Of a stretch of DNA of 30,079 nucleotides, positions 1 through 30,079 are shown one piece after another. How positions within the stretch are numbered: position 1 is the stretch's first letter; the number at the start of each line of letters is the position of its first letter. The stretch is from the IMG/VR virus record IMGVR_UViG_3300040806_000817, positions 1 to 30,079 of that record; one strand, 5' to 3'. The translations under genes and the position numbers were made by a program. This DNA comes from a virus. The notes beneath the pieces were generated by a model. It was not told the origin of the DNA and searched no databases. It worked only from the letters and a program-made list of their open reading frames with translations.

Positions 1-45
1 CGTTCTCGTTGGCAACGAGATAGGCTACCTTTACATCATGCCCGC
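1..45 (-). tRNA. tRNA-Gly (GCC), partial
   Basis: Only the 5' half is present; the window edge removes the rest. On the minus strand the acceptor strand GCGGGCA starts at 45. A weak D-arm follows, then a perfect 5-bp anticodon stem (TCTCG/CGAGA) around loop TTGCCAA, which gives anticodon GCC. It is the last of a cluster of four tRNA genes on one strand. Confidence 0.85.
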
Positions 46-49
46 ATAA

Positions 50-125
50 TGGTGCTGGAGGAGAGACTCGAACTCCCGGCCTGATGATTACAAATCAACT
101 GCACTACCAACTGTGCTACTCCAGC
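50..125 (-). tRNA. tRNA-Thr (TGT)
   Basis: The minus strand folds as a full cloverleaf. The acceptor is GCTGGAG/CTCCAGC, the D-stem GCAC/GTGC, the anticodon loop TTTGTAA (anticodon TGT) and the T-loop TTCGAGT. Discriminator A and an encoded CCA end the gene at 50. The anticodon stem has one T-T mismatch. Five bases separate it from tRNA-Gly and three from tRNA-Asn. Confidence 0.93.
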
Positions 126-128
126 GTT

Positions 129-204
129 TGGCTCCCTGAGCAAGACTCGAACTTGCGACATATGGATTAACAGTCCACCGTTCTACCAACTGAACTATCA
201 GGGA
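129..204 (-). tRNA. tRNA-Asn (GTT)
   Basis: A full cloverleaf lies on the minus strand. The acceptor is TCCCTGA/TCAGGGA, the D-stem GTTC/GAAC, the anticodon arm GTGGA-CTGTTAA-TCCAT (anticodon GTT) and the T-arm GCAAG-TTCGAGT-CTTGC. Discriminator G and an encoded CCA follow. It belongs to the Leu-Asn-Thr-Gly tRNA cluster. Confidence 0.95.
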
Positions 205-210
205 ACATCA

Positions 211-295
211 TGGTGCGGCTGGAGGGACTTGAACCCCCACTCCGTAAGGAACAGGTACCTAAAACCTGCGTGTCTACCAATTTCACCACAGCCGC
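211..295 (-). tRNA. tRNA-Leu (TAG)
   Basis: This 85-nt class II tRNA is on the minus strand. The acceptor is GCGGCTG/CAGCCGC, the anticodon arm CAGGT-TTTAGGT-ACCTG (anticodon TAG), followed by a long variable arm typical of tRNA-Leu, T-loop TTCAAGT and an encoded ACCA end. It is first in the cluster, 13 bases after the stop codon of the small gene at 309-503. Confidence 0.95.
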
Positions 296-308
296 TTTAC
301 TTAACTTC

Positions 309-503
309 CTACAGAATGGATATGGAAAAGCATATGTATGTAACAGTATCCCAATCACCATCTGCGGGAATTTCTGTGTACATATCAAGCATTTCATAAC
401 AGCCTTCTTTAGTATCAAACCACTGAATGTCTTGTTCGACACACATTGATCCTGAACAGACTGTTAGTAGAATATGCCATGTTGTTGTCCAAATTATTTC
501 CAT
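309..503 (-). CDS. small protein with hydrophobic N-terminus, unknown function
   Basis: This 64-residue protein is not assigned to a function. The first 17 or so residues are hydrophobic and Trp-rich, followed by a short Cys-containing acidic part (Cys at 16, 21, 35 and 58). That suggests a membrane-anchored or exported small protein. Its ATG overlaps the TAA of the upstream gene by one base (TAATG), so translation is probably coupled. Similar small proteins beginning with a Trp-rich hydrophobic stretch and carrying a few cysteines are common in marine T4-like phages, which supports a real gene. It is the last protein gene before the tRNA cluster. Confidence 0.65.
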   Translation of the reverse strand: MEIIWTTTWHILLTVCSGSMCVEQDIQWFDTKEGCYEMLDMYTEIPADGDWDTVTYICFSISIL

Positions 504-766
504 TACTTTACTACGATAACATATCCTTCATCTTCTTGAATAAATCCTTTGATCTTGTATCCTACAAATTCTTCAGGAGATTCAATTGTATGAGTTTTAA
601 CTAAGCATGGACCTCCGGGCGGATCAACAAGGGTTATTTCACCAGTGTCTGTATCTACACCAATACGTTCCATTTCTCTACAACCACGCCACATGATATT
701 CCCATCATCAGTCCATTCAAATGACTGTGTGTCTCCATATCTATTTTTAAACAGTTTTCGTGCCAT
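503..766 (-). CDS. conserved phage hypothetical protein
   Basis: An 87-residue soluble protein of unknown role. The N-terminus is basic and aromatic (LFKNRYGDTQSFEWTDDG), a start I recognise from hypothetical proteins of T4-like marine phages; the centre holds a DPPGGP turn. The start lies inside the end of the upstream gene (20-base overlap) and has only a weak ribosome binding site, so it is probably translated by coupling. Its stop overlaps the start of the next gene. No catalytic motif is visible. Confidence 0.7.
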   Translation of the reverse strand: MARKLFKNRYGDTQSFEWTDDGNIMWRGCREMERIGVDTDTGEITLVDPPGGPCLVKTHTIESPEEFVGYKIKGFIQEDEGYVIVVK

Positions 767-998
767 AACTACAGTAATCCTCTGCTATGTGTTTTGCTTC
801 TTCATATGTATTGCGTGTTAAAAAAGCAATACGTTTCTTATCTTCAGTGATTTCAATATGAAACACTTTAGGAACTGCTGTAATCTCTTCGGGCCATTTT
901 ACAATACTGTTTTCACCGGCGGGCGCATATGATGGATTTTCCATCAGTTTCTCCGACAACTCATATCTAGCACCAAAGATTCTATATCGTCTATTCAT
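747..998 (-). CDS. hypothetical protein
   Basis: An 83-residue protein starting MNRRYRIFG. I chose the ATG at 998 rather than the further upstream frame start because a purine-rich site (GGGAAGCAGAGA) lies just ahead of it. It overlaps the stop region of the upstream gene by eight bases. The C-terminal half (residues about 50-75) looks like an alpha/beta fragment with an EEAKHIAEDY helix. No family was recognised; it sits in a run of small coupled genes. Confidence 0.65.
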   Translation of the reverse strand: MNRRYRIFGARYELSEKLMENPSYAPAGENSIVKWPEEITAVPKVFHIEITEDKKRIAFLTRNTYEEAKHIAEDYCSYGTKTV

Positions 999-1236
999 TC
1001 TCTGCTTCCCAAGTTTCACTTTCCCAATGGTTAATCAGATTAGAGAAGCCCCATTGCATTGTACTATATTCATTTAGTTCATCTCTGAAGTTTTCAACTT
1101 CTTTGATTTGTTCTTCTGTCAACTCTACGATTTCATCGACACCATAATGTTCCATAACATATTCATAAACTGAATCTGTAACATCTGATTCGATACGTTC
1201 TTCCCATTTGTGTATTCTTGGCCAATCAAAACTCAT
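991..1236 (-). CDS. small acidic hypothetical protein
   Basis: An 81-residue, strongly acidic protein, mostly helical by composition, with many Glu and Trp residues. The start codon overlaps the stop of the upstream glycine-zipper gene as ATGA, which supports this start and implies coupled translation. Small acidic phage proteins often act as inhibitors or DNA mimics, but nothing specific shows that here. Function unknown. Confidence 0.7.
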   Translation of the reverse strand: MSFDWPRIHKWEERIESDVTDSVYEYVMEHYGVDEIVELTEEQIKEVENFRDELNEYSTMQWGFSNLINHWESETWEAENE

Positions 1237-1646
1237 TTCTGAAACCTCAATGTATATTGTTTACCATTATTATAAAATGTTGCTGTCGAGTGGGAGTAAA
1301 CTCTCACACTCTCTTCATTATAACGTGTTTCTAGTCTACAGGAAGTTTTAGTGCCTCCAGTAGCATTGCTATTTGCATGCCCAAGCATGCCGCCAATAAT
1401 AGCACCAATAGCACCACCGTTCTCTTCTCCCTTAATATTATTGCCTAACAAACCACCAATGATTGCGCCTTTCATGGCATCACCGGTTTTATCTCCAGAT
1501 TGAGATACTTCTGTACACACTTCTACTTGGTATGGTGTACGATTAATAATCGTTTTATAGTGATCTGTGACTGTTTGACCATATGCTGTGGTAGCAAGAA
1601 ACGAACAAGACCAGATGCCAATAAGACCAATTGCAATATCTCTCAT
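1233..1646 (-). CDS. exported glycine-zipper protein
   Basis: A 137-residue protein with an N-terminal hydrophobic signal sequence, probably cleaved after the AYG of residues 21-23. Residues about 58-90 form a glycine zipper of two helices (GAIIGGLLGNN and GAIGAIIGGMLG) linked by a short polar turn. This matches the glycine-zipper 2TM / outer-membrane lipoprotein-like family, in which the Gly-rich helices pack in membranes. Two Cys (43 and 102) flank the zipper and could form a disulfide. Known relatives sit in Gram-negative envelopes; in a phage it may alter the host envelope, which is inference. It is preceded by a 132-base gap holding a hairpin. Confidence 0.8.
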   Translation of the reverse strand: MRDIAIGLIGIWSCSFLATTAYGQTVTDHYKTIINRTPYQVEVCTEVSQSGDKTGDAMKGAIIGGLLGNNIKGEENGGAIGAIIGGMLGHANSNATGGTKTSCRLETRYNEESVRVYSHSTATFYNNGKQYTLRFQK

Positions 1647-1713
1647 TTCACATTATCTCCAATTAGAGGCAGGACTTACATCAGAAGAAAGGAATAAGAC
1701 TGAATGCCTGCGG

Positions 1714-1752
1714 GCCCGACTTTGTAAGTGATTGAGAGAGAGGTAGTCGGGC
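1714..1752 (-). other. hairpin with 23-nt pyrimidine-rich loop
   Basis: An 8-bp perfect inverted repeat (GCCCGACT/AGTCGGGC) encloses a 23-nt loop in the 132-base gap at 1647-1778. No T-run follows on the minus strand, so it is not an intrinsic terminator. The minus-strand loop contains ACCTCTCTCTCAATCAC, which complements both halves of the repeated leader element GTGATTCGCAA..GAGAGGT found upstream of six genes. I saw no promoter or other gene in this gap. Confidence 0.6.
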
Positions 1753-1778
1753 TGAAACCAAATCTCGTAAATTTATGA

Positions 1779-2117
1779 CTAACGCAAGTACGCTGGGCCA
1801 GTCCACCTAACTGCAACAAAATCTTCAGTCAAAACATTGCCACGGGCAGCGTTACGGGCTGGTGTTTTCCAACCAGCGGCCATGAGAATATCACCAAACT
1901 GAAACTTCTTGTCGGTATCGGTGTTGACTACAAAGCCCCAAACCCGCTCACCTCTTTCGGTAACTTTGATATATTTTTGACCTACAATGACTTCAAGACT
2001 TTCACGAAAATCTTCAGCGGTGCGACCTTTAATATTCGCACGTCCGGCCCAACCTTCATAATCTTTAGCAATAGCGTCAAACAACTTCTCAATCTTCTGT
2101 GTCATTACTTCGTTCAT
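1779..2117 (-). CDS. conserved hypothetical protein behind an early promoter
   Basis: A 112-residue soluble protein. The start MNEVMTQKIE at 2117 was chosen because GAGAGGTGAAG sits just upstream; an in-frame ATG at 2132 is itself part of that ribosome binding site. The N-terminal half is helical and the C-terminal half carries a WKTPARNAARGN stretch. I recognise no family. It has its own promoter at 2162-2190 with the shared GTGATTCGCAA leader, so it is likely expressed early and strongly. Confidence 0.75.
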   Translation of the reverse strand: MNEVMTQKIEKLFDAIAKDYEGWAGRANIKGRTAEDFRESLEVIVGQKYIKVTERGERVWGFVVNTDTDKKFQFGDILMAAGWKTPARNAARGNVLTEDFVAVRWTGPAYLR

Positions 2118-2131
2118 GTCTTCACCTCTCA

Positions 2132-2190
2132 TTGCGAATCACTTAACTAACTTACTCTTACAATATAGCAAATTCATTAGCTTTTGTCAA
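2132..2190 (-). promoter_or_regulatory. sigma70-type promoter with GTGATTCGCAA leader element
   Basis: TTGACA (2190-2185), 17-bp spacer, extended -10 TGC-TATATT (2167-2162). The predicted start is near 2155, giving a 38-nt leader. The leader holds AGTGATTCGCAA (2143-2132) directly before the ribosome binding site GAGAGGT. It is one of six copies of this arrangement in the window. Confidence 0.85.
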
Positions 2191-2196
2191 GCACTT

Positions 2197-2562
2197 TTAT
2201 CGTCTTTTTCCAGTATTTTCATCTTTTTGTTCGGCCGCACTTAATACGACCAGACCACCTTTGTTATATGCTTGACCAATTACAACATTACCACGATATT
2301 TATGTGGTTCTTTGACGAAGCCATTACCAACTTTATCTGATGTTGGAATGGCAGAGGAGCAAGGAATTGAACCCTGTCTTACGGGGTTGGAGTCCGTTGT
2401 GCTACCGTAACACCTCTCCTCTTTAGGAACATACCCCATCTTCTTCAAATATTTCTGATGCTCTGCTTGAGCAACTTTCAACTTTGCGCTGGTCTTCTTT
2501 GCCTTGCGCTTTTTCTGATTCGTTGTGGTGTAAAACACCGGCAACATATGCATACCACTCAT
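2197..2562 (-). CDS. conserved phage protein interrupted in frame by a tRNA-Trp gene
   Basis: A 121-residue ORF whose two ends resemble one family of small phage proteins. The N-terminus reads MLPVFYTTTNQKKRK followed by a basic helix with an AEH..YLKK motif. The C-terminus has a HKYRGNVVIGQAYNKGG region, where relatives carry a Y.G..IIGI..MHK pattern. Codons 47-72 between them are the sequence of a complete tRNA-Trp (2349-2422) read as protein. The start at 2562 overlaps the kdsA stop as ATGA, and GCGAGG lies 8 bases upstream. Processing of the tRNA would destroy the message, so protein and tRNA compete for transcripts. Family resemblance is from memory; function unknown. Confidence 0.6.
   Translation of the reverse strand: MSGMHMLPVFYTTTNQKKRKAKKTSAKLKVAQAEHQKYLKKMGYVPKEERCYGSTTDSNPVRQGSIPCSSAIPTSDKVGNGFVKEPHKYRGNVVIGQAYNKGGLVVLSAAEQKDENTGKRR
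2349..2422 (-). tRNA. tRNA-Trp (CCA), inside a protein gene
   Basis: A 74-nt cloverleaf on the minus strand. The acceptor AGAGGAG/CTCCTCT is perfect, the D-stem is GTGT/GCAC, the anticodon loop CTCCAAC (anticodon CCA), the T-arm CAGGG-TTCAATT-CCTTG, with discriminator G and an encoded CCA. The anticodon stem has one A-C pair at its top. It lies wholly inside the ORF at 2197-2562 on the same strand, and about 2 kb from the main tRNA cluster. Confidence 0.92.
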
Positions 2563-3320
2563 AATATATGCCTCGCTATCTGACTTACTACATTCTCAAA
2601 ATCCATCAGTCTGACCATATTAGGCCCATCTGATGGTGCATTGTCTGGGTCTGGATGAACTTCAATAAAAAAGTTTTTCACGCCCATTGCGGCACCTGCT
2701 CTTGCTAGTCCCGGGACAAAATCTCTGTTACCACCTGAAGATCCGCCATTGCCGCCGGGCTTCTGGACTGCATGAGTAACATCAAAGACGATATCATGGT
2801 CAATGTTATTAAGCATATAATCAAGGCCTGTGAAATCAACGACCAGAGTGTTATATCCAAAACTGGTACCTCTCTCTGTGACCCAAACTTCTTTGGCGCC
2901 TTCTGTCTTAGTCAGAACACCATGCATATCCCACGGTGCTAGAAACTGACCCTTCTTAATATTTACAATCTTATCGGTCTTCGATGCGGCGACTACTAGA
3001 TCGGTCTGCCTGCAAAGAAAAGCGGGTATCTGTATTACATCAATATAATCTAGTTCACTAATAATTTGAACTTGTTCGACAGTATGTACATCGGTCAAAG
3101 TCTGGACATCATATGCATTCTTGATAAAACTGAATGCGGTCATGGTTTCATTGAAGCCGATGCCTCGTTTACCACTCATGCTAGAGCGATTGGCTTTATC
3201 AAAACTAGCCTTGAAGATATATTCAAAGCCATATTTATCACAAACCCGTTTACACTCTTCAGCGATAATTGAAGATGATACTGCATTTTCGTGTTGGCAT
3301 GGTCCTGCTATAATTCTCAT
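2559..3320 (-). CDS. kdsA: KDO-8-phosphate synthase (metal-dependent type)
   Basis: Condenses phosphoenolpyruvate with arabinose-5-phosphate to make KDO-8-phosphate, the precursor of the KDO of lipopolysaccharide. The 253 residues include the hallmark KASFDKANRSS, then QIPAFLCRQTDL, KKGQFLAPWDM and TERGTSFGYN, all known from bacterial KdsA. The N-terminal AGPC carries the Cys that marks the metal-dependent class, and the EVHPDP and SDGP motifs supply further ligands. It is somewhat shorter than typical bacterial KdsA (about 280). It sits in a coupled string of small genes (ATGA overlaps on both sides). This is a host-type metabolic gene in a phage, implying a Gram-negative host. Confidence 0.93.
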   Translation of the reverse strand: MRIIAGPCQHENAVSSSIIAEECKRVCDKYGFEYIFKASFDKANRSSMSGKRGIGFNETMTAFSFIKNAYDVQTLTDVHTVEQVQIISELDYIDVIQIPAFLCRQTDLVVAASKTDKIVNIKKGQFLAPWDMHGVLTKTEGAKEVWVTERGTSFGYNTLVVDFTGLDYMLNNIDHDIVFDVTHAVQKPGGNGGSSGGNRDFVPGLARAGAAMGVKNFFIEVHPDPDNAPSDGPNMVRLMDFENVVSQIARHIL

Positions 3321-3436
3321 GTGAGAATCTCAATGATTGCTACAACATAAAATAATGCAACTACACCTAATACGGATCCTACCATGAGCATTTCAATGTC
3401 ATCGTGTGTTTTCAAAAATTCGATAATTTTTTTCAT
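3317..3436 (-). CDS. 39-residue single-span membrane protein
   Basis: A very small ORF: a basic, polar N-terminus (MKKIIEFLKTHDD) and one hydrophobic segment (residues about 17-37). Its ATG overlaps the upstream stop (ATGA) and its own TGA overlaps the kdsA start (ATGA), so both junctions look translationally coupled; GGAGGC lies 8 bases before the start. The tight fit supports a real gene. Function unknown. Confidence 0.6.
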   Translation of the reverse strand: MKKIIEFLKTHDDIEMLMVGSVLGVVALFYVVAIIEILT

Positions 3437-3606
3437 GTTATGCTGCCTCCAATCGGACAAATAGTTTTTACAATCTTAAAAGGATCGTTGCTACGAAAGA
3501 TGTTGCACTGAAAACCTGTTTTGCGAGCCATTTTAATAGCCTGCTCAAGTGTTTTATATGCACCACAGGTATAACGCTGATTAATCAAGTACACTTCATA
3601 CAACAT
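3433..3606 (-). CDS. 57-residue hypothetical protein
   Basis: A small ORF starting MLYEVYLINQRYTCGAYKT, with a short alpha/beta look and four Cys. The start overlaps the previous stop by one base (TAATG) and the stop overlaps the next start as ATGA, so it is part of a coupled series 3983-2197. A GGAG motif lies just upstream of the start. No family recognised. Confidence 0.6.
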   Translation of the reverse strand: MLYEVYLINQRYTCGAYKTLEQAIKMARKTGFQCNIFRSNDPFKIVKTICPIGGSIT

Positions 3607-3983
3607 TATGAAACTCCTAACAGTCTGTGAAATGATTGAGCGAGTGGAGTAAATCCAACATTATGGACTACACTACAATTGCCATCTTCATCCTCGATGA
3701 TATCACCAACAGAAAGTGAGCGTACCCTATCATTGATACGTTCAATGCGATCCTCTGGTCCGATGTTACCTACCTCAAACACATGGTTCAGATCATCAGC
3801 AAGAATAGTGGCGACATGATCATAACAGTCATGCATTATACCAGCTTTAACATCGCCGTGTACCAGTGCTTCTGTATAGGCAACTGCCTTGGGATGGCAC
3901 TTCCAACCTTCCTTGTTGATAAGATCAGAAAGGTGATCATCAATAACAATCTGGTGAATCTTAAAAAACTGAGGTTTAATCAT
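3606..3983 (-). CDS. conserved phage hypothetical protein
   Basis: A 125-residue soluble protein. Start MIKPQFFKIHQI at 3983 was chosen because it overlaps the upstream stop as ATGA, with GGGAGT nine bases upstream; a TTG further up is less likely. The sequence has an N-terminal VIDDHLSDLINKEGW segment and a C-terminal beta-rich part with VGDIIEDEDGN, a pattern I recall from hypothetical proteins of marine T4-like phages. Function unknown. Confidence 0.75.
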   Translation of the reverse strand: MIKPQFFKIHQIVIDDHLSDLINKEGWKCHPKAVAYTEALVHGDVKAGIMHDCYDHVATILADDLNHVFEVGNIGPEDRIERINDRVRSLSVGDIIEDEDGNCSVVHNVGFTPLAQSFHRLLGVS

Positions 3984-4165
3984 ATGTTGTACTCCCAAAG
4001 TTTACCAATTAGTTCCCAATCGTAGGTCACTTCTTTGGTCTTGCGGTTACGCTCATAAGCCATTTCAATACCGGTATAATCTTCAAGATAGGCTACTGCC
4101 TCTTTGACATTTTCAAACTCTTTTAGACCGTTATTGTTATTCATATTTGGTTTTGCTACCCACAT
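3980..4165 (-). CDS. small hypothetical protein behind an early promoter
   Basis: A 61-residue protein starting MWVAKPNMNN. The ATG at 4165 is preceded by GAGAGGTAAAAAT; a GTG in frame 24 bases upstream is the GTG of the shared leader element and not a start. The middle (residues about 15-35) is a helix with ENVKEAVAYLEDYTG. First gene of the coupled run 4165-2197, driven by the promoter at 4209-4236. Confidence 0.7.
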   Translation of the reverse strand: MWVAKPNMNNNNGLKEFENVKEAVAYLEDYTGIEMAYERNRKTKEVTYDWELIGKLWEYNI

Positions 4166-4178
4166 ATTTTTACCTCTC

Positions 4179-4236
4179 TTGCGAATCACTCTATCAACTT
4201 ACTTGTTAAATATAGCAGGATTTATGGAATTGTCAA
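4179..4236 (-). promoter_or_regulatory. sigma70-type promoter with GTGATTCGCAA leader element
   Basis: TTGACA (4236-4231), 16-bp spacer, extended -10 TGC-TATATT (4214-4209). The leader contains AGTGATTCGCAA (4190-4179) followed at once by GAGAGGT. It drives the run of small genes that leads into kdsA. The base order of spacer end, leader and ribosome site closely matches the copy at 6163-6219. Confidence 0.85.
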
Positions 4237-4254
4237 CCCCTTTTTTTTATTTTT

Positions 4255-5598
4255 TTACAATAATTCTTTATATTGGTCGATTGACATGCTACCCATTTTA
4301 GAATTATGGTCTGCCGAGATCATAGCCAGATTTTCATAAGTCGTCTTTCCACCCTCTGAATGCGCTACGATATGGCCGCCTTGCGCCGTCTTCATAGTCA
4401 ACTTTTCACCAGATACGGCACACTTGAAGTCCTGTTCAATAAGTTTTGCTTCACGCCACTCACGGGGAAAGAGTCTTTGTGGATCCTTTAATGTTACAAG
4501 ATCAAGCATGTTCACACGATTCAGCATCCACATCAGAGTTTCAAATATCGCTTCTTTTGAACGATGCTCACCCAATGTATCTTTGAATTGTTGACCTCGT
4601 GTTTTATTACTGTCAAATGGTGAAGTTTGTTGTAGTTCTTTAGGCTGCCTATCTAGAGGCAACGTGAAAGGTTGCAACGCTTTTGCAATAGCACAATAAA
4701 ACTCATCAATATCGTTGATCTTAAAGGATCCGTACTCCTCTTCCATATACATCCAGATACGAGTGAATAGAGAAAACTCTTTCTGATTCAGACCTTGTGT
4801 TTGATACCGTTTGCGGACCTCAGAAATATCAAGAAGAAAATTTAAGCACTTATTTACCTTTTCAGTAATTTTTTCCACCTCATCAGAATTTGCTTCTGAT
4901 TGATACATATATTCTAAATTCTTATCATCAGCGGAACCAAGCCCACCACCATCATAATAACGATAGAATATGCGAGCCACAATTTGATCAATTTTAAGGC
5001 GCTTATTGTCAAACTGAATATTCAAAAAGTTCTTTGGTTTGCCATCACGCTGGCTAAACTCAAATAGATTATGAAATTTGTTATTCACACCATGTACTGG
5101 TCGTACAGTATTTCTAACTGCATTGGCGATAGGAATATTGCCATATGAATTAAGCATCTCTTGATGATTGACATCAGTGGTTTTATTGAGAGACCGAAAG
5201 ATATGGCCAATATCCCAAACATTCATGCCCTTGCTATAAATGACAAATGACAATTCAGTGTTCAGAAAATGATCTTTCTCTTCCTTAGATAGATCCCGAT
5301 AAAACTTACCATTTACCCGAAACTTATTTTCAAAATATGATTTAATATACCGCTTTCGGTGACCGCCATCAATACTCTCATAGACATAATCACCGTCATT
5401 AACTTCATGCACGGTAATCTGGCCCAAATCTATTCCTATTAAAATAGAATTGATTATACCTTGAGCCTTTGTCTCACGGCTACCAGATTCAAAGGATGTT
5501 TCAGTATCAAGTCTCTGGCCTACCGGCTGACAATCAATCTCACCATAACGCAAAATAAACTCTTTGATGGTCATGGATGTTTTAGTGTAACTGTACAT
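4255..5598 (-). CDS. DUF262-HNH nuclease-like protein
   Basis: A 447-residue protein with two recognisable parts. Residues about 10-120 resemble DUF262 (the GmrS/ParB-like fold): VGQRLDTE near 26-33 and the diagnostic SIDGGHRKR near 75-83. Residues about 390-447 are an HNH nuclease: GGHIVAHSEGGKTTYENL then ADHN. This DUF262-HNH architecture is that of GmrSD/BrxU-type modification-dependent restriction enzymes, which use NTP hydrolysis and the HNH site to cut modified DNA. The start at 5598 has AGGA eight bases upstream. In a phage it might attack competitor or host DNA; that is inference. A simple homing endonuclease is less likely given the DUF262 domain. Confidence 0.8.
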   Translation of the reverse strand: MYSYTKTSMTIKEFILRYGEIDCQPVGQRLDTETSFESGSRETKAQGIINSILIGIDLGQITVHEVNDGDYVYESIDGGHRKRYIKSYFENKFRVNGKFYRDLSKEEKDHFLNTELSFVIYSKGMNVWDIGHIFRSLNKTTDVNHQEMLNSYGNIPIANAVRNTVRPVHGVNNKFHNLFEFSQRDGKPKNFLNIQFDNKRLKIDQIVARIFYRYYDGGGLGSADDKNLEYMYQSEANSDEVEKITEKVNKCLNFLLDISEVRKRYQTQGLNQKEFSLFTRIWMYMEEEYGSFKINDIDEFYCAIAKALQPFTLPLDRQPKELQQTSPFDSNKTRGQQFKDTLGEHRSKEAIFETLMWMLNRVNMLDLVTLKDPQRLFPREWREAKLIEQDFKCAVSGEKLTMKTAQGGHIVAHSEGGKTTYENLAMISADHNSKMGSMSIDQYKELL

Positions 5599-5607
5599 TT
5601 AAATTTC

Positions 5608-5781
5608 CTATTCGCACATTTCTTCAAAGATTTTTTCAACCATATTCTCAACAATTTCATCAATAACGGTGATTCCTTCTATCTTTCTTTGTATCATAGC
5701 ATTTTGAAGGTCTTGAACAGTCATTGTTAATACTTCATCAAGAATAGTTTCTTTCATCATTTCATTATGCATATTGCTCAT
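5608..5781 (-). CDS. 57-residue acidic hypothetical protein
   Basis: A short ORF starting MSNMHNEMMKETILDEVL, rich in Met, Glu and Ile and likely all helical. It has a good ribosome binding site (AGAGAGGTTATATT before ATG), ends ten bases before the DUF262-HNH gene and fills the gap between two well-supported genes. A helical acidic partner or regulator of the neighbouring nuclease is possible but unproven. Confidence 0.6.
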   Translation of the reverse strand: MSNMHNEMMKETILDEVLTMTVQDLQNAMIQRKIEGITVIDEIVENMVEKIFEEMCE

Positions 5782-5793
5782 AATATAACCTCT

Positions 5794-6147
5794 CTAAGTA
5801 GTTTGAACGTAAGCCTTGTTCCACTGACCAACATGAATGTCGATCCAGTAAGCGGTATCAAAGTAGTCGGTCTGATAATCACTCTTGTTGTACCACTTAG
5901 TACCTTTCATAGCCATGAGAAGTTCAGTTAGAAAAGCAGTTTCTTTGGTGCCTTCACCGTAGAACTTTTCAATGTGGTAATGGTTGACTTGCTCATAGTC
6001 ATCAAACTTCAAAGGACCTTCTTTGACCCGAACCCGAAGGCTAGTGTGGTGATCAATACCGATGGTACCTTTCATGTTGTACTTCTTAAGGACTGCTTTA
6101 ATAGCAGGAGCAAGTTCTTTCTTGGTGTCTTGTGAAATATAAGCCAT
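5794..6147 (-). CDS. conserved phage hypothetical protein
   Basis: A 117-residue protein starting MAYISQDTKKELAPAIKAVL. This start is set by GAGAGAGGTTGATT immediately upstream; longer in-frame extensions run through the promoter and are not real. The N-terminal helix followed by a GTIGIDHHTSLRV strand is a pattern I recall from hypothetical proteins of many T4-like phages. The C-terminal part is aromatic-rich (YWIDIHVGQWNK). Driven by the promoter at 6192-6219. Function unknown. Confidence 0.8.
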   Translation of the reverse strand: MAYISQDTKKELAPAIKAVLKKYNMKGTIGIDHHTSLRVRVKEGPLKFDDYEQVNHYHIEKFYGEGTKETAFLTELLMAMKGTKWYNKSDYQTDYFDTAYWIDIHVGQWNKAYVQTT

Positions 6148-6162
6148 AATCAACCTCTCTCT

Positions 6163-6219
6163 TTGCGAATCACTAATCAACTTACTTATACAATGTAGCA
6201 GGATTGGCCAAAATGTCAA
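6163..6219 (-). promoter_or_regulatory. sigma70-type promoter with GTGATTCGCAA leader element
   Basis: TTGACA (6219-6214), 16-bp spacer, extended -10 TGC-TACATT (6197-6192). The leader contains AGTGATTCGCAA (6174-6163) then AGAGAGAGGT. The -10 and -35 lie inside the 3' end of the upstream peptidase-like gene. Confidence 0.83.
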
Positions 6220-6589
6220 CCCCTTTTTGCCATTTTTCTAAAATAATTTCTTGTTTTTCGTAAGCCTCAATTTCATGGGGACGCTCATAGTATGGCTTGT
6301 CCCAATCACTTTTACCACCACGCAAGTCTTGCACACAATGCACAACTTCATGGAAGATTGCAGTCAGCAATTCATCGCCCTGCAATTTATTATCAACCTC
6401 AATTTCAAATTCACGGTCACCAGTCTCAACTTGGTCCGCACAAATACCATCTAGTTTGGCAAATACTATTTCAAGGTCCACCTGTTTCTTCATTCTAGGC
6501 ATCAGATGTTCAAAAGCAAAGATAGCGGCATCCCTTGCGAGAGCCGCTTTCTTCTTGTTTCTAGTTCCTGTTACGTTGATATAAATCAT
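6182..6589 (-). CDS. HExxH metallopeptidase-like protein
   Basis: A 135-residue protein with the zinc motif HEVVHCVQD at about residues 81-89 and later acidic residues (RPHEIEAYEKQE) that could give the third ligand. This is the arrangement of small SprT/ImmA-like gluzincins; the exact family is not certain. The N-terminal half looks alpha/beta. GAGG lies before the ATG at 6589. The gene has its own promoter and an unusually long (about 200 nt) folded leader, so its expression may be controlled at the RNA level. Its substrate cannot be told from sequence; host or phage protein turnover is plausible. Confidence 0.72.
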   Translation of the reverse strand: MIYINVTGTRNKKKAALARDAAIFAFEHLMPRMKKQVDLEIVFAKLDGICADQVETGDREFEIEVDNKLQGDELLTAIFHEVVHCVQDLRGGKSDWDKPYYERPHEIEAYEKQEIILEKWQKGVDILANPATLYK

Positions 6590-6792
6590 GGTACCTCAGT
6601 AGTAGAAAACGAGGGCAGAGGGGAGAAATCATTCAGTGATTCTAGATTTCCAGCCTCTGTCACTTCCCTCTATTGAGTCCAGTCTGCCACCCAGTAAGCC
6701 TGAGATGGGAAACTCTGTCGGCCTTAGCAAAGCCTGTCGAGCGGGTCATTGTTGCTCTCTGGATCAGACCCTAATCCCTTCAACTCAATTAT
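6590..6792 (-). ncRNA. long structured 5' leader of the peptidase-like gene
   Basis: About 200 nt separate the predicted transcript start (near 6792) from the start codon at 6589, with no ORF of note. The RNA can form two adjacent helical domains. ATTGAGT (6789-6783) pairs with ACTCAAT (6678-6672), enclosing GGGTC/GACCC and CCCA/TGGG hairpins. Immediately next, AGAGGG (6671-6666) pairs with CCCTCT (6622-6617), enclosing GAAATC/GATTTC. The first domain starts at the very 5' end. This may be a riboswitch-like or protein-bound regulatory leader, or a free small RNA. No known class was recognised. Confidence 0.45.
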
Positions 6793-6798
6793 GTGTAT

Positions 6799-6827
6799 AA
6801 TATAACAGGCAAATTAAGCATTGTCAA
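6799..6827 (-). promoter_or_regulatory. sigma70-type promoter of the structured leader
   Basis: TTGACA (6827-6822), 17-bp spacer, -10 TATATT (6804-6799). The predicted start is near 6792. The -35 lies inside the last codons of the upstream gene (6814-7005). No GTGATTCGCAA leader element follows, unlike the promoters of nearby genes. Confidence 0.8.
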
Positions 6828-7005
6828 CCACTCTATTTAAGTTACTGAAAAATAAAGGTGTTTCTCCATCAAATCCTGACCCATTATTCAACTTTTTGCA
6901 ATGCGATTCGCAAGTGATTCGCTTATCAGATTTGAAGATATACTGTTGAGTAGGTTTTTCATAAATCTTATAAGTCTCGCCATGGCGTCTAACTTCGTAG
7001 TTCAT
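6814..7005 (-). CDS. small conserved phage protein
   Basis: A 63-residue protein starting MNYEVRRHGETYKIYE, with a beta-rich N-terminus and KKLNNGSGFDGETPLFF near residues 37-53, a pattern (KLN.GSGF.G.TP.FF) that I recall from short phage proteins. AGAGGGTATC precedes the ATG. Within its codons (6922-6903) lie two tandem segments complementary to the shared leader element. Function unknown. Confidence 0.7.
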   Translation of the reverse strand: MNYEVRRHGETYKIYEKPTQQYIFKSDKRITCESHCKKLNNGSGFDGETPLFFSNLNRVVDNA

Positions 7006-7023
7006 GTTCTGATACCCTCTTTC

Positions 7024-7074
7024 TTAGGTCACTTGTAGTAAATCAAAGGTCGATGCTGTAAACCCCACTACCAT
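7024..7074 (-). pseudogene. remnant start of a nucleotidyltransferase gene
   Basis: A 16-codon ORF, MVVGFTASTFDLLQVT, followed by a stop. It matches the N-terminus of phage glycerol-3-phosphate-cytidylyltransferase-like proteins, where GFTASTFDLLHAGH is the nucleotide-binding start; the HAGH and everything after it are missing. A GGAG site remains nine bases before the ATG. I read it as the leftover of a gene lost by deletion between 7005 and 7080. Confidence 0.5.
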
Positions 7075-7079
7075 TTTAA

Positions 7080-7817
7080 TTATCTCCAACAATATACAAT
7101 ATTAACCCACGCTCCCTTAGTTTCTTTTCTTGCTTCCACATTAGGGAAATGACTGTGCATCAAGTCCAAGATTTCATTATACTTGGTGTGATGTGGAATA
7201 TCATTCAAGTGAGCATGATGGAATTCAAATATCAATTGTTGTATATTATCATAATTTTTAAGGGCTTTCAATGCTTCATATTCACCACCTTCGATATCCA
7301 TCTTGACGATAGAAGGATTTACTGTGTCAATAACTTCATTGATATTGACACAATTAACTGTAGTAGTGTCACGACCACGCTTGGCAATAAGTGAATGTGC
7401 GCCCTTGTTCTTCTTAAGGTTGATAGAGAAGTAACGCTCTTTGTCATCGTTGCCAACAACAGCGAGATTATTCAAATACGCTCTATCTGCAACACCATTC
7501 AACTCTACATTCATCTTAGCAAGTTCAAAGTTCTCCTCTTCTGCTTCATATGAATGAACTTCTTTTGCACCACGCTTCAACGCATATGATGTAAACATAC
7601 CAATATTAAGACCAAAGTCAATGATAACATCGTCTGAAGTAATGTTCAGTTTACGATATTCGCCGGACGATACTTCACGCAACACGAATGGATCAGATGT
7701 TTCGGGACGAACATATGCTTTCAAGTCTTTATGTTCATGGAGTTCAAGTTCTGTGTATGTTTCTTCTTCTAAGAATTTTGTCAAATCACCTGCATATGCC
7801 ACATTTCTAATCTTCAT
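7080..7817 (-). CDS. FkbM-family methyltransferase
   Basis: A 245-residue SAM-dependent methyltransferase. The SAM-binding core starts with VIIDFGLNIGMFTSY (about residues 65-79; the family's DxGxNxG), followed by an acidic loop SYEAEEENF, and later VKMDIEGGEYEAL, the typical FkbM motif IDVEG-E. FkbM relatives methylate sugars or polyketides, often in surface glycan synthesis. The ATG at 7817 with AAGGAAG upstream is preferred over a GTG two codons earlier, which would be too close to that site. It overlaps the upstream small gene by 11 bases. Substrate unknown; LPS-like glycan or modified DNA base sugar are guesses. Confidence 0.85.
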   Translation of the reverse strand: MKIRNVAYAGDLTKFLEEETYTELELHEHKDLKAYVRPETSDPFVLREVSSGEYRKLNITSDDVIIDFGLNIGMFTSYALKRGAKEVHSYEAEEENFELAKMNVELNGVADRAYLNNLAVVGNDDKERYFSINLKKNKGAHSLIAKRGRDTTTVNCVNINEVIDTVNPSIVKMDIEGGEYEALKALKNYDNIQQLIFEFHHAHLNDIPHHTKYNEILDLMHSHFPNVEARKETKGAWVNIVYCWR

Positions 7818-8010
7818 CTTCACTTACTTCCTTTTTCTCCACATATAGTTGCTTGGGGCACCAGTAAATAGGGTCTGTATAAACTATCTCCGGCTTCTTT
7901 GTATTCTGACATTTGTACACACACATTCTTTCTTTATCATCACTATCTTTGTCAATATTTTGAGAAACCAGATTACAAGATATTGCGGCGGCTATTGCTA
8001 TTTCGATCAT
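7807..8010 (-). CDS. small protein with hydrophobic N-terminus
   Basis: A 67-residue protein: a short hydrophobic N-terminus (MIEIAIAAAISC), then a charged Cys-containing region and a very acidic tail. The Cys at residue 12 after a short hydrophobic stretch faintly resembles a lipobox, but the segment is short for a signal peptide. The start overlaps the gp41 stop as ATGA, so it is probably co-translated with the helicase. Function unknown. Confidence 0.6.
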   Translation of the reverse strand: MIEIAIAAAISCNLVSQNIDKDSDDKERMCVYKCQNTKKPEIVYTDPIYWCPKQLYVEKKEVSEDED

Positions 8011-9422
8011 ACCTTTATACCACTAAAATCCTTTCGTCCCATTTTCTTTGTAGCCCACTTCATAGATTCTTCCTCTTGGTATCTTTCACCAAATTCAGAA
8101 TTATCCATAACAGGACCACTATCTGTTATACCATTTTGTGCTTCTTGTTCTACATCATATAGACGCATCTTTGCCCGATCAACACCCACAACAAATCTCT
8201 TATAGAATGTGGGATCATTATATCTGTTCTTCAACTGCTTGACCATGATCTGGTTGAGTTCTTGCAGTTCTTCAGTACTGATTAAAGCAAACATAAAGTC
8301 GGCCGTTGCTGGCAGACCAAATGATTCAGAAGTATCTTCAAGACCAATATCAGAGTTTGAAAAGCCACTTCTTGTAGTCTGTGTCGCTGATACAATAGGC
8401 ACCACTCTCTCAACAGCCAATCCTCTTAGTTCTTCTGCAATCGACTTGATCAGTGTATACGAGTTGACATTGGCACCAGATTTGATCCGTGATGACATAC
8501 AGATATTTAAATAATCAATATAGATAATATCTGGTATAAATGAACGCTTCAATCTCAATTCGTTAAGAAGATGTCTGAAGTGACCGGTGTGTGCCGATGC
8601 TGTAGGATATTCTTTGACAATCAACTTACCAGACGTTTTACCTTTCACTCTAGCAATCTTCTTGTTATACATCTCTTTAGACAGGGCACCAAGATCGTCC
8701 AGCGTGACGTTCAATAGATTGGCATCAATACGTTCGGCAATCTTCTCTTCTGCCATTTCCATAGTGATATAGAGAACATTCTTACCATCTAGAAGATTAG
8801 CAGATGCCATATGGCACATGGCAAGTGATTTACCTACACCAGTACCAGCAAGAATAATGTTCAGTGATTTCTTTGGTAGACCGCCTTTAGTGATTGTATT
8901 GAGGTATTCAATATCGAATGGAATACGCTCTTCAATGCGATGATAAAAATCCCACCGATCATCACTATCATCCAGAAAGTCGTGACCGACACTAGGGTCA
9001 AAAGACACAGAAAGCGCATCAGATAGTAACTCAGGGATTTCTCCTTTGTCGCTTTTAGCATCTCCTTCAATGATTGATATCGACTGCATGATTGCATTGT
9101 AAATAGCTTTCTCTTGACAGAACTTTTCGGTCTTTTCAATTAACCATTCTTTATCGACCTCTTCCTCAATAGTAAGACCACCAATAAGACTACTACATTC
9201 AGAGAAGTCTTCATCGGATATTTTACTGTTGGTATCAAGTTCAATTATCAATGCTTCCCGTGTCGGAAGAGCATTGTACTCTGAGATATATTTATCTATC
9301 TCTTCATAAACCGTTCTTTCGTGTCTCTCTTGGAAATAATCTCCTTTGAGATATGGTAAAGTACGTCTGGCATAACCTTCATCATTCAGAAGGTGTTTCA
9401 GTACCATCAGTTCTATTCGCAT
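8007..9422 (-). CDS. 41: replicative DNA helicase, gp41-like (DnaB family)
   Basis: The hexameric 5'-3' helicase that unwinds the fork and works with primase and the polymerase holoenzyme. At 471 residues it is close to T4 gp41 (475). A helical N-terminal domain (about 1-140) is followed by the RecA-like DnaB domain: Walker A GTGVGKS near 190, Walker B IIYIDYLN near 300, and a VSATQTTR segment near 345. I start at ATG 9422 (MRIELMVLKHLL), eight bases after AGGAG, not at the two TTG codons ahead of it. It has a strong promoter inside the upstream gene at 9461-9489. Confidence 0.95.
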   Translation of the reverse strand: MRIELMVLKHLLNDEGYARRTLPYLKGDYFQERHERTVYEEIDKYISEYNALPTREALIIELDTNSKISDEDFSECSSLIGGLTIEEEVDKEWLIEKTEKFCQEKAIYNAIMQSISIIEGDAKSDKGEIPELLSDALSVSFDPSVGHDFLDDSDDRWDFYHRIEERIPFDIEYLNTITKGGLPKKSLNIILAGTGVGKSLAMCHMASANLLDGKNVLYITMEMAEEKIAERIDANLLNVTLDDLGALSKEMYNKKIARVKGKTSGKLIVKEYPTASAHTGHFRHLLNELRLKRSFIPDIIYIDYLNICMSSRIKSGANVNSYTLIKSIAEELRGLAVERVVPIVSATQTTRSGFSNSDIGLEDTSESFGLPATADFMFALISTEELQELNQIMVKQLKNRYNDPTFYKRFVVGVDRAKMRLYDVEQEAQNGITDSGPVMDNSEFGERYQEEESMKWATKKMGRKDFSGIKV

Positions 9423-9684
9423 CAACAAAACTCCTAAGCAGATCGTTTAATATTTCACCTAGTATACTAATAAATTTATCGGATGTCAAGTCAAGATTAT
9501 TTTCATTTTTGACTGTAATGAAATTAAAACTGACTGCTGGATCATCACTATCTTCTTCTAAGCGAATATTATCGTACTGAAAGACGACCCCTTCAAAGTC
9601 GCCTTCCGTGATATGGATACATTGTAGGTCTTCATGGAATGCATCATCATGTTGAATTACTTCAAACATCTCGTTTTGCTTCAT
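9382..9684 (-). CDS. hypothetical protein overlapping the helicase start
   Basis: A 100-residue acidic protein starting MKQNEMFEVIQHDDAFHED. It overlaps the upstream membrane protein gene by 23 bases and runs 41 bases into gp41 in another frame. It holds an internal promoter for gp41. The sequence looks like a beta-rich N-terminal half and a helical C-terminal half (ISILGEILNDLLRSFVD). No family recognised. Confidence 0.65.
   Translation of the reverse strand: MKQNEMFEVIQHDDAFHEDLQCIHITEGDFEGVVFQYDNIRLEEDSDDPAVSFNFITVKNENNLDLTSDKFISILGEILNDLLRSFVDANRTDGTETPSE
9461..9489 (-). promoter_or_regulatory. sigma70-type promoter for gp41
   Basis: TTGACA (9489-9484), 17-bp spacer, -10 TATACT (9466-9461), within the coding region of the upstream small gene. 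The predicted start near 9454 gives a leader of about 32 nt before the gp41 ATG, including its AGGAG. Confidence 0.75.
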
Positions 9685-9859
9685 CCCAACTTCGCTCTGC
9701 TACCCAAAGTACAAGCCCGCCAACCATAAGGATTAATAATCCCCAAAATGAATCGCCAAGCCATACTTCACCAACTCTGGCAAATGAATACGCTATACCA
9801 AATGTCACTAAAATTATTGATACATTTTTTGCAAGTTTTGCTAAGAATTTTTCAATCAT
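9662..9859 (-). CDS. small two-span membrane protein
   Basis: A 65-residue protein with two hydrophobic segments, about residues 12-29 and 37-55, joined by a short loop (GEVWLGDSFWG), and a charged C-terminus. The start overlaps the uvsX stop as ATGA, so it is coupled to recombinase translation. Its site between uvsX and gp41 does not reveal a role; unknown function. Confidence 0.65.
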   Translation of the reverse strand: MIEKFLAKLAKNVSIILVTFGIAYSFARVGEVWLGDSFWGLLILMVGGLVLWVAERSWDEAKRDV

Positions 9860-10899
9860 GCACCTACTACCTCTTCTATTTGTTTATCTTCTACATCATC
9901 TTGACCATACAGAAATTCTGCATTTGCGGCCACCTCAAGTTGAGCCATAATTTCATCAGTAAAATATTTCTCAGGGTTCTCATTGATTGCTTTGCCAAAC
10001 ACCTTAGAACCGTCTGGCATTTCATAACGAGTACTGACCTTTTTGATAATCTCGTACTTTTCTGCTAGGTCTAGCAGCCCGTAATATCTGTCTAGACCCT
10101 TATCATACGACAATTTCACTTCAACTTTTTTCTGCTCTTTAGTGAAACGTGACTTATGCATAGTAACTTTGATAATGTTACCAATCACATCGGTACCATC
10201 TTTGTCCTTCTTTTTTGTCAGCATAGCAATAGACGATGCCGCATACTTCAAGCCCGAACCACCAGAAATTTCTTTTTGCGGAATGTATGAGCCAATTACA
10301 TCATACACATGATTTGTAACAAGCAGAGGCACATTTGCTTTAGCAAGTTTCAGTGATAGCACACGAAAAGTACCACGCAACAACTGCGACTTGGTCATGT
10401 CTCTTGTTTGCTTGCCACTCTCAACATCTTCAAGTTCTTTGGATGATGAAAGCATACCAAGTGAATCAAGCACCATCATCATTGGTGGCTGATCTTTACT
10501 ATCAAGGTATGAAGTCAGCATCCGCACAGCATTGGTGCGAAACTCTTCGATAGATTGCGGCTCTGAAATGACAACACGATTTACATCAATGCCTCGGGTC
10601 TCCATCATATCTTTAGTTACAGCGGCCTCAGTGTCAAAGTAGATGACACCGCCATCTGGATTGTCATCAAGGAACTTCTTCAATACACCTAGTACGAAGA
10701 AGGTCTTCCCCGTGGCAGATTCTCCGGCGAATGCCGTGATCTTATTGTTTGGAACACCACCATACAAACTACCAGACATAGCCGCATTTAGAATATACGA
10801 TCCTGTGTCGATTGATCCAGAAAATTCTGAACTATTCTCACCTGTGGCAATAATATTTGTATTATCAATGCCAGCAATTACATTATTAAGAAAACTCAT
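9856..10899 (-). CDS. uvsX: UvsX recombinase (RecA family)
   Basis: The phage RecA-like strand-exchange protein, used for recombination-dependent replication and repair. At 347 residues it is shorter than T4 UvsX (391). Walker A GESATGKT is near residues 58-65, Walker B VLDSLGML near 141-148, and the ISGGSGLKYAAS loop lies near 212. The start overlaps the upstream gene as ATGA. Partners encoded here include gp41, gp43 and gp46/47. Confidence 0.96.
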   Translation of the reverse strand: MSFLNNVIAGIDNTNIIATGENSSEFSGSIDTGSYILNAAMSGSLYGGVPNNKITAFAGESATGKTFFVLGVLKKFLDDNPDGGVIYFDTEAAVTKDMMETRGIDVNRVVISEPQSIEEFRTNAVRMLTSYLDSKDQPPMMMVLDSLGMLSSSKELEDVESGKQTRDMTKSQLLRGTFRVLSLKLAKANVPLLVTNHVYDVIGSYIPQKEISGGSGLKYAASSIAMLTKKKDKDGTDVIGNIIKVTMHKSRFTKEQKKVEVKLSYDKGLDRYYGLLDLAEKYEIIKKVSTRYEMPDGSKVFGKAINENPEKYFTDEIMAQLEVAANAEFLYGQDDVEDKQIEEVVGA

Positions 10900-11159
10900 C
10901 CGTTATAAACTCCGTCTAGTTGATCACTAAATTCTTCAATTTTTTTCATACGAACATCACCTGGCCAGTAGATATAATCCTTGTCAGGATTTGCGGCTAG
11001 ATTGTTCAGCAATGGCTTTATCATGTTGTATAGATTATCGCATTTTTCTTGCAGTTTGTCAAGACCTTCCGCAGTCTCAGCAACATTTTCTTTTGCTTGC
11101 TGAACCGCTTCAAGTTCTTCTTCGGTTACGGCTGTGAAGCCAAAATCAAAATCTGTCAT
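10896..11159 (-). CDS. conserved small phage protein upstream of uvsX
   Basis: An 87-residue acidic, coiled-coil-like protein starting MTDFDFGFTAVTEEEL. The start at 11159 follows GAAGGAACGAAT; earlier in-frame codons overlap the end of the polymerase gene and lack a site. The helical part (about 10-60) contains a NMIKPLLNNLAANPDKDYIYW stretch, and proteins starting DFDFGF with a IxPLLNNL..N..K..I.WP region are common next to replication genes in marine T4-like phages. Function unknown. It is coupled to uvsX by an ATGA overlap. Confidence 0.78.
   Translation of the reverse strand: MTDFDFGFTAVTEEELEAVQQAKENVAETAEGLDKLQEKCDNLYNMIKPLLNNLAANPDKDYIYWPGDVRMKKIEEFSDQLDGVYNG
11034..11062 (-). promoter_or_regulatory. 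possible promoter for uvsX
   Basis: TTGACA (11062-11057), 17-bp spacer, -10 GATAAT (11039-11034), inside the small gene ahead of uvsX. The first -10 base departs from consensus. The uvsX start lies about 130 bases downstream. Confidence 0.4.
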
Positions 11160-11172
11160 ATTCGTTCCTTCT

Positions 11173-13683
11173 CTATTTCCAGAAATCTTCAAGAGAACCG
11201 ATCTTCTCAGTCTTCCAGCCGATCACATCAAGAATACCCTTGAGAGGATCGGTGAATGCTTTCTGAAACTGAATATCATAGTCGATATACTTGCTTAGAT
11301 CAAACTCTGGCGGTAAAGCATTAATGATTGAGATGACATTCTGTCCAGTGCCATTAGGCTCTTTCATATAACAGAATTTTATCTTCTCACCATCTTTGAT
11401 CAGAGGATATATTTTATCTAGTTTATGTAGTCTGACTAGATGATTGTATACCAATCCACCACGCACATGCATGGGTGTGCCTTTCAACACCTCTAGATTG
11501 TCTCTGTTATTACTATCATATTTATTTAGATCGGACAGAGAGCGAGGAAAAGCGATATCTTCAAATGGCAGATTACCAAAGTCTTTTCTGAAATCAGAGA
11601 TATACTTTTGAACACTCTCTTCGTTCTGATTCAGAATGATGTCGATGGCTTTCTTTAGAGCATCACGACATGGTGCAGGAGTTGATGATTTAACAGTTTC
11701 GATCCCCATCATTTTTAGTTTGGGTTCGGTGTATCTCACACCCTCATTATCATAGACGTTGAGCATGTAACGCTTCTTTGCAGTCCATATGCCATTCGAT
11801 GCGATGACTTCTCTAGCCATGAACATCTTCTGGTCATACGCATTCATCATTTCGGCAAGGTCTTGATAAGACTTATCAATAAAAGGTTCGACTTTTTCTG
11901 TAGCGACTCTATCAAGAAAGTCGACCACCCGCCCACAAAAGGAATCTTGCGACTCTTCTTCTCTTTTTTTAAGCACCTTATCAACAAGGTGGTCAAAAGT
12001 AATATATACTGAATCCGTATCTGACGCAATAACATAATCTTTACCCTCCGTATCAAGCAGTTTGTTCAGATATTCATTAAGACGCTCTTCAATCCAGCGG
12101 ATCGAAAGTTGACCAGACATGGTAATTGCTTCGGCTTGACGAACATCAAAGAAACGAAAGTATTGATTACCAAGCGCACCATAAGCAGAGTTCAACTGGA
12201 TCTTTTTAGCCATCTGCAAGTTTTTATACTTGGAGATTTTCTTTGTGATCTCATATCTTCGACCTTTGTCGGTGGCGCTTTCTAGTTCTTTTTGTGCAGT
12301 AATCATCTCTTTCTTATAGAGAACCCGTTCATCATACATTGTCTGCATCATCTCAGGGAGAAAGCCCTGTCTGTCTTTCTCAAAGAAGTGACCATTGGCA
12401 GCCATGACATAACCCTCAGTGTCAGGCACATCACACTCTAGCAGTTTTTCAATGCTAGTGTTATGCAACTTACCTTCAACGAAAGTGTCTGGTGAGATAT
12501 TGTACTGCATAATCAGATGCGGATACAGAGAGTTCAAGTCAAACGACATGATCCATTTGTGCATACCAACTTGTGGGTCTTTGACATAAGCACCAGCATA
12601 TGGCTGGTTTTTGATGCTAGACTTCTTTGGTGGCACTACCATTCGCTTGTCGAGTAGATAGTTGTGCATCAGAACATCCCAAAGACGAACCTGAGTAAAT
12701 ACATCTGCATAGTTCACTTTAGCATCATACGCAATCGCTAGGGCGGTCTCAATCAACTTCATCTTGTCATCAATACGCTCAACCAGTTCAACGTCTTTGA
12801 TATTATACTCAATGAATTTCTGATAGTCTTCTTTGTACAACTGGTGCAGGTTAGCAAACTCGGAATAGTCAAGTTTCTTTTCGCCAACTTCGACATGGGC
12901 GATATGATCAAGACGATATGATTCTTGTTGTGAATATGTGAATTTGCGATATAACTCAAGATAGTCTAGTGTCGCCAGACCAGCGAGTTCATAACACTCT
13001 TGCTCTCGTTGCCATTGCTGAATCTTGCGATGATTCATATTACGCAAAGGAGACATTCTCTTGGCCATGTTATCACCCATCAGACGGGTAATACGATTAA
13101 CCAGATAAGGAATATCAAAGAACCGAACATTCCAACCAGTGACAATATCTGCGTCAAGTTTTTCCCAGAGATCAAGGAAGTTCATAATCAGTTTATCTTC
13201 GGTCTTGCAATTCACATACATAACGTCAGGTCGTTCATTCTTAAATTCGCCAACGCCAAGCACAAACACTCTACCTTTCTGTTTGACAGTGATAGCAGTG
13301 ATCGGCTGATTAGCCAGGGCTGGCTCAGGAAAGCCCTCTTCGGAACCAACCTCGATGTCGATGTTAGCAATACGAATATGGTCGATATCATAATCATTGC
13401 CATACTTCTCATTGAGGCATGTATACTCATACATGGTTGAGCCGTAGACAGTGAAGCCTGATACATCTTCGTATCGCTTTACGAAATCTCTGGCTTCACG
13501 AATAGACCCTTGCTCAACTGGCTCAACAGGCACACCGTTGGTTGTTTTGAATTTGGAATCTCGCTTTGAAGCCAGATAGAATGTTGGGGAATAAGGAATC
13601 TTGTCTACGAAACGCCGACCATTATCATAGCCACGAATGTAGACAAGATTGCCACGAGTGTATGTGTTTGTATAGAATCTCAT
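11173..13683 (-). CDS. 43: family B DNA polymerase, gp43
   Basis: The replicative polymerase with 3'-5' proofreading, 836 residues and intact. Exonuclease motifs: ANIDIEVG near 107, DIVTGWNVRFFD near 183 and EYNIKDVELV near 292. Polymerase motifs: A SFDLNSLYPHL near 380, B QLNSAYGALGN near 494, C ASDTDSVYIT near 567, and the KKRY segment near 642. The C-terminus LEDFWK resembles the short clamp-binding tail of phage polymerases. The start MRFYTN fits family N-termini. A consensus-like promoter places the transcript start at the ATG itself, so the main message may be leaderless. No split or intein is present. Confidence 0.97.
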   Translation of the reverse strand: MRFYTNTYTRGNLVYIRGYDNGRRFVDKIPYSPTFYLASKRDSKFKTTNGVPVEPVEQGSIREARDFVKRYEDVSGFTVYGSTMYEYTCLNEKYGNDYDIDHIRIANIDIEVGSEEGFPEPALANQPITAITVKQKGRVFVLGVGEFKNERPDVMYVNCKTEDKLIMNFLDLWEKLDADIVTGWNVRFFDIPYLVNRITRLMGDNMAKRMSPLRNMNHRKIQQWQREQECYELAGLATLDYLELYRKFTYSQQESYRLDHIAHVEVGEKKLDYSEFANLHQLYKEDYQKFIEYNIKDVELVERIDDKMKLIETALAIAYDAKVNYADVFTQVRLWDVLMHNYLLDKRMVVPPKKSSIKNQPYAGAYVKDPQVGMHKWIMSFDLNSLYPHLIMQYNISPDTFVEGKLHNTSIEKLLECDVPDTEGYVMAANGHFFEKDRQGFLPEMMQTMYDERVLYKKEMITAQKELESATDKGRRYEITKKISKYKNLQMAKKIQLNSAYGALGNQYFRFFDVRQAEAITMSGQLSIRWIEERLNEYLNKLLDTEGKDYVIASDTDSVYITFDHLVDKVLKKREEESQDSFCGRVVDFLDRVATEKVEPFIDKSYQDLAEMMNAYDQKMFMAREVIASNGIWTAKKRYMLNVYDNEGVRYTEPKLKMMGIETVKSSTPAPCRDALKKAIDIILNQNEESVQKYISDFRKDFGNLPFEDIAFPRSLSDLNKYDSNNRDNLEVLKGTPMHVRGGLVYNHLVRLHKLDKIYPLIKDGEKIKFCYMKEPNGTGQNVISIINALPPEFDLSKYIDYDIQFQKAFTDPLKGILDVIGWKTEKIGSLEDFWK

Positions 13684-13689
13684 GCTGTA

Positions 13690-13718
13690 AATATATCAAA
13701 GTTTATACGGCTTGTCAA
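13690..13718 (-). promoter_or_regulatory. promoter giving an apparently leaderless gp43 mRNA
   Basis: TTGACA (13718-13713), 17-bp spacer, -10 TATATT (13695-13690). Counting six bases beyond the -10 puts +1 at 13683, the A of the gp43 ATG. No ribosome binding site lies between promoter and start. The -35 overlaps the stop codon of the 44-residue membrane protein gene. Confidence 0.75.
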
Positions 13719-13849
13719 GACATATCTGACACTGAAAGTTCGATTCTTCTCTCTTCTATGCGCCGATTACCTTCATAGTATTCATACGCAAAAAGACCTA
13801 ATATGAGTAAGAATAATGATGTAAATAAAAATGTTGCGTTCAAATACAT
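13715..13849 (-). CDS. 44-residue single-span membrane protein, possible lysis partner
   Basis: A short ORF starting MYLNATFLFTSLFLLILGLF: one N-terminal transmembrane segment (about 5-22) and a charged, Arg/Glu-rich tail. The start overlaps the lysozyme stop by one base (TAATG), so it should be made together with the lysozyme. That pairing and topology suggest a holin- or spanin-like helper, but it is shorter than usual and the role is inference. Confidence 0.55.
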   Translation of the reverse strand: MYLNATFLFTSLFLLILGLFAYEYYEGNRRIEERRIELSVSDMS

Positions 13850-14379
13850 TAATCCAACATCTCAAGAGCCATTTCAGTGGTCTCGTTTACACGCCGTGTC
13901 CAACCACGACCGAAAGTGCCGAAAGTTTTTAGTGACTGATAGTAGTTTTGGCGTTTATGCTGATATTCTATAATCGCTTCTTCTACTGTATTGATATTGA
14001 TATATTCTTCTACTTTACCGAGAGTTCCAGGGCCAATGGCTCCATCTTGTCCTGCGCCAACAATTGATTGAAGAAACTTTGCCCCCCGACCAGTACCAGC
14101 ATTAACACTAAAATCGAATACACAAAGGTCAAGGCCATTTGGTAGCCGGTCACCTTTGACCCTATCCCAATAATTTTTTTTATAAATCGGTGCAACATCT
14201 TCAACGATCAAATCCTTCATATCTTTCTGGTACAAGTCATTAGCTTTACACCATTCCTCATACACTCTTTTTGTCATGCCTAGATTTGTTTCTCCGCCGG
14301 GATCTTTCGGATGATTTACATATCCGCCTTCGTGATGAAGAATTGCTTCTAAACATTTTTGATAGTTTTCTGCCGACAT
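13849..14379 (-). CDS. GH108-family lysozyme (endolysin)
   Basis: A peptidoglycan-cutting enzyme of 176 residues. The N-terminal glycoside hydrolase 108 signature is HHEGGYVNHPKDPGGETNLG (about 15-34), with the catalytic Glu at 17. The middle has YWDRVKGDRLPNGLDLCVFD typical of the family, and the C-terminal part (about 105-170) matches its peptidoglycan-binding domain with DGAIGPGTL. No signal peptide, so release would need a holin. The start at 14379 follows AGGAGATATAAAT. It sits in the replication region between hsp20 and gp43, which is unusual for a late lysis gene, and a terminator separates it from hsp20. Confidence 0.9.
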   Translation of the reverse strand: MSAENYQKCLEAILHHEGGYVNHPKDPGGETNLGMTKRVYEEWCKANDLYQKDMKDLIVEDVAPIYKKNYWDRVKGDRLPNGLDLCVFDFSVNAGTGRGAKFLQSIVGAGQDGAIGPGTLGKVEEYININTVEEAIIEYQHKRQNYYQSLKTFGTFGRGWTRRVNETTEMALEMLD

Positions 14380-14396
14380 ATTTATATCTCCTGCAT

Positions 14397-14424
14397 AAAA
14401 ATAGGGGGTTTTACCCCCCTATTT
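14397..14424 (-). terminator. intrinsic terminator downstream of hsp20
   Basis: On the minus strand the stem AATAGGGGG/CCCCCTATT closes a short loop (GTAAAA) and is followed by a T-run (TATTTTTAT). It lies between the hsp20 stop and the lysozyme start. The stem is A-rich on its other side, so it could also act weakly on the plus strand. Confidence 0.85.
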
Positions 14425-14430
14425 AGTATT

Positions 14431-14859
14431 TTATTTAATATCAATCAGTCGAGGCTTCTTAGCGTCAGGAATGATTCGCTCAAGTTGAATCGTGAGCATA
14501 CCATTTGCGAGTTCGGCGTTCTTCACAATGATATCATCGGCAAGAGTAAACTTGCGATCAAACTTCTTCATTGAGATGCCACGATGAATCATTTCACCAG
14601 TGTCATCTAATTTATCATATGTGGAGCGAACAGTGACTTCACCCTGTTTATATTCTACTTCAACATCTTCTTTAGTAAGACCTGCAACAGCCATTTCAAT
14701 GAAGAAATCTGTCTCATTCTCTTTACGGATATTGTATGGTGGAAAGCCAGTCGATTGCTTCTGGTGTTCAGCGTATCTCTGTAGATTGTTGAACATGCGG
14801 TCGAAGCCGACGGCATAAGGGGTGAGTCGATTCATATCGAATTGTGTTAAATGTGTCAT
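14431..14859 (-). CDS. hsp20: small heat shock protein, Hsp20/IbpA-like
   Basis: An ATP-independent holdase chaperone of 142 residues. The alpha-crystallin domain spans about 42-135: PPYNIRKENETDFFIEMAVAG at its start, HRGISMKKFDRKFTL in the middle and the ANGMLTIQLER strand near its end. The tail RLIDI gives the I-x-I-like anchor used for oligomer assembly. AGGAG lies seven bases before the ATG. Such genes are a hallmark of marine T4-like phages. It forms its own unit: promoter with an inverted repeat, about 50-nt leader with a hairpin, and a terminator. Confidence 0.93.
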   Translation of the reverse strand: MTHLTQFDMNRLTPYAVGFDRMFNNLQRYAEHQKQSTGFPPYNIRKENETDFFIEMAVAGLTKEDVEVEYKQGEVTVRSTYDKLDDTGEMIHRGISMKKFDRKFTLADDIIVKNAELANGMLTIQLERIIPDAKKPRLIDIK

Positions 14860-14891
14860 GCTAATCTCCTATTAAGCAAGATTGTGGTTGT

Positions 14892-14913
14892 GTAAGCCCA
14901 TTATGGCGCTTAC
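14892..14913 (-). promoter_or_regulatory. hairpin in the hsp20 leader
   Basis: GTAAGC/GCTTAC form a 6-bp stem, extended by CCA/TGG past one bulged base, with a three-base loop. It sits in the untranslated leader about 30 bases before the start codon. It does not cover the AGGAG site, so a simple RNA thermometer is not shown. Confidence 0.5.
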
Positions 14914-14917
14914 CTAG

Positions 14918-14946
14918 TATATAGTGATTGTTACACTATATTTCAA
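14918..14946 (-). promoter_or_regulatory. hsp20 promoter with operator-like inverted repeat
   Basis: -35 TTGAAA (14946-14941), 17-bp spacer, -10 TATATA (14923-14918). A perfect 8-bp inverted repeat, ATATAGTG/CACTATAT with 7 bases between (14919-14941), fills the spacer and -10, as a repressor site would. The -35 overlaps the end of the MazG gene. Confidence 0.65.
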
Positions 14947-15362
14947 GAGTTCTCAGCAATCATTTTTGCCCGGGCATCAAGATATGTTGAGAACAAAACT
15001 TCGTATAGATTTGGTTCAGAATAGTTAGGCCCTTTCAGCACCTTACCATCTTCACGATAGATAGGCTTACCGTCTTCACCAAGTTTACTCATATTACTTC
15101 GCTGTACCTCAGCGAAACATGCATCAAGGTTCATACCATAAGCATGTCCCGCACCGTAGGTAACATACAGAATATCAGTGAGAGCATCAGCAATCGCTAT
15201 AATATTCTTTTCTTCAACAGCCTCTTTCAATTCATTCAATTCTTCCTCAATCAATTCAATTCTTAATTGTTGAGTGGCTTCGTCTGGATGATCTGGTTCT
15301 GCTTTTACTTCTTGTCCAAACGCTGTCATAAAATCTTCTACATGATCAAAATTAGTTTTCAT
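14943..15362 (-). CDS. MazG-type nucleotide pyrophosphohydrolase
   Basis: A 139-residue all-alpha NTP pyrophosphohydrolase. The metal-binding pattern is LIEEELNELKEAV (about 36-48, ExxE) followed by DALTDILYVTYG (about 61-72, DxxxD). Relatives hydrolyse (d)NTPs or (p)ppGpp-related nucleotides; in phages they may clean modified nucleotides or alter host stringent signalling. It starts three bases after the regA stop with little ribosome site of its own, so coupling is likely. MazG-like genes are frequent in marine T4-like phages. Confidence 0.85.
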   Translation of the reverse strand: MKTNFDHVEDFMTAFGQEVKAEPDHPDEATQQLRIELIEEELNELKEAVEEKNIIAIADALTDILYVTYGAGHAYGMNLDACFAEVQRSNMSKLGEDGKPIYREDGKVLKGPNYSEPNLYEVLFSTYLDARAKMIAENS

Positions 15363-15365
15363 TAT

Positions 15366-15764
15366 TTACTTTTTCTTTCCAATGTTATACTTTGCTGTGA
15401 GTATCCAGTCGTTCTTTTCTTTATGAGGTAGCACTTTGATTTGAGATAATGGTGCTACTGGATCAGCGGACTTGGTAGCATCTACCAATCCTATCAATCC
15501 CCATTCTGCAAGTAGGTTCGCAATCGTATTACGCCTTGCGATATCATCTTCACTAAAGTTGCTTGGCTTGCCATCAAGGGCAAACAACTCTTTGAAATGT
15601 ACGATATAATATTTACCACGCTTATGTAGAATATGGCATGATTGATAAATTGTTTTGTCTTTTCGTGAGGCAACACCAATTCTGGTTAGTGTCTCTCTGA
15701 TCTTTAAAAAGTCATCATCTTCTTTTAGGGTAACTTCAATGAGTTTATCAATTTCAACCGTCAT
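15366..15764 (-). CDS. regA: RegA translational repressor
   Basis: Binds the initiation regions of early phage mRNAs and represses their translation. The 132 residues match T4 RegA closely across the whole length: EDDDFLKIRETLTRIGVA, then YQSCHILHKRGKYYIVHFKE, and RRNTIANLLAEWGLIGLV; the C-terminus ILTAKYNIGK also fits. A clear AAGGA site precedes the ATG. It overlaps the end of gp62 by 11 bases, the classical 44-62-regA order. Its RNA targets here may include the many early leaders in this window. Confidence 0.96.
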   Translation of the reverse strand: MTVEIDKLIEVTLKEDDDFLKIRETLTRIGVASRKDKTIYQSCHILHKRGKYYIVHFKELFALDGKPSNFSEDDIARRNTIANLLAEWGLIGLVDATKSADPVAPLSQIKVLPHKEKNDWILTAKYNIGKKK

Positions 15765-16152
15765 GTTTCCTTCCGCCCTTTTCTAGTGTTTTTCTTATTA
15801 TGTCTAGTTGTTCGGAAGTTAAAATTGAAAGAGTTTGTAGTGCCTTAGCATCGTTGTAACCATAATATTCTTTCACGATGGACAAGTCCTGATCATTCTC
15901 TTTTTTCACCCACTTCGCAAACCGTTTCTTGGGTCTCACTGTATTTAGTAAATACTCAAACTGTGTCAGTGCTTCTGCCTCATGTCTTATATTCATTTCA
16001 TTAGCAACACCGATAGTGTCAAGATGGTATGAAAGGGCACGGTTTGTCATAAAAGGTGAATAGGACTTCTCAGCGAGAGCATCATTTTCTGAGCCTCGCA
16101 TGAGATTCTTTTTGGTTGTATTAATAGCATTCACGAAATCAAACGGGTTCAT
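15754..16152 (-). CDS. 62: clamp loader small subunit, gp62
   Basis: Works with gp44 to load the gp45 clamp. The 132-residue protein is shorter than T4 gp62 (187) and resembles the marine T4-like version: an N-terminal FDFVNAINTTKKNLM, then KSYSPFMTNRALSYH and RPKKRFAKWVK. The ATG at 16152 overlaps the gp44 stop as ATGA and is preferred over a GTG two codons before. Position between gp44 and regA confirms the call. Confidence 0.92.
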   Translation of the reverse strand: MNPFDFVNAINTTKKNLMRGSENDALAEKSYSPFMTNRALSYHLDTIGVANEMNIRHEAEALTQFEYLLNTVRPKKRFAKWVKKENDQDLSIVKEYYGYNDAKALQTLSILTSEQLDIIRKTLEKGGRKHDG

Positions 16153-17090
16153 TTCCACTCGACCTCAACCATAAGTTCAGTCAGAAATGCCATGAAGTTG
16201 ATCTCTTGATCAGCAACAAAAGCAGACTTATACTGATAGTCAGCCATTGTTACTACGACTTGTGGAACGCTTTGAGGGGCAACAAAGTCATTCATTGTGT
16301 CATAGATTTTACGAAACAATGGTGTGACTTCACCATCGACATTCTGGGCTACCCATTTACGGACCACGCTAAACTCTTTGTTTTTCAGAGCATCAATTAA
16401 AACACTCATATTTGAATCAGTGAATGTGGCTAAAATACCAGTGTCGATAGTACCAGTCGCAGAGTATCTTTGCAGTTCGTTCAGTACTCTACGATTATCT
16501 GGGAAGTGCTTTTTGATTACCTCAGCGACTACTTTTGGCTCATACTGAATATTCTCATTATCAAGAATACCTTTAACTCGCACGAAAAACTCTTTAGCCA
16601 TTTGAGGTTTATCGCCATTGCTAATCTTAAACTCTACCACAGAACAGCGACTATGAAGTGGCTGAATGATCTTGTTTACAAAGTTGCAGGTCAGAATGAA
16701 GCCACAGTTACGGCTGTATTCTTCCATGAAATTACGCAAGGCTGGTTGAACGGAGTTAGCATTAAGATAATCTGCTTCATCAAGGATGACATACTTTCTG
16801 CCACCAGCAAGTGATACAGATGATGCAAAGTTTCTCAGTTCATTTCTTAGAACGTCAATCGAACGGCCCTCGTCTGAGCCGTTGATCACAATATAATCAC
16901 ATCCCAACTCCTCTAACATTGCTTTGGCTATTGTAGTTTTACCCACACCAGCACTACCAGTTAGAAGGAGATTTGGGATGTTCTTATTATCAACAAATTG
17001 TTGAAAGGTTTCTTTTAGGGAGTTAGGTAGAATAGTATCGCCCACAGTTTTAGGACGGTACTTTTCTACCCACAAAAAATCATCACGCAT
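16149..17090 (-). CDS. 44: clamp loader large subunit, gp44 (AAA+)
   Basis: The ATPase of the clamp loader, 313 residues, close to T4 gp44 (319). Walker A GSAGVGKTT is near 45-53, Walker B VILDEADY near 101-108, and the SRC arginine-finger motif (HSRCSVVEF) near 146-154. The N-terminus WVEKYRPKT is the usual clamp-loader start. Downstream gp62 and regA are coupled. It has its own promoter at 17123-17151; the ribosome binding site (GGTGAACT) is weak. Confidence 0.96.
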   Translation of the reverse strand: MRDDFLWVEKYRPKTVGDTILPNSLKETFQQFVDNKNIPNLLLTGSAGVGKTTIAKAMLEELGCDYIVINGSDEGRSIDVLRNELRNFASSVSLAGGRKYVILDEADYLNANSVQPALRNFMEEYSRNCGFILTCNFVNKIIQPLHSRCSVVEFKISNGDKPQMAKEFFVRVKGILDNENIQYEPKVVAEVIKKHFPDNRRVLNELQRYSATGTIDTGILATFTDSNMSVLIDALKNKEFSVVRKWVAQNVDGEVTPLFRKIYDTMNDFVAPQSVPQVVVTMADYQYKSAFVADQEINFMAFLTELMVEVEWK

Positions 17091-17122
17091 AGTTCACCAT
17101 AATATAAAAGTTCATAATACTG

Positions 17123-17151
17123 AATCTAACACAATAGATACAGTTTGTCAA
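17123..17151 (-). promoter_or_regulatory. sigma70-type promoter for 44-62-regA
   Basis: TTGACA (17151-17146), 17-bp spacer, -10 TAGATT (17128-17123). The predicted start is near 17116, giving a 26-nt leader without the GTGATTCGCAA element. It begins three bases after the stop of the upstream gene. Confidence 0.78.
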
Positions 17152-17153
17152 GG

Positions 17154-17339
17154 TTATTGTTTAGTTTCGATTTCTGTTTCGATTTCTGTTTCTTCAGAAG
17201 CAGACTCTTCAATAGCCTGCACAACTTTATCCCTAAGAGAAGCAACTTGACCAATTTCATTACCTTGCCATGCTCCTCTACTTACACTAACATCAATTAA
17301 TTGTAAGATGCCTTTAATTTCGTTATGACCTAGACTCAT
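17154..17339 (-). CDS. small protein, paralogue of its upstream neighbour
   Basis: A 61-residue protein starting MSLGHNEIKGILQLID. Its first 45 residues align with the start of the gene at 17336-17647: HN-I, LID or IID, RGA, G-E, then R in the same order and spacing. The tail is an acidic repeat (ETEIETEIETK). ATGA overlap with the neighbour and a GGAG site support the start. Likely a tandem duplication; function unknown. Confidence 0.72.
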   Translation of the reverse strand: MSLGHNEIKGILQLIDVSVSRGAWQGNEIGQVASLRDKVVQAIEESASEETEIETEIETKQ

Positions 17340-17647
17340 TTGTAATCTCCTTCTTCCCAGTCATTTTCTGTATTTTTCTTTGTTGATTTCTTAGTGACTG
17401 GCTTCGCCTTCTCTTCTACAGCGGGAACAGTTGCCATAGCCATTTCTGCTTGGGCTTGAGCGGCGGCGATTGCTTGTTGTTGTGCCATTTGCTCAACCTC
17501 TTCAATGTCACGGCGTTTCAATTCTTGAAGTGCAGTGCGAATATTGCCCACGCCTTGTAGTTCTTTGCCTCTGAATGCACCTCGTTCGGCGCATGTATCA
17601 ATGATATGAACTACACTATCAATGATATCATTATGGACTTCTGCCAT
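17336..17647 (-). CDS. small protein downstream of the sliding clamp
   Basis: A 103-residue protein: an N-terminal helical domain (HNDIIDSVVHIIDTCAERGA, about 5-24, and GKELQGVGNIRTAL), an Ala/Gln-rich middle, and a Lys-rich then acidic tail. The first domain is shared with the next gene. It begins one base after the gp45 stop, so it is likely co-expressed with the clamp. No function is known; a clamp- or replication-associated role is a guess from position. Confidence 0.75.
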   Translation of the reverse strand: MAEVHNDIIDSVVHIIDTCAERGAFRGKELQGVGNIRTALQELKRRDIEEVEQMAQQQAIAAAQAQAEMAMATVPAVEEKAKPVTKKSTKKNTENDWEEGDYK

Positions 17648-17648
17648 T

Positions 17649-18320
17649 CTATTCGTACTCCGAGTTAGTTTCTGTTGCTACCCAGTATTCGATATGACCA
17701 GAGATATTCTTAAAATGCGAGATACCCGCTTTAGAAATCTTTACATCATAATCGCCACTGATGAATTTTAGATTTTCTGTTTTGAATACCATATTAAAGA
17801 TATCACCATTGCTCTCACCAACATCACGGCTATATTCATTTGATGTAGGATTCTTCATATCAGTAGCAACAAGTGCAATGCCAAGCGCACCACCACGAAC
17901 CACTACTTCAGGAAGACCAAGTTGATTTGCCGCAGACACAACTGCTTTCAAATCATCAGCCGTTACAGAGAATTGAATCTCTGGATCAGGCATATCAAGA
18001 TTCTTTTCAGGCGGTGAAGTGACCATTGAAGGATCAGTATATGTATAACGTGAGTGTGATTTGTTCTTTTCATCACGGATTGTTACGTCTGCTTCACCAA
18101 ATGCAAAGTCAGCGTTCTCAAACAGACTTGCTAAACCTAGAAACTGATTCAGTTCATAGATCGCAAAGTCTACTGGAAACGAATCTTCTACCACCGCTTG
18201 AGCAAGAATGTTCTTTTGCTCACTCACTGTGCGGATTGTATTACCCTGTTTAAAGGCTAGGGATGGATTTATGGTTGAAAAATTCTTCAACACATCCATT
18301 GTACCTTCACTTATTCTCAT
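17649..18320 (-). CDS. 45: sliding clamp, gp45
   Basis: The trimeric ring that tethers gp43 to DNA and, in T4, activates late transcription. About 223 residues (T4 gp45 has 228). The N-terminus (RISEGTMDVLKNFSTINPSLAFK) and FAIYELNQFLGLASLF match the T4 clamp, and the last part GHIEYWVATE fits its end. Three ATG codons follow one another (18326, 18323, 18320); I chose the third from alignment to family N-termini and its 9-base distance from GAGG, but the second is also possible. Its start overlaps the upstream DUF3310-like gene. Confidence 0.95.
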   Translation of the reverse strand: MRISEGTMDVLKNFSTINPSLAFKQGNTIRTVSEQKNILAQAVVEDSFPVDFAIYELNQFLGLASLFENADFAFGEADVTIRDEKNKSHSRYTYTDPSMVTSPPEKNLDMPDPEIQFSVTADDLKAVVSAANQLGLPEVVVRGGALGIALVATDMKNPTSNEYSRDVGESNGDIFNMVFKTENLKFISGDYDVKISKAGISHFKNISGHIEYWVATETNSEYE

Positions 18321-18600
18321 CATCATTTACCTCATTATTTTCAAGTGAATCAATATAAAGTGCCATAATAGCATAATGTACAACTTTTAGCAAGTCTTTT
18401 CTATTCTTACCTTCTTTCTTTCCGTATCTCTGACAATACTTAATAATATTGCCCATACAGAAACCTTCGCCATGTCCACTGTCAATAATAAACTCTGTGG
18501 ACTGAAACTTATTGAAGGAGTAGTGGCCATCATAGGTTGCAGCCACATAGTCATAGACCTCTTTCAAAGTTTTATCTTCATCAAATTTAAATTTACTCAT
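18307..18600 (-). CDS. DUF3310-like protein
   Basis: A 97-residue protein with the DUF3310 pattern common in phages: an EFIID start, a GFCMGNIIKYCQRYGKK helix (about 48-64) and a KDLLKVVHYAIMALY helix (about 68-82). The family's biochemical role is not established. It overlaps the start of gp45 and is probably coupled to it. The C-terminus is acidic (ENNEVNDDENK). Confidence 0.82.
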   Translation of the reverse strand: MSKFKFDEDKTLKEVYDYVAATYDGHYSFNKFQSTEFIIDSGHGEGFCMGNIIKYCQRYGKKEGKNRKDLLKVVHYAIMALYIDSLENNEVNDDENK

Positions 18601-18615
18601 AACAACCTTTTCAAT

Positions 18616-19485
18616 TTACTTCTTCATAGCGGCGATGGCATCAGGATCGGCAGTTGCCGCGGCACCAAGTTGTGCTAAATCGACCAGACTACCACCGAAT
18701 GTGTATGAACCAGTATGAAGCAGTTTCATCCACGGACACATCCATGTGTGAACACCAACCTTTTGCATCCACTGACAGAACATATAATCCTCTGACAGAT
18801 ACCGCTTTGAATCTGGATCAATCAATGCTTGAAAGTACATCATAATTTCACGGCTACCATCAAACGCTTTTGTGCGAATATGGTCAGGCTTATATGAATA
18901 GTCTGGATATGCATCATTAAATTTATGAAACGCATTCTTGGTGATCATCATAAAACCAGTTCCGCCTTCTAAAACTTTAACTGGCTCATCAAGACGGATA
19001 TTACCATCTGAACCAACATCTAGAGGATTGAACACATAGTCGCCTACATAATTTTCTAGATTACCAGGGTTCTCATCGGCAAAGCCCTTATCAACAGCCC
19101 GCTTAATTTTCTCCCATGCGATAGTCTTTTTAGGATATGGTCCGCAGATAATATCTTTACGCTTGTTTGGATCTTCCTCAGTTTCATCAGATAGAGCGGC
19201 CAAGGTAAGAACATCATTTGGATCAAAACCAATATCGGAATCAATAAACATCAAGTGGGTATAATCGCTACGCATAAATTCATCGACACAATAGTTTCTC
19301 GCCCGTGTAATTAGAGACTCATTAAACAAGTAGAAAAACTTGATTTCCATTTCATACATGGCACCAAGTTTTGCTAAGTCCGCTGTTGATTTTGTGTACA
19401 TACCGTGACAGTTGCCACCATACATTGGCGTTGCGACCAAAATCTTTTTTTTACGCAAAGCCTCAAGTTCTACCGTGATTTCCAC
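18616..19485 (-). CDS. glycosyltransferase-like protein, GTG start
   Basis: A 289-residue protein of the GT-A type: an early VATPMYGGNCHGMY strand/loop, RARNYCVDEF near 61, then LMFIDSDIGF (about 78-87), whose DSD is the DxD metal/nucleotide-sugar site. Later SEDYMFCQWMQKVG resembles the acceptor-site ED motif of the family. Similar proteins are common near gp45 in marine T4-like phages. The start is GTG at 19485: AGGAG lies six bases upstream and the two nearby ATGs are out of frame. Acceptor unknown (surface glycan or modified DNA). Confidence 0.82.
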   Translation of the reverse strand: MEITVELEALRKKKILVATPMYGGNCHGMYTKSTADLAKLGAMYEMEIKFFYLFNESLITRARNYCVDEFMRSDYTHLMFIDSDIGFDPNDVLTLAALSDETEEDPNKRKDIICGPYPKKTIAWEKIKRAVDKGFADENPGNLENYVGDYVFNPLDVGSDGNIRLDEPVKVLEGGTGFMMITKNAFHKFNDAYPDYSYKPDHIRTKAFDGSREIMMYFQALIDPDSKRYLSEDYMFCQWMQKVGVHTWMCPWMKLLHTGSYTFGGSLVDLAQLGAAATADPDAIAAMKK

Positions 19486-19516
19486 ATCATTCTCCTATGA
19501 TAAATTCATTATGTAG

Positions 19517-19546
19517 ATTATATAGTAAGAAAGCACTTGGTGTCAA
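19517..19546 (-). promoter_or_regulatory. sigma70-type promoter of the glycosyltransferase operon
   Basis: TTGACA (19546-19541) with TATAAT (19522-19517, 18-bp spacer), or the overlapping TATATA at 16 bp. An AAGTGCTT direct repeat flanks the -35. It should drive the glycosyltransferase, DUF3310-like and gp45 genes. Confidence 0.75.
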
Positions 19547-19568
19547 GCACTTTCTTTTAATTTTTGTT

Positions 19569-19576
19569 TATTTATA
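19569..19576 (-). promoter_or_regulatory. possible T4-type late promoter
   Basis: TATAAATA, the T4 late -10 box, lies on the minus strand in the 96-base gap before the glycosyltransferase gene. It is the only copy in the window in a position where it could serve a downstream gene. An eight-base AT-rich match may be chance. Confidence 0.3.
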
Positions 19577-19581
19577 AGGGC

Positions 19582-20766
19582 TTAGATCAAATTGGACTGG
19601 ACAAAATCGGGCTCACCCTGTGGTTCTTGCAGTTCAGTCTCACAGTCAGCATCAGCATCGACCTTCGTATAAAGGTCACGGAATGATGACTTGGTATCCT
19701 CATCAAACCGATTGATACACATTTCAATGGCGGTCATACGATCACCAAAGATTGAGTAAGCCTTGGCAATATGAACCAGACGCCGTGTCGAAATGATCTC
19801 ATCAACACCACCATCATAGTAGGTCTTGCGGATGATATCGGCCCAGTCAACCAACAACTCTTCAAAGTTGTCCATGACATCTACACCAAGATCATCAAAC
19901 ACCATGCCGAGCATCTTTTTCTCGACCGATACTGGTGGGTACTCTTGCTCAATGGTGATTGGAAAACGCTCTAGAAACGCCTCATTCATCACATTAGTAC
20001 CGATGAAACGGCCATCGTCAGAACCCTTACCTTTGGTATTGGCTGTTGCGATGACCGTAAAGCCAGAAGCAGGCTTAATAAACTCGCCAGTCTTCTTGAT
20101 AAAGTAGCCTTTCCCTTCAAGGATAGACTGAAGACACATAACCTTTGCTGGATTTGCAAGGTCAAGTTCATCTAGCAGGGCAACTGCGCCACGCTCCATG
20201 GCTTTAATAATAGGGCCTTTGAAGAATTTTGTTTCTCCGTTGACCAAGCGAAAACCACCAATCAAATCGTCTTCATCGGTTTCAACAGTGAAATTGATCC
20301 GAATGACTTCACGCTTCAACTGGGCGCAGGCTTGTTCAATACCGAATGTCTTACCGTTACCAGAGAGACCAGTAACATAGACAGGATAAAACATACCCGA
20401 CTTGATAATCTTTTTAAGTTTGTTATGATGACCGAATGGTACAAACAGAGGATCATTCTCAGGAACTAGGTTCTCAGTGAATGAGTCTGTTTGCACATTT
20501 AGGTCATTAACTATCGGAGCGGGCTGGAGTGCAACTTCTGCCTCAGGAACAGCGGGCATCACAGGAGTGGGCGATACAGCACCAGTAGTCGGCAACTTGT
20601 AAAGACCACGACCTACACGATAGTCATCATTATGAAGCAACCAAATCGGGCGCTTCAAACCATTTGATTTGGAAATCTCAAGGGCTTGGGCCCGTGTTAG
20701 AGTGTCACCAAATTCTTTGATGGCAATCTCAACAAAGGCTTGCTGGTTCTTATTCAACTTTTTCAT
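19582..20766 (-). CDS. cobS: CobS-like AAA+ ATPase
   Basis: A 394-residue MoxR/CobS-type ATPase. The N-terminal 120 residues contain a small helical domain and a Pro/Val-rich linker. The ATPase core has Walker A GLSGNGKT near 136-143, Walker B LLDELDLA near 195, the ATANTKGKGSDDGRF sensor-1 region near 240 and an RFPITIE segment near 265, as in CobS of aerobic cobaltochelatase. The start at 20766 follows GAGAGGTGAAATT; the ATG 15 bases earlier is part of that site. The CobT-like gene lies just upstream. Phages lack the cobalt-binding CobN subunit in this window, so chelatase function is not shown; a general AAA-VWA remodelling role is possible. Confidence 0.88.
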   Translation of the reverse strand: MKKLNKNQQAFVEIAIKEFGDTLTRAQALEISKSNGLKRPIWLLHNDDYRVGRGLYKLPTTGAVSPTPVMPAVPEAEVALQPAPIVNDLNVQTDSFTENLVPENDPLFVPFGHHNKLKKIIKSGMFYPVYVTGLSGNGKTFGIEQACAQLKREVIRINFTVETDEDDLIGGFRLVNGETKFFKGPIIKAMERGAVALLDELDLANPAKVMCLQSILEGKGYFIKKTGEFIKPASGFTVIATANTKGKGSDDGRFIGTNVMNEAFLERFPITIEQEYPPVSVEKKMLGMVFDDLGVDVMDNFEELLVDWADIIRKTYYDGGVDEIISTRRLVHIAKAYSIFGDRMTAIEMCINRFDEDTKSSFRDLYTKVDADADCETELQEPQGEPDFVQSNLI

Positions 20767-20780
20767 AATTTCACCTCTCA

Positions 20781-20838
20781 TTGCGAATCACTTTTCTCAC
20801 TACCTTGCTATCCTAGCAAATTGGAACCCATTTGTCAA
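20781..20838 (-). promoter_or_regulatory. sigma70-type promoter with GTGATTCGCAA leader element
   Basis: TTGACA (20838-20833), 17-bp spacer, extended -10 TGC-TAGGAT (20815-20810). The leader carries AAGTGATTCGCAA (20793-20781) followed by TGAGAGGTG, then the cobS-like start. The -10 is weaker than in the other copies. Confidence 0.78.
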
Positions 20839-20843
20839 GTCTT

Positions 20844-23114
20844 TTATGCTACGATATCAATAAATTTTGACAACATAATGCGGCTCGTTTTACGACCAGA
20901 GTTTGCTTTCTTGAAGGCAGTACGGATCACTGCTTTAGACGCATCATCAGCAACTTCAATTGCACCATTAGATGTCGCCAAATTCTTACCACCAAGAACA
21001 CCAAAGTAAGCACTATAACCATATTCTGGGATCAAACAGAACTTATCTTTTTTCATATTGTCCCAGAGTTGTTCCCGCTGTTGCCAATCAAGATCAGAAG
21101 TTGGAATCTCCCGCATTGCTTGTGGCTTGCGTGATGGAAGAATATGAAAGCCAATCACATTAGAACCCGTATGCTCACGGAGCATTTTAAGAAGTTGTGG
21201 AGTAGCAGGCTTTTTGTTGTCAAACCGATACCGCTTCTTTAGGACAGGATTTGTAATATAACATAGCGTTTTAGCTTCCCAGTAACCTCGAAAAGACAAT
21301 CGCTTTGTACATTTCTGGCCAGTGTCTTGACCATAAGAATTTTCATATGTTGACTGATAATCAAGAGCATGGCTTGCACCATCTGAAAGAAACACGGTGT
21401 TTACAATGTCAAGTCGATAGTTATTTTTGAAAATGTCATGGAGTACAAACGCTGACAGAATGGCATCATCAAGAGGAGTACCACCGAGCCACATTGAATG
21501 AGGAATATTGTAATATTCCGTATAAGGATCATAACGATTATCCCAGTAATTACCGACTGCGATAATACCCGAAGCCATAGTCTGAAATTCCGTGCGGCTC
21601 ATTTTACTTGAGAACAATTCTAGTAGCCGAAATTCATCTTGAAGACTAGCATCATTAATGGCGAAAAGTTGATGATTGATAAACTTATCGTGACTATCAC
21701 CTTTGCCGCGGCTAGCAAACTTATCACTAAAGGCATAAACCTCAAATGGGATTTGAACCTGCTTGCAAAACATTACAAGATTCAACAACTGGTCAATGGT
21801 GTGTTTCAACTGATCATTCATAGAACCAGACCAGTCAACAAACATCATCAAGCCATGACTCTTACCTTCAGGCACCACAGTCATTTTCTTGAATACGTCA
21901 TCACTGAACATATAGTTATTCATTTTGAGGGTATCAAGAACACCAGTTTTTGAAACAGTAGCCCGCTTATATTCAGCGGCTTTTTTCTTCATCTCAAATT
22001 CTTTGACCAAATAGTTAATAGTCTTTTTGTTGTTGATTTGAAACTGCTTAAACTTCTTCTGACCAAAACTTATAGCATCTTCATATTCATCAAACTCTGC
22101 AAGAACTTTCTTATAATCAACAATACGGTCAGTATAGAGGTTCTTTTTGAGATTGAGATTGATGTTTACAAACGTGGTATTCGGATCGCCACCAAATTCT
22201 TTGGTGATATTATCTGAAAGATTTTTGTCGGTGATTGATTCGGGACCAGCCCAGTCAGTGCCACCTTCATGTCCACTTGAGGTATCAGGTTTTTGCTCAC
22301 CTGATGTGTCTAGATCATCTTTGGATGAGGCACCAGAGCCGTTTTGATTATTTAGGTCGAACTGATCATCTTTTTCTGAAGTTCTCTCATAAGGGCTGGT
22401 TTCCTCTTCATCATCGCCTTCTGACGCCATGTTAGTCTCTGGTCGTATGTTCTTATCAGAACCGTATTCGCTACCATCGGAAGATTCTTCTTCATTACCG
22501 TAGTCCTCTGATTGCATTTGAGCCATAGCTTGAGATATTGCTTCCTGCTCTTGCTCTTGCTCTTCTACTGCTTTACCATAGAGTCGCTTGGCAATATCAA
22601 CTACTTCTTCAAAGGTTTCAACCTTCTCAATCTCACGGATCCAAGCCTTCTCTTCTTGATCGAACTGAACACCGACAGTTTGTCCGCACTTGAAGAACAC
22701 ATTAAGACGGTCGATCAGTTTGAAACTATTTATCTCATTCTCATCTTTACCGAAGAAACCATCAGCAAGCATTTTCTTATAAGATTGAATAAAGGGCTTA
22801 CGCAGACCAGGGTAACGGCGCTGGATCAGTTTTTCGATCCGAGCATCTTCTACAACATTCAGAAAAGACTGAAATCCATTACCACCTTCTTTGGCGGCGG
22901 TCATCCACTCTTCACCATCAGTATAGAGAGCATGGGCAACTTCGTGGCCGACCAAGTGATCATAGGTATAATTCTGCATGTCATCCCAAAGTGGGAGCGT
23001 CAGAATACGATCTTTTACGTTGAATGATGCGGTCTGGGTATTCTGGTGTACTACTGTAATATTTTCAGTAGCAAGCAGACGAGCCAGAACTTCTTTAGAC
23101 TGAATATTTACCAT
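20844..23114 (-). CDS. cobT: CobT-like protein with HExxH and VWA domains
   Basis: A 756-residue partner of the CobS-like ATPase. The N-terminal part has a zinc motif HEVAH at 57-61 with NVVEDARIE about 25 residues later, which looks like a gluzincin-type metallopeptidase site. The middle (about 190-310) is acidic, Gln/Ser-rich low complexity. The C-terminal half holds a von Willebrand A domain whose metal site DWSGSM is near 420. This matches CobT-like proteins of marine T4-like phages. The ATG at 23114 directly follows the leader element GTGATTCGCAA, with the ribosome site GAGAGG before that element, the reverse of the other leaders. Confidence 0.88.
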   Translation of the reverse strand: MVNIQSKEVLARLLATENITVVHQNTQTASFNVKDRILTLPLWDDMQNYTYDHLVGHEVAHALYTDGEEWMTAAKEGGNGFQSFLNVVEDARIEKLIQRRYPGLRKPFIQSYKKMLADGFFGKDENEINSFKLIDRLNVFFKCGQTVGVQFDQEEKAWIREIEKVETFEEVVDIAKRLYGKAVEEQEQEQEAISQAMAQMQSEDYGNEEESSDGSEYGSDKNIRPETNMASEGDDEEETSPYERTSEKDDQFDLNNQNGSGASSKDDLDTSGEQKPDTSSGHEGGTDWAGPESITDKNLSDNITKEFGGDPNTTFVNINLNLKKNLYTDRIVDYKKVLAEFDEYEDAISFGQKKFKQFQINNKKTINYLVKEFEMKKKAAEYKRATVSKTGVLDTLKMNNYMFSDDVFKKMTVVPEGKSHGLMMFVDWSGSMNDQLKHTIDQLLNLVMFCKQVQIPFEVYAFSDKFASRGKGDSHDKFINHQLFAINDASLQDEFRLLELFSSKMSRTEFQTMASGIIAVGNYWDNRYDPYTEYYNIPHSMWLGGTPLDDAILSAFVLHDIFKNNYRLDIVNTVFLSDGASHALDYQSTYENSYGQDTGQKCTKRLSFRGYWEAKTLCYITNPVLKKRYRFDNKKPATPQLLKMLREHTGSNVIGFHILPSRKPQAMREIPTSDLDWQQREQLWDNMKKDKFCLIPEYGYSAYFGVLGGKNLATSNGAIEVADDASKAVIRTAFKKANSGRKTSRIMLSKFIDIVA

Positions 23115-23172
23115 TTGCGAATCACCTCTCTCAATACCTTATGAATCTATCAGGATATCCTGATATTGTCAA
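23115..23172 (-). promoter_or_regulatory. sigma70-type promoter with GTGATTCGCAA element, altered order
   Basis: TTGACA (23172-23167), 17-bp spacer, -10 TAGATT (23149-23144). The spacer holds the palindrome ATCAGGATATCCTGAT. In the leader the ribosome site GAGAGG comes first and GTGATTCGCAA (23125-23115) runs straight into the ATG. The element is kept although the order is changed. Confidence 0.8.
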
Positions 23173-23181
23173 GCACTATTT

Positions 23182-23616
23182 TTAGTTATTACTAAAAAAT
23201 CTTGCTGATGATTTTTGATTACTGAAATCGTTGAAAATCATAGACTTCTTGCCATGACATAACTTACAGATCGTTTTGACGTTTTCTGGATTGTTGTTAT
23301 CGTGATCTCCGTCATAATGCTCAAGATCAAGGGCATTCAGCATACCTAACTCACGCCACGACTTCTTATCAACAGGACACTTCCACCCAAGATGAGAGTC
23401 ACTATTCTCACAGTAATCTTTCTTGTGAATGTTAATGCCTTCCATTGCTTTACCAAATTTTCCAGTAACACGGGCTTTGTAGCAAGTACCGCATTCGGTC
23501 TTGAATGACCAGTTTGCCCAAGCACGTACCTGCACATTGCGTGTACATCCTGGATTTACACATTGGGGAAGAGTATTGCCCTCTGAAAAGAATTTTTCTT
23601 TCATTGGTATTGGCAT
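23182..23616 (-). CDS. HNH endonuclease with zinc-finger-like N-terminus
   Basis: A 144-residue protein. The N-terminal half has paired Cys (CVNPGC near 19-24 and CGTCYK near 42-47), suggesting a zinc finger. The C-terminal half carries an HNH-type site: LDLEHYDGDHDNNNPENV (about 96-113) and then CKLCHGKK. Free-standing HNH genes in phages are often homing enzymes, but an early promoter and the shared leader suggest a regular early function such as DNA degradation or packaging help. GAGGAG lies seven bases before the ATG. Confidence 0.82.
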   Translation of the reverse strand: MPIPMKEKFFSEGNTLPQCVNPGCTRNVQVRAWANWSFKTECGTCYKARVTGKFGKAMEGINIHKKDYCENSDSHLGWKCPVDKKSWRELGMLNALDLEHYDGDHDNNNPENVKTICKLCHGKKSMIFNDFSNQKSSARFFSNN

Positions 23617-23631
23617 GTAGTTCTCCTCTTT

Positions 23632-23680
23632 TTGCGAATCACTATATGACTGTTATAGCAAAAAGAGGAGAGTTTGTCAA
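23632..23680 (-). promoter_or_regulatory. sigma70-type promoter with leader element and 14-bp inverted repeat
   Basis: TTGACA (23680-23675), 17-bp spacer, extended -10 TGC-TATAAC (23657-23652). The leader holds AGTGATTCGCAA (23643-23632) before AAAGAGGAG. A perfect 14-bp inverted repeat, TCTCCTCTTTTTGC (23671-23658) and GCAAAAAGAGGAGA (23635-23622), flanks the -10 and start and includes the ribosome binding site. Confidence 0.8.
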
Positions 23681-25215
23681 CCATTAAAATTGGTTTCTAG
23701 GCGCATACCATAATTATTTACGCCAGATTTGACTTTGAGACCCTTCTTATATTGAAGTTTATTCTTCTTGAACGGTCCATAGTCAACCCAGTGATGCCAT
23801 CTACCATATCGCCATACGACTCTTGCTACATCTGGGTGCATATCAGCCAGCATCTGTGATTTATTGATCGTGCCGTCTGTATTATAGCCTTCTTTATTGA
23901 TTTTTTCTGAATGTTCTGCGTGATAAAATTCTTCTGTATTGCCACCCTTCACTGTTTGGGTAGCCGCTTTGCCTTGCATAAATGCGTTGAATTGAACACA
24001 AACATCACCGTCTTTTAGAACTCTTAGACAAATATCTGTATCTTCGTTGTAACGACCACGCCAGCGATGCTTACAGTCATTACGAATCAGCAATGTTGAA
24101 TAAATGCGTGTGTTAGCAACAAATGGTGGATACTTCTGGTCTGGAGCGATGAAGAAACGATACTGTGGTCCAGAAATATAGACATTATCATATCTATCGA
24201 CAAAATCTTCCATCACACGAAAGCCTACACCAGATTCAAAGCGAATACGCATATTTTCATGTAGACGATAGAAATCACTGATATTATCATCTAGTACCCA
24301 GTGACTTGTAGCACCAATGCTAATAGAATGATCCCAAGCCCAGTTTCTTGCACGTCCCGGTCCATCACCATGATTTGAGAATGGAGCGACCAGAAGTGTC
24401 ACCATATCACGAATGCCAAAGTTATCCAATGCTTGATCATAATTCTCATAATCCTGAGGCTCAATCACAATATTGTGAGGGATACGCATCCGTGCGAGAG
24501 AGCGAGAGGTGTGCATAGATTCGTGCCTACCCTTCGATACAATATACATTGGATACTTTGGCAATGTATGCTCATCATCTTGTACCCAACGTAGAAGACG
24601 ATTAGCCGTGATATCAAGTTTTGGATGCCAGATTGCTTTAGATTTATTAGTCAGTTCTTGACCAATACGCTTTGCAAACTCTTTATAATCTGCTTCATTA
24701 CGAAACTTCATATGAACAGTACGAAATGGTGGATTATTCTCTTGTGTGAACTCGGGCATATCTACCCAATGTTCATGCCACTTCGCATTGACATCCACAA
24801 CTGATTCTTCAACTTCAACATCCAGCACCGTAGTAGATTTAGACTTTTTACGAGGCATAAGGTACTTCTTGTCAACTGTGATATTCGTGGGCTGATCTTC
24901 TTGGAAGAGAGCCGTTGAAGGATCAGCAAGTGGAAAAAATGTATCCTTAGTCTTGTAGTCTACTACTTGACCAATCTTAGAACAAAAGTCTGCCATATCA
25001 TTGACATTACGAAAGTGGACATAGACAACTTTATATACATCTGCATACTTGTCTTGTATACTGGCTTTCGTTCTATCGTGGAGAGCCTGATTAATCTCTT
25101 CGCCCACGAATTTGTCAAGTGTGGTCTTATACGAGTCTTCGATACGATTTGATGTATCAAGGTAGTTATCGTATGAGGCACTTTCTTCTACTACTGGTGC
25201 TGGTGTGTTTGTCAT
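23677..25215 (-). CDS. TET-associated-type glycosyltransferase (TAGT)
   Basis: A 512-residue protein. Two N-terminal repeats of one small domain lie near residues 63-97 (VYVHFRNVNDMADF) and 168-200 (VHMKFRNEADYKEF), each ending in a P-containing turn. The C-terminal domain (about 220-460) matches TAGT enzymes: YPMYIVSKGRHESMHTSR, IVIEPQDYENY, GPGRARNWAWDHSI and HWVLDDNISDFYR. TAGTs in phages attach sugars to 5-hydroxymethylpyrimidines in DNA, usually with a TET/JBP oxygenase. No TET gene is in this window; it may lie elsewhere, or the base may come from hydroxymethyl-dCTP. The start overlaps the kinase stop as ATGA. Confidence 0.82.
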   Translation of the reverse strand: MTNTPAPVVEESASYDNYLDTSNRIEDSYKTTLDKFVGEEINQALHDRTKASIQDKYADVYKVVYVHFRNVNDMADFCSKIGQVVDYKTKDTFFPLADPSTALFQEDQPTNITVDKKYLMPRKKSKSTTVLDVEVEESVVDVNAKWHEHWVDMPEFTQENNPPFRTVHMKFRNEADYKEFAKRIGQELTNKSKAIWHPKLDITANRLLRWVQDDEHTLPKYPMYIVSKGRHESMHTSRSLARMRIPHNIVIEPQDYENYDQALDNFGIRDMVTLLVAPFSNHGDGPGRARNWAWDHSISIGATSHWVLDDNISDFYRLHENMRIRFESGVGFRVMEDFVDRYDNVYISGPQYRFFIAPDQKYPPFVANTRIYSTLLIRNDCKHRWRGRYNEDTDICLRVLKDGDVCVQFNAFMQGKAATQTVKGGNTEEFYHAEHSEKINKEGYNTDGTINKSQMLADMHPDVARVVWRYGRWHHWVDYGPFKKNKLQYKKGLKVKSGVNNYGMRLETNFNG

Positions 25216-26000
25216 TTTAGTCCCATTTTTGCCCTGATCGCTGTGGCTGAAATATTTTCGACTTTTTCATCAAAATGCTCTTGTTCAATAGCATAGCCTA
25301 CTTTGCGACCGTAAGTAATGTTTACGATATTAGGTACAAGCATAATAACATATTCTTTACCGTGTGTAAAGCCATTTTCTGCTAATCCCTTAATAATATT
25401 TCGCTTCACTGTCTCAAAGTCAAAAGGATTGCTGTCATCCCATCCCTGTACGTCACGGACTTGAATAGCAACTTGACCAGTCTTTGCCAGACAACGCTCA
25501 AACAATGCTGTGTGACCATCGTGCCATGGCTGCCAACGGCCAAGCATCTGTACTGTCTCTTTACGCCATGAGAATGGCTGTAGATCGGCAACAATAGCAT
25601 CTGATTGTGCGTCTGATTCCATCTCTGTAAAGTGATAGTCAACTGACACTATACCACCATCATTGATAGGCACTTCAAACATTTTGTTGGTGTCTTCATA
25701 ACGACCATCCTCAATTGTATCCAACCAGATAGTAACATCGGCAGTTACGATATGGCGGTACTCTTGCTTAGGACATACAAAATCCAGAATAGCCCACTGC
25801 TTATCTGATTCAGCACCGAGAACTCGCATACGCTCTGCTTGACGTAAACGACCCTCTTCACTGAAATCCCAGTCATCAAACCGTTTACGGACTTCATCAG
25901 CATTGAAGTGATCTGCATCACCAAGTTTTTGTCGAATTTTGTTTGCTAGTGTGCTTTTACCTGACCCAGGTAGACCCATCACTAGAATAGTTTTAGCCAT
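25212..26000 (-). CDS. kinase-nucleotidyltransferase fusion
   Basis: A 262-residue two-domain protein. The first 140 residues form a P-loop kinase: GLPGSGKST at 9-17, then HFNADEVRKRF, as in adenylylsulfate kinase (CysC) and related small-molecule kinases. The second half is a nucleotidyltransferase: GRWQPWHDGHTALF near 155, the HxGH active site, and the C-terminal ISATAIR. The true start is MAKTILVMG at 26000 after AGGAGAAACAG; the longer frame overlaps the upstream gene. The likely products are activated phosphate or nucleotide-linked precursors. Its coupling to TAGT suggests, but does not prove, a role in DNA or glycan modification. Confidence 0.82.
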   Translation of the reverse strand: MAKTILVMGLPGSGKSTLANKIRQKLGDADHFNADEVRKRFDDWDFSEEGRLRQAERMRVLGAESDKQWAILDFVCPKQEYRHIVTADVTIWLDTIEDGRYEDTNKMFEVPINDGGIVSVDYHFTEMESDAQSDAIVADLQPFSWRKETVQMLGRWQPWHDGHTALFERCLAKTGQVAIQVRDVQGWDDSNPFDFETVKRNIIKGLAENGFTHGKEYVIMLVPNIVNITYGRKVGYAIEQEHFDEKVENISATAIRAKMGLK

Positions 26001-26169
26001 TATCTGTTTCTCCTCGTAGTTTATTTTCGGCTGTGTCAATTTCCTCTAAACGGCTCTTCATATATGCGATAGCCGTGTGAATATGACCAGTATCGTGTGG
26101 CTGTAATTTACTCTCTGCTACTTTAACTTCGTTGCTGAGAATTGCTCTCAAATCATCTATGTAACTCAT
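25993..26169 (-). CDS. 58-residue helical hypothetical protein
   Basis: A short ORF starting MSYIDDLRAILSNEVKVAES, fully helical by composition. It overlaps the next gene's start by eight bases and starts two bases after the cupin stop. Its AGGAGA near the 3' end serves the kinase gene. The fit between neighbours supports it, though its own ribosome site (GGAATTAATT) is weak. Confidence 0.62.
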   Translation of the reverse strand: MSYIDDLRAILSNEVKVAESKLQPHDTGHIHTAIAYMKSRLEEIDTAENKLRGETDNG

Positions 26170-26171
26170 AA

Positions 26172-26519
26172 TTAATTCCTTTCAAATCCAACGCTCTCAC
26201 GCTTGATATCATTGTGATTAAATTCTGCCCAATACAGTTCAAAGGCTACTGCATCTTCAAGGCATTCAAACTGATGAAGTACACCCGGTTTTACCTTAGT
26301 AAACTCACCCGGGCCAATAATTGTTTCATCAACCAAGTCATAGTCACTTTGCCATACACGAATCAGAAGTTTGCCTGACTCGACAAAAAAACCATTCCAT
26401 TTAAACTCATGTAGATGCTTAGAACAAACACCACCCGCTTTAGTCTCAATTCTATGGAACTCAAGAACACCATTTGCTTCAACAAGTTCTGTCTGTCCCC
26501 AAATTTTACCCGCTTTCAT
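26172..26519 (-). CDS. cupin-domain protein
   Basis: A 115-residue single cupin. The metal motif 1 is KHLHEFKWNGFFVESG (about 34-49: H, H and E ligands) and motif 2 is PGVLHQFECLED (about 78-89, one H). Mannose-6-phosphate isomerase- or sugar-epimerase-like cupins are the nearest by look. The start overlaps the deformylase stop by one base. Location beside kinase, nucleotidyltransferase and glycosyltransferase genes suggests sugar or nucleotide-sugar metabolism; substrate unknown. Confidence 0.82.
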   Translation of the reverse strand: MKAGKIWGQTELVEANGVLEFHRIETKAGGVCSKHLHEFKWNGFFVESGKLLIRVWQSDYDLVDETIIGPGEFTKVKPGVLHQFECLEDAVAFELYWAEFNHNDIKRESVGFERN

Positions 26520-27046
26520 TATGCTACTCTTCCCATATTTTTCTGTCTCAATTTATCAAGTTTTTTCTTTTTGCTAATTGCTTGCTCTAAATGAAATCTA
26601 TTTGCTTTCTTAGTATATAGGATTCCATCTAAGAGGTCTAACTGATGTTGAAATATTTTGCTGGTCAGACCACCAAACCTTATTGTATCAGTTACATTAT
26701 TTTCAGTTGTATATCTTGCTCTTATCGTTGAGTATCTTTTCATCTTAACATAAAGGCCTGGGAATGTCAAGCATTGTTCTTCCTCTATTTCAAGATCATT
26801 ATCTGACCAAGCAACAATTTTTGGATTGAACACTCCAGCGACACTATCAGGATCATTCCAATTGCCCATCACAAACACCCGCAAAGGAATACCACACTGA
26901 GGTGCAGACAAACTTGTGCCTCGGTTATGAATCATAGTATCTTTTAAATCTTGAAACAGTTCAATAGGGTCCGATACATTGAAGTCGAAAGGCGAACTGG
27001 CCATTTCTTTGATGCTGTTCTTCTCAATTAGTTTAAAAATACTCAT
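26519..27046 (-). CDS. peptide deformylase homologue with degenerate active site
   Basis: Peptide deformylase removes the N-formyl group of new proteins. This 175-residue homologue keeps motif 1 (GTSLSAPQCG, about 43-52) and motif 2 (EEQCLTFPG, with the metal-binding Cys). Motif 3, normally HExDH, reads HQLDLLDG (about 134-141): the catalytic Glu is Gln and the second metal His is Leu. The codons CAG and CTC are clear. Such an enzyme should not bind metal normally or catalyse the standard reaction. It may be a binding protein, a decoy, or a decaying gene. The start overlaps the methyltransferase stop as ATGA. Confidence 0.85.
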   Translation of the reverse strand: MSIFKLIEKNSIKEMASSPFDFNVSDPIELFQDLKDTMIHNRGTSLSAPQCGIPLRVFVMGNWNDPDSVAGVFNPKIVAWSDNDLEIEEEQCLTFPGLYVKMKRYSTIRARYTTENNVTDTIRFGGLTSKIFQHQLDLLDGILYTKKANRFHLEQAISKKKKLDKLRQKNMGRVA

Positions 27047-27582
27047 TCTGTTCTCCCATGAAACTTAGTTTCTAACACTGGCTCTGAAACAAATTTATAC
27101 CAGCAACAATTATCTTTACCAACACCAGTACTTCCTTCAATCCACTTAACTCTGCCAATACTAATAATATCAGAGCAATGTTTCATATATGGTGCTGATT
27201 GCTTTGTGTGCATCCAGTCAGAATCAAATAGTAGCCATGTTGTCATCTTCTCGTTGAATACAAAATGCTCAATGAATGGATGTAATATCTTTCTGTCCCA
27301 TGGTGGATTTGTAATTACACAGCCAGATTCAAATAACTCTTCGTAGCCAACATCTCTAAAATCATCTTGTAATATACCTTTACTCTGTGGTTCAATGTCA
27401 CTAGCCCACATGCAGATAGCATCAGTCTCTTCTTCAAGAATGTGAATTAGACGACCATCACCAGCACACGGTTCAGCAAATCTAACTGCTTCGGGTAGAT
27501 GAGGTAGTAATGGTAATACTGCCGCTAATGGTGTAGGATAGAAATCTCTTTCTACTCTTTGAAATGCGCTTCTTTTACCCAT
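27043..27582 (-). CDS. DNA adenine methyltransferase-like protein
   Basis: A 179-residue SAM-dependent methyltransferase. The DFYPTP segment near 13 and AEPCAGDGRL (about 35-44) form the SAM site, and CVITNPPWDRK (about 87-97) contains the NPPW motif of N6-adenine methyltransferases. The C-terminal WIEGSTGVGKDNCCWY fits phage Dam-like enzymes. No obvious target-recognition domain is present, so the site preference cannot be read. It may protect phage DNA from restriction. It overlaps the upstream gene by 31 bases. Confidence 0.82.
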   Translation of the reverse strand: MGKRSAFQRVERDFYPTPLAAVLPLLPHLPEAVRFAEPCAGDGRLIHILEEETDAICMWASDIEPQSKGILQDDFRDVGYEELFESGCVITNPPWDRKILHPFIEHFVFNEKMTTWLLFDSDWMHTKQSAPYMKHCSDIISIGRVKWIEGSTGVGKDNCCWYKFVSEPVLETKFHGRTE

Positions 27583-27761
27583 ACTTCTCTAACCATTGTA
27601 AATTGTAAATCACTTCTAGTTTTTCCATGATACTCTCTAATTTTTCTGAGAGCCTCATCTTCATCTTTACCTCTCGACCAGACTTCATAGCCACCTCTCA
27701 TAAAATCAAACTCAAGTTGATCAGGAGGGTCTATCTCTATTCTGATAAGAAAGAATCTCAT
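27552..27761 (-). CDS. small hypothetical protein after gp46
   Basis: A 69-residue protein starting MRFFLIRIEIDPPDQ, alpha/beta by appearance, with a DEDEALRKIREYHG helix (about 33-46). The start overlaps the gp46 stop as ATGA, so it is coupled to gp46, and the end overlaps the methyltransferase gene by 31 bases. No family recognised. Confidence 0.68.
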   Translation of the reverse strand: MRFFLIRIEIDPPDQLEFDFMRGGYEVWSRGKDEDEALRKIREYHGKTRSDLQFTMVREVWVKEAHFKE

Positions 27762-29473
27762 GCGGCAATTCGACTAAAGTTCTTCACCTTTTCAAATCTA
27801 ATTTGACTGCGGAACTTTTCTGATAAAATGTCACCTTTATGTGAGATAACAAATACATTGGTCTCTCCACCCAACTGATGGATTAGTTTAAGAAACTCAT
27901 CACAACCAGCAGTATCAAGTGAAGCATCAAAGACTTCATCCAAGATAAGTAGGTTAGTGTTAGTACTGTTTTTGAGTTTAGCCACTGCTCTCCAAGTAAA
28001 TAATAATGCAAGATCAATTCGCATTTTTTCACCTTCTGAGAACGAGGCATATGAAAACTCATCTCTATGTCGGCTCTTAATGATTTCATTGAATTCCTCA
28101 TCTAGTTCAAATGCAACAAAGAAGTCGAGTGCGGCCAAATATTTGTTAATTAATTTATTCATAATTGGCACATACTGTTTAATGATTTTGGTTTTAATAC
28201 CACCATCTTTTAGCATGTCTGCCGCAACACCAAACAATTCTCTTGAATTAATTAGTTCTTCTTTGCGCCCAGTAAGTTGCTCATTTTCTGCTTTTAGAGC
28301 GTCAAGTGTATCTTTTGCATCTGTGTCATCTGCGCCAGCCTCTTGTATTTTCTGTATCTCATTCGCATTCTTCTTGATAGATTTTTCTAATGACTTAATT
28401 GCTGATAGATTTGAAGAAATATTAGTTTGAAATAAGGTTATCTGAGACTGTACAGTTTGTATTTCATTAAGTCTTGCCTGCAATAAATTATACTCATTCT
28501 CTAATTCTGATATTCCACCTTTGACTTTAGATATAATACCCTGCGTGTCACCAATAACCTTACGTTTGATTGTATTCTCAATCTCTTGCTGGCAGGTAGG
28601 GCATTCATCATGGTTGTCAAAGAAATCAATTCTTTTGTGAGCTTTGTCATGCTTACTTTTCAACTTACTGATCAGATCAAACACCTTGCCACTTTTTAGT
28701 GTGATACTCTGAGAATCTTTTACACTATCAAGCAACATTTGAGTCTTAGTTGCCATACAAGCATTATTGGAAGTAAGTGTAGTAATCTCTTCGTTTGATT
28801 CATTGATCATACCAGTAAAAGTAGCGATGGTGTCATCACTCTGGGCTTTGAGTTTTTTAATATAATCTTTTTGTGTGTCAATCTTACTTTCGGTTAACTG
28901 CATCTGATACTCAATATCACGAATATCTTCTTTATTCTCTGCAATACGATCTTTGAGAAGTTTGCCCATAGATGAAAAGATACTGATATCTAGAAGGTCT
29001 TCGATAACATCTCTACGATTAGCGGCAGTCAACTGCATGAATGGCACAAACGTAGACGCACCCAATACCACAATCTGTGTAAAAGATTTGTAGTTTAGTT
29101 TAAGAATGGTCTCTTCAAGTTGCTTCTGATAATCTCTTGCTGACCCTGGTTGATTAAGAAGATTGCCATTTTGAATAATCTCAAAGATACCAGGCTTGAT
29201 GCCTCGTCTTACAAGATATTCTTGCTTGCCAATACTAAACTCAATTTCACAAAGCAAATCACGCTGATTGATAGTATTCATCAATTGTGGCTTAGAGATT
29301 TTACGAAATGGTTTGTTGAACAAGACAAAACACAATGCATCCAGAATTGTAGACTTGCCAGCGCCATTCTCACCCACAATGAGTGTGTTTGGTGATCTGT
29401 TAAGTTGGATTTCTGTATTTACATTGCCAGTCGATAGAAAGTTCTTATATCTAATCGTCTTGAAATAAATCAT
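27758..29473 (-). CDS. 46: recombination endonuclease subunit, gp46 (SbcC/Rad50-like)
   Basis: The ATPase partner of gp47 in DNA-end resection, recombination-dependent replication and host DNA breakdown. 571 residues (T4 gp46 has 560). Walker A VGENGAGKST is near 33-42; two coiled-coil arms (about 180-270 and 300-400) flank a zinc hook CPTCQQE near 290; the ABC signature SFSEGEKMRIDLAL is near 483 and Walker B LLILDEVFDASLD near 515. The start MIYFKTIRYKNF fits the family. Transcription can start from a consensus promoter in the end of gp47. Confidence 0.97.
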   Translation of the reverse strand: MIYFKTIRYKNFLSTGNVNTEIQLNRSPNTLIVGENGAGKSTILDALCFVLFNKPFRKISKPQLMNTINQRDLLCEIEFSIGKQEYLVRRGIKPGIFEIIQNGNLLNQPGSARDYQKQLEETILKLNYKSFTQIVVLGASTFVPFMQLTAANRRDVIEDLLDISIFSSMGKLLKDRIAENKEDIRDIEYQMQLTESKIDTQKDYIKKLKAQSDDTIATFTGMINESNEEITTLTSNNACMATKTQMLLDSVKDSQSITLKSGKVFDLISKLKSKHDKAHKRIDFFDNHDECPTCQQEIENTIKRKVIGDTQGIISKVKGGISELENEYNLLQARLNEIQTVQSQITLFQTNISSNLSAIKSLEKSIKKNANEIQKIQEAGADDTDAKDTLDALKAENEQLTGRKEELINSRELFGVAADMLKDGGIKTKIIKQYVPIMNKLINKYLAALDFFVAFELDEEFNEIIKSRHRDEFSYASFSEGEKMRIDLALLFTWRAVAKLKNSTNTNLLILDEVFDASLDTAGCDEFLKLIHQLGGETNVFVISHKGDILSEKFRSQIRFEKVKNFSRIAA

Positions 29474-29474
29474 G

Positions 29475-29531
29475 CTATACTTCGCCAGTCCTTACATTGA
29501 TATCAAGTGAAATGATGCAAGTATTCATCAT
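29475..29531 (-). CDS. candidate 18-residue leader peptide between gp47 and gp46
   Basis: ATGATG opens a frame encoding MMNTCIISLDINVRTGEV, ending with TAG one base before the gp46 ATG. GGAAG lies six bases before the first ATG. It is the first ORF of the transcript from the promoter at 29557-29585. Its stop beside the gp46 start could couple or set gp46 translation. The length makes chance possible. Confidence 0.4.
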   Translation of the reverse strand: MMNTCIISLDINVRTGEV

Positions 29532-29532
29532 A

Positions 29533-30079
29533 TTACACTTCCATATATAGTGCCTCATTATAGAGGGTTCGCATCAAATTGTCAAGTCTTTTCTTTGGCA
29601 CATTTGTCTCCATATTGTCAATATATTTTGATAGTATGGTGATAGTATCTTCTGCTTCGTTGACAATATCTTCATCATCTTCAAGATTCAAATTAAGATG
29701 GTCATCAACAATCTGGATGTTGACCGGATTTGCTTGATACAATTTATCCATAAACTGATCAAACCAATATGGGTTTTCTTTGTTCTGAGTTACGACTTTG
29801 ACATATGTGCCTTCAAAGCCAGAGAAATCTTTATCTAGAATGTCTTTGGCTTCTTTATCAGCATCATCATAAAATACCTTATTGAACATACGATAGGGAT
29901 TACGAACCTTTGTCAATTCTCTTGTATCTGTATCAAAGACATGAAAACCCTTCGGATCTTGATAATCACTCCATGTCAATTCGTATGGGGTGCCTAGATA
30001 TGTGATGTTATTTGTTACTGATCCAGTGTGAAAGTGACCAGATGCTACAAGATCAAATTTTGAAAATTGCTCTTTAGAC
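29533..30079 (-). CDS. 47: recombination endonuclease subunit, gp47 (Mre11-like), 5'-truncated
   Basis: C-terminal part (about 181 residues) of the nuclease partner of gp46; the start lies beyond the window. The visible reading frame contains the phosphoesterase motif ASGHFHTGS and then ITYLGTPYELTWSDYQD, both characteristic of gp47/Mre11-type enzymes. An in-frame TTG at 29979 is not a start because the frame stays open and homologous upstream of it. The C-terminal tail is acidic and then helical. A promoter for gp46 is embedded in its last codons. Confidence 0.93.
   Translation of the reverse strand, partial: SKEQFSKFDLVASGHFHTGSVTNNITYLGTPYELTWSDYQDPKGFHVFDTDTRELTKVRNPYRMFNKVFYDDADKEAKDILDKDFSGFEGTYVKVVTQNKENPYWFDQFMDKLYQANPVNIQIVDDHLNLNLEDDEDIVNEAEDTITILSKYIDNMETNVPKKRLDNLMRTLYNEALYMEV
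29557..29585 (-). promoter_or_regulatory. perfect-consensus sigma70 promoter inside gp47
   Basis: TTGACA (29585-29580), 17-bp spacer, TATAAT (29562-29557): both hexamers and spacing equal the sigma70 consensus, although the bases also code for the gp47 C-terminus. The predicted start is near 29550, leading into the leader peptide and gp46. Confidence 0.82.

What the first reader, a model, noticed from the sequence alone, without database searches (positions are those of the whole stretch)
2197..2562. A complete tRNA-Trp gene sits in frame inside a protein gene
The sequence shows an intact tRNA-Trp (CCA anticodon, encoded CCA end) wholly inside a 121-codon ORF on the same strand, with no stop in the tRNA. 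The protein on each side resembles the two ends of one phage protein family (recognised from memory), so a tRNA seems to have inserted while keeping the frame. The ORF start overlaps kdsA as ATGA. RNase P cutting would destroy the message, so a transcript gives either tRNA or protein. Either the gene is being lost, or this is a dual-use locus.
Basis: partly seen in the sequence, partly recalled or inferred. Interest (0 to 1): 0.75.

Follow-up and report, generated by a model that had tools for sequence, protein, structure and literature searches.

The report
tRNA genes nested inside phage protein gene
In a widespread family of marine viruses of bacteria, one small protein gene repeatedly carries one, two or three complete transfer-RNA genes inside its own coding frame, so the same DNA is kept by selection both as protein code and as tRNA.

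Summary
A complete tRNA-Trp (2422-2349, minus strand, encoded CCA) lies in frame inside a 121-codon ORF (2562-2197). It is not a one-off. Among 153 distinct coding sequences of this unnamed phage protein family, 103 hold one to three sense, in-frame tRNAs in the linker between two conserved blocks: Trp, Arg, Pro, Ala, Met and Thr, in twelve combinations. Cultured methylophage Melnitz has it too; its deposited record shows the protein but omits the tRNA. Both products are under selection. The flanking blocks evolve as protein (median dN/dS 0.13-0.18). The tRNA part has about 2- to 24-fold fewer synonymous changes than the flanks, with many paired compensatory changes. In a scan using only the N-terminal block, all 65 loci with the C-terminal block in place kept it in the same ORF; 63 of them had a tRNA between. 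Nearly identical tRNA-Trp genes are read in different frames in two relatives, with flanking indels restoring the frame. So the gene is not being lost; it is a dual-use locus. Translation through the tRNA is strongly inferred; excision by RNase P, and the balance between the two products, are untested. I found no earlier description.

The parts
2197..2562 (-). Host ORF, 121 codons, member of an unnamed phage protein family (related members match phrog_27048, unknown function)
2434..2562 (-). Conserved N block (codons 1-43: MSGMHMLPVFYTTTNQKKRK...HQKYLKKMG), with a predicted helix at residues 26-41
   Evidence: alignment; dN/dS; AlphaFold2
2349..2422 (-). tRNA-Trp (anticodon CCA), 74 nt, wholly inside the ORF, coding for residues 47 to about 71
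   Evidence: covariation
2349..2351 (-). Encoded 3' CCA of the tRNA (every distinct nested tRNA examined encodes CCA)
2200..2298 (-). Conserved C block (residues 89-121: YRGNVVIGQAYNKGGLVVLS..GKRR), downstream of the tRNA in the same frame. In the window there is no ATG/GTG/TTG between the tRNA and this block.
2571..2574 (-). Shine-Dalgarno-like GAGG, 8 nt before the ATG
   Evidence: read directly
2559..3320 (-). Upstream kdsA-like gene (DAHP synthetase I family) whose stop overlaps the ORF start (ATGA)
4209..4236 (-). Extended -10 sigma70-like promoter, the nearest strong match upstream on this strand; probably drives the operon that ends with this ORF
   Evidence: consensus match only
2162..2190 (-). 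Second promoter of the same type just after the ORF, facing the next gene

Best explanation
This is a dual-product gene. One transcript carries a small conserved phage protein whose two conserved blocks are joined by a tolerant, probably disordered linker; the linker DNA is at the same time one or more working tRNA genes. When ribosomes translate the message they read through the tRNA as ordinary codons (in the window residues 47 to about 71) and make the protein. On other copies the tRNA folds, and host RNase P and 3' nucleases cut out a tRNA that already carries its CCA end, which destroys that copy as a message. Both products are maintained by selection. Shown by sequence: the tRNA fold is conserved, the frame is conserved, and both protein blocks are under purifying selection. 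Inferred: translation straight through the tRNA, excision by RNase P, and one transcript giving one product or the other. Unknown: what the protein does and whether the balance is regulated.
For: Recurrence: 103 of 153 distinct CDSs have 1-3 nested sense tRNAs of six isotypes, all in the linker. Frame: in a scan by the N block alone, 67 distinct loci gave 63 with tRNA plus C block in one ORF, 2 in frame without tRNA, 1 with the downstream part replaced, 1 cut by the contig end. There are 24 distinct linker lengths, all multiples of 3 in intact ORFs. Protein selection in tRNA-bearing genes: median dN/dS 0.13-0.15 (N block) and 0.15-0.18 (C block); 22 of 103, the window's type among them, have no ATG/GTG/TTG between tRNA and C block. 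tRNA selection: synonymous divergence in the tRNA is 0.015-0.12 against 0.11-0.55 in the flanks; covariation Trp 53, Pro 61, Arg 23 both-side cells, far above shuffles and slid controls; all encode CCA. Natural test: L108 and L052 hold nearly identical tRNA-Trp (70 of 74 nt) read in different frames, with flanking indels that restore the C-block frame. Frame kept when a tRNA decays or is deleted: L168, L185. The linker is the lowest-confidence part of the model.
Against: No expression data: neither a processed tRNA nor the protein has been seen. The window's tRNA has an A.C mismatch in the anticodon stem shared by half of the Trp set, and a modest 48.5-bit score. 58 of 103 genes have an ATG after the tRNA that could start a separate C-terminal peptide. 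The tree has few columns, so event counts are rough. Most loci are metagenome contigs.
Confidence: 0.85

Rival explanations
1. The gene is decaying: a tRNA landed in it, the protein no longer matters, and the open frame is a leftover.
For: Some linkers show tRNA decay or loss (L168, L185), so turnover does occur.
Against: Purifying selection on both blocks in tRNA-bearing genes; frame kept in 65 of 65 loci with both blocks in place and across 103 distinct genes; compensated frameshifts (L108 vs L052).
Confidence: 0.03
2. Two separate short proteins flank a tRNA; the single ORF is an accident of annotation.
For: Many Arg-type genes have an ATG just after the tRNA; the two C-terminal types can swap behind the same tRNAs.
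Against: tRNA-less relatives encode N and C blocks in one uninterrupted ORF; the frame is kept despite 24 linker lengths; 22 of 103, including the window type, have no standard start after the tRNA.
Confidence: 0.05
3. The tRNA fold is not a tRNA but an mRNA element (an RNase P or synthetase decoy controlling this protein), and no usable tRNA is made.
For: Cutting there would switch the protein off; tRNA-like folds are used as mRNA controls elsewhere (general knowledge).
Against: Six isotypes, tandem arrays with 2-9 nt gaps, CCA encoded in all, full cloverleaf covariation. Only 3 of 103 have another tRNA within 3 kb. In Melnitz this is the only tRNA-Trp counted (PMC9004378).
Confidence: 0.05
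4. Ribosomes skip the tRNA (bypassing), or the tRNA is excised and the message halves are rejoined, so the tRNA is never translated.
For: T4-like phages are known for gene 60 bypassing and for RNA ligases (general knowledge).
Against: Neither would need a stop-free frame through the tRNA nor a total length divisible by 3, yet both hold throughout. Exact removal of a 74-, 76- or 77-nt tRNA would put the rest out of frame (arithmetic on lengths).
Confidence: 0.02

Closest known systems
tRNA genes overlapping or inside protein genes in animal mitochondria (e.g. trnS2 predicted within nad1 of Paratomella rubra, PMC5431833)
   Same: A tRNA predicted wholly within a protein-coding gene, suggested there to be simultaneous coding.
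   Different: Single cases attributed to genome reduction; that tRNA departs from the cloverleaf. Here: canonical tRNAs, six isotypes, up to three in tandem, one phage protein family, in genomes of about 140 kb, with selection measured on both products.
Bacterial mixed tRNA-mRNA transcripts such as secG-leuU or the tRNA-tufB operon of E. coli (general knowledge)
   Same: tRNA and mRNA share a transcript and processing must free the tRNA.
   Different: There the tRNA lies between reading frames, so cutting leaves the messages intact; here it lies inside one reading frame.
Phage tRNA genes and tRNA clusters (T4-like phages, cyanophages, the other Melnitz tRNAs)
   Same: Phage-encoded tRNAs with encoded CCA.
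   Different: Those are free-standing or clustered; nested ones usually have no other tRNA within 3 kb (3 of 103 do).
phrog_27048 (unknown function)
   Same: 19 of 58 aligned family members match it.
   Different: No function known; the window's own protein does not match it at the threshold used.

Membership tests
tRNA-Trp | Cloverleaf fold with CCA anticodon | tested here: met
   ARAGORN; Rfam 48.5 bits
tRNA-Trp | Stems kept by compensatory change in relatives | tested here: met
   97.6% of cells paired, 10 pairs with both-side changes, 0/500 shuffles reach the covariation score; one mismatched pair in half the set
tRNA-Trp | Processed, aminoacylated and used in translation | not testable with these tools
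   Needs RNA from infected cells
Unnamed N-block/C-block phage protein family | N block and C block in one ORF | tested here: met
Unnamed N-block/C-block phage protein family | Purifying selection as protein in tRNA-bearing members | tested here: met
Pseudogene | Relaxed selection, stops or frameshifts | tested here: not met
Free-standing phage tRNA cluster | tRNA outside coding frames, near other tRNAs | tested here: not met
   in the window the nearest other tRNAs are about 2 kb away at 50-295

The most novel reading that the evidence does not exclude
The nesting is itself a control device: ribosome traffic on the message decides whether a transcript becomes protein or tRNA, so that falling translation automatically releases more tRNA, and the lysine/arginine-rich protein may act on RNA. 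Different phages load the same cassette with whichever tRNA they need.
Probability: 0.2. Interest if true: 0.95.

Novelty: categorically new. Interest (0 to 1): 0.88.

Why it matters
It shows that working tRNA genes can serve, repeatedly and interchangeably, as in-frame linker code of a conserved protein, something annotation rules exclude (the deposited Melnitz record keeps the CDS and omits the tRNA). It gives a natural system, with one cultured phage, for asking how a cell divides one RNA between translation and tRNA processing. It also suggests that other nested tRNAs may have been removed from annotations.

Tried and rejected
Clean insertion model (family contiguous without codons 47-72): not exactly; near tRNA-less relatives have another linker of equal length. 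tRNA remnants in tRNA-less linkers: only L009/L010 show one, a 15-nt match to the anticodon arm; codon-shuffled controls give 0-2 hits at the same threshold, so only suggestive. Origin from a tRNA cluster that the gene wrapped around: other tRNAs lie within 3 kb in only 3 of 103 nested cases. Protein function by profile: Pfam Ribosomal_S8 is weak and below its cut-off; DUF1289 matches one member; the window's phrog_12024 match is E=0.007 only. AlphaFold2 gave pLDDT 64.7 and pTM 0.29, so no fold search was run. A genome-contig scan found one truncated relative. Literature searches found no report of in-frame nested tRNAs in a phage gene; subscription papers are not held. The L001/L002/L041 C-block lines printed compare unaligned sequences and are ignored.

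Full report
WHAT WAS CLAIMED AND WHAT IS THERE. ARAGORN finds tRNA-Trp(cca) at 2422-2349 minus and Rfam's tRNA model agrees at 48.5 bits, cut-off 29. The ORF 2562-2197 minus has no stop and starts in an ATGA overlap with a kdsA-like gene, with GAGG 8 nt before the ATG. The tRNA encodes its own CCA. The window is a 30-kb virus record; a longer contig with an identical ORF, probably the same phage, is in IMG/VR (L001, 35 kb).

THE NEIGHBOURHOOD IN RELATED PHAGES. A protein search of viral contigs gave 31 relatives. L002-L008 (73-76% identical) carry the same nested tRNA-Trp. L009-L016 (54-57%) are full-length and of the same length but have no tRNA; their linker is different. The four cultured Melnitz methylophages match over the whole protein; in the one examined, ARAGORN finds tRNA-Trp at 3195-3268 of L032, inside annotated CDS 124. 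The Melnitz paper counts four tRNAs in every isolate, genes 59, 125, 147 and 153 (PMC9004378); a term search found no mention of overlap with CDS 124. The deposited record lists CDS 124 and 126 and no tRNA 125.

IT IS A RECURRENT ARCHITECTURE. Profile scans and a scripted survey gave 153 distinct coding sequences with both conserved blocks; 103 contain nested tRNAs. Types: Trp, Arg(TCT), Pro(TGG), Ala(TGC), Thr(TGT), Arg+Pro, Arg+Met, Arg+Ala, Ala+Pro, Met+Pro, Pro+Thr and Arg+Met+Pro (the last in L192). All are sense, all lie in the linker, and tandem tRNAs are separated by 2-9 nt. Rfam scores of representative nested tRNAs are 50-78 bits apart from the decayed L168 at 34.8. Two kinds of C block occur, ending ..VIGQAYNKGG..TGKRR or ..IGIAQMHKSN..MRR, and tRNA-Arg, Pro and Ala are found in front of both.

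CONTROLS AGAINST BIAS. Searching with the whole protein could favour intact frames, so I searched with the N block alone (44 aa). Of 67 distinct loci, 63 have a tRNA followed by the C block in the same ORF, 2 are in frame without a tRNA, one (L250) has other coding sequence after the tRNA, and one runs off its contig. That query lies near the Arg/Pro/Ala group, so it tests that group most directly. In the wider set one locus (L190) shows a frame break, within the N block upstream of the tRNAs. Outside this family none of 45 distinct free-standing tRNAs in the same loci is spanned by a same-strand ORF of 100 aa or more.

SELECTION ON THE PROTEIN. In tRNA-bearing genes the median dN/dS is 0.15 (Trp group) and 0.13 (other group) for the N block, and 0.18 and 0.15 for the C block, no weaker than in most tRNA-less comparisons. 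In 22 of 103 genes, the window's type among them, no ATG, GTG or TTG lies between the tRNA and the C block (window read), so the C block must be reached by translation through the tRNA unless an unusual start is used. The tRNA-coded residues themselves are little constrained as protein: pN/pS in the frame used is 0.5-1.4.

SELECTION ON THE tRNA. Synonymous divergence falls from 0.11-0.55 in the blocks to 0.015-0.12 in the tRNA, the usual mark of a second function in coding DNA. Stems are kept by paired changes: Trp 97.6% of cells paired and covariation score 0.495 against at most 0.135 for slid controls; Pro 99.0% and 0.567 against 0.140; Arg 99.7% and 0.229 against 0.071. Between the window and L002 the third acceptor pair changes from A-U to G-C, altering amino acids on both sides (E to G and S to P). 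All distinct nested tRNAs end in encoded CCA.

NATURAL EXPERIMENTS. L108 and L052 have almost the same tRNA-Trp (70 of 74 nt) but read it in different frames; indels before and after the tRNA restore the frame of the C block. L168 carries a decayed Arg-type tRNA, and L185 has lost a tRNA-Ala by deletion, leaving its 3' end; both keep the frame. The protein frame is therefore maintained whether or not the tRNA is intact. On a poorly resolved tree (81 columns) presence or absence changes at least 8 times and the tRNA set at least 39 times; this shows turnover, not exact numbers.

HOW IT PROBABLY WORKS. The ORF is the last gene before a new promoter and is probably transcribed with kdsA from a promoter near 4236 (consensus only). 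A ribosome reads through the tRNA as codons. AlphaFold2 predicts one confident helix in the N block and the lowest confidence across the tRNA-coded stretch, which fits a tolerant linker; the overall model is weak. A message not covered by ribosomes can fold the tRNA, and RNase P with 3' nucleases would release it, ending that message. That step and the either/or outcome are inference from general knowledge of tRNA processing. Bypassing, or excision with rejoining, is unlikely: neither needs a stop-free frame, and exact removal of 74, 76 or 77 nt would break the frame.

COMPARISON AND NOVELTY. tRNAs predicted within protein genes are reported for animal mitochondria (PMC5431833), as isolated overlaps in compact genomes, one with a degenerate fold. 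Bacterial tRNA-mRNA operons keep the tRNA outside the reading frames (general knowledge). I found no description of conserved, interchangeable, in-frame tRNA cassettes in a phage or bacterial protein gene; many subscription papers were not searchable. I therefore rate it categorically new, with the mitochondrial overlaps as the nearest precedent. If those overlaps are taken as the same kind, it would be a new variant.

Noticed in passing
window 2190, 4236, 6219, 6827 (minus strand); similar DNA at 20762-20847: A repeated extended -10 sigma70-like promoter segment (TTGACA - 16/17 nt with TG - TATATT or TACATT) precedes several gene groups, probably early promoters.
   Followed up: partly
L029 5159, L030 402, L031 702: In these relatives a free tRNA-Gly begins at the last base of the family ORF's stop codon, a one-base overlap just downstream rather than nesting.
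   Followed up: partly
L073 1564-1986 and L088 3001-3423: The linker here holds a cysteine-rich insert instead of a tRNA; one family member matches DUF1289. A free-standing tRNA-Trp lies downstream in both loci.
   Followed up: no
L009/L010 linker: A 15-nt stretch AGTGATTCCAAACCA matches the tRNA-Trp anticodon arm of relatives exactly, possibly a remnant of a lost tRNA.
   Followed up: partly
GenBank MZ577095-MZ577098 (Melnitz): The tRNA-Trp counted as gene 125 in the paper is missing from the deposited features, which jump from CDS 124 to 126 (seen in the two records examined, MZ577097 and MZ577098).
   Followed up: yes
L086, L191, L238, L239, L255, L267: tRNA types common in front of one C-block type also occur in front of the other, suggesting C-terminal domain swaps at the tRNA.
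   Followed up: partly
L250 2001-2360: N block plus tRNA-Arg lead into an unrelated C-terminal sequence; the usual C block lies about 580 nt further on in another ORF.
   Followed up: no
L286 (Kordiimonadaceae MAG contig JABIPV010000318.1): A contig binned to a bacterium ends inside a family ORF that holds a nested tRNA-Pro; probably phage DNA.
   Followed up: no

Follow-up and report, generated by a model that had tools for sequence, protein, structure and literature searches.

Between the gene for a 63-aa protein (p63) and a gene for a 135-aa protein with an HEVVH motif, the DNA analysed here (hereafter, the window: a 30,079-nt IMG/VR virus record of an uncultivated phage) has a gap at 6590–6813 on the minus strand. 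An earlier note, made from the sequence alone, placed in this gap a folded leader with its own promoter that matched no known class. Does the gap encode a structured RNA, and if so, is this RNA a regulatory leader of the following gene or a gene in its own right?

The phage and the gene neighborhood

The window carries T4-type genes encoding DNA polymerase, a DnaB-like helicase, an SbcC-like protein, a clamp loader, a processivity factor, and a UvsX-like recombinase. The polymerase is at most ∼52% identical to polymerases of named records, the best relatives among these being marine virus single-cell contigs, cyanophages, and a Methylophilales phage. On the strength of these relatives, we refer to the phage as marine. 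This T4-like window also contains a gene for DAHP synthase, an enzyme of the aromatic amino acid pathway (2559–3320, minus strand).

As claimed earlier, the gap is the longest ORF-free stretch once small ORFs are counted. At the 60-aa ORF cutoff the gap at 3321–3605 is longer, but it contains two small ORFs, and hence the claim stands. The gene downstream of the gap had been described as metallopeptidase-like. The HEVVH motif is indeed present, but it is the sole support for this description, as Pfam and PDB searches with the 135-aa protein gave zero matches; two PHROG matches are both of unknown function. On the other side, p63 adjoins an FkbM-type methyltransferase gene (7080–7823, minus strand), which is missing at the corresponding place in two related contigs, L001 and L011. 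Given this variable presence, cargo seems to have been gained or lost on both flanks of p63.

The TTGACA-17-TATATT promoter noticed earlier was recovered with 11 of 12 matches and ranks first among the 14 promoter-like sites of a 3-kb stretch, where 9.1 are expected by chance. It is kept in L007, L011, L015, L022, and L095, a set of relatives of which some have the leader and others lack it. In the window, L015, and L095, the promoter ahead of the RNA is also the nearest one for the gene that follows. The features of the locus are listed in Table 1.

Table 1. Features of the RNA unit and its surroundings (window coordinates).
Feature	Position	Strand	Remarks
p63	6814–7005	−	63-aa protein upstream of the RNA unit; anchor gene in relatives
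Promoter	6799–6827	−	sigma-70-type, TTGACA-17-TATATT, TG before −10; predicted +1 at ∼6792
RNA unit	6608–6792	−	185 nt; starts at the predicted +1 and ends within the U-tract; missing from L011 as a single block
P1, 5′ strand	6784–6791	−	UAAUUGAG; begins at +2, pairs with 6670–6677
P2 hairpin	6760–6778	−	strands 6773–6778 and 6760–6765, loop AGGGUCU
Pseudoknot strand 1	6767–6771	−	GGGUC, within the P2 loop; GACGC in L015/L095
AGCAACA segment	6750–6756	−	invariant in the alignment; between P2 and pseudoknot strand 2
Pseudoknot strand 2	6743–6747	−	GACCC; GCGUC in L015/L095
P3	6713–6741	−	CUC/GAG (6739–6741, 6713–6715), GACA/GACA internal loop, GGC/GCC (6732–6734, 6720–6722)
P4	6687–6708	−	CCAU (6705–6708) with GUGG (6687–6690); one one-sided change only
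P1, 3′ strand	6670–6677	−	CUCAAUAG; CUCAAUUA in L015/L095
Second domain	6606–6670	−	terminator-like; GAGGG..CAGAGG/CCUCUG..CCCUC hairpin, then GUUUUC
135-aa protein	6182–6589	−	downstream of the RNA unit; HEVVH motif, start codon at 6589

Presence and absence of the RNA unit in relatives

The boundaries of the unit are seen in a comparison with L011, which is ∼94% identical to the window around it. Two adjacent bases of L011, 7944 and 7945, align to window positions 6793 and 6607, so that exactly 6608–6792 is missing. The 185-nt unit has a GC content of 50% vs. 39% in the window, in the top 1% among same-sized stretches. The near-identical contigs L001 and L002 have the region unchanged, while in L007–L009 and in L022, L098, and L100 the promoter runs directly into the gene, and no unit is present. 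The L011 indel by itself does not separate gain from loss of the unit; the patchy distribution implies either several losses or exchange between phages. Transposition was considered and rejected, as no target-site duplication was seen at the L011 junction.

Diverged homologues lie behind the same p63 promoter in L015 (10486–10790) and in L095 and L096; L015 and L095 are ∼95% identical across the unit. Instead of the one associated gene family expected of a riboswitch or an attenuator, the unit is followed by the HExxH gene in the window, by another small ORF in L015, and by yet another in L095. In the latter two, the HExxH gene is present farther downstream, past the small ORF. The small genes starting with MSL.. 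behind the unit vary in sequence and number (L095, from 2620; L015, 10800–11002).

Several other promoters of the same type are followed by short leaders of ∼40 nt, with GTGATTCGCAA..GAGAGAGG before the start codon. Shared by promoters here and in relatives, this sequence is possibly a common early-gene leader. Since the other leaders are only ∼40 nt long, a structured leader of 185–290 nt is exceptional in these phages. One promoter-leader stretch is repeated within the window at ∼80% identity (6157–6248 and 4174–4265, minus strand). In L022 and L106, predicted transcripts begin with TTATTGAGAG or TAATTGAGAG and do not contain the RNA element. Because these transcripts start alike, the 5′ strand of P1 may build on an inherited start sequence: it resembles the ordinary transcript start of the phage group, and a part of P1 may thus be inherited leader.

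Structure of the RNA unit

The earlier note had proposed that ATTGAGT (6789–6783) and ACTCAAT (6678–6672) close a 118-nt multibranch domain, and in the minimum free energy (MFE) structure they do. The 5′ strand of P1, UAAUUGAG, begins 8 nt after the −10 element in the window, L015, and L095 alike. These three also have in common the P2 hairpin, AGCAACA, UUCCCA, GGGUGG, the P1-closing ACUCAAU, and GAAGGGAUUA, the L095 copy of the last being one base shorter. P3 is longer in L015 and L095, and differs from that of the window. In the window, the MFE structure has a GAGC/GCUC hairpin where the pseudoknot would form, and hence the two compete.

The second domain also appears as a hairpin in the MFE structure, although for this 55-nt domain the pairing GAGGG/CCCTC plus CAGAGG/CCTCTG fits better than the AGAGGG/CCCTCT stem suggested earlier. 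The stem is 14 bp long in both L015 and L095, and a long tract rich in U comes after it (UUUUUCUUUUUU in L015), while the U-tract of the window consists of four U only. The second hairpin is thus terminator-like, clearly so in L015 and L095 and weakly in the window. A simple scan did not flag it in L015, where its loop region is long. This feature was missed by the earlier note, as were the pseudoknot that the P2 loop forms with a strand farther downstream and the all-or-none presence of the unit as a block. P1 and the second hairpin overlap by one base at most, and the ribosome-binding site (RBS) is not buried in the window centroid structure.

Compared with shuffled sequences, the window leader folds only slightly better (z = −0.9), its 118-nt domain and second hairpin having z-scores of −1.6 and −2.3, respectively. 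The whole L015 unit has z = −3.8, beating all 300 shuffles, and the L095 domain has z = −2.6. The case for an RNA structure therefore rests on the homologues; from the window sequence by itself, an RNA would have remained unproved.

To count compensatory changes, we used a padded alignment, A5, because the first MAFFT alignments misaligned P3. A5 is hand-fitted and N-padded, which makes it lean towards structure, and it comprises three sequences, two of which are ∼95% identical. In this alignment, 94.8% of cells in 33 pairs are paired, and seven pairs have changed on both sides, a number reached in one of 500 shuffles; when the partners are slid as a control, pairing falls to 28–49%. Changes on both sides affect three of the five pseudoknot pairs and four of the ten P3 pairs. 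One P3 pair differs between L015 and L095, G-C vs. A-U. By permutation of its letters, the probability of the L015 pseudoknot pairing at the fixed site is ∼0.002; for the window, where the site had been chosen, it is 0.03. Hence, within the limits of a hand-fitted alignment of three sequences, the covariation check suggested earlier reveals the compensatory changes expected of a structured non-coding RNA, and the diverged homologues support the reading of the gap as either a structured leader or a free structured RNA.

The window copy of the unit contains two short ORFs, linked to each other and to the next gene by overlaps of the form GTGA and ATGA. A coding role was rejected, as the frames are not kept among the window, L015, and L095: indels put the window and L015 out of frame with each other, and in L095 an ORF seen in L015 runs into a stop after an indel. 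Such a lack of a conserved reading frame is also what is expected of a non-coding RNA.

Search for known families and further members

The claim that the element belongs to no known class agrees with our searches of Rfam 15, run at the gathering score and at E ≤ 10: the window copy was unmatched even at the latter, and the L015 and L095 copies had only chance eukaryotic matches far below the threshold. Blastn searches of isolate phage and plasmid collections gave nothing. Five DNA-pattern scans of IMG/VR yielded, beyond close relatives, only L095 and L096 plus chance matches, and a pattern scan of 84,980 genomes yielded chance matches only, each of which was read singly. A covariance model, R1, was run on 99 records of related viruses, including nine of a named phage or marine virus, and found the known members only; two weak matches, at 15.9 and 14.2 bits, were rejected, as most of their core helices were broken or missing. 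The unit appears to represent a rare and new family of phage RNAs, absent from Rfam and known in three sequence types. As the large collections were scanned by patterns only, more diverged members could exist.

Possible function

We tentatively interpret the unit as a discrete phage RNA gene with an early promoter, a pseudoknotted multibranch domain, and a terminator, placed ahead of the HExxH-motif gene, and we hold this reading with confidence just short of even. The layout of an RNA gene is suggested by the promoter, the 5′ end sealed in P1, the compact core, and the end at the second hairpin. Moreover, as the following gene differs between copies, the RNA does not seem to be tied to one gene, and close relatives that retain the flanking genes dispense with the unit. 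Under this interpretation, the host RNA polymerase would transcribe the unit early in infection, and the 5′ end of the RNA would be immediately sealed in P1. The 118-nt domain would then adopt its multibranch fold with the hairpin-loop pseudoknot, and the second hairpin would stop most transcripts at its U-tract, yielding a stable RNA of ∼185 nt (∼290 nt in L015). The released RNA would act in trans on some target, and partial read-through of the second hairpin would supply expression of the HExxH gene. A more specific version, in which a new family of phage RNAs with a pseudoknotted multibranch core of ∼120 nt moves as a block among T4-like marine phages, sits precisely at the +1 position of an early promoter, and acts in trans on the host machinery during takeover, is possible but rather unlikely. 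Several points count against an RNA gene: the following gene shares the same promoter, as a cis-acting leader also predicts; the window U-tract has only four U; only three distinct sequences are available, two of them ∼95% identical, in a hand-fitted alignment that leans towards structure; and a part of P1 may be inherited leader.

A strong rival, which we consider a real though lesser possibility, is a cis-acting attenuator or riboswitch-like leader, whose pseudoknotted domain would sense a metabolite, a protein, or the infection state and thereby adjust read-through at the second hairpin and, with it, how strongly the next gene is expressed. All three sequence types have the promoter, folded domain, terminator-like hairpin, RBS, and gene in that order, the stretch from hairpin to gene being free of promoters, and the manA and wcaG motifs, candidate regulatory leaders in T4-like cyanophages, provide precedents (PMC2864571). 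However, the next gene varies between copies, the unit is absent from L011 and L007 although their promoter and gene are the same, P1 shares no more than one base with the second hairpin, and inspection found no antiterminator pairing that is possible in both the window and L015. A trans-acting small RNA is slightly favored over the cis-acting attenuator, although the data do not separate them. Processive antitermination of the HK022 put type is a weaker rival, and improbable. The nascent structure would stay on RNA polymerase and carry it past pauses and terminators of the early operon, which agrees with the position of the unit at +1 directly behind an early-type promoter and with the adjoining terminator-like hairpin, an obstacle that an element of this type would need to pass. 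Still, the pseudoknotted multibranch fold is different, there is a single copy per record, and in close relatives the same genes do without the unit. Finally, we give little credence to a passenger insertion or a short coding region that folds by accident. The chained ORFs and the insignificant fold of the window copy would fit it, but the frames are broken between copies, and both the compensatory changes and the exact placement at +1 would be unexpected for a passenger.

With its sharp boundaries, natural empty-site relatives, and compensatory changes in the pseudoknot, the unit lends itself to testing as an RNA whose ends are defined. Action in trans would make it a host-takeover RNA expressed from an early promoter, action in cis a new attenuator.

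Comparison with known systems

In the Pistol self-cleaving ribozyme, a hairpin loop pairs with a strand just downstream, and another hairpin follows. The unit resembles it in this local topology only, the P2 loop pairing with a downstream strand and a hairpin coming next; its joining segment is GANAGCAACAA, the long-range helix P1 encloses it, and Rfam gives no match. Identity with Pistol was therefore rejected. With terminator-controlling riboswitches, the unit shares the order of folded domain, terminator-like hairpin, RBS, and gene; unlike in these, its domain and terminator have no visible overlap, and the downstream gene varies.

For the HK022 put RNA, we know of neither such a pseudoknotted multibranch fold nor an attached terminator. 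It is similar to the unit as a structured nascent RNA right behind an early phage promoter, although put is lambdoid, whereas the unit is T4-like. The put RNA acts on the elongation complex while still nascent (PMC9378689).

The manA and wcaG RNA motifs come from T4-like cyanophages and marine metagenomes (PMC2864571). They differ from the unit in both sequence and structure, and their Rfam models did not match it at any threshold used. Few structured RNAs from T4-like marine phages are known to us; the unit and these two motifs are alike in being structured RNAs in 5′ regions of such phages.

Follow-up and report, generated by a model that had tools for sequence, protein, structure and literature searches.

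Few genes are commoner in marine phages than those for peptide deformylase (PDF), and it is not settled why. In print, phage PDFs have so far been treated as active enzymes, and their conserved motifs prompted the suggestion that all of them might be active (accessible part of PMC5591237). The locus described here raises the question whether a phage PDF can be kept by selection once its catalytic centre is gone, and what such a protein would do. It lies on the viral record IMGVR_UViG_3300040806_000817, of which positions 1 to 30,079 (30,079 nucleotides, hereafter the window) were analysed. We consider it highly probable that the PDF encoded in the window is catalytically dead and kept by selection.

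The gene is clearly a member of the PDF family by descent: its product matches profile PF01327 with 100.4 bits (cut-off 22.8) over profile positions 17–152 of 156 (Table 1). Re-reading reproduced exactly the open reading frame (ORF), the coordinates and the motif III of a preceding sequence-only reading. That reading had also described the frame as open and coupled to its neighbours, and both overlaps are seen: ATGA at 27043–27046 with the upstream ORF, and TAATG with the downstream ORF, sharing one base at 26519. The window also encodes a DNA polymerase, a UvsX-like recombinase, a DnaB-like helicase and a clamp loader. The best matches of the polymerase are Marine virus and Synechococcus phage records at about 52% identity; from this gene set and these matches we take the window to derive from a T4-like phage.

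Table 1. Features of the pseudo-deformylase locus in the window, and lineages of PDFs with a dead catalytic centre in the survey.
Feature	Position	Strand	Remarks
Pseudo-deformylase gene	26519..27046	(-)	175 aa, stop included; PF01327 1e-28, phrog_2890 7.6e-29
Motif I GTSLSAPQ, residues 43-50	26897..26920	(-)	GxGLxAPQ expected; second Gly to Ser
Motif II EQCLT, residues 90-94	26765..26779	(-)	EGCLS expected; Gly to Gln, metal Cys kept
Motif III HQLDLLDG, residues 134-141	26624..26647	(-)	HExDHLxG expected; catalytic Glu to Gln, metal His to Leu
C-terminal basic helix, residues 150-174	26525..26599	(-)	AlphaFold model; aligned with the C-terminal helix of E. coli PDF
Shine-Dalgarno-like GGGAG	27053..27057	(-)	Six bases 5' of the pseudo-deformylase ATG, read from the sequence
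Upstream neighbour, DNA methyltransferase-like	27043..27582	(-)	phrog_799 6e-30
Gene 46 (SbcC-like recombination nuclease subunit), locus anchor	27758..29473	(-)	phrog_77 1e-173
Downstream neighbour, small cupin	26172..26519	(-)	phrog_7851 1.3e-12; Cupin_2 5.8e-6, just under cut-off
Dead lineage: window clade			Window and L002; L001 merged with the window by its gene 46
Dead lineage: L044, L050, L263			Cys to Ser, Glu to Ala
Dead lineage: L232			Cys to Ser, Glu to Gln, His to Asn
Dead lineage: L194			His to Gln, Glu to Gln, His to Leu
Dead lineage: L010			Ochrobactrum phage OspM_OC
Dead lineage: L096			Rhizobium phage RHph_I1_18
Dead lineage: L032			None of the four residues kept

Other genes of the window, all on the minus strand, were recorded as well. 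The product of 25212–26039 has a P-loop kinase region at the N-terminus and, after it, a weak cytidylyltransferase-like one (CTP_transf_like, E 0.0037, below the cut-off), and is apparently a bifunctional nucleotide or sugar enzyme. Gene 23677–25215 encodes a 512-aa protein matching a beta-glucosyl-HMC-alpha-glucosyltransferase phage family (phrog_842, 1.4e-43), which may point to modified DNA in this phage. Within 50–295 and 2349–2422 lie four tRNA genes (Thr, Asn, Leu, Trp). The adjacent genes 19582–20781 and 20844–23114 match phrog_249 (porphyrin biosynthesis, 1.5e-118) and phrog_459 (peptidase, 1.9e-188), which resemble the cobS/cobT-type pair of T4-like phages. In OspM_OC, genes annotated for cobalamin biosynthesis lie directly 3' of the PDF.

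The sequence-only reading had found motif III devoid of the catalytic Glu and one metal His, and had regarded motifs I and II as intact. The first statement stands, and the same two changes are shared by two relatives (see below); the second had to be given up. All three motifs of the window PDF deviate, beyond what had been seen: motif I departs from the pattern of active PDFs (GxGLxAxQ) with its Gln retained, motif II departs from EGCLS by Ser to Thr besides Gly to Gln with its metal Cys retained, and motif III, where HExxH supplies the base Glu and two metal His, reads HQLDL. In a first census of 125 live sequences (those with intact catalytic residues), the second Gly of motif I was Gly in all 125 and the Gly of motif II in 121.

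The conserved glycines of PDF motifs I and II line the substrate cleft. A conceivable role would be that of a formyl-peptide or nascent-chain binder, whose dead site holds fMet N-termini without cutting them; the motif I Gln, the motif II Leu and Cys and the first motif III His all remain in the window clade, and PDF is described as holding the nascent N-terminus before handover (accessible part of PMC8712518). However, both cleft glycines now bear side chains (G45S and G89Q in E. coli numbering), position 89 is changed in six of the seven dead lineages described below, and the formyl group would have no anchor if the metal is absent. Such binding thus appears distinctly improbable.

Two further IMG/VR contigs from other metagenomes carry close relatives of the window PDF: L001 (99% identical) and L002 (89%). 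Both read HQVDLLDG, with the same motif I and II changes, so that HQ(L/V)DLLDG is found in all three known members of this window clade; as L001 and L002 carry the same Glu to Gln and His to Leu replacements, chance or sequencing error is excluded. The closest PDF outside the clade, L016 (IMGVR_UViG_3300009000_000014), is 56% identical and reads GIGLAAPQ, EGCLT and HEYDHLDG. Its gene 46 is 69% identical to that of the window and its tail very similar, whereas its catalytic centre is intact. The region is a recombination mosaic: the methyltransferase-like (dS 0.07) and kinase (0.01) genes of L002 are nearly the same as those of the window, but divergence is much greater in gene 46 (0.62) and the cupin (0.79), and the N-terminal 25 residues of the PDF differ as well.

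The occurrence of such proteins elsewhere was surveyed in four scans anchored on gene 46 and not on PDF motifs. This anchor was chosen because a PDF lies at or just after gene 46 in phages Cr30, OspM_OC, Melnitz and RHph_I1_18. The first scan took the window as its centre and the later ones took phages with dead PDFs, and each comprised the best 80 of about 560–600 matches, so that the frequency of dead PDFs in the survey is biased by the choice of centres. Among the gene 46 matches listed, 292 of 297 records carried gene 46, of which 246 were distinct. A PDF was found within 2.5 kb downstream at 170 of these 246 loci, or 121 of the 160 whose downstream sequence reaches at least 2.5 kb; 76 had none, including 39 with at least 2.5 kb to search. 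Five further phage records are included in a total of 175 distinct PDFs; leaving out seven cut at contig ends gave 168 full-length sequences, nearly all just downstream of gene 46.

Among these 168 PDFs from the matches listed, 158 keep all four catalytic residues (Cys/His/Glu/His), none lacks exactly one, and 10 are dead: five without two residues, three without three and two without all four. The catalytic Glu is missing from all ten, never as the sole loss, and is replaced in each of the about seven lineages in which they lie (by Q, Q, A, Q, A, L and N; Table 1). The scan centred on the window yielded by itself three dead PDFs among the 62 full-length ones listed, in two lineages. An oddity private to the window clade was ruled out by the dead PDFs elsewhere in the survey.

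A separate observation concerns L074 (1904–2419), counted among the 158 live PDFs, which combines an intact HELDH with motif I Gln to Glu and a motif II EMCAS; it is possibly a weakly active or intermediate form.

These counts bear on the idea that the window protein is still a deformylase of unusual chemistry, in which a different base and a different metal ligand do the work, a possibility raised for some type 3 PDFs. In T. brucei, type 3 PDFs with deviant motifs are active, with unusual cofactors proposed (PMC12690207, accessible part), and a Cys and one His remain in the window PDF. On the other hand, the type 3 deviations described there fall in motifs I and II, while the window protein lost the base and a ligand of motif III and two glycines, and the Glu was never lost alone among the matches surveyed. 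We therefore regard retained activity as highly improbable.

To place the losses, a tree of 132 sequences was built by a quick method with the motif columns removed and SH-aLRT as the only support measure; the distant live L013–L015 were left out. It needs seven changes between dead and live states, at least four of them forced by well-supported branches; an earlier tree of 74 sequences, before L232 and L194 were included, needed four, at least two of them forced. Within the phage set, the intact L016 is sister to the window clade in both trees (SH-aLRT 94 with 74 sequences, 97 with 132). A single clade of all dead PDFs is not the topology of the larger tree, in which L010, L096 and L032 have very long branches and are placed with little certainty. 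The same catalytic centre thus appears, from sequence comparison, to have been lost repeatedly and largely independently in other phages. The changes are read as losses because intact motifs are the common state; the tree alone gives no direction.

The dead gene of the window might be the decaying remnant of a phage PDF that was formerly active, and the intact centre of its nearest outside relative L016 would fit this, as would the N-terminal 25 residues, which differ strongly between L002 and the window. The ratios of non-synonymous to synonymous change (dN/dS) speak against it. Within the window clade they are 0.15 for the window and L002 (Fisher 3e-6), 0.06 for the window and L001 (p 0.007, from only five differences, four synonymous and one non-synonymous) and 0.19 for L001 and L002. 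L044 and L050 give 0.085 at dS 1.3 (Fisher 6e-24), and the trio with L263 gives 0.05–0.13 (p 5e-18 to 2e-33). Both testable dead clades are hence under purifying selection (dN/dS 0.05–0.19), with a significant synonymous excess; within-clade values describe change after the loss, provided that the loss occurred in the clade ancestor. Among live pairs, the ten listed as closest (dS below 0.6) range from 0.02 to 0.36, nine of them at 0.19 or below. Deep pairs are saturated and were not used (median 0.44 over 1083 live pairs; 0.47–0.84 between dead lineages).

Conservation was further scored against a profile of the 125 live sequences, separately for motifs, core, tail and N-terminus. The window clade lies 8 s.d. 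below the live mean at motif positions, at -0.4 to -0.5 s.d. in the core and at 0.0 s.d. in the tail. With L232 included, motifs are 8 to 11 s.d. low, core scores run from -0.5 to +0.8 s.d., tail scores from 0.0 to +0.6 s.d., and N-terminal scores lie 1.3 to 2.6 s.d. below the mean. For sequences chosen by their motifs, circularity affects the motif score, but not those of core and tail. In the window clade and L232, the catalytic positions are therefore changed while core and tail are typical. L044, L050, L194, L010, L096 and L032 score lower in core, tail or both, with tails 1.6–2.7 s.d. below the live mean in L044/L050 and L194 and 3.2 s.d. below in L010 and L096.

The AlphaFold model of the window protein has the PDF fold with high confidence (pLDDT 92.9, pTM 0.87), and all 50 matches listed by Foldseek in the PDB are PDF structures; the 50 matches listed by VIA-align have Z of 22–24. 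The model of L032, which keeps none of the four residues, also has this fold (pLDDT 88.7), its best match being the PDF of phage S-SSM7 (3uwa, Z 22.8). Live PDFs abound in the input alignments, and this biases the predictions towards the family fold. There are no stops or frameshifts in the frames of the two testable dead clades. Decay was rejected on dN/dS and the predicted fold, and a relic is in our view extremely improbable. The proposal that the gene is not simply decaying, made from the sequence alone, is thus borne out by purifying selection, the predicted fold and the coupled genes, and the check by dN/dS suggested with it gave 0.06–0.19 in the window clade. Nearest relatives with intact HExDH together with relaxed selection had been named as evidence to the contrary; the former is seen in L016, the latter is not seen.

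If the protein is kept without its chemistry, its locus may tell something of its role. One such explanation is a moonlighting scaffold, in which the PDF fold is kept as a partner of the co-translated replication and recombination module (gene 46/47) and not of the ribosome. The frequent position downstream of gene 46 noted above, ATGA-type overlaps with gene 46 in L194, L032, L050 and L096, and a PDF in the core of pelagimyophages within a DNA metabolism operon (PMC7029224, accessible part) would agree with this. However, live PDFs occupy the same locus, two small ORFs intervene between gene 46 and the PDF in the window, Melnitz and Cr30 also have an intervening gene, and contact with gp46/gp47 is purely putative. 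We consider a scaffold unlikely.

Known PDF inhibitors such as actinonin chelate the metal, and we know of no sensor of PDF. A decoy in counter-defence, whose PDF surface titrates a host sensor, a toxin or a natural PDF inhibitor, could be imagined, as there are natural inhibitors of PDF, and inhibiting the enzyme can induce Vibrio prophages (PMC12690207, accessible part). The window site, however, should hold no metal for chelating inhibitors to bind, which makes a decoy very unlikely.

We favour a role at the ribosome. PDF binds ribosomal protein L22 through its C-terminal helix and competes with methionine aminopeptidase (MAP) (PMC8712518, accessible part). In the predicted model of the window protein, a basic C-terminal helix occupies the position of that of E. 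coli PDF (type 1B), on which the model superposes over its full length including this helix (1icj_A, Z 23.9, 167 aligned residues, rmsd 3.5, model 2–170 on chain 1–168), at 22% sequence identity and with the catalytic centre intact in the E. coli protein. The tails KVEKLDRLKAR (window) and KKKKLDKLRQK (E. coli) resemble each other by eye without a gap, although MAFFT placed one there. All 34 tail residues are identical between the window and L002, and the tail net charge is +7 in the window against a live median of +8; L010 has only +1. Tail identity equals or exceeds core identity in three of four dead pairs (two clades), compared with 11 of 41 disjoint live pairs, which is only suggestive of a tail specially guarded in dead clades. 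Live PDFs with intact motifs at the same gene 46 locus have the basic tail as well, and descent alone would give its retention.

We propose that the phage pseudo-deformylase is a fully folded PDF that has lost deformylase chemistry and is maintained for another role. Its retained function would be docking at the ribosomal tunnel exit via the basic C-terminal helix, at the site where host PDF and MAP bind in turn; there, in the infected cell, it may not process the N-termini of nascent chains itself but delay or re-time their processing. With the shape and C-terminal helix of a PDF and none of its chemistry, the protein would be a natural competitor at the ribosome exit. The sequence-only reading had offered a ribosome-exit or a peptide-binding role. 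The former is the best remaining idea, given that the basic helix, collinear with the one by which E. coli PDF binds the ribosome, is retained; the latter is weakened by the side chains on both conserved glycines. The statement as a whole, a pseudo-deformylase kept by selection and acting non-catalytically at the ribosome exit against host PDF and MAP, is put forward tentatively, at somewhat less than an even chance. The dead lineages need not share one function.

Inactive PDFs are already known in bacteria: type 3 or accessory PDFs of S. aureus and S. pneumoniae are inactive by motif substitutions (PMC12690207, accessible part), as the window PDF probably is. Those are cellular, changed in motifs I and II and found beside an active PDF, whereas here the protein is of phage origin and has lost motif III too. 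A search of 14 records with PF01327 gave one match in 13 and none in one (the L036 record). No PDF besides the dead copy was found in the complete genomes of OspM_OC (227,654 bases) and RHph_I1_18 (170,978 bases), in contrast to the type 3 PDFs with their active partner, or in the L194 contig (149,500 bases, completeness not established). The window is a 30 kb fragment, and the same phage could encode a second, active PDF elsewhere. The dead PDF of OspM_OC as query found no further relatives in viral contigs, and among the matches listed in tblastn searches of phage records with L044, L194, L032 and L096, the best other match was below 60% identity. PDFs of marine T4-like phages (S-SSM7, Vp16 and the marine viral 1906, 1577 and 2750; types 4 and 1B) share fold (3uwa, Z 22.8) and family with the window protein. 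All five show conserved motifs, whereas the window protein lacks the Glu and one metal His; S-SSM7, Vp16 and 1906 are reported active, while 1577 and 2750 failed to complement, which is linked there to short C-termini (PMC5591237, accessible part). A search of the open-access literature found no report of phage pseudo-deformylases, which are thus apparently unreported.

For the annotation of phage genomes, the name 'peptide deformylase' does not imply activity, as both dead proteins of OspM_OC and RHph_I1_18 bear it. If the catalytic centre was lost repeatedly while selection kept the fold, at least some phage PDFs are useful without chemistry, and the dead PDFs may serve as natural separation-of-function variants for testing a role at the ribosome exit. 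That T4-like phages repeatedly (about seven times in this survey) converted their own deformylase into a pseudoenzyme of the ribosome exit, by which host N-terminal processing is blocked or re-timed, is a bolder and, on balance, doubtful generalization. If it were true, part of the role of phage PDFs, the live ones included, was never chemistry, and the question why so many phages carry a PDF would become testable by separating docking from catalysis.
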